A stretch of DNA of 64,000 nt, taken from NCBI GenBank assembly GCA_027604185.1, contig JADGKB010000047.1:39120-103119 (forward strand). The letters are read 5' to 3'. Position numbers and translations under genes: made by a program. Within the stretch, counting starts at the first letter, position 1. The number at the start of each line of letters is the position of its first letter. The notes beneath the pieces are model-generated. The model made no database searches. It saw only the letters and a list, made by a program, of their open reading frames with translations, and was not told where the DNA came from. Shown here one piece after another: positions 1 through 64,000 of this stretch. The DNA comes from Boothiomyces macroporosus. Taxonomy: Eukaryota > Chytridiomycota > Chytridiomycetes > Rhizophydiales > Terramycetaceae.

Positions 1-365
1 ATGGTTGGATATAATTCCATTTTCGCTCTAATGAAGTTACTTTGTAATTTAACGTGATGCATTCTCATCCATTTGGTGTTTTTGCATTAGGCTGGTCATT
101 TAGAGCGTGCAATCCACACAGTATATTATAAACTAAAAAATTGCTATCAATATTTGCAAGGTCCTAATTTCTGTTACAAATCCACATGAATTAATTCATT
201 GGCTAAAACATAAAACCTTGATATTGAAAAGAGACTACCATTTATTTGTATTACAAATAACGCTTGATGGAAAATTATGTAGTACAATAAGTAATAAATG
301 TTACTGGCATCTCCTTCAATAAGAATGACTTTAATTAATCCGATATTTTTATTTCAACACAGCAT
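1..365. other. Intergenic, no gene seen
   Basis: AT-rich stretch downstream of the minus-strand solute-binding-like gene. No open frame of useful length and no RNA gene are visible. It probably holds the 3' flank of that gene and part of the flank of a gene outside the window. Confidence 0.5.
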
Positions 366-2051
366 TCAGTTCTTTTTCAGCAAATACGAAGTATCGTTTA
401 CGGCCTCTGTTTGAGGATTAGTTGGGGATTGAGCTCTTTTCTTGTCCCAATCAACCTTCTTTCGATATAGAAGCACTATGGTTAGAATGACTCCAATGAA
501 CATTAACAGAACCATTACTTGTTCATACAAGTACTTGAAAGGCTTTCTTTTAGGCTTTGCAATAATTACATCTCCAGGATCTACATAATTTAGAGGATGA
601 AAGTGTAAAAGAGCTCTTAGTTGGTTATCAATATCTTGTATTCCTTTATAAACGTCAATTGACCCTCCAAATATGTTAGTTAAACCAGTGGAGATAATAG
701 AGCTGACATTGTAATAATAGGATCCTGCATAGAGAGATGGCCTTATGGCTGGTGTGATTGTGGAGTACAAGCTGCATAACCCATTTAAGTAAACACAGAT
801 AGAGTCGTCTGCTTTAATTACCGAATTACCTGAGTATAGAAATGGATAAGATGGAGTGACATACAGCTTTTCGTAATTTGCATTGCTCAAAATAGTAGAT
901 TGGTATTCTCTGGAGGTCAAAAATTGTAATGCTTTTACAGCAGCATCTAAATTTTGTGAGTATTTATAAACCCCAATGTATTTTCCATTTAGATTTCCAT
1001 AGACGTTAGATTGATCAGAATTTAAATTCCCTGGCATCCCAGTAAATGCCCAATTGAAAGGAACATCTCCCAAATCAAACACAGTTTTTGTTGAGGCATG
1101 CAAAAAAATTGACTGACGATTGATCCATCTGTCGAATGCATTTTGGTCGTCAAATGAAAAATCACTAGTATCAATCAATCCTGAATTAATCCACTCAACT
1201 ATGATTCCGATTGCATCAGAGAAATTTCCAGTTGCAATAGAGTTTGAGTCACTTAATGGTACTAACGTAGAATTTGATCCTGCTGCCCACTCCACAGCCA
1301 TTTCAATTAATGTTTCAGGGACTATTTTTAATTAGTTCATATACCCCCGAATGAAGTTGTAAGCCCTGAAAGCTTGAAATTATCTGCAGTTCGTTCGTTT
1401 ACTTGAATATCAACAAACATGTCGTTCAAACTGGACAGTGATGATGGGACAGAACTATACCCATGAGTGCTCAGATAATCAGAATTGTACAATAGCAAGT
1501 TGGTGAAGGTTTCTGAATTAATAGCTTAATACCAAATGGGAGAGCCAATAGTCTGTAATTGTCTATACCTGCACTTAATTTAATTGGGTCGATTTCATTT
1601 CCTATTTCGAAATTCCATGCATATATGTCTACAAGACAATCTTCAAATAATCCTATATCCTTGATATCCATTAATATCAGATCAATATTTCCAGTGTGCT
1701 CATTGCACGCTGCAGTTACTTGCTGAATATAATCTGCGTCTGAACTTAATTCCTAATTACCTTCAGCAGATTCAAAGAACGTATTAAAATTTATAAAAAC
1801 ATTATTTTCAATCCCCCAATTGCTAATGTATTCCGTTAAATAGTCATTGGGCTTATCTTTTATGAGGAGTGGAATTTGTACAGCTCCGCTGGCTGTACTC
1901 CAATAATTAGGGTTCGCGATAGAAGATTCGTTTCGTGTCTGAAAATTTGGATAATGGGTGCGATTTCCATTGAATGCTAACAATTAAGTCAAATCATACC
2001 GTTTACTAACACTGGTAGCAATGAAACTCCCAATTTGAAGAGGCGAGACAT
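366..2051 (-). CDS. Membrane-anchored extracellular solute-binding-like protein
   Basis: Five exons (2051-2000, 1976-1761, 1739-1534, 1513-1345, 1321-366) join into 532 aa; the introns are 23, 21, 20 and 23 nt. The start ATG opens a short hydrophobic signal peptide (MSRLFKLGVSLLPVLVNA). The ectodomain resembles bacterial sugar ABC-transporter solute-binding proteins, with segments such as EWAAGSN, GDVPFNWAFTGMPG and ALQFLTSREYQ. One transmembrane helix near the C-terminus (VMVLLMFIGVILTIVLLY) is followed by a basic tail of about 35 residues. Inferred role: surface nutrient binding or sensing. Chytrids carry related solute-binding domains on membrane proteins, some with longer receptor modules; here the tail has no recognisable domain. 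Family assignment is moderate; topology and exon structure are firm. Confidence 0.7.
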
Positions 2052-2082
2052 TTTTATTTGAAGAACCTTGGGTGATGTAATT

Positions 2083-3756
2083 TTACAGAGAAGCCATTTC
2101 AGCTTCAACTTCGGCAATTTTGTACAACAGCTGCGCTCGCTCCTTTTCATTTATACTCACACTTTCGTTATCATGTTCCAACAAAAAACCTACAATCGAA
2201 GGATTGTCGCTTCTTTGTTCAATCTTTGGAATGATATTCAAGGCAGTATGGTTTCCTAGGGATTTCTCACTGTGTTTTCTTGTGTGATACAAATTTAAAC
2301 CTCTCAAGGATTGTGACAATGCATTATTACTAATATTTAAATCTGATTTACCATGAATCTAACTTCTCCATATTTAAATTACATAAAGCGAGTTCTGTCT
2401 CGTATTTTTGTTCCTTTTTTAACAGTCTATGTAAATTATACTCTAATTCTAATTTTTCATTCAAAATTTTGTGGCATTTCTTTTCAGCCTTTACCAGTTG
2501 CATTGTCAACAACGAGATGGATCCTTGCATTTTGGAGTGTTCTTTTACGAACTTGGTTATTCAAAAATTACTGATGAGTGGCTTTCTTCTGAATTCACCA
2601 TTGTTTGGTGTAATTCCTCATTAACTTTGTTCAGTGCACCTTGTATTTTCTGGTTTATAATATCTGATTGCTGAAGTTTATTTTTCAGCTCCAATTTCTC
2701 TTCGAATAGGTTTTTTATCCTAATTAAACTTATGTGCTACCTCTTCTGTAGAACAAGGAGATTTTTATCCCCTTCGATTTTCTGGGGAATGGACGCAATT
2801 TTCAAATCGAGAATATATTTTCGTAGTGCATAGGAGTTAATCAATGGATGTGTGTTCTTTGACTTGATCGCAAAAATAAACCGAGCGATCCATTCAGCGT
2901 ACATTTTTTTCTCCTCGTCTGGTACTCCCAAAACCCAGGATGTTTTACAATTTCCTTCTAATTTGTCTTTAAAAAATTTGTAAATTTCCCCTCTATTCAA
3001 CCCAATAGTTTCAACTGCACTGTATAATCCTTTAAAAAAGTTGAACAAAGATATGCCGTGGTTTTCGCCTTCTGACAAGACTAACCTTTCTTCATCCATT
3101 ATGGCTAATTCAAGTGGACAGAGCTTTACAATTGAGAGACAGGCTATAACTTTTTCTTCATCCTGAGTAATAAATAAGTTACTTTACTCTCTAATTTGAA
3201 CCTGCAAATTTGAAATGCTGAGTTACTTATTTCAGATTTCGTTGTGAGCTATCACGTTAATTTTTAATTACTTTGTGAAGCTGATTCTGACAGTCTTTAG
3301 CTGTCTCACAGCTAAATTCCTCCGCTGCAATTTCGTAACTGTTTGTCTTTGAAAAATTCAATTCTTCGGAAATCATCCATTGATTCCCTGCGATATCTTT
3401 TACGAAATTTTCATATACTTCATACCCACTTACACTTATGGAAGCTGTTTTAGGCAAAATGCGATACACTTCCATTATTATTGATGAAACTATCTTTCCA
3501 TAACCCTCTTCAACGGACTGTTGGAAATCCAAGTAGAATATACAACAATTGTATCCCAAGTAGAATTGTTTCACCGTTTTTTCTGATAATTGAAAGCAAT
3601 TCTCCGCACTAATTGACCCATCAATTAAGGTGTTTCTAATCAGGGAAAATACTTACATATTTAATGGCGGGTATGATATACTACCAGCAGTTTTATCTAT
3701 TATCAGTGAGGATTCGTCTTGTATTGTGTCTGATTCAAATCGTGCATAAACCTCCA
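2083..3756 (-). CDS. Degenerate kinesin-like protein (pseudomotor) with coiled coil
   Basis: Seven exons (introns of 20, 23, 20, 21, 20 and 22 nt) give 515 aa. The N-terminal ~330 residues follow the kinesin motor fold: LGYNCCIFYLDFQQS aligns with the GYNGTIFAYGQTGSGKT region, ISVSGYEVYENFVKDI with the VSYLEIYNE strand, and FKDKLEGNCKTSWVLGVP with the SKLTRLLQDSLGGNS stretch. All nucleotide-binding motifs are lost: no P-loop GxxxxGKT, TTKSEISNS where switch I NxxSSRSH should be, and SIVKLCPLE where switch II DLAGSE should be. A coiled coil of about 150 residues follows (KNLFEEKLELKNKLQQ and later). Inferred role: non-motile microtubule-associated or dimerising partner. The start is the first ATG of exon 1. 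The kinesin relationship rests on colinear motifs read by eye. Confidence 0.68.
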
Positions 3757-4299
3757 TGTTACACCCCATTGAAACGCGCAAAGTTTGGAAAGCAATAATT
3801 TGTGTTAAGACTCAAAATAATCAAAGAGTATACACGTTATTCTAAACTCCATCCATATATAATCTTATGAGATATTCTTGAACTATCCGTAAGTCTTTAT
3901 TAAATACTTTCATAAAATCACTCTTAAATTTTTGCCCTTTCAAAGGATTATTTGTATTCTCTTTTCCAACAACTTGTGGTTATGTTGGTATATCTTTTTG
4001 GGCAGTAGTGGTTTAGTAGTACTTTTCCAATTTCCCAAGTGTGGCACAGTCATCAGAATCTTCCTGTGCGCCCTTATATAATACTCAGAATGTCCTTTTC
4101 TCAGATAGAGATAAGGAACCTGATTATTTCCTGTTCAATCATTCGTGTATTCTGTAAGCTGGAATAATGCAACAACACGTTACAGTTGCACTGAGTAATG
4201 AATACTAGTGTAATCAAGTTGAGTACACTAGGGTTCATGTGTTAGGACAGTTTAGTGTTTATTGAAGGTCAAAGAACGCGTGTTTGTTTTCACCAACAA
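3757..4299. other. Intergenic region between divergent genes
   Basis: About 540 bp between the minus-strand kinesin-like gene and the plus-strand coiled-coil gene, both starting outward, so it should hold both promoters. It is AT-rich with no ORF and no clear repeat; I identified no specific binding site. Confidence 0.5.
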
Positions 4300-6740
4300 A
4301 TGGGAGAAGAAAGACTAGAAGTAGACGGTGAATATCTCTACTCTGAAAGTGATATATATTCTGACTCGAATATTCCTCAATTGATGAATTTACCCAGCAT
4401 TCCTTCGCAAGGTTTTGTTGAACGGAAAATCAGAGACAGAAAGTTACATACAAGGAATGAAAAGGAAATCTTTGATAAGCTTACTGCAACAAATGTTCCA
4501 AGTTCCCCAAAGCAAAGTGGTAGTAACAGAAATCTATTCACTTCTGAACATGATTTGTTTTCTGATAGCAGTCAACCTTCGAATAAATCTGGACAAGACA
4601 TTGACACCAGGATCTTGAAAGTAAAGCAATCGTTGGATAACGCCGAAATAGGAAAGACTACTGGGTCATCGATATTTGAAACTAATGTACGGGACGATAG
4701 CAGTGATGTCGCCTCAGCAGGGGATGTTTTTAATATCAAAGATTGCTTGCGGGAGCATTATTCTGCTATTAAGGAATTACAAAATTCTATTCTAAATAGT
4801 AAAGCAGGCCACATTTCGACAGATAATGTTAACATAACAGAAAGAATACGTTCCATTGAACAAACTTTAAAACAATTATCTGGGAGTAGACATACGGATC
4901 CAGAAATCGCAGAACAATACAACAAATTATCAACGTGTATTCTTGAAAACAAGGATGCTATTGAAGAGTTGAAAGCCAGACAGTCGCAGTTGATCGACCA
5001 TAATGATTTTTCAGTTCAAAGCTTGCAGCAATTGGAAATTACAAGGACTGTTAACCGACAGTCATTACTAGAGGAAGAAATGTGTTCCTTAAAGTCACTA
5101 GTTCAAACCCTTCAGGAGGAAATCAAGTCTTTCAAAAGGCTGAAAGACACGATGGATCAACCTAGCCGGATTTCTTTAAAAGAAGTGAAAGAAAACGAAA
5201 AGAGAATTACAAAAGAAAATAATGCCGTAGACAGGAATTTGACTAGTGTCCAGAGCAATAATTTATCCCAGGATATCATTAATATTCCCCCGAATGCAAA
5301 CGACATAGCAAAGGAAGAACTTAGAACCAGACTCGAAACTTATCAGAAAGAAAAAACAATAGAGCAAGGTGTATTGAAAGAAGAAATTGAATCTTTGAAG
5401 TCCCAGTTGCACAAATCCCAATATGATTTGAAATTGATTTTACAAGAGAATGAATCAATACAAAAAAAGTATTCAATATTAGAAAAGACTGTATTCAAGT
5501 TGAATGATGAGCTGAAGCAAGTAGCTAGAGGAGTAAAGCCTCCTCCAAAGCCAGAAGTCGAAGAAGGAAAAGTAAAGAAAGAAAATCTTAAAAAAGAAGC
5601 GCCTGATCCCATATCCAATGAGGTATTTAAGGAAGAGTCCAAATCAAGAGAAAATTCAAGGGTCTCTGACCTTTTTAAAGCAAAAGAACACTCAAAACCA
5701 ATAGACCAAATAAAGGCCAGAGAAGAGACCAACAGCTTGCTTAGAAAACAGATTGAAAAATTACAAAATGAAATCAATACAATTAATACCGTCCTTGGAT
5801 TAAAAGTAGACACAGTGGTGCTTCAAGAACTAGCACGTCATATAGCTACTCGACAAGACTTGAAGAAATTCATTCGTAAATCCCAGATGGAACGAATAAT
5901 CAATCTTGAAATTAATAATCTGAAAGATGATTTTACAAAACAACAATTAGAATTAGAGAAAACAATATTAAAGAAATTCTCTTTATCTAAAGTAAATTTC
6001 AACATTCCGGATTCGTTACATTCGGATTTACAAAGTAATCTACTGGCTTTTAAAAGCATTGCAGAAGAACAACTGAAATCAATGGCAAAGAGGATAGACA
6101 ATCTTGAAGATTCAAAGACTGAACTTAAGCAAATAGAAAACGATTCTTCCATCAAAGATCTAGCAAGAGAATTCGATGAAAAGTTGTACACCCTATGTTC
6201 AGAGTTAAGTAATTGCAAGTCTCTGTTTGCAATGCAAGCCAACCAGCCATTCTATAGGTGTGCTCAATGGATATGGAATTCAGGAAAGTTAAAATTAGGA
6301 AGTGCTATTCCATGGAATTTAGAAACTACTAATACAGGTGATTTTTACTAACAAAGATCCTGATAATTTCAAATGGGAACAAGATCATTACAATATAAGG
6401 ATTGTTGATGCTGGGCTCTATGAAATCAACTTTGCATTCTTTACTAAAGCAAAGCCTTCCATTCAAGTAGAAACTATTCTAAGATAGATTGTAGTGAATG
6501 GTGAATCCGTTCTGTCTGCGATAAACTCTCCATCCTACGTAGTTCAGCACTCGTCAGGGTTCGTAATGGATGGAAATGGAAAAGTAGAACCAGGGACTAT
6601 TACTGGGATCAGTCTAGTGGTAAGCCGCATTAACTTAGGATTTCTTGGCTTTGCCTGCCAAGTCAACTATATCCATTCACTACCATGGAATCAAAAAAAA
6701 CCATCCTTCGAATGGATTCTTGAGTTTAAAGCGAATATAA
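4300..6740 (+). CDS. Long coiled-coil protein with C-terminal C1q/TNF-like domain
   Basis: Four exons (introns of 19, 21 and 19 nt) encode 793 aa from ATG 4300; the open frame runs slightly further upstream without an ATG. Residues ~30-150 are Ser/Asp-rich and low complexity. Residues ~150-650 are Glu/Lys/Gln-rich heptads predicted to form long coiled coils. The last ~130 residues look like a C1q-type beta sandwich: AGLYEINFAFFTKAKPSIQ, then IVVNGESVLSAI, TGISLVDFLALPAKSTISI and a terminal GFLSL strand. No signal peptide is visible, so a cytosolic scaffold is inferred, perhaps trimeric as C1q domains are. I do not recognise a named orthologue. The exon joins are well supported because the C1q pattern only appears after splicing. 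Confidence 0.7.
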
Positions 6741-6794
6741 ATTTAATAGAAATTTGAGGTTCAAACCTTTCCACAGTTTTCTGAAATTTTCCAA

Positions 6795-7788
6795 ATGGTT
6801 CAAATCTCAATCAAAATCAAATGCTCGAACGAAAGTGCGTTTTCAGTTTCAGTGGATTCTGAAGCAAGTACGTTGCAGCTCAAGAACGAAATCAGCAAGC
6901 ATTTCCAAAATTCCAGTCCAACTCCGCCTGAACAGCAGCGATTGATTTTTGCGGGAAAAGTTTTAAAGGATGAAGAGTTACTCTCTGTTTACAAAGTGCA
7001 GGACGGAAACACGTAAGATTCCCTAATATAGAATCCATTTGGTTCGTGGAAACGCTCCCAAGGCAACCGCCCCTCCTTCTGCAACTACACCTACCGCAAA
7101 TCCAACTACTACCCCGAATCCAACCACGACCACCGCAAATCCACCAAACCCAATGAACATGTTTGGAGCCCCTGGATCTGTACCCAATTTTGGAATGCCT
7201 AGTGGAATGGGAGGAATGCCGGGTGGAATTGGAGGAGCGCCGAACATGGAGAGTATGCTCAGCAATCCAATGTTTATGCAAATGATGTCTCAGATGATGA
7301 GTAATCCTCAGATGTTGGATATGATGATTCAATCCAACCCCCAACTTGCAGCTACTATTACGCCAGAAATGAGACAACATATGCAATCACCTCAATTCCA
7401 ACAAATGATGTCCAACCCAGAAATTTTACGAATGATGCTTCAAATGCAAGGCGGAATGGGGGGAATGGGTGCTGGATTTAATCCTACAAACAACATGTTT
7501 GGTCAGCCACCTACATTCAATAATCCTTACGCTAGTTCCCCAACAAGTGCTCCGCAACCTACTATGCCTGCGTTTAATCCTGCTCTTTTGCAAATGATGA
7601 TGGGCCAACAAGCACAACCAACCCAGCCAGCACAACCGCCAGAAGTACTGTACCAAACTCAGCTTGCACAATTACAAGATATGGGATTCTTTAACGCTGC
7701 TGAAAATATTAGAGCTCTTCAAATGACGGGAGGAAATGTAGAGGCTGCTGTTGAGTGGTTGTTTAGCCACCCACCTGGCCAGTTGTAA
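6795..7788 (+). CDS. DSK2: Ubiquilin / Dsk2 proteasome shuttle factor
   Basis: Two exons split by a 19-nt intron give 324 aa. An N-terminal ubiquitin-like domain (residues 1-~76: [14 protein letters not shown], then [17 protein letters not shown]) binds the proteasome. A Pro/Thr/Asn-rich linker and STI1-type Met/Asn/Gln-rich repeats follow ([39 protein letters not shown]). A C-terminal UBA domain ([20 protein letters not shown] to VEWLFSH) binds ubiquitin chains. The domain order is exactly that of ubiquilins, which deliver ubiquitinated proteins to the proteasome and chaperone hydrophobic segments. The intron falls at the end of the ubiquitin-like domain. It is somewhat shorter than human ubiquilins and close to yeast Dsk2 in size. 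Confidence 0.95.
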
Positions 7789-7847
7789 GCATTTAGGTTT
7801 GTTAATAAATAATCCCTGTTCAAGTTTGCAAACTTTTTTGAAATCTA

Positions 7848-10535
7848 ATGGAGGTCTTGAAAACACCGACAAAGACACCAGTAAAACCAATCGAATTGGG
7901 ATCACCGCAATCTTCACTCAAACCAATCCCACATCTGGTGTTTCTGATTGACCCGAAATCAATAGACGTAAAAGTGATAGTAGTTAGGATACTGCTGTTA
8001 TTTTATATCCACATCAACCCTCTATTCACCTGGGGTTACGAAATCATTAATTTTGAAAAGGAACTACGAGGGAAAAAGTTGGGAGTTGCTAAACATGATT
8101 TTGGATTCACACATGCTGCTCTTCAGCAATTGGCATCAGATTTGGATATCGCACAGAGCAACAAACAAGAGAATATTGCTTATTTAATTGAATTGATCAG
8201 GCAGGTTTCAATTCAGGGACAGTGGAATAATTCTATAGCTTCACATCTGCAATCTCCATTAAAAAGACAATCAAAAGTAAGCAAAAGTACAAAAATAAGG
8301 AATTACTTGTTTGTAATCGCTCCGCTTCCAAAAGACATTCTAGATTTGAATTCATTTTTGAACCAAAAAGATTTACAGCTGGATGAATTAATGCAAGTAC
8401 TCCACCAAGAGCTTCTTTCTATTGATTTGTGGAATGATCTGATCAGCGAAAGGATTTCGCTACATTGGATCAACTCTGATTTACCTACTACAAATGATAT
8501 TGTAATTATTGTTAATACAAGGTTGTACGAACAGAAAGCTGGCTTTCAAATATCTTGCGTTTATACGGAGGACGATATTTCGATTATTATCTTGTATATT
8601 CGGATCATTTAAGACACCATTGGAAAGAAATATTGAAAATCCCAATATTGGACGGGCAGATTTCTCAGGTATATTTTAAACAAGGAAACTACGCGTTGTT
8701 TATGGAATCATTTGACAAGATTTACTTTAATTTCGGAACAGTAAAGCATCCAATCATCAAATCAGCAACAATCGAATTGCCAGAGACCATATTTCCTTTC
8801 ACTTGCAATATTACCATGAATATAATGTATAATGTATTTAACTTAGTTCAAATCCACAATTGATTGTTAGCGACTTGAAAGACTTGAAAGTAATTGGATG
8901 GACACCGACGAATACTGTAGAACATCGATATTTTGTTGCTCCAGATTGCAATATTTTAGATAATGTACATAATTTCAACACGCTAATCAAATTTTGTTTA
9001 TGTCATGGTGTTTCTGTAGTGCTTTGTAACAGAGACAAGTTTTCTGTGCTTGTACCTCTTATGCCCAACCTTTGCTCCATAGGAACACTTGAACAATTGG
9101 AATATAAGACAGAGTTTATTACACCAAATATTAGTAATATCTTTTTAACATTAGATTTAATTCAACCCTACAATATATCCGTTTGGTATTCAGTGTCTTT
9201 TCCCGAGTATCTCCAGGAGTTCCTGAAATCAGGCTATATTACTGCAAACTGCACAGATAAACTAACAGATTGCCTAATGGGAATGTTTTCCCTGAAAGAA
9301 TCAAAAGTCAAGCAAACTCCGCAAAAGCCAACCAAAGCTGTTGTAGAAAAAGCTCCAAAACTGGACAATCAAGCTGTTCTGCCGAAAATCAACACTCTCG
9401 ACGAATACTACGAGACTTTTCAACATTATTATAGTTGTATTCTGTATGAGAAGGTAATATTAGCTTACATAGTTTGATTTACATTACTTTTTATCCGAGC
9501 TAATACCTCAATTTTATGAAAAACTAGTCGAACTTGTAGAGCCAAAGAATATGCAGCCGGTACCTGTTACTAATACTAGCCGATAGTAATATTAGAATTC
9601 TTTACCGCCAAGCTGATTAAATCTGTTTCTGAATTGGACGCACAAAGCAAAAAAAGGGTTGATGAGCTCTCCTTTTTGTACTCTAAAGCAAACTCGGAAA
9701 TGCCTTTTAAACTTCAAACGCTAGCACAATCGTGGTTTCTCAAACAGAAACAAAAGTTTCCTCCAAAGAGTGATTTGAAAATTGTACTCAAGAAATCCCT
9801 TAAAGATTTGTCAATCACAGAGTAATATTAATTAATATGCAGAGCAAAATTGCAAATGATATTGGTGCTTGAATGCCTTAGGATCAGCAAAGAGACGGAA
9901 ATCGCAATCCCTGCAATAACATTACACAAAACTCTGAAAAAGTCCAAAAAGTTGGATATGAAGGATCTTTTTGAAAAACTAGTTGAAGATATCTTGGACA
10001 GAATAATGATCAGCTCAATTTCGCTGGACTCTGATGCCGAAAGTTCGTGGTGGAAGGATTTTGTTTCCCCCGTGATATATAAATAGTAATTTTCAACTAA
10101 CAAAGTTACTATACAAGCCTGCCAGACTTGTGCGAATCATTAAAGATCAAATCCGGTGGAAATCTTGAAGTAAATGAAGACCCATTCGGGTTTCCACCAA
10201 TTGCCCAAAAACCAAAAAAAAGAAGAGTGAAAGAGCCAAAGCCAGTGATGGTTGTTCAAAAGGCTCCATCAAAACTGTCTCAAATGAGAAGACAGGTTGT
10301 ATCTACCAAAAAAGTAAAAAGCAAAACAGATGTGCGCAGCACTAGCAAAGTGGTGTCTGTTGATGATTTTCGAAAGCCTTTGAATTCAAGTAACGTTCTA
10401 ACTTCGCCAATCGCGACTAAGACGGTTTACATCCCAGAGACCCCCACGAAACCACGGAGCATCGATTTTCTGCAGTCTCCTAGTAAGCGATCAAAGAGGA
10501 ACTTTGAAGAAATATTGGCAACCCCTAATAAATGA
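7848..10535 (+). CDS. Treslin/TICRR (Sld3-like) DNA replication initiation protein
   Basis: Seven exons (introns of 20, 20, 19, 20, 21 and 20 nt) give 855 aa. The N-terminus matches the VWA-like region of Treslin: VFLIDPKS, VRILLLFYIHINPLFTWGYE, FGFTHAALQQLASDL and NYLFVIAPLPKD are colinear with human TICRR blocks. The middle should correspond to the Sld3/Treslin domain that binds Cdc45; it is only openable after removing four introns. The C-terminal ~150 residues are basic and rich in TP/SP sites (IPETPTKPRS, LQSPSKRS), as expected for CDK phosphorylation that recruits Dpb11/TopBP1. Role: loading Cdc45 at origins in a CDK-dependent way. The Treslin-like N-terminus is absent from budding-yeast Sld3. 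Assignment is by motif order, not by alignment score. Confidence 0.72.
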
Positions 10536-10606
10536 GATTTAGAATCACAGTGTCGAGTCACGTCGTCACACTCATCCACTCAAGTTTTTGAAAAAAAAGA
10601 ATCAGA

Positions 10607-13168
10607 ATGTCATTCTTTGGGTTTGATACCTCAAAACCCGCTGATAAAGAAGTGATTTTCGAAGGGGAAGGCAGTCGCTATGACGAATTGCTGGAATCCA
10701 AGTTTGCTGTTCCTATTGATCAGGACAAAGATAGAATTATCATGGATGATGATGAAGAGCTAAATGACGAAACTTTTGGAGATGTTGGCGACATAACTAC
10801 CGATTTTGATTTTGGAAAGGGCGGTTCTAACCAGGTAGCTTGCTTCTTACATTTAGCCTCCTTTACAGAATCAGATGAACCGAATGCAACACCCTGGAGT
10901 GCCTCCAATGGATTACCGACAAACCTATACTCAACAAAAACAAGTGATGCCACAAAGTAACGCAATGAGTTTGGAGCAAGTGGAAGCCGCAATGCGAGCG
11001 CAAAGCTTTCAGCACAGACCAATGCCACCACCAATGAACCAGTATCCACCTCAATATATGCCAATGGGCCACCAGCGAATGCCATCGCAACCAATTGTAA
11101 TCGACGGTGTGCAAATTGCCCCAATTGAGCTTGATTTTAATGAGAAAGGAATGGTATTTGAAATCGTAAATATAAATTGACAATAGCTCAAGCAAACTGA
11201 ACCGTTGTATCATCACATTGCGACATTACTGAAAACGTTATACGATCTTCGAGGAGAATTGGAGCTTGAAAACATCAAGAGTTTAAACACTATCCGACAG
11301 ACTTTGAAAACTCAGTACGAATTAATTGGGAGAAGGCTGTTTATCATTCGCCCAGAACAAGCGAGAAATATTCACCGATCATTAATCAATTTCTTCCAAT
11401 ATGGCGAGCAGTTGGTTAAAACTTCAAACGCAAAATCAACTGAAAGGAAACAGGATGCTGTTGAATCTCATGCGCAGCCAGCTCCAGCGCAATCTAAACC
11501 TCCCGGAGAAATACAAAGCGTAAAGCCGGAACGGGAAGACCCTGGCAAGAAAGTAGGGCCTAGAGGAAACAAAGAAATTCAAAAACCGATTGTGATTCAT
11601 CAAGAAGAACACGAGCAAGAGGAAGAAAGAGTAGTACTTGATGAAGCAGACTTTCCTGTTTTAGGGGCAGCAAAAACTGAACCAAAGAAAGGAAGCAAGC
11701 CTCAACCAGAGAGAACAAATGAAGATAAACCAAAAGATAAAAAGAAGCAATGGAAGAAAATTGATGACGAAGAATTAGGGTTTGGAATTGACGATGATCC
11801 AAATGAACCTAGAGAGGTAGCACTCGTTAACATCAGATTAAATTCTCTGGATTAATGAGGAAATTTGAAAAGGAGTTGATAGCAAAAATTCAAATTTCGC
11901 AGCTGGTCTCTGAAAATCCATTTGTGGATGATTATTACTTCCAAATGCTTACTTTGAAAAACAGCACTGAAGAACAACCAAATATTTTACAAGGCAAGAA
12001 AAAGACATGGCAAAAGGCACATTTAGCAAACCAACTAGTGGGAAATTCCACTGGGGCAGCAATCTCTAACCAAATGCAGCAGCAAATGAGAAGATTAATC
12101 GATTCTAGAAAAACGAAAACCAAGGAAAGCACTTTGTCATTAGAGGGCGCTTTAGGCAAAATATCTACCCAATCTACTCGCAATCCTAAGCGTGCGTTTG
12201 AATTGGCTACACCAATCAAGAGCCAAACAACCAAGCCAATGTCGCAAATCAAAGTTCTAAAATATATTGAAAAGGTTTATGACAGAATTTATGCTGTTGA
12301 AGATATCCAAAGAAAAAAAGTAGAAGATGATGAAGACATACTATTACAGCATGAACAAGATATAGTGAATGCCAAATTGGAATTGTTCAAAGAGATGATT
12401 ACAACTGAAGAAATACCTTTAAAGTATTTGTAATTAACAATAGTGTTCCTCATCCTTTGGTCGCTGCTTTGAATACCAAGAAAGGAGTCAAAGCTACTCT
12501 TCGGGCATTTACTCATCTAAACACCAAACAGATTTTAGGATATTATTCTGTACTCTGTAAGAGGTTTGAGTGTTTGGATGCTAGTAATACCGTCTTAGGA
12601 AAGGAAACAAAGTCTGTGGAGCTTTTCATGAATGAAATTATACCATCTTTTGCAAATGTTATCGCAGATGCCAACCTCGCTGCATTGAATACCTACATGC
12701 AAATTATATTGGAGCGTCACAACCTTATATGGTTAGCAAAGTCTAAAGTTGGTCTAGTCCTACTAACAATGCTTTTACACCGAGCTGAAAATTTGAAAGA
12801 AGCAGCAGCTTCCCCTGCATCAGCTTCTGGCGCTCCAAGTGAAAATGACTTGGGCATGTGGGAAGAGATTTACAACTTTATATTTGAATCCTACAAGGGG
12901 CAATTTCCAGCAATCTTCTCTTCTAGTGCTTCTGCTGCGGATGAGGTATACGTTTGGCAGTTCTTATCTGCAATGGCTGTTGGCGCATCCGGCATTGACC
13001 ATCAAAGAATACTTGTTACTGAACTGCGGTATATCCATTTCTAATTATAGTGAAAATATTATTCAAACATCAAAAACTAACCACCCAAGGGCAATGGAAA
13101 ATGTAAATCTATTTCTGAATGCGTTGGGGCTTAATATTGATGCCAAGCAATTGGCAGCAATGTCTTGA
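10607..13168 (+). CDS. PAT1: Pat1 homologue, deadenylation-dependent mRNA decapping factor
   Basis: Six exons (introns of 22, 21, 20, 20 and 22 nt) give 818 aa. The N-terminus MSFFGFDTS with an acidic stretch, then a Pro/Gln/Met-rich region, is typical of Pat1. The motif IKFSGLMRKFEKELIAKIQI followed by NPFVDDYYFQ is the family hallmark at the start of the conserved middle region; it is created by splicing out a 20-nt intron. The C-terminal half is alpha-helical (VPHPLVAALNTKKGVKATLR, TKQILGYYSVLCKRFE) like the Pat1 C domain that binds Lsm1-7 and Dcp2. Role: bridges deadenylation and decapping in P-bodies. Between the N-terminal region and the hallmark lies a charged insert (~residues 190-400) that I do not recognise in other Pat1 proteins. 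Confidence 0.88.
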
Positions 13169-13195
13169 ATATATATGCTTAAACTAATTATTATA

Positions 13196-13982
13196 TTAAT
13201 CATCCATTGGAAACACTTTACTAGAAGGAGGAGCATTCTGTTCCAGCTTTTGCAATTTCGCGCTTTGCTCTTGCTTCCAGCGCTCTTTTTGCAGCTTAGT
13301 GTCTGCTTCCACCTTTGCCTTTAGCGATTTGTAGTTGCATTCAATTCCTCTAATCATCCAATCAATGCCTGGTATAAGTAAGACGTAACCTTCTTTAACT
13401 GTTCCCTCACTAGTTGAATTCAAGTCACATATTTTCACATTAATAAGTGTGGGTTTTGACTTTTCAATGCTGTCCATGCATAATTGCGATATATCCATAA
13501 TATTTGTTAATTCTTTGACTGATAAACTCCCCTTATTTCCCAATCTATCATTACACAGTAAATACATCAAGATTGGTTTTCCCGCCATCATCGGCGATTT
13601 AGCCATTTCGTGAAGCTCCTTTTTCGCCTCTTCAAATCTATCTGGCGCCGAGCAGTCAATAACATATATGGCGGCGTAAACGTCAGCATAATAATTTGGC
13701 CAAATACTTCGAATTTTGGCGTCCTTTGTTAGTATTATTGTACTCCCCCAATGTCATAGAATGTCAGCCATACTTCTTTTTTTATCGGTATAGGAATGCA
13801 AAATGGAATGTATTGCTTTGATGTCAATTTGACTGTTGTGGAAGTAAACCCCCATTTCGCTTTTGGTGGTTTAGATTTCATGTCTAATATTACCATGAAT
13901 TACCCCCCTTCATTCTTAAAATGAAGGTTGTTTTACCAGCATCGTCCAACCCTAGCACGGATACACAGTAACCTGATTTCAT
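13196..13982 (-). CDS. ARL13: ARL13-like small GTPase (ciliary)
   Basis: Three exons (introns of 20 and 20 nt) give about 248 aa. The G1 loop GLDDAGKT is intact. FYDIGG, then IRSIWPNYYADVYAAIYVID, is the ARL13 signature in which the Gln of DxGGQ is replaced. The guanine-specificity loop NKxD is degraded to NDRL. A Lys/Glu-rich helical tail follows the G domain, as in ARL13B. In animals and algae ARL13 works in cilia, as exchange factor for ARL3 and in membrane trafficking; its presence argues for a flagellated life stage. The start is uncertain: I chose ATG 13982, but the frame stays open upstream to about 14100 without a convincing signal. It converges with Pat1, with 27 bp between the stops. 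Confidence 0.78.
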
Positions 13983-14162
13983 TTTAGAAAAGATACGCGC
14001 CTGCAATATCACGAGAGTATCCCCAAGAATATTTCCACTTTGCAATTGAATGATCAATATGCTATCGTTTGTAGTTTGCGAATGGATTGATTGCACGACA
14101 TTTTTAAATTTCCGAGAACAAAGGCAATGAATTCGTCATTAATTTCTTGAAGCATTAGCAAG

Positions 14163-15398
14163 ATGGCTTATCAATTCAATCCTAACGATGAATATTTGTT
14201 CTATCCAGCACCGCTGTCGAGAGAGGCTTCGTTTGAAAACTTAATGCAGCCTCCAGCAGAGGTCAAAATTGTAAAGGATGTTCCAAAGATTTACGATCCC
14301 AATATTAGAAAACAAATTACAAAACTGAAACCGAAATATCCTTGGTTTTTAGGAATAGTGTCTTGCATTCAGTTGTTTTCCTTGGCATATTCCTTCTTTC
14401 TGAATTGGAGGATGACAGGTTCAGTTATCAACACAAACATGTCCGAATTCAATTACATGATTGGGCCTGATATAGGAGTAATGTCATTTTGACTTAGGTT
14501 TTAATAAATATGGGGGCTAGACACATTCCTTGCATGAAATATACTCTGTATGCGATAGATGGAGCTTATTTTAGTTGTCCACTGGGAATTACCGGCTCAG
14601 GACCATATCAGCTGTGTAAGCTGAATGATATCTGTTCTCTTGGCGGAATGATTGATGGAACTCACTACACTCAATGGTGGAGATTCTTTTCTCCTATTTT
14701 AATTCATGCTGGAGTGGTCCACCTTATTTTGAATTTATCTACCCAAGTACAGGCTGGATTTCAATTAGAAAAGGATATGGGTTGGTGGAGAATGGCCATG
14801 GTATATATTATATCAGGTGCTGGTGGGTTTTTGTATGCCGCGTGCATGTCGGATGTAATTGTTCCCTCTGTTGGAGCTTCTGGAAGCCTGTATGGTAACT
14901 ATAGCTAATTCAGGTCTAATTGCGTGCTTGTTTTTAGACTTGTTTCAAAACTGGACATTGATTAAGCGTCCTTGGATTGAATTGCTAAAGATGGTCCTGA
15001 ACATGCTGTTATCTTTGGCAATCGGGCTTTTACCTGGGGTGGACAACAATGCCCACGTAGGAGGTTTCATTTATGGCATTCTTGCTGGTATCCTCTTTAT
15101 GCCAAAGATTTACTACAGCAAGTGGGATAAGAGGGTAAAGTACTTTTTCACGATCCTGTCAGTGCCACTCTTGGTCATTATAACCTACTTGCTGGCTAAT
15201 CAGTTTTACTTTAGTTCAACTACCGACTTTTGCCAAGCATGCAACTACTTTAACTGCATTCCTCAGATAATGCCTTGGTGCAACCAGAAAATTCCAAATA
15301 CCAAGCTAACGATCTACAATTCGTACGGGGAGCAAATTTCAAATATGGTGCGACAAAGATATTTTGTCGGATATAACCAAACCATACCTGTAATATAA
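14163..15398 (+). CDS. Rhomboid family intramembrane serine protease
   Basis: Three exons, with introns at 14478-14497 (20 nt) and 14895-14913 (19 nt), give 398 aa. An N-terminal cytosolic region of ~65 residues precedes the first membrane helix. The catalytic serine sits in VGASGSLYG (GxSG motif), and the second intron splits the codon for the last Gly of that motif. The catalytic histidine lies in NNAHVGGFIYG. The conserved WWRFFSPILIHAGVVHLILN matches the family WR block and HxxxxHLxxN helix. It should cleave transmembrane substrates within the bilayer. A Cys-rich loop near the end (CQACNYFNCIPQIMPWC) is outside or lumenal. The layout resembles secretory-pathway or plasma-membrane rhomboids rather than mitochondrial PARL. 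Confidence 0.93.
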
Positions 15399-15505
15399 TT
15401 TGGTTGAAATTTTGTTTTTTGGTGGCACTTTCACGCGGCTTTTTCTGAAAAAGGAAACGAAAACTCTTGCCTCAAATTAAAGAAAAATCAGGATATAAAC
15501 ACTAA

Positions 15506-16273
15506 ATGCGCTCCGCCATTATAGTCAGATTTAATGAAACGCAGTCTCCTGAAGTGTTTCTTTCCAACCTCCGGGAAGCCGCTGGTCCCATAACTGTATC
15601 TTGGGCGGCCAAGGTAGATGAAGTAATTATCGTAAATTACTACTAATGCTAGTCCTCAACCAAATCTATTCCAGTCGGAAATGGGCCTTTTGATTTGGTT
15701 TTGATTCTGGAAACGAAAACAAAGGCATCTTTGGTTAATGCATTCTATTTCCTAAAGGAGCATTCAACATTCTGGCCATTAACTTTAGAGCGGCCGTCAT
15801 TTATTGACCTCATACTCATCAATATCGTCAATACCTTTTCGTTCATTTTCCAATTTATTGGTTTAAATTTATCGCTTCATTCAGACAAAAAGCAGGAGCG
15901 AGTAGAGCTGTTAAAACTGGAAAACAACTTGGATTTACAATCTGTAGAAACAAAGGCGGAAGCGAATATACATGTGTTTGGACTATATTCTCTGGCTGCA
16001 GATTGCTATCTGTCTCACTGGTTGTACAAATTTGGATTAATACCACTGTGCATAAATCAACACCTTAAAGCCCATGAATACGGCAGTATTGCGGAATCAC
16101 ACTGGGATAGATTCACTGTATTTGAATTCCCGTCTCGCAAGAGCTTTGCGGAGCTGATTACCAACGGCATGTATTACAACCTGTTGCATCCACTCCAACA
16201 GCAATCTTGTATGAATACCTTATGCATGACAACAATTCCTCTGCCGGAATCGTTTTTAAATAGCCTAAAATGA
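15506..16273 (+). CDS. Conserved hypothetical protein, DUF1330-like C-terminus
   Basis: Two exons around a 21-nt phase-0 intron give 248 aa from ATG 15506. The C-terminal block TVFEFPSRKSFAELITNGMY, then HPLQQQSCMNTLCMTT, resembles the VVEFPSREA...Y...R..AL pattern of DUF1330/dimeric alpha-beta-barrel proteins. The N-terminus (MRSAIIVRFNETQSPEVFL) could be the matching first half of the same fold. No catalytic motif, signal peptide or reliable membrane segment is visible, although one central stretch is hydrophobic. Function unknown. Confidence 0.6.
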
Positions 16274-16302
16274 CCTAATAGTAAAACATACTTTTTTATT
16301 AT

Positions 16303-17232
16303 CTAAATTACTTCATTTGTCAAATCTGCACCATTTGGGTAAAATACAAATGGAAGGTCGATTGCTGTCTCTTCATCATTGTTCAGCGGATATGGCCTTG
16401 GAGGCTTTTGAGCATCATAAAAATCCAACTGAGTAGCTTTCAATACGTCAGGGGACGCCAGATCTCCTTCCAAAGTTTCGTTTGACCTAAAGTCCAACTT
16501 TAGGTTTTCAATGCCGTTATTAATACCGTAAAAGTTGGCACTGAATGGTGAAGCAAGGTAAGGGCTAATGAAGGATGGAGAGTCCATTGTATTGATTCGG
16601 AGTTTTTTGCTTGTCCTTTCTTGCACGTCTTCGTCTCTTTGTCTGGTAGCTGAAGAATCAGATGGCGATTGAGGTACATTATTGAAGGAAGTATTAATAG
16701 ACGGAAAGACAGATTCTTGTGATAGAAAAGTGTCTAGCGGATGGACAGTCTTTGGAATCGCAGAGTCAAGTCTATCATCTACAAAATACATGTAGTTCAT
16801 TTCAGGATATTGTTCTTGTTTAACGTGCGTGATAGGGAACATGTTTGGAATAGAGGATGAATGTTGCACTGGCCATTGTTGCGAGTAGGATGGTATTCGT
16901 GCAACGCTTTGCTGTGAGTAGTATGGATGTGAAGTAGAGCTGCGGTGGTGAGACGTCTTTGAATGGGTAAAAACAGGTAAAGTTCCTTGTTGTTCCAAAT
17001 AGTTTCTGTAAGCCAATAGCAGCTCAATAAAGGCACCGTGAGTGCGAAGTGGGGCCAAGATGGCCTTTTGCTTGTCAAATTGCTGTCGAATTTCTTTGGA
17101 AACCCACAAGGTCCATCTGTTGGACCCACTGCAAGGCACTGGAGCATCTTCTCTGCACAGGTTTGGGTCAAAGGCGGTCAAGTTTGAGGTCAATTGTAAC
17201 AAGTAGCCCAAATAATCATCAAATGGTTCCAT
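16303..17232 (-). CDS. Hypothetical protein, probably nuclear
   Basis: A single-exon frame of 309 aa starting at ATG 17232. The N-terminal ~90 residues look folded and helical (TLWVSKEIRQQFDKQKAILA and THGAFIELLLAYRNYLEQQG). The rest is low-complexity, rich in Ser, Pro, Tyr and His, with a short basic cluster (RTSKKLRIN) that could be a nuclear signal. It converges with the preceding plus-strand gene, with 29 bp between the stops. I do not recognise the N-terminal domain; a transcription-associated factor is a guess from composition only. Confidence 0.55.
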   Translation of the reverse strand: MEPFDDYLGYLLQLTSNLTAFDPNLCREDAPVPCSGSNRWTLWVSKEIRQQFDKQKAILAPLRTHGAFIELLLAYRNYLEQQGTLPVFTHSKTSHHRSSTSHPYYSQQSVARIPSYSQQWPVQHSSSIPNMFPITHVKQEQYPEMNYMYFVDDRLDSAIPKTVHPLDTFLSQESVFPSINTSFNNVPQSPSDSSATRQRDEDVQERTSKKLRINTMDSPSFISPYLASPFSANFYGINNGIENLKLDFRSNETLEGDLASPDVLKATQLDFYDAQKPPRPYPLNNDEETAIDLPFVFYPNGADLTNEVI

Positions 17233-17471
17233 GAACTGACTGCGTGCATGCTATAATTAATCACATAATTACGTATGGTAATTTCAAATTAAATCTCTTT
17301 GAAGCTTTCTTTTCTGACATTTGCCGCAGGTAATTCAACCATGACTTTTATATTGTTCATCAAACATCCATGAACGTGAAGGGGGTGTGACCTGTCAAAC
17401 AATGAAAAATTCAACCCACGAATGTGACAACCAGATAGAGGACATGAATAGACACTCAAAAAATCAATGAT

Positions 17472-18474
17472 TTATTTCTTTAATAATTCATCGAGCCTGG
17501 TTTCCAACTTTACGCAATCGATACCAAAGTTTCTGATACCTTCAGCAAGTTTTTCAGTTGCCTAGGGTTAATACGAGCTTACCATAGCATCTTGGTTGAG
17601 GGCCCATCTAAAGGTCTTTTCGTCAAAAGTAACTTTGGCAATATCTAATGCCTTTGCCTTTTCAACAGTGAGTCTTGGAGTCCATTCTTTGGTGCTGGCT
17701 TCCATTTCCGACAACAATGCAGGTGAAATGGTCAGGTAGTCACAACCAGTCAATTCTTCAATTTCTCCAGTGTTTCTGAACGAGGCACCCATCACAATGG
17801 TGTTGTATCCATACTTTTTGTAGTAGTTGTAGATAGATTGGACAGACAACACACCAGGGTCTTCAAAGCCTTCGTAGGTCTTTCCAGTAGATTTCTTGTA
17901 CCAATCCATGATTCTGCCAACGAATGGAGAAATCAGAGTGACTTTGGCTTCAGCACAAGCAACGGCTTGAGAGAATGAAAACAACAAAGTTAAATTACAG
18001 TGGATTCCAAAGTTGGCTTCCAATTCTTTTGCAGCTTGGATACCTTCCCAAGTAGAAGCAAGCTTAACCAATACACGTTCTTTGGAAATACCAGCTTCTT
18101 CGTATAATGCAATGATGCGCCTGGCTTTGGCAATCGAACCTTCCTTGTCGAATGATAATCTGGCATCGACTTCGGTAGAAACTCTTCCAGGAACAATCTT
18201 CAAGATTTTGCACCAAAGTTGACAGCCAATTTGTCCATTGCCCAATCCAATTGCTCCTTGTGTTGGCTGAATTAGAAATGACCTACCTGGATTTGGATTT
18301 ACCAAATTTGATTGCATCTGCAATCAAGTGTTCGTATTGGGGTTTGAGAGAAGCAGCCAAGATCAATGAAGGGTTGGTAGTAGCATCTTGAGGCTTGAAT
18401 TTGGCAATTGATTCGAAATCACCAGTATCAGCAACAACCGTGGTGTACTTTTTAAGGGCAGCAAGAGATGACAT
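17472..18474 (-). CDS. TAL1: Transaldolase, with an apparent one-base frameshift
   Basis: Three exons (introns of 20 and 21 nt) encode an enzyme of about 320 aa. [20 protein letters not shown], then [12 protein letters not shown], carries the class I transaldolase N-terminus. [30 protein letters not shown] with the Schiff-base Lys, and [11 protein letters not shown] are diagnostic. It transfers dihydroxyacetone units between sugar phosphates in the non-oxidative pentose phosphate pathway. Anomaly: between NFGA and KILKIVPG the frame slips by one base at a run of four T on the plus strand (18206-18209); five would restore the family reading. Without that base the frame meets a stop immediately. 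The coding length is one short of a multiple of three, the only such case among the multi-exon genes here. An assembly homopolymer error is the likeliest cause. Confidence 0.9.
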
Positions 18475-18554
18475 TTTTGAGTTGGAAAATCTTCATCAGT
18501 CAGTTAAAATGAAAATGTGGCTGGGTCCACGTTCAGAAGCCTTAGTGAGGTCAT

Positions 18555-18641
18555 TACAAGCCACCAACTTTTTAAATTACAAGCCATCAACTATTTAAAT
18601 TACAAGCCATCAACTATTTAAACTACAAGCCATCGGCTGTT
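18555..18641. repeat. 23-bp minisatellite upstream of transaldolase
   Basis: Three full copies and one partial copy of a 23-bp unit of the form TACAAGCCATCAACTATTTA plus AAT, starting at 18555, 18578 and 18601, with the partial copy at 18624. They lie 80-170 bp upstream of the transaldolase start. The copies differ at a few positions, so the array is not freshly amplified. Confidence 0.85.
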
Positions 18642-18769
18642 AATAGGAAAGGGTTCGCTTCTTTTCCAGGTTCTATTTGGTAGGCCGATTAGGAGAACCA
18701 CATTTGATCAAAACAATTATATTACGTGGGCGGAGAGGATGTTATAAAATGCGAGCAGTGGAAATGTAT

Positions 18770-20584
18770 TTAGAATTTGCGGATGTCAGCATCATTAGTA
18801 ATGATGGAAACGTCAATCTCTCTCAACAAGGAAATAGCCAATTCATCCAGCAGCTTTTCTATTTTCTGCACCATTTCATCATCACCGCAAATAATGAATT
18901 TCTCTTTTCCTCGTAAAGTTAATACACGCTTTTGTTTAAAAGACTCCAAGTCCAATTGCTTGTAATCTGTAAGGGTTTTGCAATCCAATCGCCTGTCCAA
19001 GAGAGACTTGTACTTTAGGAACTTTTCAGTTGGGAGTTGAGTATCAGTCTGTATGAGAATCAGACGCGGACCGTCAGGTATGATGACTTTGGGTGGAAAG
19101 TAGCCCTTTTTGCCGGTCCTAGTATTTGTCCCAACAGTTCTGGGAAAGTATTCGTCAACAAGGATAAAGTCGCCTTCATTAATGTCAATTTCAGATGCAT
19201 TTCTACTTTGAAACTCACACACTGCCTGTGATTAACATAAATTACCGTTCCTGCAGATCTGAAAAACAAATGCTCAACCAATTTGTCGAATGTATGTAAT
19301 CCATTTCCACTGCCAAAAAAGTAAATGTTGTTTGGATTAGTTCTCTTTAGTGATTCTGATAAATTGTCTGTTCTTCTAGTTACAGAAGTCACTCGTGCTA
19401 GGGTTTCATAAGTCTCTGTTGGAAGCTCTACTGCCGGCGCATAAGCATTAATATTTCTGTCTTGCGCTCTAGCAGTATGGTCACTTGCAATGGAATGGTC
19501 ACTTTCGGAAACAACAGATTGCAATTCAGACTCCATTTCAGACTCCATTTCATACTCTTCTGTTTCTACAAGTACAACGTTTGGATTTTGTAATCTTTGC
19601 TTTTTTGTTTTTGCTGATTGATAAGCTCTAAAAGCGACGTAACCAAAACTAATCAATGCACCAAGTATAAATAGAATTCCAACTATCACCCCTGGTGTGA
19701 TTTGAAAGCCGCCAGAGCTGGAAGTTGAGGTAGTATTGGTCTTTGGATAAATTAGATAATCATTTCCGTTAAAACTAGTGTTAATAATTGTTACTTGAAG
19801 TTGTCTGAATGCTTCATCCCCAAAATCAAGGGATCCAAAGTACCAGTTAAATTATTATGACTCATGTCTAAATTCACTAGGCCTTGAATATTTGTAATAG
19901 AAACAGGAACATTGCCAGTTAGCCTGTTATGATCCAAATACAAATTCAAGAGGTTTGTCAATGAACCGACTTCAGTAGGTAAACCCCCACTCAAAAAGTT
20001 GTAATCCAGAGTAATCGCGGTTGCAGACACTAATCCTTTAATTTCCGGCGGTATTGTTCCTGATAATTGGTTGTACGCCAAATTGAAATTGGTTAGCTTG
20101 GATAAGCTATAAATAGAAGTAGGAATGGCATTATTAAACTGATTTCCAAACATTTCCAAATTGGTTAATTGCTGCAAGTTCCCAATTGAAGAAGGAATAG
20201 CTGCGCCAAAAGTGTTCTTTGATAGGACCAATTGCTGTAAATTCACTAATTTTCCAATGCTATCAGGAATTGAGCCTGACAAATTATTGATTGCGAGATT
20301 TCTAATATTAATAATAATTACAATACTTGAAGATTGTACATATCACCAATATTAGATGGAATCTGTCCATTCAATTGGTTGTCCGAGAGGTCCAGCAAAG
20401 TCAAATGCTGTAGTTTAGTAACATCAGAAGTAAGGTTTCCTTGCAGTTGCTGTGATTTCATTGTAATCTGGGTAATTTGGGATTGCGAGTTGCACTGGAT
20501 GAACTTGCTCTGACAGCAACTACTAGTTGAACCGCCTGTTAGCGCGGGGTAAATTGTATCTGTCCAAAGTGAACAGTCGCTCAT
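18770..20584 (-). CDS. Leucine-rich-repeat membrane protein with cytoplasmic SH3 domain
   Basis: Four exons (three 20-nt introns) give 584 aa. A Cys-containing cap (CSLWTDTIYPA, CCQSKFIQCN) is followed by about nine plant-like LRRs (consensus LxxLxxLxLxxNxLxGxIP). A Ser/Thr spacer and one TM helix (IVGILFILGALISFGYVAF) follow. The cytoplasmic part has an acidic region, then an SH3 domain from VCEFQSRNASEIDINEGDFI to TGKKGYFPPKVI; intron 3 lies just before it. A helical tail ends the protein. Inferred role: cell-surface sensor or adhesion protein that recruits Pro-rich partners, somewhat like a Sho1 tail on an LRR ectodomain. No signal peptide is found at the first ATG, and an in-frame stop lies just upstream, so a short 5' exon may be missing. 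Confidence 0.78.
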
Positions 20585-20970
20585 ATTATTTTGGAAAGAT
20601 TTTCACAAATGCACCGCACACTAATCTGGTGGCACTCAGTTAATCAAATTCTCCATATGGCAAGCGGATGGCCATTGGTTTATATGGATGTAATAAGGCA
20701 AATTCAAAATTGAAACCGCATTCAATAAGATGGAACGATTGGTAGTATTTCTTGATTGGGGTCCAATGTTGGCACTACCATCCCAGAGAAGATACTTTCA
20801 AAAAAAAGATGAATCATTGACTTTTTCTTACTAAACCAGAGTGCTGGCTCTAAATTCTTTTCCAGCGTTCATTGAATAAGCAAGGGTTGTCTTGTTAAAG
20901 TTTGAGATAATAACGTGGCAGATTACTCTCTGCCTGGTAATTGGCTGGTACCTGTTCAAGCAACCCAAAT

Positions 20971-21062
20971 CCAAACAGACAAATAGACTTGATCCAAATA
21001 GACAAATAGACTTGATCCAAATAGACAAATAGACAAATAGACTTGACCCAAATCCAAATAGA
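20971..21062. repeat. Short tandem repeat upstream of CFT1
   Basis: About three copies of a 23-bp unit (CCAAATAGACAAATAGACTT plus GAT), with internal AAATAGAC duplication, between the LRR-SH3 gene start and the CFT1 start. It lies about 175-265 bp upstream of CFT1. The rest of 20585-21236 has no gene. Confidence 0.85.
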
Positions 21063-21106
21063 GTTAACTTTAAAGTTACAGTTAATTTGGAGTGTATTAC
21101 ATTAAT

Positions 21107-21112
21107 CACGTG
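21107..21112. promoter_or_regulatory. CACGTG E-box upstream of CFT1
   Basis: A CACGTG core in the context ATCACGTGAC, about 125 bp before the CFT1 ATG. bHLH factors such as Cbf1 or Pho4 bind this core in yeasts; use here is inferred. Confidence 0.4.
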
Positions 21113-21236
21113 ACTAGAGCCTAATCTCATAATATAAATACCTAACGGATAATACTATTATTTGTCTGGGAAGCTCCAGCGAGAAGCAATTCATTCAATC
21201 CCAGAGTTGAAAAAAAGTTTTGAAAAAATCAAGATC

Positions 21237-24200
21237 ATGCTGTATTCTCTCCACAAGGATTTATTACCCCCAAGTGGAATAGATTTCGCAGTTTATTGCA
21301 ACTTTACCGGATCTCCAAACCTAATTACCGTACAGTCAAATATACTGTCCATATACAGGATTAAAATACCAAGACTGGAATTGATCCATCAATTTACTCT
21401 GAATGGGGTGGTTACTTCAATGCAGAAAGTAAAGAATAATTTGCTATTGACCTTTAAAGACGCCAAGATGACTTTATTAGAGTGGAACGATACGCTGGTC
21501 ACAATCAGTTTGCATCACTATGAAAAGGAGGAATTCAGAAAGGATTTGATGAACAAAGGGACTCCAAAAGTCGTAGTGGATCCGCTATCCAGATGCGCAG
21601 TGCTATCATTCTACCAGTCACAGTTTGCCATCTTGCCCTTTGTCGATGATGAAAAGTATCCGTTTTCACCTAGTTTTGTACTCAATAGCACCGACATTGA
21701 ACCGTCTGTAAAAAACATTATTGACTTTGTCTTTTTATACGGGTTTCTGGAGCCTACGATTGCTATTCTGTATGAAACCAACCAGACATTTGTTGGGAGA
21801 TTGGCTCATAAAAAAGACACTGGTAATTACTCTTGACGATAGTCTCTTTAATCGTTGTTTCACTTGACTTGTACCAGAAAACATGGCCGGTGCTTTATAA
21901 AGTAGATGGATTACCTTATAATTGTACGCACCTAGAAGCAGTGCCAAACCCACTAGGCGGCATACTAATCTTTTCTCACAATGCATTAATTCACTTGGAT
22001 CAAACTCATCAACCTGGGCTGGCTTGCTTGGTTAATCCATTCTTTGACATGGAATCCAACTTCAAACCGATTCCTAATCCTGAAGGGCCAACCATTCCTG
22101 TAAAAAACAAACCGCCATCTGCCTATATTAAATACAACAAGTTTAGTGACTGCAAAGATTTGGGAATATCGTTAGATGGAGCTAGATCAGTGTTTCTTAA
22201 TCCAGATGTACTTTTAATAGTATTAAGAAATGGAGAGTTTTACAGATGTGATTTGATTGGTGATGATGGAGCAGGAAGAGGATGGAATAGGAAAAGAGGT
22301 GGAATTAAAACAATTAAAATTAAAAGATTGGGAGTATTTGGAACCATTCCCTCTTGTATTGTACCTTTAATGGATCTAAATTCAATCAAGAAACAGATAT
22401 TCGGAGGAAACATGACTCTAGATTCTATAGTCTACTATTACAATTATTTCTTTATTGCTTCGAGGGTATCTGATGGACAGTTTATTCAATATCGAGAACC
22501 ATTATACTCAACAACTGCTGTAGATGATATGGAAATGGAAGAGGATATCGATTTAGATTTATATGGAAACTCGCAAAAGAGAACTGTTAAATTAGATTTA
22601 CCATTTTTATTTAAATTATGCGATTTGATTGTGGTTACTGGCCCGTTAAAAAGCAGTGCTTTGGGGCTTCCTGCTAGATATTCAAGTTATGAATTTGATA
22701 GAGAAACTGCAAATTTAGAAGTGGTTTGTTGTGGAGGCCATGATTTACAAGGGAAATTAGTGGTATTACAAAACTCTATCAGACCGAATATTCGAACTAG
22801 CTTTAAATTGGGCAAGCCTGATGACGTGTGGACAATGAAACTAGGTGAATATCATGACTATATAGTTTTATCAACGGTAAAGGAAACCATAGTGTTGAAG
22901 GCTGGTCAAGAGATTGAGAAATTAATGTCTGGGGATTTTTTTACAAAAGGACCAACTGTTGCCATAGCTGTTGTTGGAAACATGATTGTTCAAGTACATC
23001 CTAACGGTGTACTGCTGCTGGACCAAAATACAAAAAAAGTAGCTGAACTTGAAATTGGGGATGAAGATACGTGGTTGGTTGCCTGTCACATCAAAGACAA
23101 GTACCTAGTTGGTCTATTAACAACTGGAGAAATAGCTTTGATTGCCGTCAAAGACAATCAATTGCAACAGCTACATTCTAAATTCGTAACTATTACTAAT
23201 CTAGTTTAAAATTCCGATTACGTGTGCTTCTATTCACGCTGACACTGCGAAATCCAAGGTATTCTTGAAAAACAAAGAGTTGCCTATCCAGAAACAAGAA
23301 GTAGAGCAAAAAGCAGTAAAGGATAATGAAAAGATGGAAGTTGATAAAGAAGACTTGCTGGAAGATGATTTGGATTTGTATGGTGAACAGGAAGTAGCGG
23401 AGCCAGTGGTAGAAGAAACAATAAAGGAACAAGAAGAGGAAGAAGAAGATAGACCGGATACTTTTTGGTTATTCACAGTTGACGAAAATGGAACAATGAA
23501 GATCTATTCCTTGCCAGATATGGAAGAGTGCTTTGAATACAAAGGGCTACATATTGCGCCAAGTATTATTTCAGACAACTACGTACACAGTAGCACTGAC
23601 TACAAAAAAGTCTTGCTGCAAATTGAAGAAATATCTATTGTTCATTTAGGGTGTGATGAAGATTCGTCCAGCCCATATCTAATCACCAGAAACGACAAGA
23701 TGGATGTGAAGATATTCAAAATAGTTCGAAATGCACCAGACTTGGACCGTAGTGATCGATTAGGTATCAAATTCCAGCGCTTGGACAACAACTTTATATC
23801 TAGGGATTTACAAGCGTACTCCGATACCGATGGTGACAAGATGCAACCAATTGCGGTAAAACAAAAACCGAAATTTCTAAAAAAGATGCATATTGTACCA
23901 TTTTCAAATATCGGGTCTTCTTCAAAATTATACGATGGCGTCTGTATTCTAGGAAACCGCCCATTTTGCATTTTGGTTAGCAAAGTTGGAGGAAGTTTGC
24001 TGTCGAACTTTGTTACAGAAGGTGAAGGTGCAAAATGTGTTTTGGAGCCGGAACAAGTTGGGAGCACCAATTCGTTAAGAATTTTCCCATTATCGGCAGA
24101 TGGGCCAGTGACAAGTTTTGCTTCATTACACAATGTGAATGTGCCATTTGGGTTTATTTATACGACCGAAAAACATCAAATTAGACTTGCTCAATTACAA

Positions 24201-25664
24201 TCCCAATTTAATTATGATTTTCCTTGGGCAATATGCACAAATCCACTTGGAAGAGGTGTTCAAAAAGTGGCATATCATACGACTTCAGAAACTTATGCAG
24301 TAGCAACAGCAGTGCAAGCTCCATTTGAAATTGACAAGGCCAGATATATGGCGGCAGTAGCAGCTGGTGTGATTGAAGATGGGGATGAGTTGCCGGACAG
24401 CGAGAAAAAAGTATCTGGAATCCAAGATGTGATTAGTGATAGACCACCTGGAATGTACATGCCAAAGATATTCAAGTTTCAGTTGGATCTTGTATCTCCT
24501 ATTACATGGGAAATTATTGATACTATACACATGAAGGAAACTGAACAGATTTTGTCAATGGCTACTGTAGAGCTAGCTTCTACGGAAAACACTAGCGGAA
24601 GGAAAACTTTTATTGCCGTTGGCACTGGGTACATGCGGAGTGAGGATTTAGTCAACAGAGGAAGGGTATAATGGTTTTAATCATAGCTGCTTGTTTACGA
24701 AGTCATCGATGTAGTTCCTGATCCAAATAATCCACAAACTAATCACAAGTTAAAGTTGTTTTATTCTTCTGATGAAAAGAACACTGTTGCAGCTGTTTGT
24801 GCTGTAAATGGATATCTATTAGCCGCAATAGGAACAAAAGTAATCTTTGCTAATTTAGGTTATCATGTATGCAATGGAAGGTGGGTCTCTTAACGGCGTT
24901 GCATTCTTGGATGTGTGCATATTTGTTGTTAGTATGTCTGCGGTAAAGAACTTTGTACAAATCTCAGATGTCTACAAAAGTGTATGGTTTGTAGTATTCC
25001 AAGAAGATCCCGCGAAATTAGTGCTGTTAGGAAAAGACTTGTACCAAACACATGTATACTCTAGTGAATTTATAATTGGCGATTCTGATCTTGCGATTAT
25101 TGTATCTGATGAGGAAAAGAATCTGCACGTCCTTACTTATGAGCCAATTTCAATCAATGACTTGTCTCAACGTGGTGAAAGGCTGTTGCGAAGGGGCGAG
25201 TCTAATCTTGGAGTCGAAGTCCAATCAATGAATAGGATCAAGCATCATCCAAAAAAAGTAAACAGCAAACTCGTAGCTTCAACAAATATGGCCACCGTGG
25301 CAACGACTCTGGCAGGAAGCATTGTCTTGATCACTCCAATTCCAGAAAAAATGTTTAAACGGCTTTATGGTTTATACTCTAGAATGGTTACGCATTTGGA
25401 GCATTACGCAGGTTTAAATCCGCGCGGATACAGGTTATTTACATTAACCATAGACAGTTGAAATTGCCAATTAGATCAATCTATTCGAATCCAATATTAA
25501 CTGGACCGCCTGGCCCAAGGGGTATTCTGGATGGTGATATGCTGTACAGATTCTTGAACCTGTCAGTAACTAATCAAAGGGAAATGGCAAAGGCTGTTGG
25601 ATCTAGAGATGATAGAGTCATTGATGACCTGTTGGAACTCATGGTTGCTGTTGATTACTTTTAA
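21237..25664 (+). CDS. CFT1: Cleavage and polyadenylation specificity factor subunit 1 (CPSF160/Cft1)
   Basis: Six exons (introns of 20, 19, 21, 19 and 20 nt) give 1442 aa, normal for the family. ATG 21237 is chosen because MLYSLHKDLLPPSGIDFAVY aligns with the CPSF1 start. The chain is three beta-propellers: the first holds NLITVQSNILSIYRIK and LSRCAVLSFYQSQFAILPF, and the last holds AIGTKVIMYAMEGG, ISDVYKSVWFVVFQED and NMATVATTLAGSIVLITPI. The C-terminus GDMLYRFLNLSVTNQREMA and the ending DLLELMVAVDYF are typical. A Glu/Asp-rich insert of ~60 residues sits near residue 680. It scaffolds recognition of the polyadenylation signal and 3'-end cleavage of pre-mRNA in the nucleus. The last intron starts with GTTATT rather than GTA. 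Confidence 0.95.
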
Positions 25665-25849
25665 TATATCTTTACATACCATCGTGAAATTCAAGTTTCA
25701 AAACAAACAGCTGGAAACGATTCGGTTTTATTTCTAGATCGCGAGATACAGCAACACTGTCTGCCATAATTATCTACTTTATTTTCCAGTGCTAAGGAAA
25801 GATGATAATCTCCATTAGTGCACAATTTTTTCAAGTTTTCAAATCTGAA

Positions 25850-26800
25850 ATGAGCATTAATCGATTCTGTTACAAGTGGAAAAAATTACCATCTGGACCG
25901 CTAGGCAGGTCTTCGCATGATCTATCTGCTGTGCAAGGTGCGGTCTATTTGTTTGGAGGGGAGCACGTCCCAAGAACCCCAATCGATTCACAGCTTCATG
26001 TATTCAAAGACGGGAAATGGGATACCATCAAAACCGAAAACGCACCGCCATCAAGAATTGGCCATGCCCAGGCATCGGTGGGAAATTCAATCTATGTTTT
26101 TGGCGGACGTCAGGGAATATTGATGAACGAAAAACCACTCAACGACCTATTCAAATTCGATACTGTAAAGGGAGAATGGAGTGAGATCAAAACACAAAAT
26201 CCTCCGCCAGCTAGATCTTATCACCGAATGGTAGCTGCTGGTACCGACTTGTTTGTGTTTGCTGGATGTGGTGCAGATGGACGATTGAATGACTTTTACA
26301 AGTTTGATACATTGAAGACTGCATGGACTAAACTCCCATCATCAAATGATATTATCCCTCGTGGCGGCCCTTGTTTAGCTGCCAACGAGAAAAAGGTGGT
26401 CGTTAGCTGTGGTTTCTCTGGACATGAAAACGATGACATTCACATTTACGATATCAAATCACAAGAATGGAAAACTGTTCCTTATAAAGTTCCAAAAGCC
26501 AGAAGTGTTTGCCCATGCACTACTTTGGGAGACAAATTGATCATTTTTGGAGGGGAGGTAGCTCCTTCAGACTTGGGGCATCAAGGTGCTGGCAACTTTG
26601 AAAGTGACATCCAGATTGTCGACTTGGAAACTGGAGCTGTTTACCAAGGCGAAAACACTGGTGATGTTACCCCTCCTCCAAGAGGCTGGACTTCCATGAC
26701 TGCAATTAACAACAAAGCCATCATCATGTATGGAGGTCTCAACGGCGATGATTCAAACCCAGTACATTTGGATGACACTTGGGAATTGACATTTGAATAA
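25850..26800 (+). CDS. Kelch-repeat beta-propeller protein
   Basis: A single exon; I use ATG 25850 (MSINRFCYKWKKL) giving 316 aa, although an in-frame ATG exists at 25802. Six kelch motifs are visible, each with the pattern ..xxxYVFGG...: AVYLFGGEH, SIYVFGGRQG, DLFVFAGCGADG, KVVVSCGFSG, KLIIFGGE and AIIMYGGLNG, separated by W-containing strands (GKWDTIKT, GEWSEIKT, TAWTKLPS). The protein is almost all propeller, with no BTB, F-box or signal peptide, like the nitrile-specifier/Tea1-type propellers. It is probably a binding scaffold; the partner is unknown. AATAAA overlaps the stop codon. Confidence 0.85.
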   Translation: MSINRFCYKWKKLPSGPLGRSSHDLSAVQGAVYLFGGEHVPRTPIDSQLHVFKDGKWDTIKTENAPPSRIGHAQASVGNSIYVFGGRQGILMNEKPLNDLFKFDTVKGEWSEIKTQNPPPARSYHRMVAAGTDLFVFAGCGADGRLNDFYKFDTLKTAWTKLPSSNDIIPRGGPCLAANEKKVVVSCGFSGHENDDIHIYDIKSQEWKTVPYKVPKARSVCPCTTLGDKLIIFGGEVAPSDLGHQGAGNFESDIQIVDLETGAVYQGENTGDVTPPPRGWTSMTAINNKAIIMYGGLNGDDSNPVHLDDTWELTFE

Positions 26801-26833
26801 AGCAATAACATCCTTACAAAAATAAATTATATA

Positions 26834-27790
26834 TTACAAAATATTTTGAGCGAGAGCGCGGTCTCTGCCATCATTCATATCCCACATTTGATTAGCAGGT
26901 AGTTCTGATTGCTGGGTATTTTGCGACCAGACTTGTCTTGCAGGCATAAAATTTGGCTTTTTCACGCCATTATATTCTATTGGAGAAGGGTAGTAGTGAG
27001 AGTTCGTTTGTGTGATGATTGATTGTTGTTCTTTACGAATACATGCGTTCAATCTTTCATTAAATTGAATCCACTCGAATGAACGAATAAATAGTTTAAA
27101 TTCCAAAAAGTTTAGCATTTCTCGTTCCATATGGTTCACTTGCTCCAAATCAAATAGTCCGGAAGAGACAGTTGCCCAGGCAGTGTTATCAAAGGTGTCA
27201 TCGTACATGTACTTTGCAGCAAGAATAATTGCGGCAAGGAATAGTCTGTGGCCAGAGCCGGGAGATCCTTTACATTTCGGATGGAACAACTTCAGACGCT
27301 CTAAATAAAAGAAGGCAGTGATTAGCGTTGACGTTGTAATTCTTGTACGCGCCATAATGTTGGTTAAGAAGGCATCTAGAGAAACCTGGTTTGCAAACTG
27401 CGGAGATGGGCCAGAATCACAATGAAACATATCCTCAATGAATACATGAGCATATTCTAAGATTAATTCCTTATTACCAATCAAATCTCCCCGTCGAATG
27501 CGAGATACTTTGGATTCCGAGATTTGAGGATAAACCATAGCCTTACTGTGAAGTAAAACCGGTCTGCTTTCTCTTGCCATTCCTTGCACATAGCTGTACT
27601 GGTTTTGGTTTATGAGTGTAGTGCTGGAGCTTGAGCGCGAGTAGTATGGTGTAAAACCTTGAGCACTATTTCCCCCGTTGGAATTATAATGATACTGCGG
27701 AATACTGAGCTGGCTAATTTGCTGACCTAAATGGCCTGTGTGAGCCATTTGATTACAAGAGTGTAGTAGCCTCTTGCATGAGGGTGTCAT
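26834..27790 (-). CDS. Cyclin of the Pcl (Pho85-cyclin) type
   Basis: A single exon of 318 aa from the first ATG at 27790. The cyclin box spans residues ~155-270: FLTNIMARTRITTSTLITAF, LERLKLFHPKC, RLFLAAIILAAKYMYDDTFD, and the closing MEREMLNFLEFKLF with its conserved Glu and Leu. This spacing, including AAKYMYD, fits fungal Pcl1/Pcl2-like cyclins that activate Pho85 (CDK5-like) kinases. The N-terminal ~130 residues and C-terminal ~60 are low-complexity and rich in Ser, Gln and Asn. Likely roles are polarity, cell cycle or phosphate signalling. It lies 77 bp downstream of the F-box gene on the same strand. Confidence 0.85.
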   Translation of the reverse strand: MTPSCKRLLHSCNQMAHTGHLGQQISQLSIPQYHYNSNGGNSAQGFTPYYSRSSSSTTLINQNQYSYVQGMARESRPVLLHSKAMVYPQISESKVSRIRRGDLIGNKELILEYAHVFIEDMFHCDSGPSPQFANQVSLDAFLTNIMARTRITTSTLITAFFYLERLKLFHPKCKGSPGSGHRLFLAAIILAAKYMYDDTFDNTAWATVSSGLFDLEQVNHMEREMLNFLEFKLFIRSFEWIQFNERLNACIRKEQQSIITQTNSHYYPSPIEYNGVKKPNFMPARQVWSQNTQQSELPANQMWDMNDGRDRALAQNIL

Positions 27791-27867
27791 TGGGGATGAC
27801 GTATTGACGCGTAAAGACAAACAAATCACAAGAGTATAGCACCTCCATCTTTATTTATGCCCCTACT

Positions 27868-28737
27868 TTATACTCCTAATAGTAATTTAATATACTCTCT
27901 AACACCTTCAGACGAATAGTCTTTCAAAAGACTGTTGGATATGAATTTCATTTTCGCATCTGATATTCCTTCTAGTTGAGATAATTCTCCGAGAGTTAAT
28001 GACTCGCAGTTCTTGCACGTTATCAACAATGTATCCGTGATATCACTCTTACTTCTGATGTTAGCTATTCCTGCAAGATAATCGAAATTAAGTCTGCAGT
28101 TGTTTGATATATCCCATGTAGCTAGTGATGATGGATAGATTTTATGTACATTATACCAATTGAGGTTATAGCAGCTTGCCATATTCAAATGTTTTAATGT
28201 ATCATTAAGTACGCAGAGTACTATCCAAGACTTGTCATTTACACATCCCGTAGAAGAGATATTTAAGCTCTTTAAATATCTAAATTGCTTTGCAATGTAG
28301 TACAGTGCCTTGTGAGTCAAGCAATAACATTTCGAGACATTTAAACTTTCAAGATTCGGACAGTACGAAGCAATTAATCGTATGCAGTCATCATTGATGT
28401 TGGTGTTGTTTGAGAAGTTGATGGTTGTTAGATTAATCATTCGTGGTATGAGCAATGAAAGGCTTTGAAATCCTGTGTCGTTTTGGCAGTTTAGTTTTCG
28501 GACCAAATGCATGAATTTGCCTATTCTAGAGTTGCGGTGTGGAATTCTGAGTGCTGTCATTGAATTGGAGCAAAGCAGCTTGTCCTGTCCCAAAACAACT
28601 GCTGCTCGTTTCCATACAATTGGGTGCTGAAGAGAGATTTGCAGTTGTTTTGAAATTGAGGATATCAATACCAAGTCGGCGTAATTCAAGTACTCGTAAA
28701 CTCCAAGCAAAATCTCTACTGGGAGTTTATTGATCAT
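27868..28737 (-). CDS. F-box protein with leucine-rich repeats
   Basis: A single exon of 289 aa; ATG 28737 is used because the codon before it is TTG. The N-terminal F-box reads INKLPVEILLGVYEYLNYAD and ends near PIVWKR. About six LRR/AMN1-type repeats follow (LTTINFSNNTNINDDCIRLI, PNLESLNVSKCYCLTHKAL, LKSLNISSTGCVND, LKHLNMASCYNLN). It should be a substrate receptor of an SCF (Skp1-cullin-F-box) ubiquitin ligase; the substrate is unknown. There is no nearby gene to hint at it. Confidence 0.87.
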   Translation of the reverse strand: MINKLPVEILLGVYEYLNYADLVLISSISKQLQISLQHPIVWKRAAVVLGQDKLLCSNSMTALRIPHRNSRIGKFMHLVRKLNCQNDTGFQSLSLLIPRMINLTTINFSNNTNINDDCIRLIASYCPNLESLNVSKCYCLTHKALYYIAKQFRYLKSLNISSTGCVNDKSWIVLCVLNDTLKHLNMASCYNLNWYNVHKIYPSSLATWDISNNCRLNFDYLAGIANIRSKSDITDTLLITCKNCESLTLGELSQLEGISDAKMKFISNSLLKDYSSEGVREYIKLLLGV

Positions 28738-28894
28738 CAAAACGCGTAAAGCTTATCTCGATGCTTTTCAAGAAACAGTAATGATGGATTCTGGGTTAGT
28801 AGCCGCTGAGGTAACATTGTGAAACAGCCTAAATTGAGGACAAAGCGGTCCCCGACTTGTTTGAAAAAAAGCTTTCACTTTGAAAACCTCAAAG

Positions 28895-30097
28895 ATGGAC
28901 TATAAAAATATACCAATGCACCAGCGATTCGATCCTCATCCAGACAAAGAGCCTAATATGCTTAAAGAAAACATGACGGTTTTTCGCCGCATGTCCAGCT
29001 ATTTTCTAAAAGAATCATTCATATATTTAACAAGAGGACCAACGATCCCAGATTGGAATTTTGGATATCATACATTAATCAATTCGATAAAGCGGCTAAT
29101 GATATCACACCACTATCTTGAACTCCCTGATGTTCCGGCTGCCCAGTTGCGTTCTACCACAGGACCTAAATTGTCAAAGCATGCACACATAGTTCCCGAC
29201 ACATTTGTTCAGAGGGACAAAGTCATTGAATTTTTCAAAGACAAGTGCACCATGGTTGACCACGCATATGATAAAGTTGTAATCGATGCCGAGTACTTGT
29301 CATACAAGAAGAGTCATAAAGATATTGTGTTCTTTGTACACGGTGGAGGCTATTGCACTGGCTCAAAAGAAATGTATAGAAAGATTAGCTATCTAGTAGC
29401 AAAGCACTCTGATTCAACTGTCTATGCTCTAAACTACCGGCTGTCACCACAAAACCCTTTCCCGTGTGGATTAATTGATTGTATATCTGGGTATCAGCAT
29501 CTAATTGAAACGCACGACCACAAAAAAGTTATACTAATGGGTGACTCTGCCGGTGGAGGTATGGTATTGGCAATGTGCATTGCTTTACGAGAAATGAACC
29601 TGCCAATTCCAGGAGGGGTGTATGGTATTTCGCCGTGGATAGATCTTACACATTGGTTTGCTAGTTTTCGAATCAATCAAAAGACTGACTTTTTGATTGG
29701 CGATACAACAGATCCTAGACTGCAAGGACAAAGACACTACTACACTGGCAATGAAAACTTGAAGCTTGGCTACGTATCTCCTGTATGGGAGGAGAACTTG
29801 GATAATCTGCCTCCCATGTTGATACAAGTGGGCGGGGCAGAAAAGTTGCATGACGAGAACATTCATTTCTCACAGCGCCTCATCAATACCAGTGATCCCC
29901 CACAAGAGCTACATTTACAAGTTTATGAATCCCATGTTCATGTATTTATATTTTTCCAAATGTTTGAGGGAAGCAGAAAAGCGCTTCTAAATGGAGCCGC
30001 ATGGATAAAACGCATCCGCAAGCATGTAGAGAGCAAGCACTCACAGTCGATATATTCCTTCAGAGGCGACTTGATAAAAATAAAAGATTTGCGCTAA
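28895..30097 (+). CDS. Alpha/beta hydrolase, hormone-sensitive-lipase-family esterase
   Basis: A single exon of 400 aa from ATG 28895. The oxyanion motif VFFVHGGGYCTGS, then ALNYRLSPQNPFP, identifies the HSL (class IV) esterase family. The nucleophile elbow is GDSAGGGM. The acid is likely the Asp in GGAEKLHDENIHF, and the histidine is in YESHVHVF. The N-terminal ~110 residues are a helical lid region (FRRMSSYFLKESFIYLTRGP). It should hydrolyse short or medium acyl or steryl esters; no clear TM anchor is seen, unlike Say1. Rheb starts 49 bp downstream on the same strand. Confidence 0.88.
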   Translation: MDYKNIPMHQRFDPHPDKEPNMLKENMTVFRRMSSYFLKESFIYLTRGPTIPDWNFGYHTLINSIKRLMISHHYLELPDVPAAQLRSTTGPKLSKHAHIVPDTFVQRDKVIEFFKDKCTMVDHAYDKVVIDAEYLSYKKSHKDIVFFVHGGGYCTGSKEMYRKISYLVAKHSDSTVYALNYRLSPQNPFPCGLIDCISGYQHLIETHDHKKVILMGDSAGGGMVLAMCIALREMNLPIPGGVYGISPWIDLTHWFASFRINQKTDFLIGDTTDPRLQGQRHYYTGNENLKLGYVSPVWEENLDNLPPMLIQVGGAEKLHDENIHFSQRLINTSDPPQELHLQVYESHVHVFIFFQMFEGSRKALLNGAAWIKRIRKHVESKHSQSIYSFRGDLIKIKDLR

Positions 30098-30146
30098 CCT
30101 GTTTCAAATAAGTCGAAAACCTGGCAGCCACTTTTGACTTTTTCAA

Positions 30147-30743
30147 ATGCCAACACCTCCAAAAGTACAGCTGTGCTAACCTAGGTCCGTAAAATAGCAG
30201 TTCTTGGTAGCAGAGCAGTAGGGAAATCCAGCGTCACAGTGCAGTTTGTTGAAAACCACTTTGCGGAAACTTACTATCCAACCATTGAAAACATGTTTAC
30301 AAAGATCGTCAAATATAAGGGAGAAGAGTTTGCTGTGGAGATTATGGATACCGCCGGTCAAGACGAATTCTCTATTTTAAATAGCAAGCATGCAATCGGC
30401 ATCCACGGATATATTCTAGTTTATTCGATCGCTTCGCAACAGTCATTTGAAATGTGCAGCATTTTAAGGGATAAAATCTTGAACTTTACAGGTTGGTGTG
30501 GTTAATATAGGTATGGACTGGGTCCCTTGTGTTTTGGTTGCTAATAAGGTTGATTTGCATGCTCAACGACAAGTCACCACAGAGGAAGGAAAGAAGAAAG
30601 CTTTGGAATGGAACTGCGCTTTCATTGAAACTAGCGCAAAGCATAACCAGAATATATCAAGAGTGTTTGATCAGATGCTTGCAGAAATCGAAAAAGTACG
30701 CGGGGAACCTCAGGCTAAACCTTCTGGATGTGTCATCTTTTAA
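30147..30743 (+). CDS. RHB1: Rheb-family small GTPase
   Basis: Three exons (introns of 20 and 19 nt) give 185 aa. The first coding exon is only six codons (MPTPPK). G1 is GSRAVGKSS, G2 is YYPTIENMFTK, G3 is DTAGQDEFS, G4 is ANKVDLH and G5 is ETSAKHNQN. The effector region PTIEN and the absence of Gly at position 12 (Arg or Ser in Rheb) match Rheb. The C-terminal CaaX box CVIF predicts prenylation. Rheb activates TORC1 at lysosomal or vacuolar membranes. The second intron starts GTTGGT. Both joins restore conserved Rheb motifs, so the model is firm. Confidence 0.95.
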
Positions 30744-30794
30744 TGTAAAACTATATTTCATCTCCTTTAAAAAGTATTGTTACAGTGTATTTAT

Positions 30795-33470
30795 TTAACT
30801 TGTTCCCAAGTGTTCCTTGATTGCCATTGCGATACATTCAAACTTGATGCTGCTGATACGGAGCTTCTTGTTGTCTGTATCAACCAATGGATGCAGTCTC
30901 ACCTTGGTTTCGCCATGGATAATAGATAAAAAGTGCGGATAAGAAGAGAGCCGGTGGATTGGTCTTGACAAATACCAACTCCAGTCTTGTGCAGACGGTT
31001 CCTGAGCAGGTTCGGAATTGAGAGAAGAAACTACATATTTGTTTACAATTCTGTTGACAAATTCAGACTGTTCTACTTCGCCACGAGTAGTAAGCGTTAA
31101 ATGAGTCTTGTGCGTTCCAGAGAGGGCAACTACCGCATAAGTAGAGTAAGGTCTGTGAATAGCAGCAGAAAATGCTGAAACTGATGGGCCAACGATAAAA
31201 GTATTTGCATTTTCGTTCCAGCTGCTTTTCAAGTTTTCAACAAACTCTCCATGGATATTCACCATTCCCTGAATTACTCCGTGCAACTTTTGGATTTCTT
31301 CAATCTCTGTCTCCAAGCGGAACTTGTATGCTCTATCAGATTCATTTGGCAACGGATGTAGCGATGACCCACTGAGAGAAAAGTTTTGGGGCATTGGTAT
31401 ATTCTTCTTTTCTTCATCGGTAATTGCAGGCATAACATTACTGAGTCTGCGACGTTGCTTAATTAATGTATTTAGATAATCAGCAACGTTGCTGAGATTA
31501 CCGACATAAGTTTCCTATTATTAGGGAAATATTTACTTCTTCTCCAATGAAATCTTCAATTGCCTGGGTGCGGTGCTTGATGCGTAGTCTAATAGCATCC
31601 TGTAGCACCTTTTGTGGGTCTTGCATCTCTTCTACTTCCTTTGAAGGAACGGGGACAGTCTTTTTGTCTGCAATTGAAGCAGCATTCATCAAGTGTGAAA
31701 TTTCAGTGTCTGCAACAGACTCCTTGTCCTCTTGCTCAAACTCTTCATCAGAGCTAATATCAGAATAGTCATGTGCTTGTGCTGCTGGTGATAAGTCCAT
31801 GTGTGCGGAAATTTGAGCTGAAACTTCCGGGATTTCTGGCAAAGAAAATGTGGGCTTGCTGATAGCCAAGTTTGAAGGTGTTCTGGAAACGTTTGCACCA
31901 TTCTTTGACTCGGTAGAGTTGATTGAGGCAGATGGGGATCCTTGTCTAGGCTGAAATTCTTGAGATGCAACTTTCAACACACTTTCTCTGGAAGACACAC
32001 CCAAGTCCAAAGATACTTTTGCCTTCAAATCAATGGTTGGCCCTTGCCATCCGCTCTTTCTCGCATGCTTTTCTAAGGCGATAACTGTTCGCAGTACGAT
32101 CAAAGCACTCTTCTTGTGAGGATCCGCGTCTGGCCAAACAAGCAAGTCTGACACTTTGAAGAGCAGTGCACGCTTGATATGCAGGGATTTACATAATTCC
32201 AAGAAAAAGATGATCTTGTGGATACCATATTCTAAACTCTTGTCCAACAAATGGCATTCAACTCTTTGGTACAGAGTGCAAGCCAATCTACATAAAATGT
32301 CTCCTGAACGAAGGATAAATAGCAAATCTTCGTTTGGCTTGAAACTGATATGGAGAACATTGCTAATCCTAATATTAAAAATGGTTACCAAGCCAACACT
32401 TTAGGTGCGTATTCCATATACATCATCATTGTGTTTTGGTATTCCATGGTCCCAGGCAATACGGTCATTCTTTGGTTTTTCATTTGCGGATGCTTTGATT
32501 AGAAACAGATTACATCTTCAAATTCAGCAATCATATTGAGGAAATCATTACATACTCGATAGGTTTCCGGATTGTTCAATTTCTTCATGAATATGATTTC
32601 ATTGTTGCTTGGGGCAGCATTCTATCATTAGATAAAGATTACATTAGAGTTTCTTTGGGCGTGGAGAATATCGTCATACAAGATGGATATTTCATTAACA
32701 TACTGTTCAAGATACAGCAGCCTATCAGTTTCTATTTCTCTGGAAGGTTTCTTGTTTAGTCGTTTGGTCTTTTTCCTGGAGCTGTAGCCTCTCCAGTGCT
32801 TTTGAATGGTAGTCGCTGCCTTGGCTTGCTGTTTATACACCAAAAAGGCGATAATTTGATTCAACCCGTTGTTTGTAAGGTTGATGATTCCTCCATAGTT
32901 GTCGTCTTGTACTGAAACATCATGAGATTCTAAGCGAGCTGCTTGTAACAATTGAATGGAAGAAGCCCTGATATGAGAACGAGATATTGGGGTAGGTAAT
33001 GGTGTTCTCAGTAGCCCCTTTTCATTTGCTGGACGAACGAATCGGTCAAAAAAGTCCATTGTAGAGAACGAAATTCTCTCTTGTTCTGGGCTATTATCTG
33101 AACTCCTTGAAACTGGTGAATTCCTGGCCGGCATTTGATTTTGAACAGGTTGCGGAGGTTGCTGTGGAGGCATTTGCATTGGTGGTTGCATGTGTTGCTG
33201 CATTGGTTGCGTATGTTGCTGCATTGGTTGCATATGTTGTTGTACAGGCTGTTGGATTGGCTGTCCTTTTTCATTCAATTTGAGTTTCGCTGCTGATGAA
33301 CCTCTGGCAGGATGCTGCAATGGAGGTCTCATTCCAATAGGCATTCCATTAGGCATTGGTTGTCCATTCTGCATTCCATTCATTGGTCGAATTTGCGGAG
33401 GAGGAACCATAGGAACCTGAGGTCTTTGAACAGGTCCGCCTTTGGAATCTATTGAAGACTGCCTGAACAT
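30795..33470 (-). CDS. IQ-CH-DH protein, Cdc24/Vav-like RhoGEF without visible PH domain
   Basis: Five exons (introns of 21, 21, 20 and 22 nt) join two apparent ORF blocks into 863 aa. Residues ~1-180 are Pro/Gln/Met-rich with PMQQHMQ repeats. An IQ motif (AATTIQKHWRGYSSRKKTKR) lies near residue 215. A calponin-homology domain follows (VLAWISNVLHI, LRSGDILCRLA, FFLELCKSL, FKVSDLLV). After an acidic Ser-rich linker, EEETYVGNLSNVADYLNTLI starts a DH (RhoGEF) domain ending with YLSRPIHRLSSYPHFLSII, its most conserved helix. The protein stops shortly after, so no PH or PB1 domain is present, unlike Cdc24. The DH start only reads correctly after removing the 22-nt intron. Inferred role: calmodulin-linked activation of a Rho/Cdc42 GTPase. 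Confidence 0.8.
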
Positions 33471-33913
33471 TATTATTTTTCAAAGAAAAATGTGAAGCAA
33501 TCATTGAAACGCCGCTTGCCGTTTCAATTCGAGTTTGGGGGACGCAGGATAAATTGACAAGCGATTCATTGAATAAATGAAAAGGCGAGATAAACTATAG
33601 AGTAATATTTCGCTCTCTATTCAAAGAAAGGAGCATCGGTTTAGTCGGCCGCAACCAATATTCACCACCAAATATCGGCCAGAGTGAATATTTTGCTCAG
33701 TGAAACACATTGCTAATTATGAGTAGCTTGGTCTATTCTGTTGCCAACAGGAGTGATGTTTACCGTCTATCTAGTAACCCTACTAGAGATTAGGTCTAAA
33801 GCAAGCACCCTGCAAAGCAAAATGGGCAGCAACGAGACTGATCGAAATGGCAGTTGATGCACCATTCAAGAGCTTGTCGAAAATTCTTGTCTTTTTCAAA
33901 AAACAAATCTGGA
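33471..33913. other. Intergenic region between divergent genes
   Basis: About 440 bp separating the RhoGEF start from the AP-3 mu start, which point away from each other. AT-rich, with no ORF of note and no repeat that I could see. An ATG-proximal open stretch upstream of 33914 is not conserved with AP-3 mu and is treated as 5' leader. Confidence 0.5.
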
Positions 33914-35094
33914 ATGATAGACTCGCTTTATATCCTGGATCAAAAACGGACGATAATAATTGAAAAGCACTACAAGAAACCGCAGATAGCTTCCAATCTC
34001 ATTCACAGGCTAATCAACAGTGATTTCATTGTAAAAACGGGGAATTGCGTGTTGATGACGGTCCCAGTTAACAATCTGCTGTTTGTATCGCTGGTATCTT
34101 CGGAAGGTATTTGCGGATTAAATCAGCTCCGCCATTAGGCGTGTTTTACTTTACTGAACAATTGCTCCAGTTATTCAAGGACTACTTTACTGATATTAAC
34201 GATCAAATCTTGAAGGACAACTTTGATATCGTTTATCAAGTACCTTTTTCTAATAATAGATTCTTCAAGAAATTATTGACAATGGAGAGCCATATATCAC
34301 TGAACCATGCTTGCTGAAACAACTCGTACCTCCTCCATCTTTACTGACCCGGGTTATTAATACAATATACCAAGAAAAAGCACCTACCTCTGCGGTATCT
34401 ACTATTAGCTGGAGACAGTTGGGAGTAAAGTATGCCCATAACGAAATATTTTTTGATATTATTGAAGAGCTGGACGTGATAATGGATAAGAATGGTAACT
34501 TATCAGTAACAAGGCAATATTTCAAGTGGTATAGTGTTTGGTCAAGTAGAATGTCTGTGCAGATTATCAGGAATGCCAGAGTTGATCCTTCACACTACAG
34601 GGCTAAAAGATTCAATCTCATTCCACAAGAGCGTTGATATCGAAAAGTTTAACCAAGGAAAAGGAATTACATTTATACCTCCAGATGGATCATTTCAATT
34701 ATTGAATTATACAATGGATATTAACCAAAACCAGATACCGTTTACTATTCGTGCGAATCTGATCAAATCAAGTAATTCCAAACTGGAAGTATCAGTGAAT
34801 ACAAAAAGCCATTCCTTTGAAACATTAATTATTAGCTGTACACTCCCCAATGCTAATATTGTCAGTTCAAATGCAACATTTACGAATAAGCAACTAGTGT
34901 GGAATGGCGATGGCAAGCTAGGGGTATTTATCGACGGAAAGATTGATTTCTTGGTTTTGAATGTGGAATTCAGAGTGAATATGACTTCATTGGTTCGAAT
35001 TGATTCCCTAAATGTCCAAAACGAGGCTTACAAACCATTTAAAGGCGGGAGAAGCTTCATCAAATCCGGTCGTTTCCAAGTACGAGTAGACTAA
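33914..35094 (+). CDS. APM3: AP-3 adaptor complex subunit mu
   Basis: Four exons (introns of 20, 20 and 19 nt) give 373 aa. The start MIDSLYILDQKRTIIIEKHY matches the AP-3 mu longin-like N-terminus. After intron 1 comes EAPPLGVFYFTEQLLQLFKD, and after intron 2 YQILQEIIDNGEPYITEPCL with LVPPPSLLTRVI. After intron 3, GQVECLCRLSGMPELIL and ITFIPPDGSFQLLNYTM begin the mu homology domain that binds YxxPhi sorting signals. These blocks are colinear with human AP3M. It sorts cargo to vacuoles or lysosome-related organelles. It is ~40 residues shorter than animal AP3M, with no obvious lost block. Confidence 0.93.
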
Positions 35095-35128
35095 TCCAAT
35101 AAAACATCTAATGTACGACTTTTTTATT

Positions 35129-36054
35129 CTAATGCGTTGTGCTTTCTTCTCCAAACCTAACGATTTTACTCTTTTTCCTTTCCAATGATTTTTCCATTGA
35201 TATAGACTCTGACCCAGACCCAGGATCCGTCTTTACCAGTATACTCTGAAGATTATCTGATTTTCCACCATTCGATTTCGAATTTACTCTTGGCACTACT
35301 ATACCATTCAGACACAGTACTAATTCAGATACTTGGTACGTATGGAGACTGCTAAAACAAAGTACACCCGTCACTACACAGTTACATAAAAACTGACCGA
35401 AATCCGTTCCGTCGTATAGTAAAACAACCAGTATTAATCCAACCAAGACAATAAGAAACGTGAACGCGTATACCTGCAGAAAGAACGATACCCGTTTGTA
35501 ATCTTCCAAAACAGACTTTTTTTTGATATTTACAAATGAATCTGTTTTTAGTAGCTGTTCAATCTTGTATCTGAAATATAATGATTTTATAATGACAAAT
35601 TTTGAAAGTAGGACGAGCCACGCTCCTGTCAAGTAAATCCAGTATGTTGAAAACGAGTATTGGAATAGCACGACACCTACAGTTAACAATACTTGCCGAA
35701 ATTCATACAGAATGAAACCATGAATGCTGCTAATTGGATATACAGAATTGGTAGTTTTTTCCTAAATATAATCCGCAGGAACTCTTTTAATACAATTAAA
35801 TCAACCATGAGTAAAGTCGTGTAGTACATTACGGCGCAGAAATAAGAGATTGATATTGAAACTGGTGGAAAGTTCCATATTTTAAACACTACTGTAATAA
35901 GCAGTAGGATATTTGACGCGTATAATGTGAACACTAGTTTGTGAATCGATAGAAACTCTTCTTCAATGCTATACTGAAACTTTTTCAATCTGTAAAAACA
36001 AAATATAGCTGATACTAAATCTATTATCGAGAGCGTCGTAGGTATCGGGTCCAT
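35129..36054 (-). CDS. Multipass membrane protein of unknown function, with a GC-AG intron
   Basis: Two exons give 301 aa from ATG 36054. About seven hydrophobic helices are visible (for example LIDLVSAIFCF-like near the start, NILLLITVVFKIW, ISISYFCAVMYYTTLLMVDL, YWIYLTGAWLVLLSKF, FTFLIVLVGLILVVLLY). A Ser/Lys-rich C-terminal tail follows. The topology recalls a seven-helix receptor but no family motif is recognised. The exon join requires removal of 35677-35696, which reads GCAAGTATTGTTAACTGTAG in gene sense: a GC donor. The alternative GT donor four bases inside would give 16 nt and the wrong frame. It lies 33 bp downstream of the TPR gene. Confidence 0.65.
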
Positions 36055-36087
36055 TGGTAAAAAATGGAAGAAATTCACAATGGGATT

Positions 36088-36894
36088 TTATTGATTGTCG
36101 CCATTGTCTAATTCGGTTATTATGCTTTTGATCAATGCATTGTATCTAGAATTATGTTCTAAAGCTTTCTCAAAAAACACTAATGCCAGATTCGGTTTAC
36201 CCATTCGGATATTCAGTGTCCCCAAGTTGTAGTTATACAGACAGGATAAATCTGGGTTAGTGATCCCGGAGATCAGTTCCTTGTATCTTTGGAGATACTG
36301 CACTGATTGCTTTGGATCTGATATCTCTGCATTTGAAGAGTTTATCCACAGGTTCATAAACAGGTCGTTTGTTTCCTGAAGAATACCGGGCTTAATGTCA
36401 ACTGATTGCAACACCAGTCTCATGAAATCTGTATTTATCCCCATCTACGTTATTCACACTTACCTATCCTTAGTTGTACCTTACCTAATGTAAATATTCA
36501 ACTGACCTTGGTCAACTAAAATTACCTTTGAATTATCAATCATATCTATAACTTCAAATCCTTTTTCCATATTCTTCAATTCTACACAGCAATTAAAGCA
36601 CAGTAAAAGCAACTTTTCCTTGAATATCGAGTCGATGTTCACCAAACTATAATCGAGCGCTTTCTGATACTCGCTGTTGTTGTAATAGTACAATGCGGTA
36701 TTGAATATATTTGATTTGATGGGTTGGTTTGTTAGGATGCTTTGGATCATGCTTATATTTGACTCTATGCGAGGTTTAAGGATATCAGGTGATTGCGGAA
36801 GAGCAGCTTGAAGAATTTCTAGTGATTTTTCATAATGTTTCTTTTCAAATTCCAGTTTTGCAGATTTCAGTTCTTGCATCAAAATAAAGAGCAT
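36088..36894 (-). CDS. TPR protein, CNOT10-like (tentative)
   Basis: Two coding exons (36894-36526 and 36444-36088) give about 241 aa from ATG 36894. Helical TPR pairs are clear: FEKKHYEKSLEILQAALPQS, FNTALYYYNNSEYQKALDYS and YNYNLGTLNIRMGKPNLALV with FFEKALEHN. The last resembles the CNOT10 repeat with its pattern NLG...K.NL...FFKKAL. CNOT10 is a CCR4-NOT deadenylase module subunit, but it is usually much longer, so the identity is tentative; SRP72-like or other TPR proteins are alternatives. The exons are separated by 81 nt made of four abutting intron units (see separate entry). Both flanks are phase 0, so the whole block must go to keep the frame. Confidence 0.62.
36445..36525 (-). other. 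Stack of four abutting minimal introns (81 nt)
   Basis: In gene sense the block divides exactly into four units, each GT...AG: 36525-36507 (19 nt, GTAATT...GACCAAG), 36506-36485 (22 nt, GTCAGT...TTACATTAG), 36484-36464 (21 nt, GTAAGG...CTAAGGATAG) and 36463-36445 (19 nt, GTAAGT...ATAACGTAG). No base remains between units. Each has a TTGAC/TTAC/CTAA/ATAAC-like branch motif 4-8 nt before its AG. The block contains in-frame stops. Removing all 81 nt joins codon AAG to ATG in phase 0 and keeps the downstream TPR frame; removing fewer units does not. Confidence 0.8.
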
Positions 36895-37385
36895 TGCACG
36901 CAAATTGATAGATTAGCTGATTTGTGGAAACGCTGATGGGAATAAAAGATATTCAACAGTTGCGTTTCATATATGGACGCACAAACTTATTTCGTGAAGT
37001 ACAATATTATCCAACGAAATAAATCGATTAGAAAAACTCATCCAGCTCCAGATCATGAGCTAAATATTGCGCAACCCAAAAAATTCATAGCCCAAGGATA
37101 GCAAACCCTTTGAACCAATAACGGTTGCAATTCTGAGAAGGAAAACGTTCCAGATGATTGGCGTGTCAAGCAAAACGTGTTTCTAAAAAAAGTGTCAAAA
37201 AGATTGTAATCAATAGAATAAAGACAATGCAGTTGAATTGCCTTGATCCTACCGCCTTACTTGAAACTACAATTCTACCACTATTCCACCAATCTCATGG
37301 TTATCTCATCTGATATTAAGCAATATAAGATACGACAAAAGTCCCGATCCACCAGATATAAAAACAAAAAAAACAGGCATCAGCA
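36895..37385. other. Intergenic region between divergent genes
   Basis: About 490 bp between the CNOT10-like gene and the histidine phosphatase, transcribed apart. It is AT-rich with poly-A runs just before the phosphatase ATG. No gene is seen. Confidence 0.5.
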
Positions 37386-37859
37386 ATGAAATTCATCCTA
37401 TTCGCAACTGCAATCGCCAAAACAGTCTACTTTATCCGCCACGGTGAACAAGACGACTCTAGCGGAAAAGATCTAAGTGCTCAAGGATACACACGTGCCC
37501 AATGCCTCGTGAACGTATTCACAAACTCTTTCAAATCACCAGAATCGATTATCGCCCAAGATCCTTCTGACCATTCCCACAGAGCACTAGAAACAGTACA
37601 GCCATTAGCGCGGTATTTAGGGGTACAAGTACTAGATTCTTGTGATAGAGATGATATCAGCTGCGCAGTAGATTTAATCAACCAGCAATTAGATGGCGGG
37701 AGCAAGAAAGTACTGGTTGCCTGGGAACATAAGCAACTTGCACAGATTGCAATGAACTTTGTAGACGAAGATTTAAAGTATCCTGGCAGCGAATACGATT
37801 TGATTTGGATTGTGGATACAAAGACCCGTTCATTGAAAATCAAGCATGAAAATTGCTAG
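37386..37859 (+). CDS. Secreted or organellar histidine phosphatase (PGAM5-like)
   Basis: A single exon of 157 aa. A short hydrophobic N-terminus (MKFILFATAIA) precedes VYFIRHGEQ, the RHG motif whose His is phosphorylated in catalysis. DLSAQGYTRAQCL follows as the usual L+xxGxxQA helix. The second catalytic His is in LVAWEHKQLAQI. The protein is a small stand-alone branch-2-type domain, similar to bacterial SixA-like or PGAM-family phosphatases. The substrate is unknown. The N-terminus may be a signal peptide, but it runs directly into the first strand, so secretion is uncertain. Confidence 0.83.
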   Translation: MKFILFATAIAKTVYFIRHGEQDDSSGKDLSAQGYTRAQCLVNVFTNSFKSPESIIAQDPSDHSHRALETVQPLARYLGVQVLDSCDRDDISCAVDLINQQLDGGSKKVLVAWEHKQLAQIAMNFVDEDLKYPGSEYDLIWIVDTKTRSLKIKHENC

Positions 37860-37910
37860 GCTGGTCAATCTATTGAAATTAGAAAATATTTCAGTAAAAG
37901 ATTTATTGCC

Positions 37911-39369
37911 TTACATTTTAATAGATTCTTGATGAACCTTTGCTTTCTCCAAATTGCCTCTTTTTTTCCAATACTCTTGCAAGTACTCATGTGCTTCATT
38001 CTTGATCAAATAATCATCCCCATACCTACATTAAATCAATTTACTTTATGTATTTCTGGTAATAATATGCAACATTCTTTTCCAATTCCGGATTGATTTT
38101 TAAATACAGTTTAGCTAATTTGATATACTCTATTGGATCGTGTTCGGTTGTCATTAATCTTTTTAAACACGCTATAGCTTCATCGTATTTGCCAAGTTGT
38201 TCTAGTGACTGAGATAGCGCGCTCCAGATTCTTGTATCGTTTGGTCGCAGTACGAGTGCCTTTTGGTAGTAGTAAATTGAAAATGTAGGTACTTGGAGTA
38301 AGTCATAAGCTTGCGCTGGCATTAATATAAAGTACCTAGACCATACCAAGCCCTAAAATCAGATTCGTCAATCTCTACAGCTTTTCTATAGCACTCTAAT
38401 GCTTGTTTTGGTAAGCAGCTTTCTACATATTCATGTCCCAACAAGATCCAAGCTGGTGCATACCTAGTATCTAATTTCAACGCTCTAGAGAAATACTCTA
38501 TCGCTTTCTCTCTATTCTGGTGCATAGAGTAGTAATTACCAATACAAACCATTGTTTCAGGAGTAAACCTGATTAATTAAAAATTACCTATTCGTTTGAC
38601 TCATCCTAAATGCCAAATCATACAACTCTGCGGAATTCTTTAGTACGAACAAAATATTAGAGTAGCAATCCATAGAATCCAAAAGATACGGATCTCTTTT
38701 ACTGATAAGCTTGAATACTTTATCCGCCTGATCATAATCTCTGTTGTTGTAATAATACAGTGCTTGTTGTAATTGGATATATGGATTATCGCTATCAGGG
38801 ATATCCGTTTGGTTGGTCTTTATCAAAAACATTTCAAGTGGAATAGATTTAGAAAACTTTTCTAGTTGAGGGTCGTATTTCTCTAGAGCTTCCCATGCAC
38901 TCCAGTTGTAAGGATACAATCTTAGTGAATCCAACAGAATCTTTTTTCCCTCCTTGCTACCAGTATCAATCAGTACTATTGCATACAAGTACATCAAGAA
39001 CGGATCCTGCAAATAGATTTCTTTTAATTCAGCAATCAAATCTTGGTACTGCTGGTTCGTAGTATTTGGAATCAAGTCATCTTCTTGTTGAGAATTGAAC
39101 TGAATTGCCAGATAATAACTGTAATTCCTCAAGAATATCGATATTAAATCGGATTCGTTTCTTAGCAGATGCCTTGTTAGTTTTATTTACCAGCAGCGCA
39201 AGTATTCCCTTGTATCAAACATTGATTTTGCCAGCAAATAGGTGGAGGAATAGGATTGGGATACCTGGACAGAATCAATGCCCCTTGCTACTATCTGCTC
39301 CATCAACCATTTCGCAGACTGATTCAATCCTCTTGCTGAACACTCTTTAACGGCATGCACCAATTCCAT
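37911..39369 (-). CDS. CDC23: Anaphase-promoting complex subunit Cdc23/APC8
   Basis: Five exons (introns of 18, 19, 20 and 19 nt) give 460 aa. LLRNESDLISIFLRNYSYYL, then LYAIVLIDTG and LRLYPYNWSAWEAL, matches the Cdc23 N-terminal region. The TPR superhelix contains CIGNYYSMHQNREKAIEYFS, APAWILLGHEYVE, YRKAVEIDESDFRAWYGL and AQAYDLLQVPTFSIYYYQKA, all diagnostic for APC8. It is a scaffold of the APC/C ubiquitin ligase that drives mitotic exit. The 18-nt intron at 39173-39190 is one of the two shortest in the window. The protein is about 100 residues shorter than the yeast orthologue, mostly at the N-terminus and in loops. Confidence 0.93.
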
Positions 39370-39436
39370 GATTGTCCGAAAGCAGGAAAATTATTTATTA
39401 AAAGAGCCTGTAGAGAGTGGATATCTTTAGATTATA

Positions 39437-39751
39437 TCAAGAGACACAAATCAATACACCTAGGATAATACACCCAACACCAACCAAATCAGTCTGATCT
39501 ATTTGCTCCCCAAGCAAATACCCTCCAAAAAACGTCCACATAAACGTAAGAGAGTTTGTGATTGGCACAGCCATAGATATATCCGCATCACCCAGCAAGT
39601 AATAATAAACCAGTGAGCCGGATAGGTTGATACCTAAAGGCAAGAGGTACTTTATCGATAACATTTTATCCGCTCTTTTCAAAAAGGGGTTTGTAAAGCC
39701 CCAGCATAGCGAAACGAGGATAAACCCAACCAGCTGTCTTGCACTAAACAT
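39437..39751 (-). CDS. TMEM234-family small membrane protein
   Basis: A single exon of 104 aa from ATG 39751, with four hydrophobic helices. LVSLCWGFTNPFLKR near the start is the TMEM234 hallmark (LLWGxTNPxxRR). The middle YYYLLGDADISMAVPITNSL and the end GEQIDQTDLVGVGCIILGVL resemble EamA/DMT transporter half-repeats. The family is conserved from fungi to animals; its transport function is not established. The gene is divergent from the DUF4326 gene with only 68 bp between the ATGs. Confidence 0.88.
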   Translation of the reverse strand: MFSARQLVGFILVSLCWGFTNPFLKRADKMLSIKYLLPLGINLSGSLVYYYLLGDADISMAVPITNSLTFMWTFFGGYLLGEQIDQTDLVGVGCIILGVLICVS

Positions 39752-39819
39752 CAAAGAATTACTCACACAAGTCACCAACGTGGCGCAGAAAATAAATACC
39801 AAACCAACATTAGAAATTC

Positions 39820-40146
39820 ATGTCTGTTTGCTCGATAAGGAAAAAAGATTTAAACAAGCGAGGAATCGAAAGTTTTGCTGAATGGCTCGACAGGCCAGAT
39901 TCCGTCTACATTGGCCGACGCCAAGTTTACGTTCAAGGTACATTCAATTCCAAATGGAAGAACCCGTTCTCGGTGAAAAAGTATGGGCGTGAAGGGTGTA
40001 TTCAGAAATATAGAGAAATGATTGTTGGGTCAGAGCTGATGCAAGATTTGGAAGAGTTGAGGGGGAAAGAGTTGGGGTGCTGGTGCTTTCCAGAAAAGTG
40101 TCATGGTGATGTCTTGCTGGAGTTGCTAGAGTCTCGTAGAATGTAG
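39820..40146 (+). CDS. DUF4326 domain protein
   Basis: A single exon of 108 aa. DSVYIGRRQVYVQGTFNSKW, then NPFSVKKYGREGCIQKYREM and ELRGKELGCWCFPEKCHGDV, is the complete DUF4326 pattern with its terminal C-W-C...C-H-G-D-V cluster. This small domain is widespread in phages, bacteria and eukaryotes; the Cys/His residues may bind metal, but its biochemical role is unknown. Patchy distribution makes past lateral transfer possible, but base composition here matches the neighbours. Confidence 0.9.
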   Translation: MSVCSIRKKDLNKRGIESFAEWLDRPDSVYIGRRQVYVQGTFNSKWKNPFSVKKYGREGCIQKYREMIVGSELMQDLEELRGKELGCWCFPEKCHGDVLLELLESRRM

Positions 40147-40219
40147 CCAATATATACCGTGGCTTCCATCTGCAGACTTTATAAAAATCGTTAAATAACC
40201 ATTTTATTCTAAAAATACT

Positions 40220-42155
40220 TCATTCATTATCTACATCTTCATCATAACAATCAGAATCTTCATCAAAACTACTTGGAGAACCAGGAATGATTTCCGTCTC
40301 TACCACTTTGGTTTTGATTAGCTTATCATCCTTGCTCAACTGAATCCATCTTGTGCGGCACTGGCGCTGAGTACGGCCAGGAATTAAACTACTCAATTTC
40401 ACCCACGACTTTCCATACTGCTGGAACCCATTTTGCAATAGTTCATCTTCCTCTGCTGACCATTTGCCTTTTCTATTGTTAATAACACTTACTTTACTGA
40501 CGGATCTAATGTCTCATTGTATCTAGCCATACATTGCTGGCCAGACCTTCCAACAATAGACTCTGCCACTTTATACCAAAACGTAGTTACTTGAGTATTG
40601 GGTGCTGTTCCATTGTTAGCTGCCAGTTCTTGCTCATAGAGAGTCTTGTACGCTGCAAGCAATTGCTGATCTTCTTGTTTGCTCCACTTTCCCTTTCTAG
40701 GGCAGATATTGACATAATGCTGCTGGCACTGCTGCGCTGTTCTATTTAGTTTTTGAGCAACTTCAGTCCATTTTTGACCTAGTTGTTCAACAGTTTCAAT
40801 CAGTAGTTGGTTATCTTGTGGTGTCCATTCTGTTTCTTCGGTTTTTTGTTTCTTGAATGGCGGTGGTGTAATTTCCTTTTCTTCAAATGGATGGTTAAAT
40901 TGCTGAGGGAATTGATTCGTCATGGAGTACATGAAGTTGTTTCCTTGAACTGGTGGAATAAAGTTGTTGGGGAATTGCATCTGTGCTTGCAAATGCATGG
41001 CGACATTAGCTGGAGGAGCAGCGTTAGTATCATATTGCATTCCGATGATTGGCTGATTTAAAATAACAGGTTCATGAGAAAGAGGCTGTACTCTGTTGAT
41101 CAACATTTGACCCAAAGCAGGAGAATTAGTACCAGGAGAATTATTGGGGATTGGATTAATTTGGTTAGTATTAATGCTCATTTCTTTCTGTAAATTAGGG
41201 GTATATGAGGCTAATAGGTCTTCATTCTGCGATGCTTGGGCAACTACTTTCTTTGCTACATAGGCATTTACTAGATCCAGTTGTTTGTTGGTGTCCTTCA
41301 ACTATCATTAATAATAAATTACTCTCAATTCTAATGCTTGGATTTCCTTGTCTTTGAGATTAATAACATCCTGGAAACCGGTAAGCTTGTCCAGCCATTC
41401 TTGCTTTTGCTTTTCAAATTCTTCTTGAATAATTCTCAATTTCTGTTGAAAGAGAGCTTGAGACTGTTCAACGTTTCTTTTCATGAAGGCAAGGTCGGTT
41501 TGAGTGTCGTTGAATTGCTTTTGAAGCTGTTCAAACGTAGGAGGTTCGGCAGGCGAGAGGGAATTGATGGAGTTCTGTCTTTCGATTTTTATAGGTACTG
41601 GGGTTTGAACAAACGGATTATTCTGTTCTTTTTGGACAAAAGGGTTATTCTGGTTTGGGTCTTTTTCCATAACAAAAGGGTTATTCTGGTTTGGATCTTT
41701 TTCAATCACAAACGGGTTGTTGTCCACCGGGTTCCCAAACACAGACAACAGAGGATCCTTCTTTTCCTGTGGCTGTTCTTGAAGATCAGATCGAACTTGA
41801 TCTACTGGTTTGAAGGGATTATGAGGGGAATCTGAAGAGTCTTTCAAGTCCAAATTAGAGTTTACTATAGGGATGGGTTTTATAGGAGGATTCTAGATTA
41901 ACAAAATAGTACGATATCGATTTGCAGTTGCTGGATAGATTGCTGCTGCATCTGTTGCTGAATCATTTGCTGCTGTATTTGTTGTATTTGCTGTTGCTGT
42001 AATTGCTGGTGCATTTGAATGGCTTGATTCTGTGCAACTTGCTGTATTTGCTGCATATGATCTTCCTTGAAGGGGTCCGTTACCTTGATATCCGTTTGCA
42101 GGATATCAGATAACTTTTGAGGTAGCAGTTGATTAATTTCGTTTTCCGTTGACAT
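40220..42155 (-). CDS. Three-repeat Myb-type DNA-binding protein with NPF repeats
   Basis: Four exons (introns of 20, 21 and 20 nt) give 624 aa. Residues ~30-85 are a Gln-rich tract. Residues ~110-170 hold five NNPFV/NPF motifs with a repeated KDPNQNNPFV unit. A coiled coil follows (EQLQKQFNDTQTDLAFMKRN). The C-terminal third has three Myb/SANT repeats: EWTPQDNQLLIETVEQLGQK, KGKWSKQEDQQLLAAYKTLY with a longer insert, and KGKWSAEEDELLQNGFQQYG ending RTQRQCRTRW. The third repeat lies across the last intron. It ends in an acidic tail. It is likely a transcription factor of the c-Myb/Bas1/SNAPC4 group. NPF motifs normally bind EH-domain endocytic proteins, which is unexpected in a Myb protein. 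Confidence 0.82.
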
Positions 42156-42936
42156 CCAAAAGAAAGTAAAAAATTTTTACGAGTAGAAATTCTTGTTTTT
42201 ACGTAAATGAAAAAAATTAAAAATCGAGGAAATCTTTTTGGGGAAGAGGAACACCTTTAAATTCTTTATAAATGTATTCTCCCTCCTGTTGGTACTCTCT
42301 ACCTTCCCCTTTGTTTTTTTTTTCATTTGTTCCTCCGCAAGGCCCGGCTCGTTCCTATTTAGGAAACGTAACACCAAATCAATGGCTGTACGGTATTCTC
42401 TAGTTTAATCTGTTGTATACCATTTAATTTTCTACAAGTATTGTTTGAGTAAAAGATTTGAATAGTACTTGACATAATTCCAACTTCTAAAGTATAACCT
42501 TGTGATGTAGGCCAGCTGCATAAGGTTAAACCTTGCACAATGTATCAGAAGACTACAGCCTTTATAAATAATGAACATAAAGTACAACCTTTACATGAAG
42601 AGTGCGAGACTCGAGTATAAAAAGCCAAGCTTATATAGTAAAAAGTCTTAATGAGCCCTTACATGCCCATGCAGTACAAGACTTCGCCTACAACTGCAGT
42701 CCTTATTTCGGACATACGGCCGTTAATAAGAGTTGATTAATCATCAACAGCCGACTTTATTCTTAAGTTAATGCTGACTCTTGTCAATTAGAGTGCCTCT
42801 TGTCAATTAGAGTGCCTTAACAATTTATAGTGCTTCTTCAGTTTTCAATGACTCTTTAGAATGACTTTTGAGTGACTGGATATATAAATGACTCACCAAA
42901 AGTATTTTTACCAGAGAAAATTGAAATCCAAATTTA
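42156..42936. other. Large intergenic region upstream of DIS3L2 gene
   Basis: About 780 bp between divergent Myb and DIS3L2 genes, one of the longest gaps in the window. It contains scattered short repeats (CTTTA/TACAACCTT stretches), a TATATAAATGAC stretch ~55 bp before the DIS3L2 ATG that could act as a TATA box, and the 19-bp duplication listed separately. One 66-codon minus-strand frame is present but looks random. Confidence 0.5.
42779..42816. repeat. 19-bp direct duplication
   Basis: Two exact adjacent copies of TCTTGTCAATTAGAGTGCC, at 42779-42797 and 42798-42816, about 120 bp upstream of the DIS3L2 start. Confidence 0.85.
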
Positions 42937-45652
42937 ATGAAAACCTTTGACTTTAACGACTTTGAACAAGAAGTAGATAAAATCCAAATACCAAAGAAAA
43001 AAAAGAAAATTTGTAGAGATTTTCAAAATGGAGAATGCACTTTTAGGAACTGCAGATTCACTCATCCTTCCCCAATACCGTTCCTTCAGGACGCTTATGT
43101 TACTAATGAAGAAGCAAAAGAGATTGTAAAGAAATCAAAAGTATTGAATGGGATCGTGGATCATGCATCAACAGATAATCCAGGTATTGGATCCAAGGAA
43201 TCAAATGAAAAGAAAGATAGATCCAGAGATAGATCCAAAGATGGTTCTAGTCAAGAATCTCAAGATGGACCAAAAGAAGAGTTGAGGCAAGAGGTTTCAA
43301 CTCCTAGAAAAAAGGAACGGAAATCCAATGATACTCCTAAAAAGAATCGCAATAATAGTGATACTCCTAGAAAAAATGAAACACCTAGAAAAAGAGAATT
43401 TTATGAACCTTACTTGACCAAAGAAAAAGTACAAGAAGGGCTCCTCAATCGCTCATTGCTGGAAGGTGTCCTTCGAATAAGTAAAAAGAATCGATACGAT
43501 GCCTACGTGAAAATAGATGGCTCTGATAATGATATTTTCATTCATGGCTTGAAAAACCAAAACCGCGCTTTGAATGATGATGTGGTAATTGTCAGATTAC
43601 TAGAAGGACTTGAACTAGAAATTGAAAAGGAAAAAGTATTGAAAAAACAACTGGAAAACCAAAAGAAATCTCAAGATAGGCAGCAAAAAGTTGATATTTA
43701 CAAGATTGATTATGATGAAGAAGTCATGGATGAAACTAGGACTTTTGGTAGTGTTGTAGCAATTGTTTCTAGCGAGCTTTACTCTCAAACGCATGTTGGA
43801 GTAATGTACTTGAATAAGCCACAAAAAGACCCAGTAGTGGATGAAGACTCAAAGTTTGTATGGTTCAAACCAAACGATATCCGTATCCCATTCATTCTGA
43901 TACCAAAACAAATCGTGCCTTCTGAATTCTTGAAAGATCCAAATTCATTTTCTGATAAACTGGTAACATGTAAAATCAAGCATTGGAGTCCTACTAATCA
44001 ATATCCTGCTGGGGAATATACTGGTATCCTTGGCCAAATTGGTGAACTACCAACTGAGTCTGAAGCACTCTTGGTTTCTGCTGGTGTCACTTGGGAGTTG
44101 TTTTCTGATACAGTACTAGATTCTCTTTCTGTTTCTGAAATTAAAAAAGAAGAATATGAAAAGAGAGAAAACCTGACAAAATATCGTATATTTTCAATAG
44201 ATCCTCCAACTGCTAGAGATCTAGATGACGCACTAAGCTGTAAAGAGTTACCAGATGGTAATTATGAAATTGGTGTTCATATTGCTGACGTTTCTTATTT
44301 TGTAGATAAAAACTCTCCGATTGATCAGGAAGCATATCATAGAGCTACGTCAGTATATTTGACTCAAAAAGTTATACCAATGTTGCCAAGAGTACTTTGT
44401 GAAGAACTGTGTAGTTTAAATGCTGGTGTAGATAGATTAGCATTCAGTGTCTTTTGGATATTTGATCCTGAAGGAAACATCATAGGTGAACCAAGGTTCA
44501 ATCGTACAATCATCAACTCTTGTGCCAAATTGTCATATCAACACGCGCAATGTGTGCTTGAAAACCAAGATATGAATACTGTATCTAAAGTTGAAATTAT
44601 TGGACATGAACAGAAAGACGTCGAAAAAGATATTCTTCAGCTGTACAAATTTAGCAAAATATTGCGACAAAGAAGATATGATAACGGTGCACTGACATTA
44701 AACTCTATCAAACTATGGTTTGATTTGGATGATGTTGGGAACCCAACTGATTGTGGAATATATCACCTGAAGGATGCAAATAGACTTATTGAAGAAGTAA
44801 TTCTTATTAACATAGTTTATGTTGCTGGCTAATATGGCTGTTGCCCAAAAGATATCTAGTTATTACCCAGAGAGTTCCTTATTAAGAAGGCACCCACCTC
44901 CCTTGGAAAAAGCACTTGAACAAGTGAAAGACCAGTTGGAAAAGGAAGGAATACCGCTGGATATCACTAGCTCACAATCATTGAATGAATCACTGAATGC
45001 AATCAGTGATCCAACCATGCAGTTCATTTGTAGATTAATGACAATCAAAGGGATGAAGCGTGCCAACTATTTCTGTACTGGCACATCAGATATAGCGCAA
45101 TTCTCTCACTATGCACTGAGTGTGCCTTTGTACACCCATTTCACATCTCCAATTAGAAGATACTGTGATTTAATTGTGCATCGATTACTAGATTCATGTT
45201 TAAAGGAACTGGAGTGTCCTTACGATACGTCTACTATTGACCGTATAGCTACTCAGTGTAACTTGCGGAAGAATGCTAGTAAAGACGCACAAGATGCTTC
45301 ACAGCATTTATACTTGTGCGTGCTACTATCAAAACTAAAAGGACCTATTATTGAAGAAGCAATCATTTGCCAAATAAGTTCAAGGTCGTTCGATGTAGTG
45401 GTACCAAGATACGGTATTGAACAACGGGTGTACGTGGAAGATTCAATGGATCTCGGACAAGTAATTGGGTGTGAAAGCCAACCAGAACAACGAAAACTAT
45501 CCATATACTGGAAAAAACAAGGCGAAAATGCTGATAATATTTCTAATTCTGTCAAGCAAGTTGTCAAAATGTTTGATAGATTAAGTGTGTTGATTACTGT
45601 TGATATGAGCAGGAGTCCACCTGTTCTGAAACTGTTTGCCCAACCGCCGTAA
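42937..45652 (+). CDS. DIS3L2: DIS3L2-like 3'-5' exoribonuclease with N-terminal CCCH finger
   Basis: Two exons, with the intron at 44797-44815 (19 nt), give 898 aa. Residues ~24-45 form a C3H zinc finger (CRDFQNGECTFRNCRFTH). A charged Lys/Ser/Arg-rich linker follows. Cold-shock domains precede the RNB core: IDPPTARDLDDALSCKELPD carries the catalytic Asp cluster, then VGVHIADVSYFV-like GVHIADVSYFVDKNSPID, VYLTQKVIPMLPRVLCEELC and HFTSPIRRYCDLIVHRLL. The active Asp residues are present, unlike the inactive yeast Ssd1. There is no PIN domain, which excludes Rrp44/Dis3. It should degrade oligouridylated RNAs in the cytoplasm, independent of the exosome. A finger of this kind is not part of animal DIS3L2. 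AATAAA follows the stop. A further exon is possible (see findings). Confidence 0.93.
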
Positions 45653-45784
45653 GCAATAAACATCTATCGGTTCTAATTTTTGATTTTTCTATATTTTTAT
45701 AGCGAGTATTCAAGAGCAGCTCGAATAGCCAAGACCAGAGTTGCTGAAAGTCAATACAATGAACGGTACAAAAGCAATTTATTG

Positions 45785-46426
45785 TTAATCACTGCAAACC
45801 AGCGTAGAGTTGCAAACCAATCCAACCGCACAGACAGTAGTATTCTTTGAACAATCTTGTCCAATTTGCGCAACAGTCTTATAACATATCCCATCAATAG
45901 ATCCGTAATTAAGTTTACAAACTAAACCAGTATCACAAGTTGTGTTCATCTTTCCACCACATACTTGCCCCAACCCGCTTATTCCGACACAAGTGCCTAG
46001 GCATAGCAAGTTTGGTTGGCATGGTTGGGTAATGTTACACTGTTGTCCTATGCTTGATGGTCGTAATACACAAGTTCCGTTTTTACAATAAGCTTCTTCT
46101 ACACATGGCGGTACGTTACTTGAATCTATACTTGTACACGGCTGCCCTAATGGAATGGGTGTAAACCCACAATTCCCGTACTTTGGTGTTTGGTAGTAGC
46201 ATGTTAATCCTGCGTCACACATGTTATCTCCATCGCAATACTGTCCCAGTTCACTTAATGGGTTTGTGCAAGTGCCAAGTAACTCTGGGTAGTTTGAACC
46301 TGTACATTGGAGTGGGTCTATACAGAATGGACCTGAATGCTCTGGTAGGGAACAGGCTTGACCTAGCTGCTGTGTTTGCGTGTTTGCGGGTAACAAATGA
46401 ACTGTTTGAATTAATAGAAAAAGCAT
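45785..46426 (-). CDS. Secreted Cys-rich repeat protein (Dickkopf-like pattern), copy 1
   Basis: A single exon of 213 aa. A hydrophobic signal sequence (MLFLLIQTVHLLPANT) leads into about five repeats of the form G-x-x-C-x(5-10)-C-x(2-4)-G-L-x-C-x(8-12)-G-x-C, for example LGQYCDGDNMCDAGLTCYYQ and IGQDCSKNTTVCAVGLVCN. The even Cys number suggests disulfide-knotted modules like prokineticin/Dickkopf folds. Two relatives lie at 50.8-52.2 kb; this copy has lost or never had the introns they carry. Inferred role: secreted surface or matrix protein of unknown function. Confidence 0.78.
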   Translation of the reverse strand: MLFLLIQTVHLLPANTQTQQLGQACSLPEHSGPFCIDPLQCTGSNYPELLGTCTNPLSELGQYCDGDNMCDAGLTCYYQTPKYGNCGFTPIPLGQPCTSIDSSNVPPCVEEAYCKNGTCVLRPSSIGQQCNITQPCQPNLLCLGTCVGISGLGQVCGGKMNTTCDTGLVCKLNYGSIDGICYKTVAQIGQDCSKNTTVCAVGLVCNSTLVCSD

Positions 46427-47093
46427 CTAGAGCGCGTAGATTAAAATAGCTTATATATCAATTATTCCACAATTTGCCAACAAACAAACAACAAAGCCAC
46501 GATTTTCGGATTTGACGCGTTTCCAAAAAATAAATCAATCATTACGATTTCAAGAATATCTTGAATTGACGAGAAGCAAGATCAAGGAGAAAGTCTGCTG
46601 ATCAAGCGAAATAGTTTTCTTTTGTTGTTTCCCTTAACGACCTAATACTCAATTTGCCGTTTGGACAGAGTTACAAAATTTCTTGCTACTCAAAGAAAAT
46701 AGTTTAACCCAATCCTGGATTTCAAATCTTGATATATTTCTGGTACAGAAATTTCCAGTTGAAAATATGACAAAAGCGGAATCATTCGGCTCTTAAAGCA
46801 TCTTCTGAGGTAGAGCACATTGAAGGAGAATGGTTTCAAGGGTTGTACAATGATATTGAAAAGATTGTTAGTAAACAATGTACAGATAATGTTGAATAAA
46901 GAAATGTCTGAATTCTGGTAATAGTGCTATGTTCGGCAGTAACAACGCTAGAAGTAACAAATCATCGCAAAGGTTTCGCTTGATATTTGCTAGAACAGAA
47001 ATCCATTGCAACTCATCTTGAATTGTGGCCATGTATTTCGCACAGCAGCTGTGCAGAGGCTTGACTCGCAATTTCTTAAATACAAACGAAATT
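46427..47093. other. Unresolved region, possible small gene
   Basis: About 670 bp between the Cys-rich gene and the VWA gene. On the minus strand two open stretches (46690-46878 and 46868-47033, the latter starting MATIQDELQWISVLANIKRN) look amphipathic and could be exons, but no 18-23 nt intron joins them in frame. On the plus strand short coding-like pieces also appear near 46740-46890. I could not build a consistent gene on either strand. Confidence 0.25.
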
Positions 47094-48443
47094 ATGGAAT
47101 ATCATTCGATGGACCCACCTGCATATTCGCCGCCTCAAAAGTACATTAAAATCAACGGAATCACAAAGTTAAATCCAGCTTATATTCAATGGCAAGAACG
47201 AAACGGTCAGCAGCCGATATTTGGAAAAGATCAGCAGGGTATCGCTATTCCTTATATCTCAACCCTAAAAGATTATGAAGACTACAACAAGGTGGATGCA
47301 AGCGCTCAGTTTTCCGAATCAGTTCAAGCTTCGATGGAAATAGCGGGTGATGAACAATTCTGTAAAAACTTGGGACTCAATCCTGGATCTGGACTAGATC
47401 AACTAAGTATAATATTTGGGAAATACGAAATTCCGCTTGGTTTACTGTCTAAATTATTTGAATTACAAACCTTTGACACAATGGAATTCCTTATTGACGA
47501 TAGTGGCTCAATGATCTGTAATACAGACTCTCAGTTTCCGAATGGCAAGAAAATGACTAGATTTGAAGAAGCGAAAGAGCGACTAATGGATATAATCAAA
47601 ATAATAGCTTACATTCAAACCCCGAAAATTTACATTCGGTTCTTGAACAGACACAATGTAATCCAACATGAACGACAGTTTGGGGTAAAACCAGAGACGT
47701 TTATTGCTGATATTGGCCAGGAAATTGATAGAGTATTTTCAAAGCCACCAAATGGTTCCACTCCATTCCTAGAGAAAATCCAAGAATCTCTGTGTAGATA
47801 TCCAAAGCAACGTGCAGTAAGGTACTTTTTCGGAGATGGACAGCCAAATGGTGGTCAGGCAGCAATTGACGAAATAGTAAAGATAATCACCAACCGACAA
47901 AATCCACAAGATAATCCAATCACATTTGTCAGTTGTACCAGTGAAGATCAAGATGTGGAGTGGATGAAAGATTGTGAAGAATGGGCTCCATACTGTGCAG
48001 AAATCGACGACTATATGTCTGAAAAAAATGAAGTGCTGGGTGACCAAGGGCTGGCTTTCCCCTTTTCAAGAGGGTTTTACCTCTTGGCTTTGATTGTTGG
48101 GGCAATGAATCCTGAAGATTTGGATGCAATGGATGAATCTTCACCAATGACAAAATTTACTTTGGATAACTTGTTGGGAATGAAATACAGCAGAGAAGAG
48201 TACCGAAACTATTGGCAATACTTTATGCTTGCACAATCTAAAAAACCGCAAAAATACAAGTGGGATTGGGAGCGACATTTCGAGCAATTCGCGACAGCTC
48301 AAACATCTGCGTGTAATCTACCAATAGTTAAATCTTATAGGCAAAAAGTAATGGGACCTTCGAAAACGCTGTTTTATAGCACCCCTAGATTAGGAGTAAA
48401 GCCTAAACAGAAAAACAAGTTTTTGTCATTCTTGGGGCTGTAA
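47094..48443 (+). CDS. VWA-domain protein with MIDAS motif
   Basis: A single exon; ATG 47094 (MEYHSMDPPAYSPPQKYIKI) gives 449 aa, with an alternative ATG at 47031. The VWA core starts at TMEFLIDDSGSM, an intact DxSxS metal-ion-dependent adhesion site. ALL the usual strands follow, including PKIYIRFLNRHNV and GGQAAIDEIVKII, with the T residue of MIDAS in NGSTPF. The N-terminus has PPAYSPP, which could bind WW or SH3 domains. No signal peptide or TM is visible, so it is probably cytosolic. Similar stand-alone VWA proteins occur in fungi and amoebae without known role. AATAAA lies just after the stop. Confidence 0.8.
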   Translation: MEYHSMDPPAYSPPQKYIKINGITKLNPAYIQWQERNGQQPIFGKDQQGIAIPYISTLKDYEDYNKVDASAQFSESVQASMEIAGDEQFCKNLGLNPGSGLDQLSIIFGKYEIPLGLLSKLFELQTFDTMEFLIDDSGSMICNTDSQFPNGKKMTRFEEAKERLMDIIKIIAYIQTPKIYIRFLNRHNVIQHERQFGVKPETFIADIGQEIDRVFSKPPNGSTPFLEKIQESLCRYPKQRAVRYFFGDGQPNGGQAAIDEIVKIITNRQNPQDNPITFVSCTSEDQDVEWMKDCEEWAPYCAEIDDYMSEKNEVLGDQGLAFPFSRGFYLLALIVGAMNPEDLDAMDESSPMTKFTLDNLLGMKYSREEYRNYWQYFMLAQSKKPQKYKWDWERHFEQFATAQTSACNLPIVKSYRQKVMGPSKTLFYSTPRLGVKPKQKNKFLSFLGL

Positions 48444-48914
48444 TTTGAATAAAGCTGTTTCTTAATTTGCGTTTGTAGGATACTAAATGTAGAATGCACT
48501 GCTTATAGGTTGCATTCTGAAGCAGTTGTTGCACTCTTGAAGGTATACTAATACAATAATTTGATTCTACAATGCTTCATGATGGAGATGATTAAATTTG
48601 GATTCATTCAGTTCCAAATTCGAAAAGAATTACATGTGATGTCTGAGCTTCAAAATGTCTGTGCATTTGCCTTCACAAAATTATGTATTGCAACGAAAAG
48701 AATCAACTCTAGCCAAGAATACTTGTAAATATCATTAGCGCTAAGCTTGTCCTTTTTATTCAGACAACTATTCTAAAATTGCTCAATATTTTAATAGCCG
48801 GAATGGATTACCAATTACCAACTTTGTACCAGTTCTCAGAAAGTATATTTCATAGTGAAGCGTTTCTCCGTTCTAATATAAATAGCTACTGCTTACGAAT
48901 CTAATTATCTCAAC
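48444..48914. other. Intergenic, no gene seen
   Basis: About 470 bp, AT-rich, probably 3' flank of the VWA gene and promoter of the small secreted protein gene. An imperfect repeat of the word TAGGTTGCATTCTGAAGCAG/AGAATGCA is seen near 48490-48530; no ORF or RNA gene is recognised. Confidence 0.45.
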
Positions 48915-49322
48915 ATGCAAAAACACGCTTCTCTAAAATCCACTTTACTCTATTTGGTTACCGCCTCCTTTGCTGCTGCAAGACAAACTTATTTCGAGTG
49001 CCGTATGGATCAACCACCATTTCAAATCCCATATGCCTTGTCATTTTCTGTGAGTTTGGCAGGTTGTCAACAAGACCCAAGATGTACTGTTACCAACAGC
49101 TACCCTGCACAAATTGGCTATTGGCAGACTGGAAGTGACTTTATTACTGGTAACTCAATAAGCACCAAAGTCGACACTTGGAGCTGTGGGCTATTTTCTG
49201 GTGGTGAGTGGGGGTGTGCGCAGTGTTCTGTTTCAATTACTGGCCAACCTGCATCTACATGTGGATGTGTAAGAGATCAACATTCAATGTCGTGTTCTTG
49301 CACTGTTACATTGGAACAATAA
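48915..49322 (+). CDS. Small secreted Cys-rich protein
   Basis: A single exon of 135 aa. The N-terminus (SLKSTLLYLVTASFAAAR) is a classic signal peptide with AAA-R cleavage context. The mature chain of about 110 residues has ten Cys, including the cluster CAQCSVSITGQPASTCGCVR and CSCTVTLEQ at the end, and many Ser, Thr and Gln. It resembles secreted effector-like or cell-wall proteins of zoosporic fungi in architecture only; I do not recognise a family. Confidence 0.7.
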   Translation: MQKHASLKSTLLYLVTASFAAARQTYFECRMDQPPFQIPYALSFSVSLAGCQQDPRCTVTNSYPAQIGYWQTGSDFITGNSISTKVDTWSCGLFSGGEWGCAQCSVSITGQPASTCGCVRDQHSMSCSCTVTLEQ

Positions 49323-49389
49323 AGAAATTTAGGATTATCATACTTCCTAGGAGTATGTCAGAACTTGTGTGCTTCCAATCTTTGTAGGT

Positions 49390-50751
49390 TTATTGTTTAC
49401 ATTTAACTTTGTGTGTTTTCCAATCCGCGACTTGGCATTCTCTGCTACAGTAAGCAACCAACAGACACTTTCCGCATTTTTTATTTCCAAGTTGCTTGGT
49501 ATTGCATAGCTGGCAATTTAAGCAATTATAGTGAATTTGAGCTTGCTGCAGACTTTTCAACAGAATTCGCTGTTCACCAAGTGATACTATGGCTGCATAC
49601 CTAGCTGGCGCTTTTAATGTATGTATTAGATTCTCTAATTCCCCCGATTTATACCTATAACCAGCCAATACCAATAGCAAAGCTTCAATTAACGCGTTTG
49701 TTATTTCCAATTCATTCCTGATTGTAACTGGCTTCATTGCAGTTTCAATCATTTCTAGTTCTTCTTCAGAAGCTCTTTGGATCCTTAAATATTGCAGGAT
49801 AGCAGTAGGTAGCGGGTCTTGTATTGTCATTGGTATATTGACTGTCGAATCCAAGTTGTTTTGCTTTAGTAGCATTACTTTCTCTACAAAGTTTGGAGAA
49901 CCAATGTTTGTGCTCAATACCAATTCATACTCATCATTTGGGTTGGAATCCAATGCAAAGCCATACAGTCTAAGTAATCGATTATTGGCAATCTTGCCAT
50001 AGTTTATAAACACCTACTATTAGTAGTATCAACTTGCTGCCCTTTTTTGTATTCCTTTCCAGCAATCACTTGAATTGCGTCGGTCTGTAGATTATACAAG
50101 TGACATTGCTCAACTTCAACAGCTCCATTGAACAAGTCCATGAATGGTACCATGCATCTAAAGTTTTTTCCCTCAATGCAGAAATCCATACATCTACTCC
50201 AAATAGTGCACAATGCCCAGATATACTAGGTTAACGATATCTACCAAGTCCAAACTAAAATGTTGTGGATTAAATAGTTGTGGATACACTTTGATGACAT
50301 TATTGCAAATGTATTGGAAATCATCTTGTACTTGCTGCTTTAGGATTTGAGTTGCTGCAAATAAGGATGACCCTTCACAGTACTGCATATCAGCAGGTTC
50401 AAGTAAGATGGAATTTGCATAAGTTGTAGGAATCATTGACATATGGAATAATCGCAATTCATCCAGCTCAGTGCCATCTGAATTAATGAAACCTAGGGAC
50501 ATGATCTTGTAATACATCAGCATGATTGCTAATGAATCGTCTTTAGACAAATCTAGCGACTTTAGGATTGGTCCAATTACTGAATGATTGTTTGCAGTCT
50601 GACTGCTCCAGCATATTCTAGTGGGAATTGAAAGAATCTCTTGGTGCAATTTAAACTCTTTGGCTGCCGCCAGCCCTCTTCCAGTGTCTTTAAAGTCACA
50701 AATACAGACATTTTCAGTTCCTCTTGCTCCAAATTTTCCCAACAAGTCCAT
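49390..50751 (-). CDS. SET-domain protein methyltransferase with C-terminal MYND finger
   Basis: Three exons (introns of 19 and 20 nt) give 440 aa from ATG 50751. The SET domain is of the Rubisco-LSMT/SETD3/SETD6 type: DTGRGLAAAKEFKLHQEILS, then YIWALCTIWSRCMDF, PFMDLFNGA (the NH motif region, here N-G) and QVFINYGKIANNRLLRLYGF. The last conserved block appears only after removing an intron that begins GTTGAT. The C-terminus is a MYND zinc finger (CNTKQLGNKKCGKCLLVAYC, ending THKVKC). SMYD proteins have MYND inside the SET domain; here it follows the substrate-binding helical region. The substrate is unknown. The NH motif is NG rather than NH, so activity is uncertain. Confidence 0.85.
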
Positions 50752-50848
50752 ATTCAAAAAGGGAAAGATTTACGAGGTTAAAGAAACTCTCACTCTCAGG
50801 ATCGACAGTCAAAGGAACATTAAAATAATCAATTATATTGCGAATGAA

Positions 50849-51516
50849 TCAAACGTTAATGCAAACACCTAGGGTTAGTTTAATTAACCTCCTGCATCTG
50901 GGAGTGTCTGGTTTAGTAGGCACTTCATTCCAGGAAGACATAGGGTTGGGTTGGAAATGAAGCCTCCGCAATGCTCACCTAATCCCGCTCCAGGAACACA
51001 TACTCCAGTAATATTATCAGCAGTCACGTATTCGCCATCAACCACGCAATTCAGCCCCTTTCTACATACTGTTGTGGTATTACAATTCTGAGTAAGTTGG
51101 TTTTTACCTGTCCTTGATCAATCAAAGGATAGCATGTGCCCCCAACATCTGGAATGCGACCGAGAACGCATACAGAGTTTAATGGGCATATTGGAGCTCC
51201 CATGCGGTTTCCACCACAATGCTACATTAGTAAAAATTACCCCATATACGCCCGACATTTTCTCGCATTGAAAACCCCTTCCAGTGATATTAGTGCAAGT
51301 TAACCCATCTGCACATAGAGTAACATCAGAGCAATGAGATCCAGCCGGCATATTGTACTCGTAACAAACCCCATCTACGCTCTTGTAATGATCCGGAGCT
51401 TTACAATACAATTCTGGATTACATGGATACGGCGCATCATGACACCTTTGCCCAATAACCCCTCTTTTTGAAAACCGAGTTGATACTACTGACAGAATTA
51501 GAGATACAATCAACAT
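50849..51516 (-). CDS. Secreted Cys-rich repeat protein, copy 2
   Basis: Four exons (introns of 19, 20 and 20 nt) give 202 aa. The N-terminus MLIVSLILSVVSTRFSKR is a short signal peptide with a dibasic end. The mature chain has four to five modules such as IGQRCHDAPYPCNPELYCKA, HCSDVTLCADGLTC and HCGGFISNPTLCLPGMKCLL. The last intron begins GTTAAT and leaves a final exon of only five codons plus the stop (VCINV). It is paralogous to the gene 28 bp upstream (51545-52233) and to that at 45785. Such Cys-rich families are common in chytrids; the role is unknown. Confidence 0.8.
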
Positions 51517-51544
51517 TTACGCGTAAAATGAAAAACTTGCTTTA

Positions 51545-52233
51545 TCAAAGATTTGTTTGGGTACAAACACCTTGTACTCTGCCAGAGTCACTTGAACAGA
51601 CTAGTCCGATATCGCAGACGGTTGAACCAGAGAAATGCCCGCCACATGGTTCATGCAAGGCAGCAATAGACTTGCTGCATACACCAACGCTCCAATCTTG
51701 TGGAATGACACAAGTCAAACTATTGTTGCAGTTTGCATACCCTGCCCCGCAAGGTTCACCTAGACCTACAATTGCTGGTTTACATATTCCACCTGGATTA
51801 ATTAAAAATACCCAAATCTGAGATTGGATCCAATTGGCACATGAGTCCTGACGCACATTGAGCAGTATCTATTTGCGTATCACACGCTTGGTTTAGTCCT
51901 ACAGTGTTTTGGACTGAGTTAACTTGAACTACCGCAAATTCCTTGCTTTCCATCAGATTGTTTGCATGCTAGACCGGTAGCGCAGTTGACGGTGTTTGGG
52001 GAGGACCCACCACAGTTCTGGTTAGGCTGGTGTTACTTGATTCAATTGGGCAAGGAAAGCTACACATATTCCTGTGGTATCTGAAATTGGCTGGCAGTAA
52101 TAGCCAGGAGTGCAAAATGGACCGACAATACCTTGGGTATCACTTTTTCAAAATTCGTGTACCATACAGAGCCTGCACCTACCTCGTTTGTTAATTGAGG
52201 ATATGCTAATGCCAGCGATAGTAATAAAAGCAT
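51545..52233 (-). CDS. Secreted Cys-rich repeat protein, copy 3
   Basis: Five exons (introns of 20, 19, 19 and 19 nt) give 203 aa. MLLLLSLALAYP is a signal peptide. Splicing creates in-frame modules: GSVCDTQGIVGPFCTPGYYC, QNCGGSSPNTVNCATGLACK, NQACDTQIDTAQCASGLMCQ, GEPCGAGYANCNNSLTC and EPCGGHFSGSTVCDIGLVCS. Introns fall between or within modules near Cys codons. The stop is 28 bp from copy 2, and the start is 29 bp from the stop of the UBR-ZZ gene, so promoters must overlap neighbouring coding sequence. Confidence 0.8.
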
Positions 52234-52262
52234 CAACACGAAAATAAAAACGCGATTTATAT

Positions 52263-53592
52263 TTATATAACATTTGAATCTACTTCAGTTGACTGAGAGG
52301 AGGTGCTTTGATCTTCAAAGCCTTCGTCTTTTCTATTCAGGTCAAAGAAATCCGTCCCGCTTTGCACAGCTTGCAGGAACTGGTATCTAATCCTGTCTGT
52401 TTGGTAAAACCTTCCATTCTCATCAGCCAAGTCTATTCTGTAAAATCGCTTTGGTTCCGCACTGGTTCGAAGAATAAATAAAGTTCTTTGCCTGTTCTTG
52501 AAATAAAAACAAGTTTCATCGAGGCATTTCAAGTTAGTGCGACCAACCACTCTATTGTACAAACTAGCTGTGAAAGAGAGTCGCTTTGATTTTCTATCAT
52601 CCATATCGAGGGACAAATGGGAATCAAAATGCTTTGCACTTATATCCAAAAATGATTCTTCTGATTGTTTGTTGTATTTAGTCAGGTATTCACACAAGCT
52701 CTCGTACACATTGGATAGTGCATTAGCAATAGAAGGCCAAGCATCTGTTGCTTGATTCAGCGGCCCAACTCCAATAACTAGTGCTTGGTATACCATTAGT
52801 ATTTCTTTTAGTGTCATCTTTTCAACGGTAACCATCTCACTAGATTCAATGGTTATTTTCGAGCTTCCTGATTTGAATTCACATTCCGACAGCTGAGCAA
52901 CCCCATGCATTGCAAGTGGCATATTGGTAGTCATCCCAATTGGTTTTGCATAGACTACCAAAGAGTGGTTTGAATCATGGTCGTGGCAGCAGTCTGTACA
53001 AAAGCTTGTCATTGATGGACACTCCATGCATTCATAACGGGCTCCTTTAATCAATCGAGCACACAATTCACACCTCATTCCCCAGTGTGTATTGCCCCAA
53101 CGATGTCCATCTATGTAAATCCAATGCTTACCAGGAATAGCTTGTTTCAAATACTTTTCGGAAATGTCCAAGGCGGTTTGTAGCCGCATCCTCGTATTAC
53201 TCCAAGTCATTTGTGAAATGTAGGGGAAAACGAATAAGCAGGATTGGTTTTGTTTTAGCCCACACAGGTCGCAGTAGTAAAGAATCTGGTGTCCATTGAC
53301 ACTCACATGCATGTTGAGAAAGATTACATTCCTGCAGTGTTCACACTTGAATTGGGGCAAATCAGATATGCTTTCGGAAACTATTTTACAGCAGTCTTTC
53401 AATGCGCACTGGCACGCCGCCTTCTTTACCGTCTCTCTTCCCAAGCGATGCGTATCATGACAGTTACTAATACAAGCCTATGTTAAAAGGAATTACGAGA
53501 CAGAATTCACCTTCGCAATCGTAGCACTCGTATAATCGCTGCTGGATTGGGTTCAGCCCTGTAATTAAATTCGTGCATCGCTGCGACGACAT
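52263..53592 (-). CDS. UBR-box and ZZ-type zinc finger protein
   Basis: Two exons (one 19-nt intron) give 436 aa. The N-terminus MSSQRCTNLITGLNPIQQRL, then YECYDCEGEFCLACISNCHD and THRLG, is a UBR box; the intron splits it, and CLACISNCHDTHRLG only appears after splicing. More Cys/His pairs follow (CQCALKDCCKIV, CEHCRNVIFLN, YYCDLCG). A ZZ-like finger lies at residues ~160-205 (MRCELCARLIKGARYECMEC, FCTDCCHDHDSNHSLVVY). The C-terminal half is helical without a RING or HECT domain. UBR boxes bind N-degrons, and ZZ fingers can also bind N-termini, so this may be an N-recognin adaptor rather than a full E3 ligase. Confidence 0.75.
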
Positions 53593-53709
53593 TTTTCTAT
53601 TTGTAGAAAACTTTCGTTAATTTCATTTCTCTTACGCCACTTGCGCTCGTAGACAACTCTGAAACACCAGAGGGCTCAGTACCATAATTCGACCAAAAGA
53701 GGTTTATTA

Positions 53710-54153
53710 TTAGTTTTCAGAGTCTAGAATTATTGTCACTGGCCCGTCGTTCACCAATTCGACATCCATCATTGCACCAAATTCGCCATCCTTGACTTTG
53801 GGATGCAGCGCTTCTAGTTTCCTTAAAAACAGCTCATACAATGGTTTTGAAAAATCTGCCTTCATTGCCAGATGAAAATCCGGTTTGCTGCCTTTTGAGG
53901 TCTTTGCGTAGAGTGTAAATTGCGAAACAGAGAGAATTTCGAAATCATTCGCTTTGACTGATTTTTTCCAATGCTTTTCTTCTTCTTGGAATAGTCGCAG
54001 ACTGACAATCTTGCTGACCATCTTGTCTATTTCTAATTCACTATCGCTATGCGTTAATCCCACCAGTATCAGTAGCCCGGGTCCAATTGAGCTGATTATT
54101 TGGTTGTTGACAGTGACTGAAGCCCGTTTGACTTTTTGGATAATCACTCTCAT
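53710..54153 (-). CDS. DTD1: D-aminoacyl-tRNA deacylase (DTD)
   Basis: A single exon of 147 aa, exactly the family length. MRVIIQKVKRASVTVNNQII starts the fold. The active-site motifs SQFTLYAKTSKGSKPDFH and NDGPVTIILDS (the SQFTL and NxGPVT motifs, here NDGPVT) are intact. GPGLLILVGLTHSD is the conserved first loop. The enzyme removes D-amino acids, and glycine from tRNA-Ala, protecting translation. No targeting signal is seen, so it is cytosolic. Confidence 0.97.
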   Translation of the reverse strand: MRVIIQKVKRASVTVNNQIISSIGPGLLILVGLTHSDSELEIDKMVSKIVSLRLFQEEEKHWKKSVKANDFEILSVSQFTLYAKTSKGSKPDFHLAMKADFSKPLYELFLRKLEALHPKVKDGEFGAMMDVELVNDGPVTIILDSEN

Positions 54154-54234
54154 GGAATTTTAAGGTAAAAATCAAAGCACTCGAATATAACGATCTGTTT
54201 CTTTAAAGGGACCACTTAATAATAATACAGTCTA

Positions 54235-54830
54235 TTAATACTCTTTGAATGTGATATCTAATTGCCTGCCAACCGCCCCAATTACCACCACACTGCAAAA
54301 CAGCACCGCAGGTATCCAATAAGTGAGCCCATAAAATTCACTACGAACAAAACTAGGTTAAAATCAAATACCTATAAGCCCCCTGATTAACTAGCGCTGA
54401 TATAGCGACAGATCCAAGAAACGTGACTCCGGCAGCTAGTAATAGTCCATGTACAGTCTTGTCAAAGGTATACCAGAATCCTATAGCCAAAAATGCGGTA
54501 GTTATTCCTAATGATACGCTTCCATTTGATAATTTCTGGTTAAAAACTAGTTACTGATACGGCATAAGATAGTCCTACAAACGCACCTCCCATCCGTATC
54601 ATTTTCGACCAATTTGTGGATATTTTTGTAGTTAGTAGCTGGTCTATTAGCGGGAATAGTAATCCAATGAATGTGGAAGCAAACCCGGACGATAACCCTA
54701 CCCAATGGTCAGTCTGTACTGTGGAATGTTGCGGCCAAATTGTTATATGGTAGAGTTGAAGGAGGTAGTCGCATATCGTTACTAGACTGTATCCTGTTAT
54801 AAATAAGACTATAGCTTTCACCCAAATCAT
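54235..54830 (-). CDS. INSIG-domain endoplasmic reticulum membrane protein
   Basis: Three exons (introns of 19 and 19 nt) give 185 aa. Hydrophobic helices include VKAIVLFITGYSLVTICDYL, GLSSGFASTFIGLLFPLID and VHGLLLAAGVTFLGSVAISA. The C-terminal YWIPAVLFCSVVVIGAVGRQ corresponds to the INSIG block WLPALFFAGGVTVGNLGR. INSIG proteins bind oxysterols, retain SCAP-SREBP in the ER and promote HMG-CoA reductase turnover; fission yeast Ins1 acts on Hmg1. Its presence suggests sterol feedback. The family is divergent here, but helix order, size and the C-terminal motif agree. Confidence 0.82.
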
Positions 54831-55028
54831 TGGAGAATTTTCAGAGTGAAAATCACCTGCTTAACACTTTTTCATATGATTACACGGATGGTGTTGATGT
54901 TGATTATATAATACAACTAGAGATGAATATACTACAAGATTTGACTGTTTTATAAGTTTGAAACCAGGATATTATTACAAGTATTCACTGGTAGTGTGTA
55001 ATTAGTAGGTTTATTAAATGAATATACT

Positions 55029-55199
55029 TGGATTAAATGATTACACTAGCTGGATTAAATGACTACTCTGTTTTAGTGCCTGGATTAAATGACTACTCTG
55101 TTTTAGTGCCTGGATTAAATGACTGCTCTGTTTTAGTGCTTGGATTAAATGATTACACTAGCTGGATTAAATGATTACACTTGGATTAAAGGATTACTA
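55029..55199. repeat. Minisatellite of 30-bp and 22-bp units upstream of lipase
   Basis: Three tandem 30-bp units (55051-55080, 55081-55110, 55111-55140) begin TGGATTAAATGACT and end CTGTTTTAGTGCC/T. They are flanked by shorter 22-bp units beginning TGGATTAAATGATTACAC at 55029, 55141 and 55163. All share the 10-bp core TGGATTAAAT. The rest of 54831-55344 contains no gene. Confidence 0.9.
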
Positions 55200-55344
55200 T
55201 ACTCTATGGTGTTTTAACAAATCCTCAGATCCTTAAATTTCAATTGATTGACCGCACGCCCGCCTATAACTCGGACAGCAAACACCCGTCATGACATGAA
55301 ACAGCCGCTTCCCATTTAATAGCCAAATCAAAATCAATTCTGTA

Positions 55345-57072
55345 ATGACTCAAGAAGACCAACTTGTACTAAGAACCCAACCACGCAACTCGACAGTTAC
55401 TCAAGCCGCTTTCCATGTTACTTCCACAGTTGCCAACACCACTGGAGGATTAGCCAGAGCAGGTATCGCTACTGCTCAAACTTGTACAAATATTGCTTTT
55501 GAAACCGCCAAAGTTGTAACAAAGACTGGACACAAGTTGACTAGAGCTGTTACCGCAGGAATCGGTTTACCTACAATTGGAGTCGATATCTCTGAATTCT
55601 TTTCTCTCACTGGCATTGAATTGGGACACGGAGCTACTAATCTATCCCTAAAAGGAACTACAGAAATAGTGCGTGTGTTTCAGCAGTTCTTTGGCGACCC
55701 ATTCACCATGGAATTGACCAAAGAAATAATGAAAATGCTCTCTGCAGAAATATCTAAAACTGGTAAAGAAATGGGAATGTTGGAAATGTGGGGATACTTT
55801 GGTGCTTGGATCTCTTTACAAAAACAAACCAAACTGCGTTGGAGGGAAGAGTTTATCTTTCCATCTGTCCAGCAAGTCATATATTCACCTAAAACTGTAA
55901 AGGAAAAGAAATTCAAAGCTCCGGCGATATGGAAAGTAGTTAAGCGCACTTTTAAACACAAACCAGTGCAAGAAACAGCTCGGGAAACACAATTCACGCA
56001 AAACCCTAGGGATTTGATTATTAAACTTGATCATTATGTTAAATTTGCTAATGGATGTTATGGAGAGCGAGCATTGGAGGTAATGAAAGGAAACACGCCG
56101 CTAAGATCGCATTCTGGCGAATTGAACTTTTATGCCAATTATTGTGGGATTGCTACCAGTGATATAGTGTACATGTCGTCATTAGAGACAAAGAGCGATG
56201 TTTTTAACAGTACATATGTCCCAAGATTTATCATTTCACTAGACCATTCTGAAAAAACCATTATTTTGGCATTTAGGGGTACATTATCGGCCAGGGATGT
56301 AATCATTGACTTGTCTGGAGAATTGATAGAGTATTTCGTAGATGACAATCAACCGTATCTAGTCCATAGCGGTATGCTCAAAGTAGTGGCACGTATATCT
56401 GCTCAAGATCATTCAAGCGGAATCTTTAAGAGAATCAAAGAGTTATTAGAGAAGCACCCAGAGTATAGTTTAACTCTTACTGGCCATTCACTAGGAGCAG
56501 GCATAGCTTCGTTACTTTCAATTCTATGGGCTGACCCACATACATGCAGAACTAGAAAAGAAAGCGGCTTGCCTGACAGACCCATGCAAGTATTCGCCTT
56601 TGCATGTCCATCGATTATGGATGACAGACTATCAGATCTCTACAGCGACTTGATATTTACAGTTGTAATTGGATGGGATTGGCTAGCAAGAGTAGGCAAA
56701 GCTGGTGTACTAGAATTACGCGATGCAGCCATTAAAATGAAGGAGCTCTCACAAACCGATCCCGACTTGTACAACTCTATATCTTCTGGTAAATGTACCA
56801 AAGAACAACTGGACCAGCTACACGAACTTCGGTATGCAGTTACACTTGAGCTTAATCCTAATGAGAACAACTACAACAAAATTCATCCGCCTGGTAGAGT
56901 GTGCTGGATTTACAAGTCACAGAGTGATCCTAGTGTTTACGCTATTTACAAAGTGTTGAACAGGGGTAAATTGTTTGGAGAGATTCTGTTTGATGACAAT
57001 ATGCTGGATCACCACCAACCTACATCTTATGACCAAGTGTTTGAACAAATGCTGCAACAATCTTCAATTTAA
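55345..57072 (+). CDS. Class 3 lipase, sn-1 diacylglycerol-lipase-like
   Basis: A single exon of 575 aa from ATG 55345. The N-terminal ~220 residues are Thr/Ala/Gly-rich amphipathic stretches (GLARAGIATAQTCTNIAFET) without clear TM helices. The catalytic domain has KTIILAFRGTLSARDVIIDL, the nucleophile motif LTLTGHSLGAGIASLLSIL, and FAFACPSIMDDRLSDLYSD. FTVVIGWDWLARVG corresponds to the DAGL block around the catalytic Asp (VVLGDDVVPRL). A late His pair (LDHHQPTSYD) probably gives the third catalytic residue. It should hydrolyse acylglycerols at sn-1. The absence of four N-terminal TM helices separates it from animal DAGL-alpha; it is closer to DAGL-beta-like or fungal cytosolic relatives. Confidence 0.87.
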   Translation: MTQEDQLVLRTQPRNSTVTQAAFHVTSTVANTTGGLARAGIATAQTCTNIAFETAKVVTKTGHKLTRAVTAGIGLPTIGVDISEFFSLTGIELGHGATNLSLKGTTEIVRVFQQFFGDPFTMELTKEIMKMLSAEISKTGKEMGMLEMWGYFGAWISLQKQTKLRWREEFIFPSVQQVIYSPKTVKEKKFKAPAIWKVVKRTFKHKPVQETARETQFTQNPRDLIIKLDHYVKFANGCYGERALEVMKGNTPLRSHSGELNFYANYCGIATSDIVYMSSLETKSDVFNSTYVPRFIISLDHSEKTIILAFRGTLSARDVIIDLSGELIEYFVDDNQPYLVHSGMLKVVARISAQDHSSGIFKRIKELLEKHPEYSLTLTGHSLGAGIASLLSILWADPHTCRTRKESGLPDRPMQVFAFACPSIMDDRLSDLYSDLIFTVVIGWDWLARVGKAGVLELRDAAIKMKELSQTDPDLYNSISSGKCTKEQLDQLHELRYAVTLELNPNENNYNKIHPPGRVCWIYKSQSDPSVYAIYKVLNRGKLFGEILFDDNMLDHHQPTSYDQVFEQMLQQSSI

Positions 57073-57090
57073 GTAATAAACCATAATATT

Positions 57091-60000
57091 TTATTGAGCA
57101 ACATTGTATTTAAACACCCAGTCGGTAATAATGGCATCAACACCAGCTTGTTTCTGTGTAATTATACTGTTCATGTCAAAATTCATCTCGCCAAAAGTCG
57201 CCAATAAAAGTCCACTCTCTTTGACTGTCTGTACAAGAATTGGCATTTCAACCTGCATTAGAAATAGTTACAAATGGCTGTGCAAAGCAAATCATGCCTA
57301 ATAAATCACACTTTTTACAGAACTTTACGGCTTCCTTGATTGATGAATCGTTTTGGAATCCGCAATAAGTCCTAAAGAATACACCATAGTTGGGCTGCTT
57401 CCAGTTCATTATTGTGCACAATGATTGGTTGAAGCTACTGAAAATGATACTGCGCTGGTTGGAATGGTCGTATACTATTTGCAAAATGGAATCGACAAAT
57501 AAATTCATATCGAGACCAATGTCAAGCTGGTCTTGAGATGGATACTTGAGAATGACAGAGACCCCAATCGAAGTTGGTAGTCGCTGAATTAAAAACAAAG
57601 ATACCTTTAATACTTGTTCAAATGTCATGAATGATTGATAAATTGAAGATGCTAAATCAGATGGGTTTCCAGAAGCGGTAAATAACTTTGGAGGGTTGGA
57701 TTGTTCAAATAGCGATTTTGCTTGTTGGAAGTCTAAAAAGTTTAGTGGTATATTCAATCCATTGACCAACACGTAAGAATGAGGGTAAACAACCAGTTGA
57801 CCATCTTTTGTCGATTGAACCACAAGCTCTACATATTCTTCAGCCAAACTACTGGCAGTGATTAGAGAATGGATTGGTTCCGTACTAGTCTTTGGATTAG
57901 GATTCGAGACAACAGTAGTGGATTTCCAATAAGTTTCAATTTTACCTCCAATTAATAAACTAGGGTGATTAAATGGTTTGATGATTGATGCAGAGAAACA
58001 AAAATCTCCAATGACTTTAAGATGAGAATCAAAGATGGATACGATAATCTCTTTTCCTTGGATACCGTCCCTGCTAGTCTTTAGTATTGAAAGTAATTGT
58101 GTGTTTGTGCAACTAGCTCTTCCAATCGCTTTAGTTCCAAACGCAGGGTAAATGTCAAATTCAAATGAAATCAAAGATAAATCATCCACGGTCCAATTGA
58201 AAGGAGTGATTGCATCTTTGAGCGGCAAATTAGCAAAGAGGGCTAAATCTACTTCTGGTTTACAAGTGATTTTCAATCGGAGAGAAGATAATTGTCTGCT
58301 TCCAAACAGATTAACAGGCTCTTTTCTGCAGCATCCTCCATACTCTCCAATTTGAATCTGAACCATGACTTTGTTGTCCAAGTAGTGATGACCATAAATG
58401 CGAAGTGGGATAATTGGGGGAGGTAGTGATAATGATGGAATGTCTTCAATATCCAAATCTCCTACTTTATCTAGATTCATTGGTTCGCCCAAGAATACTT
58501 CAGATGGCGCTAATGGCTTGGTCTTTACTTCTTCCATAATCACGTCTTGCTTTACTTTTAATAGTGCAGCAACTTTTACATGCCCTCTATATAAGGCATA
58601 AGTCCAAGGCAGCCTAATATTAGAACCCATTCTGCTAGTTGGAATCGATATGATTCACTTACCATCCTTCTTGATCTTTGGTAGAGATGTCGCATCCAGC
58701 ATCAAGCAATATCCGAATACACTCCAAATGGCCTTCTTGTGCGGCAAAGAATACTGCAGACCAACCATAAAACGAGTCTTTCTTTTCAATATCACTCTTG
58801 AAATCAATCAGCCGTTTCGTAATAACATCCTTTCCTTCTCGACAAGCAATATGAAGCGGATCTAATCCATCCAAATCAGTCAAGAGGGAAACATTCTTTG
58901 AAAGAAGTAAATCAACAATTTCCAGGTGACCATACTGACAAGCGATTGATAATGGAATGCTTCCATTCGGAGTGACAGGTTCAATGCTTGCACCTTGCTC
59001 AATCAGAGTATAAGCACACTTTGTGTGTCCTCCAATAATGGCATTGATCAATGGAGAGTTTTCATCCCTAAATTAACAATGCTCACCTGTCAATTGCATT
59101 CACGTTTGCACCTTTGCTCAATAAAAACAGTGTAACCTCATCATGCCCATACAGACAAGAGTAGTGCAAAGGAGTTCTCCCATAAACATCAACGGCATTA
59201 ATATCTCCTCCTCTTTCTACTACTAATTTGATGATTTCCAGCTTTCCTTCAATTGCCAGTTCATGCAAACACGTAGCATCACTGATATCATCAGTAAGAT
59301 TCAAATCAACGCCATATTCTAGTAATACCAATAAACATTCAATGCTTGTTTCTGTACAAAACGAGAGAAAGCACTTTGAATAGAATTCCTTGTCCAAGTT
59401 GTAATCCTTCTTTAACCACTCTTTCAATTCAAGATGATGCTGATGAGTGAGTATTGGTTGGATTTCCGACAATGCGTGTCTCAGCAGATGCTTTGAATTT
59501 GTAGACTCTAGGGATGTTTCCAATAGTTTGTCCAGTTCAATTAAAGTGGAGGCACACTGATCAGCTAGATCTGTTAGTACTTCAGTATTGAAACAAGGTT
59601 GCACTTCGATCTGCCTAGAAAGATAAATCTAGTTATATTATTCTTACCTATGTTAGCATATATTACCTCTTTTGTCGATGACTTTGCCCTCTTGTCCCAC
59701 TTTTTCAAGATCTTTCTAAACCCAGTCGCATTCAACTGAACGAATTTCTGCAGTTTGGCCAAGTCCAATTGAAACTGTAAAAAAGCCTCTTTGATATTTT
59801 CCAGTGTATTTCGTTCCTTTGCTTTTTGCTTCTTTTTGTTTAGCGTTTCCAAGCGCAACTTGAACTCTACTTCCTTTTGCAAATAAAAAGTATTCACCTG
59901 GGTTACTAATGGTTACCTATAATCAGTTGCTAATGAACCTGCGGTTAAAATCGGATACCTGGGTTAGTCGCAATTACCTTTTCCAGCTCTCGTTCTAACC

Positions 60001-60184
60001 GGTAAAAGAAGGCGGTCTTGTTACTCTCATCTCCAGGCAGCGACACTTCATGCGATGAAATAATCTTTTTCAATCCCTGTGTTAACTATTCGTACTTTGT
60101 AATTAATGTAATAGTGAGTTGCCCATTCCTGAGAGACGGAAGAGATGTATTTACCAAACTGTATTAACAATCAATTACCTTCAT
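57091..60184 (-). CDS. GDE1: SPX-ankyrin-GDPD glycerophosphodiester phosphodiesterase
   Basis: Eight exons (60184-60179, 60158-60096, 60076-59978, 59897-59667, 59628-59087, 59067-58663, 58613-57272, 57252-57091) give 949 aa; the coding length is 2850. The SPX domain reads MKFGKYISSVSQEWATHYYI, NYKGLKKII, ELEKVNTFYLQKEVEFKLRL and KKWDKRAKSSTKEIYLSRQI then EVQPCFN. Six or more ankyrin repeats follow (YGRTPLHYSCLYGHDEVTLF, GSIPLSIACQYGHLEIVDLL). The C-terminal region ends with a GDPD-type barrel (VTISVILKYPS-like IGVSVILKYPSQDQLDIGLD, VDAIITDWVFKYNVAQ). In yeast Gde1 releases glycerol-3-phosphate and choline from glycerophosphocholine and responds to phosphate. Introns are 20, 19, [80 stacked], [38 stacked], 19, 49 and 19 nt. 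The first coding exon is just ATGAAG. Confidence 0.93.
59629..59666 (-). other. Two abutting minimal introns (38 nt) in the SPX domain
   Basis: In gene sense, 59666-59648 (19 nt, GTAATA...CTAACATAG) is followed at once by 59647-59629 (19 nt, GTAAGA...ATAACTAG). Removing both joins KSSTKE to IYLSRQIEVQPCFN, which reproduces the SPX family sequence KE-LYLSRQVEVQPC. Removing only one leaves a +1 or +2 frame error, since 19 is not a multiple of three. Confidence 0.87.
59898..59977 (-). other. Stack of four abutting minimal introns (80 nt) in the SPX domain
   Basis: In gene sense: 59977-59959 (19 nt, GTAATT...CTAACCCAG), 59958-59939 (20 nt, GTATCC...TTAACCGCAG), 59938-59917 (22 nt, GTTCAT...CTGATTATAG) and 59916-59898 (19 nt, GTAACC...GTAACCCAG). 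Every unit starts GT, ends AG, and carries a branch-like motif just before the end; no base lies between them. Removing all 80 nt joins ELEK to VNTFYLQKEVEF, matching the conserved SPX helix. Units 1 and 4 share their last eight bases, TAACCCAG. Confidence 0.9.
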
Positions 60185-60246
60185 ATGTTTTGGATAACGA
60201 AGAAAAAAGGTGATTTACCAGCCAAATCACACGTTTTATAAAAAGT

Positions 60247-60252
60247 CACGTG
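60247..60252. promoter_or_regulatory. CACGTG E-box upstream of GDE1
   Basis: CACGTG in the context GTCACGTGAA lies 63 bp before the GDE1 ATG. In budding yeast Pho4 binds CACGTG cores to induce phosphate-starvation genes, GDE1 among them. Conservation of that wiring here is inferred only. Confidence 0.45.
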
Positions 60253-60397
60253 AATGGGAATACTTGCAAATTTCTGGTTTCAATGAGCAATATCTTGTTT
60301 GTTATTCAGATTGAATTCAATCTCTTTAATATGCTATAGCAGAGTCTCTAGTCTAGTTTATTTTGCTGGTTATTGAAATCTAGTGAATAACTATAGA

Positions 60398-60471
60398 CCT
60401 AGTTTAATCTCGTAACTACAGCACCTAGTTTAATCTCGTAACTACAGCACCTAGTTTAATCTCGTACTTGG
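60398..60471. repeat. 26-bp tandem repeat
   Basis: Two full copies and one 22-bp partial copy of a 26-bp unit beginning CCTAGTTTAATCTCGTA, at 60398, 60424 and 60450. It lies between the divergent GDE1 and apple-like genes (60185-60582), a region with no gene. Confidence 0.88.
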
Positions 60472-60582
60472 CCGACACGAATTGCCTGAGCACTATATTT
60501 TAAAGATGGATGTAGAAAAGGTCGTAGATTTGTGGCTGTCAGTTTCACATAAAAGGGCCACATAAACAAGAGAAAACTTGCC

Positions 60583-61892
60583 ATGTCCAGCTACAATGGT
60601 ATCCCACTGACCACGCAATCTGCCAAATCGCAAACATTTTACTTGGCAACAGATTATCATATAGATGACAATGACTCTGCCTATGTTCAACAAAACTCTA
60701 CCCTGAATGATTGCATGTCTTTGTGTGCACAAAACGATGGGGTGTACTTTCTGTGCACCGCTTTTTCATTCCATTCCAATACATGTTACTTTTTGGATCG
60801 CCCTATCAATACGTATACGATGGGTAAGAATGCTACAAATTATTTTGGGTTTATTCTAGCAAGAAACCAGAACTGCAATAACAATGGCGGAATTACATGT
60901 CTTGACTTGCCAAATGTATCTGGGCAATCAAAGCCCGCTGCTACTTCCAACTACCAGTCTCTGGATTGGACTGTTAGTAATGGGTGGTATACATCCAACT
61001 GTAAAGGCTCTACCAACCCAATACAAGTATACACTGGGACCATTTCAGACAATGAATGTAAAGATAACTGTAATACCTATTCAAGTACCTTATATTAACA
61101 TTAGCTTGCACTGCTTATGCTTACTCTGATACTGATAGCACTTGTAGTTTGTATGATTTAAATTTGAACACAATAAGATTTACGAAAGATGCGGATAGCT
61201 GTGGGTTTAAAATTAGCAGGTCTCAAAACTGTTTTGATGATGGAAAGTCGGTAACCTGTCAAGGCTATCAAAATAGTCCTGGATCAAGTGCTTCAGGACC
61301 AAATTCGTCCAATCAACCATCAAATGGATCAAACACGGGAATGATTATTGGAATTGTAGTTGCTGTTGCAGTGATAGCCGCTTGTGTTGTTGCGGTATTG
61401 TTTTACAGGAGGAAAAAACATAGCCCAATTCTAGTTGAAAAACAAGTTGAACACATTCCTCCACCGACTGACGCCATTCCAGTCGAACAGGTTCCTCAAA
61501 ACCAATATTTCCAAGCTACACTTGCACCTGCGTCTAGAACTGACTCAAAGTCAACGGCAGTGGCTTCAAATGCTACCTCTTCTCCTCAACAATCTCTGCA
61601 AAATACACTACCGCCTGTGATGAAACCTAACGTGGAAAGTGAGCTGCCAATACTTCAACCTGGTACGAGCTTTTCTCAGGCGAATGTCATGCAGCCTCCA
61701 GTAATACAAGGATCTATTCAACCACCAGTTATGAGCTCATTTGAGAATACTCACACTCAGCCACCAATCATGAATTTGTCCACAAGCTCAAACAAAAACG
61801 ATAGCCAGCCGCCAGTTATTGTTTTTAAAGAAAGTGGAGCAGCTCAAGACAGCACCATTTCTGCTCAACCCCCAATTCTAAAAGATCACTGA
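60583..61892 (+). CDS. Single-pass membrane protein with apple/PAN-like Cys modules, copy 1
   Basis: Two exons (one 20-nt intron) give 429 aa. Two PAN-like modules with regularly spaced Cys are visible: LNDCMSLCAQNDGVYFLCTA with SNTCYFLDRPINTYTMG, and ECKDNCNTYSSTCTAYAYSD with STCSLYDLN. Each ends in a CGFKISRSQNC/GFILARNQNC strand. A Ser/Gly linker, one TM helix (MIIGIVVAVAVIAACVVAVL) and a cytoplasmic tail rich in QPPV/QPPI motifs follow; these Pro motifs could bind SH3, WW or EVH1-like domains. No signal peptide is seen at the first ATG, so a 5' exon may be missing. Apple/PAN domains bind proteins or sugars; a surface receptor or adhesin is inferred. Confidence 0.72.
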
Positions 61893-62017
61893 ATAAAAAT
61901 TATTTTCTGCCTTTCGCACTCCTTTCACAAACACATGTGGAATGACCTTCCGTTTTCCTAATTAGTCATTCGCGGTTTAGACTTTTTCCTTTTTGAACAT
62001 TTTCATTTGCACAAAAA

Positions 62018-62476
62018 ATGAAACTCACTACAATCTTGGCTTCAGGACCACCAGCAGATCACTTGGCTTCTGGAACTGCAATCTGCCAACAGCAAAAAGC
62101 GGCCATCCTCGTTCACGTTCCAAAGACTGCCAAGTTCCATTCAGCAACAGTTTATCTAGGCACTGAGCTCTTGAAAGAAAACCACAACGTTACTTTTTCA
62201 GTATGTCCATCCTTGCATAAACCTTGTTTGGAAACTGCTTCTTTTGCATTGCCAAGTATCAAGCGCATTGAAGCTACCTGGGAATCAACAAAGTTTTCTA
62301 CTTTGGAAAAAGGGTTTGTTTGGTTTGTTGTTGAAGGAAACTCTCCCACCTTTGACCATAGTTTTACTTGGTTTGATGCGGCCAGTTTCAATCATACTAC
62401 TGCTTACAACGATGGTAAATGGACTGTCGAAAAGAATAGAGTTGGGGCATCTACCATAGAATTCATCGTACAATAG
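62018..62476 (+). CDS. Hypothetical protein, possibly secreted
   Basis: A single exon of 152 aa. The chain is rich in beta-prone, Ser/Thr/Phe segments with several potential N-glycosylation sites (ENHNVTFS, SFNHTT) and three Cys. Aromatic residues (FVWFVVEG, SFTWFDAAS) suggest a beta sandwich. The N-terminus (MKLTTILASG) is a weak signal peptide candidate at best. No family is recognised. A good ATG context and a stop codon followed by a clear 3' AT-rich flank support a real gene. Confidence 0.55.
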   Translation: MKLTTILASGPPADHLASGTAICQQQKAAILVHVPKTAKFHSATVYLGTELLKENHNVTFSVCPSLHKPCLETASFALPSIKRIEATWESTKFSTLEKGFVWFVVEGNSPTFDHSFTWFDAASFNHTTAYNDGKWTVEKNRVGASTIEFIVQ

Positions 62477-62511
62477 ACATTATGGATAAATAAATCAGAC
62501 CACGCTGTAGT

Positions 62512-62733
62512 GTTTTATAGGATTAGTGTTGTTATTGACTATTTTGGTTGTAATGTTTTATAGGATTAGTGTTGTTATTGACTATTTTGGCTGTAATGTT
62601 TTATAAGATTAGTGTTGTTATCGACTATTTTGGCTGTAATTTTGTTATCGACTATTTTGGCTGTAATGTTGTTGTCGACTATTTTGGCTGTAATGTTGTT
62701 GTCGACTATTTTGGCTGTAATGTTGTTGTCGAC
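62512..62733. repeat. Compound minisatellite, 43-bp and 27-bp units
   Basis: Three 43-bp units (starting 62512, 62555 and 62598, beginning GTTTTATAGGATTAGTG) pass into 27-bp units (62641, 62668, 62695 and a partial at 62722, beginning GTTGTTGTCGACT). Both unit types share GACTATTTTGGCTGTAAT, so the 27-bp form looks like a deletion derivative of the 43-bp form. It fills most of the gap before the second apple-like gene. Confidence 0.9.
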
Positions 62734-62822
62734 CATGTGGATTATACTGTTGCATAATATTAACACTATTATGGACCATGTTTACTATAGATGTTTATGG
62801 GTAAAAATCGCGTGTGGTGTTT

Positions 62823-64000
62823 ATGTTTTGGCTAATACGTACAACTACTGCTCAAATATATTACAATAGCATTATCCTAAGTGTCTACAACACTTCTACC
62901 GCACCAGTATACTATTCAAAGCAGTATTACATTCCAGACAAATACATTGCACTTGAACAAGTAGACAATGCGGAACAATGTATGACGGACTGCGCGCTAA
63001 ATACAGGTATCTACCACTAACTAGACTGTACAGTATTTTACTTTTCTCTTGGATCTTGTTATTTCATGGATAGACCTATTAATACATACACACCACAACC
63101 ATCTACTTTGGCAACAATGGGATTTATTCTTGCACGGAATTATAATTGCCAGTTAAGCAGTAATGTAATTTCGTGCCAGTCTATCCCGTAACAATTTGTT
63201 TATGTAGGTACATGAATTACAAAACTCAAAATGTTGGCAATACTGCTACATTCAACAATAACGAATTTAATGTGTATGATGGGTGGTATGTTGGTTCAGG
63301 ATGCTCTTTTCAAGGTTCAGGGCTGTACATGTCAAATAACACTGGCGGTACTGAATCTGGATGTAAATCGGGATGCAGTAACGATCAAGGCAATTACTCT
63401 TTAATTCAGCTTGTACAGGATATACTTTTAGAAAGACTGACACCACTTGTGAGTTTTACGATAGAACATTGGATAGTCTTGATCCACACGGTGACTACTC
63501 TAATGATTGTGGGTACATTTTCATTTATATAGATTTTTGCTATCAAAAAGTCCGAATTGTTTCGACAACTCTAGCATAATATCATGTGTCAATTTCGAAT
63601 CTACTGATTCACCTTTCAGTGGTGATTCCGGGTCTTCAAATTTAGGGTTGATTGTAGGGCTTTGTGCAGGGTTCATTATCTTGGCTGTAACTGCAGTGTT
63701 TTTCTATACAATCTGCAAAAGAGACTCTAATGAAAAACCAAGAGATTCGAGTTATTCCGATCAATCAAATGTTACCTTGAACCCAGACGGATCAGTTATT
63801 ATGGGCCCTGTAAACAACCCTCCATCTGGTTATAGCCCTAGTTATTATAGTTATCATTCAAGTAGCTTTTCTAATCCAAATCGGTATGACCAGGTTTATA
63901 ATCCTTACCAACCATCAAGCCCAACAATACCGTACACTTCTTACCAACCCTTTGATATCGCACAAAGAGTCCCCAGCACTTCATTTGAGATGGCTCCAAG
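62823..64000 (+). CDS. Apple/PAN-like membrane protein, copy 2 (cut by window end)
   Basis: At least five exons, with introns of 18 (63007-63024), 20, 20 (63390-63409, GC donor) and 20 nt. Modules parallel copy 1: QCMTDCALNTDCTVFYFSLG with SCYFMDRPINTYTPQ, and SGCKSGCSNDQACTGYTFRK with TTCEFYDRTLD. The joined CGFLLSKSPNCFDNSSIISC matches CGFKISRSQNCFDDGKSVTC of copy 1. A TM helix (LIVGLCAGFIILAVTAVFFY) and a Tyr/Pro/Ser-rich tail follow; the frame is still open at 64000. The start is uncertain: ATG 62823 gives MFWLIRTTTAQIYY without a strong signal peptide. Confidence 0.68.

What the first reader, a model, noticed from the sequence alone, without database searches (positions are those of the whole stretch)
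59898..59977. Four introns stacked head to tail with no exon between them (SPX domain of GDE1)
The 80-nt gap between the conserved segments ELEK and VNTFYLQKE divides exactly into four GT...AG units of 19, 20, 22 and 19 nt. Each has the size and branch motif of the single introns elsewhere in the window. The internal AG|GT junctions at three consecutive 19-22 nt steps are very unlikely by chance. If the spliceosome here is tuned to about 20 nt, a longer insert may have to be built from, or removed as, modules. Alternatives are one 80-nt intron with chance internal sites, or nested splicing. Shared TAACCCAG ends of units 1 and 4 hint at duplication or insertion of an intron at an existing splice junction.
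Basis: partly seen in the sequence, partly recalled or inferred. Interest (0 to 1): 0.95.

Follow-up and report, generated by a model that had tools for sequence, protein, structure and literature searches.

The report
Tiny introns stacked without exons
In this soil chytrid fungus, genes carry back-to-back piles of complete introns about 20 letters long with no exon between them, which probably have to be cut out one after another, a gene layout that was found here by sequence alone and still needs an RNA test.

Summary
On the minus strand at 59898-59977, an 80-nt insert in a GDE1/PHO81-type gene tiles exactly into GT...AG units of 19, 20, 22 and 19 nt. The join ELEK^VN is invariant in eight aligned chytrid sequences, one of them annotated in Boothiomyces macroporosus on a contig of this contig's length. 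Single introns here peak at 19-22 nt. The stack is not unique: the same gene has a 19+19 stack, the window a probable 19+22+21+19 stack, and I curated 34 stacks (115 units, 2 to 9 each) in the genome, e.g. 9 units (179 nt) in MGM101, 8 in a PWWP gene, 3 in PEX1, with protein homology running across the join. Three units have GC donors. Three stacks hold alike units (tandem duplication); GDE1 does not. In a nearby EF-hand gene two 19-nt introns flank a 3-nt exon that improves the EF-hand match, so neighbouring tiny introns appear to be removed separately. Best reading: arrays of autonomous introns removed stepwise at zero-length exons, recursive splicing in miniature. Against: no RNA was seen, internal units are weaker than single introns, and a 49-nt insert in GDE1 does not tile.

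The parts
57091..60184 (-). GDE1/PHO81-type gene (SPX, ankyrin repeats, GDPD), 942 aa in 9 exons; inserts of 20, 19, 80, 38, 19, 49, 21 and 19 nt
   Evidence: gene model; homologues and Pfam domains; alignment
59959..59977 (-). stack unit 1, 19 nt, GTAATTGCGACTAACCCAG
59939..59958 (-). stack unit 2, 20 nt, GTATCCGATTTTAACCGCAG
59917..59938 (-). stack unit 3, 22 nt, GTTCATTAGCAACTGATTATAG (weakest unit)
59898..59916 (-). stack unit 4, 19 nt, GTAACCATTAGTAACCCAG
59648..59666 (-). second stack of the same gene, unit 1, 19 nt
   Evidence: join STKE^IYLSRQIEVQP present in P0001 and, with small changes, in most aligned chytrids (P0002 lacks the stretch)
59629..59647 (-). second stack of the same gene, unit 2, 19 nt
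36445..36525 (-). probable third stack in the window, 19+22+21+19 = 81 nt, in another gene; open frames on both sides, no homology support found
   Evidence: no Pfam match
58614..58662 (-). 49-nt insert of the same gene that does not tile into 18-25-nt units (counter-example)

Best explanation
The 80-nt insert is an array of four complete, very short U2-type introns that abut at AG|GT junctions, i.e. with zero-length exons between them. Each unit carries its own donor, branch region and acceptor at the ~20-nt spacing at which this fungus splices. Neighbouring units share a junction, so two spliceosomes cannot act on both at once (inferred); units are therefore removed one after another, in any order, and each removal leaves AG|GT ends that keep the rest of the array spliceable, so the mRNA does not depend on the path. 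Shown: the anatomy, absence of the whole insert from the conserved protein, recurrence at 34 curated sites, unit lengths, alike neighbouring units in three arrays. Inferred: stepwise removal, and growth of arrays both by whole-unit tandem duplication and by gain of new introns at the AG|GT sites that every intron boundary next to an exonic AG, or to another intron, recreates.
For: Single introns are sharply 19-22 nt with a flat length prior; in a later run 280 of 287 model introns of 18-25 nt were 19-22 nt. With intron lengths fixed at 18-23 nt and any exon length allowed, neighbouring introns in a 294-kb sample had exon length 0 four times and 1-60 never; all four junctions are in GDE1. Whole-genome spacing of TAAY...AGGTA...TAAY peaks at the intron size: 20 of 41 rows, 42 of 90 (the search gave 91), 37 of the first 100 of 265, against 14 of 76 when the donor GT is changed to GA; rows include overlapping matches and duplicated segments. 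Three AGGTA junctions in a row at intron spacing: 25 rows at 15 places; at a wider spacing 2 rows. 34 curated stacks, 115 units, 112 of them 19-22 nt. Protein homology shown without a gap at the join: MGM101 (9 units), PEX1 (3), ubiquitin-conjugating fold (3), GID8 (2); matched stretches of equal length across the join in Pfam: PWWP (8 units), TPR (5), WD40 (7, below cut-off), Sel1 (3, below cut-off). Stack units that my patterns did not select score far above chance AG|GT...AG|GT windows (medians 2.29 and -5.0, p 1.9e-7; single introns 3.87). Three units have GCAAG donors. Independent removal of neighbours: a 3-nt exon between two 19-nt introns improves an EF-hand match (22.7 bits with it, 13.3 without, cut-off 25). 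Stack sites are rich in exonic G at -1 (29 of 34, singles 127 of 287, p 3e-6) and AG (18 of 34, singles 67 of 287, p 5e-4).
Against: No transcript or lariat was seen. Internal units not selected by a pattern are weaker than single introns (15 scored, median 2.21 against 3.87, p 9e-5), and T[AG]AY near the acceptor is found in only 6 of 16 of them (226 of 287 singles); five of the 16 are the alike MGM101 units. Some units may thus be skipped or removed together with a neighbour. Two inserts do not tile: 49 nt in GDE1 (strong homology) and 60 nt in L039 (weak homology). Of 70 inserts of 24-125 nt proposed by my gene model, only 31 could be re-parsed with 18-25-nt introns; many of the rest look like prediction errors, but I did not clear them one by one. 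Curated stacks were mostly found by patterns that require a good junction, and 14 of 37 parsed pattern junctions were single introns after a chance AG. The tool's own control (pattern read backwards) gave more rows than the two-unit patterns: 221 against 41, 382 against 265, 181 against 91, and 10 against 25 for the three-junction pattern; it has another word content, so I relied on spacing and on the GA control instead.
Confidence: 0.77

Rival explanations
1. Mixed paths: the array is real and of intron origin, but the spliceosome often jumps from any donor to any later acceptor, so several units leave as one 40-180-nt intron. The mRNA is the same for every path, which relaxes selection on internal sites.
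For: Internal units are weaker than single introns; a 49-nt insert in GDE1 and a 41-nt piece in L039 seem to leave as longer introns.
Against: Single introns are almost confined to 19-22 nt; even diverged 7- and 8-unit arrays keep full tiling; neighbouring introns 3 nt apart appear to be removed separately.
Confidence: 0.17
2. One ordinary 80-nt intron with internal GT, AG and TAAC words that arose by chance.
For: A GT...AG intron from first donor to last acceptor gives the right protein.
Against: Chance tiling of 80 nt is 1.4e-4; the same gene has a second tiling insert (chance 0.03); spacing and triple-junction counts show a genome-wide excess at intron size; no length class near 80 nt stands out among model introns.
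Confidence: 0.03
3. Nested twin introns (stwintrons): one unit interrupts a splice signal of another, so a fixed inside-out order is needed.
For: Fungi have stwintrons and related complex introns (PMC9024468 and PMC7138796, passages seen); the 49-nt insert could be read as 24 nt inside 25 nt (sequence reading, not tested).
Against: In the curated stacks units abut and none interrupts another.
Confidence: 0.03

Closest known systems
Recursive splicing at ratchet points / zero-length exons (Drosophila, mammals)
   Same: Combined acceptor-donor site AG|GT with no exon; one intervening stretch is removed in segments (PMC2773006, passages).
   Different: There it subdivides large introns; here every segment is ~20 nt, up to nine in a row, in a genome whose single introns have the same size.
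Stwintrons and complex intervening sequences of fungi
   Same: More than one spliceosomal intron at a single intron position, consecutive splicing, in fungi (PMC9024468, PMC7138796, passages).
   Different: Stwintrons are nested, the internal intron splitting a signal of the external one; here units are complete, abutting and up to nine.
Pygmy introns of chlorarachniophyte nucleomorphs
   Same: Most introns 18-23 nt, commonest 19 nt, two GC-AG in Lotharella oceanica (PMC4035089, passages).
   Different: Reduced endosymbiont nuclei, not a free fungal nucleus; no stacks are mentioned in the passages that I saw.
Intron gain by tandem duplication of AGGT-bearing segments; introners
   Same: Alike units in tandem in three stacks; sites rich in AG and GT flanks. 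The tandem-duplication model is recalled; introners from a search listing with the start of the abstract only (PMC9860276).
   Different: Here whole introns, not exon segments, appear multiplied, and in place; no dispersed intron family was looked for.

Membership tests
Recursive splicing | Juxtaposed acceptor and donor, AG|GT, inside the removed stretch | tested here: met
   Three such sites in the 80-nt insert; 81 internal junctions in 34 curated stacks, three of them AG|GC
Recursive splicing | Removal in successive segments, shown by intermediates or lariats | not testable with these tools
   No RNA data at hand
Recursive splicing | Serves to subdivide large introns | tested here: not met
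   Whole inserts are 38-179 nt
Stwintron | Internal intron interrupts donor, branch or acceptor of an external intron | tested here: not met
   Units in the curated stacks abut and are complete
U2-type spliceosomal introns | GT/GC...AG ends, branch-like TAAY upstream of AG, U2 snRNA in the genome | tested here: met
   112 of 115 units start GT, 3 GC; T[AG]AY near the acceptor in 22 of 34 stack units not selected by a pattern and 226 of 287 singles; two U2 genes above cut-off
Tandem-duplicated introns | Units of one stack more alike than units of different stacks | tested here: inconclusive
   Clear in MGM101, C8a and ING (3 of 34); overall within versus between p 0.086; not in GDE1
Introners | Near-identical introns dispersed over many genes | not tested

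The most novel reading that the evidence does not exclude
A free-living fungal genome in which the spliceosome is so tuned to ~20 nt that an intron can lengthen only by whole-unit multiplication. Every intron next to an exonic AG, or to another intron, recreates an AG|GT insertion site, so stacks beget stacks and grow like satellites to nine units, and each gene then depends on serial, path-independent splicing of the array. This would be intron gain and recursive splicing caught in the act and countable on a single genome.
Probability: 0.45. Interest if true: 0.95.

Novelty: new variant of a known kind. Interest (0 to 1): 0.88.

Why it matters
Where new introns come from, and what sets the smallest intron that a spliceosome can use, are open questions. 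Arrays of up to nine complete introns, some of them near-identical neighbours, give a genome in which intron multiplication, the proto-splice-site idea and stepwise splicing can be tested locus by locus with ordinary RNA sequencing. Gene finders with a minimum intron length would miss or misread them, which may be why they went unnoticed (inference).

Tried and rejected
Considered and rejected. An exon hidden between units: in the 33 stacks checked both sides are open (13-21 codons looked at) in one phase once the whole stack is removed, and in 28 of 33 leaving the stack in gives a stop in all three frames; but in a few (C14a, C12, C22) a second frame is open as well, and partial removal was compared only. 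Chance tiling. Assembly artefact: 34 sites on many contigs, though near-identical segments exist in the assembly. The idea that GDE1 units 1 and 4 are duplicates. Hand parses overrode the best automatic parse in GDE1 (4 units, not 3), C14a (3, not 2), MGM101 (9, not 8), PWWP (8, not 5) and C22 (2, as, not 1); L031 and L041, which one of the two runs parsed as two units, were left out.

Tried without result: SSU rRNA search for the organism (tool not answering); the organism was then named from the annotated protein on a contig of the same length. Pfam gave nothing for three of the nine peptides (METTL-like, C5b, C8b) and for one of the eight (the 81-nt gene); PDB gave nothing for the MATH peptide and nothing relevant for the METTL-like peptide. 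ING (E 0.0037, below cut-off) and transportin (E 0.018) are weak; the MATH match is not of equal length. Stacks without any homology test rest on open frames. DNA of relatives (Terramyces) was not available to me. A count of pairs of high-scoring units by gap in the 294-kb sample gave 3 at gap 0 and 9 over gaps 1-30, too few to carry weight alone.

Full report
What is there. The minus strand of 57091-60184 holds a GDE1/PHO81-type gene (SPX, ankyrin repeats, glycerophosphodiesterase). A gene model with no preference for intron length gives a 942-aa protein with inserts of 20, 19, 80, 38, 19, 49, 21 and 19 nt. The 80-nt insert at 59898-59977 divides exactly into GT...AG units of 19, 20, 22 and 19 nt. 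The residues at the join, ELEK^VN, are invariant in the seven database proteins that I aligned with it, all from chytrids. The best database hit is a protein of Boothiomyces macroporosus on a contig of 103,119 bases, the length of the window's contig. That protein lacks the 80-, 38- and 49-nt inserts, but it keeps the 21-nt intron as VSLFLIQ and ends early at the last one, so its gene model is not a reliable witness for splicing.

Intron size. I trained a simple codon and splice-site model on 244 kb and later ran it on 294 kb of this genome, most of the window's contig included. With a flat length prior introns pile up at 19-22 nt; in a later run, 280 of 287 introns of 18-25 nt were 19-22 nt. 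When only 18-23-nt introns and any exon length from zero were allowed, exon length zero came up four times and 1-60 never; all four junctions are in GDE1. Of 70 longer inserts that the model proposed, 31 can be re-parsed with 18-25-nt introns and 39 cannot. Several re-parsed ones look, by protein families that I recognise, like single tiny introns plus a few codons, among them a GC-AG intron in a VPS45-like gene (recognition recalled).

Not a single case. The same gene has a 38-nt insert made of 19+19 (59629-59666), and another gene of the window has 19+22+21+19 = 81 nt (36445-36525) with open frames but no homology found. In the whole genome, TAAC...AGGTA...TAAC shows 20 of 41 rows at the gap that fits a 19-22-nt unit, TAAC...TAAT 42 of 90 (91 in the search), and TAAT...TAAY 37 of the first 100 listed of 265; with AGGAA in place of AGGTA the figure is 14 of 76, close to the flat expectation of 10. 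Part of the peak is single introns that happen to follow an exonic AG (see below). Three AGGTA junctions in a row occur in 25 rows at 15 places at intron spacing and in 2 rows at a wider spacing; one of the places (C25) may be an unrelated repeat and two (C1 and C173) are copies. The tool's backward-pattern control gave 221, 382 and 181 rows for the two-unit patterns and 10 for the three-junction pattern; it differs in word content and says nothing about spacing.

Curated stacks. I fetched 20 loci of 1.4-2.1 kb, 20 of 241 bases and 8 of 281-651 bases around such hits. In an automatic parse of 39 pattern junctions (two of them in the window), 23 gave two or more units, 14 a single intron and 2 no parse. 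With hand parsing guided by frame and homology I list 34 stacks with 115 units: 14 of two, 9 of three, 5 of four, 2 of five, and one each of six, seven, eight and nine. 112 of 115 units are 19-22 nt; three begin with GC, all GCAAG. The nine-unit array in an MGM101 gene has five near-identical 20-nt units; the first two units of stack C8a are identical; the last three of the ING-like stack are alike.

Homology across the joins. MGM101 aligns to the MGM101 chain of a solved structure without a gap over 67 residues across the 179-nt array. PEX1, a ubiquitin-conjugating fold and GID8 align without a gap at the join. PWWP and TPR matches above Pfam's cut-off, and WD40 and Sel1 matches below it, have equal lengths in protein and profile across the join. 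Transportin and ING support is weak. The rest rest on open frames.

Are the units separate introns? For: units that no pattern selected score far above chance AG|GT...AG|GT windows, diverged 7- and 8-unit arrays still tile completely, and in a neighbouring EF-hand gene (C47:31159-31199) two 19-nt introns leave a 3-nt exon that restores the calcium loop DYNKDGELDGHEL, raising the Pfam score from 13.3 to 22.7 bits, still under the cut-off of 25. Against: internal units are weaker than single introns and often lack TAAY, and the 49-nt insert of GDE1 and the 60-nt insert in L039 do not tile. Since every path through a stack gives the same mRNA, a mixture of single and multi-unit removal is possible; I give it 0.17.

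Origin. Stack sites have G before the first donor in 29 of 34 and AG in 18 of 34, against 127 and 67 of 287 single introns; GT follows the last acceptor in 10 of 34 against 34 of 287. Single-intron boundaries are model calls. An intron beside an exonic AG presents AG|GT at its own boundary, and each unit adds another, so gain at such sites would make stacks grow; tandem duplication explains three stacks. For GDE1 no relation between units was found. These are inferences.

What is known. Recursive splicing uses the same AG|GT zero-length exon but in large introns (PMC2773006, passages). Stwintrons are nested (PMC7138796, PMC9024468, passages). Nucleomorph introns have the same size (PMC4035089, passages). 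Searches of the open-access library for stacked, tandem, adjacent, back-to-back or contiguous introns and zero-length exons listed 3 of 3, 20 of 289 and 25 of 35 papers, for very short introns 40 of 95, and for Boothiomyces or Terramyces with introns 4 of 4 and 12 of 313; no title or start of abstract in those lists describes such arrays. Most subscription journals and preprints are outside that library.

Verdict. RNA evidence is missing and decisive.

Noticed in passing
C47:31159-31199 (L002, outside the window): Two 19-nt introns separated by a 3-nt exon (ATG) in an EF-hand gene; a possible second AG-ATG-GT case of 21+3+20 nt lies in L033 + strand near 1221, open with and without the ATG.
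   Followed up: partly
C47:10818-10876 (L004, outside the window): A 15-nt exon between two 22-nt introns in a thioredoxin-like gene.
   Followed up: partly
L029, C1:351613-351790: Intron array in MGM101 that looks like a 20-nt satellite of introns; a natural place to look for copy-number variation among isolates.
   Followed up: partly
assembly G000, e.g. C1:393045 and C173:12127; C20 and C31; C65:7734 and 26564; C49:6403 and C100:7998: The same matched strings at two places in the assembly (segmental duplications or unmerged haplotypes).
   Followed up: no
P0001 against window 57253-57271 and 57584-57604: The public gene model keeps a 21-nt intron as seven codons and is cut short at a 19-nt intron: tiny introns are misannotated.
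   Followed up: no
62515-62745: Minisatellite with units such as GTTGTCGACTATTTTGGCTGTAAT between genes (read by eye).
   Followed up: no
60397-60470: Short tandem repeat of about 26 nt (CACCTAGTTTAATCTCGTAACTACAG) upstream of the GDE1 start (read by eye).
   Followed up: no
L039, C22:141.8k, minus strand: Oxidase-like gene (weak DAO match) with a 60-nt insert that reads 19+18 nt of stacked units, then AATG, then 19 nt; the frame demands that all 60 nt leave, so one step must be longer or nested.
   Followed up: partly
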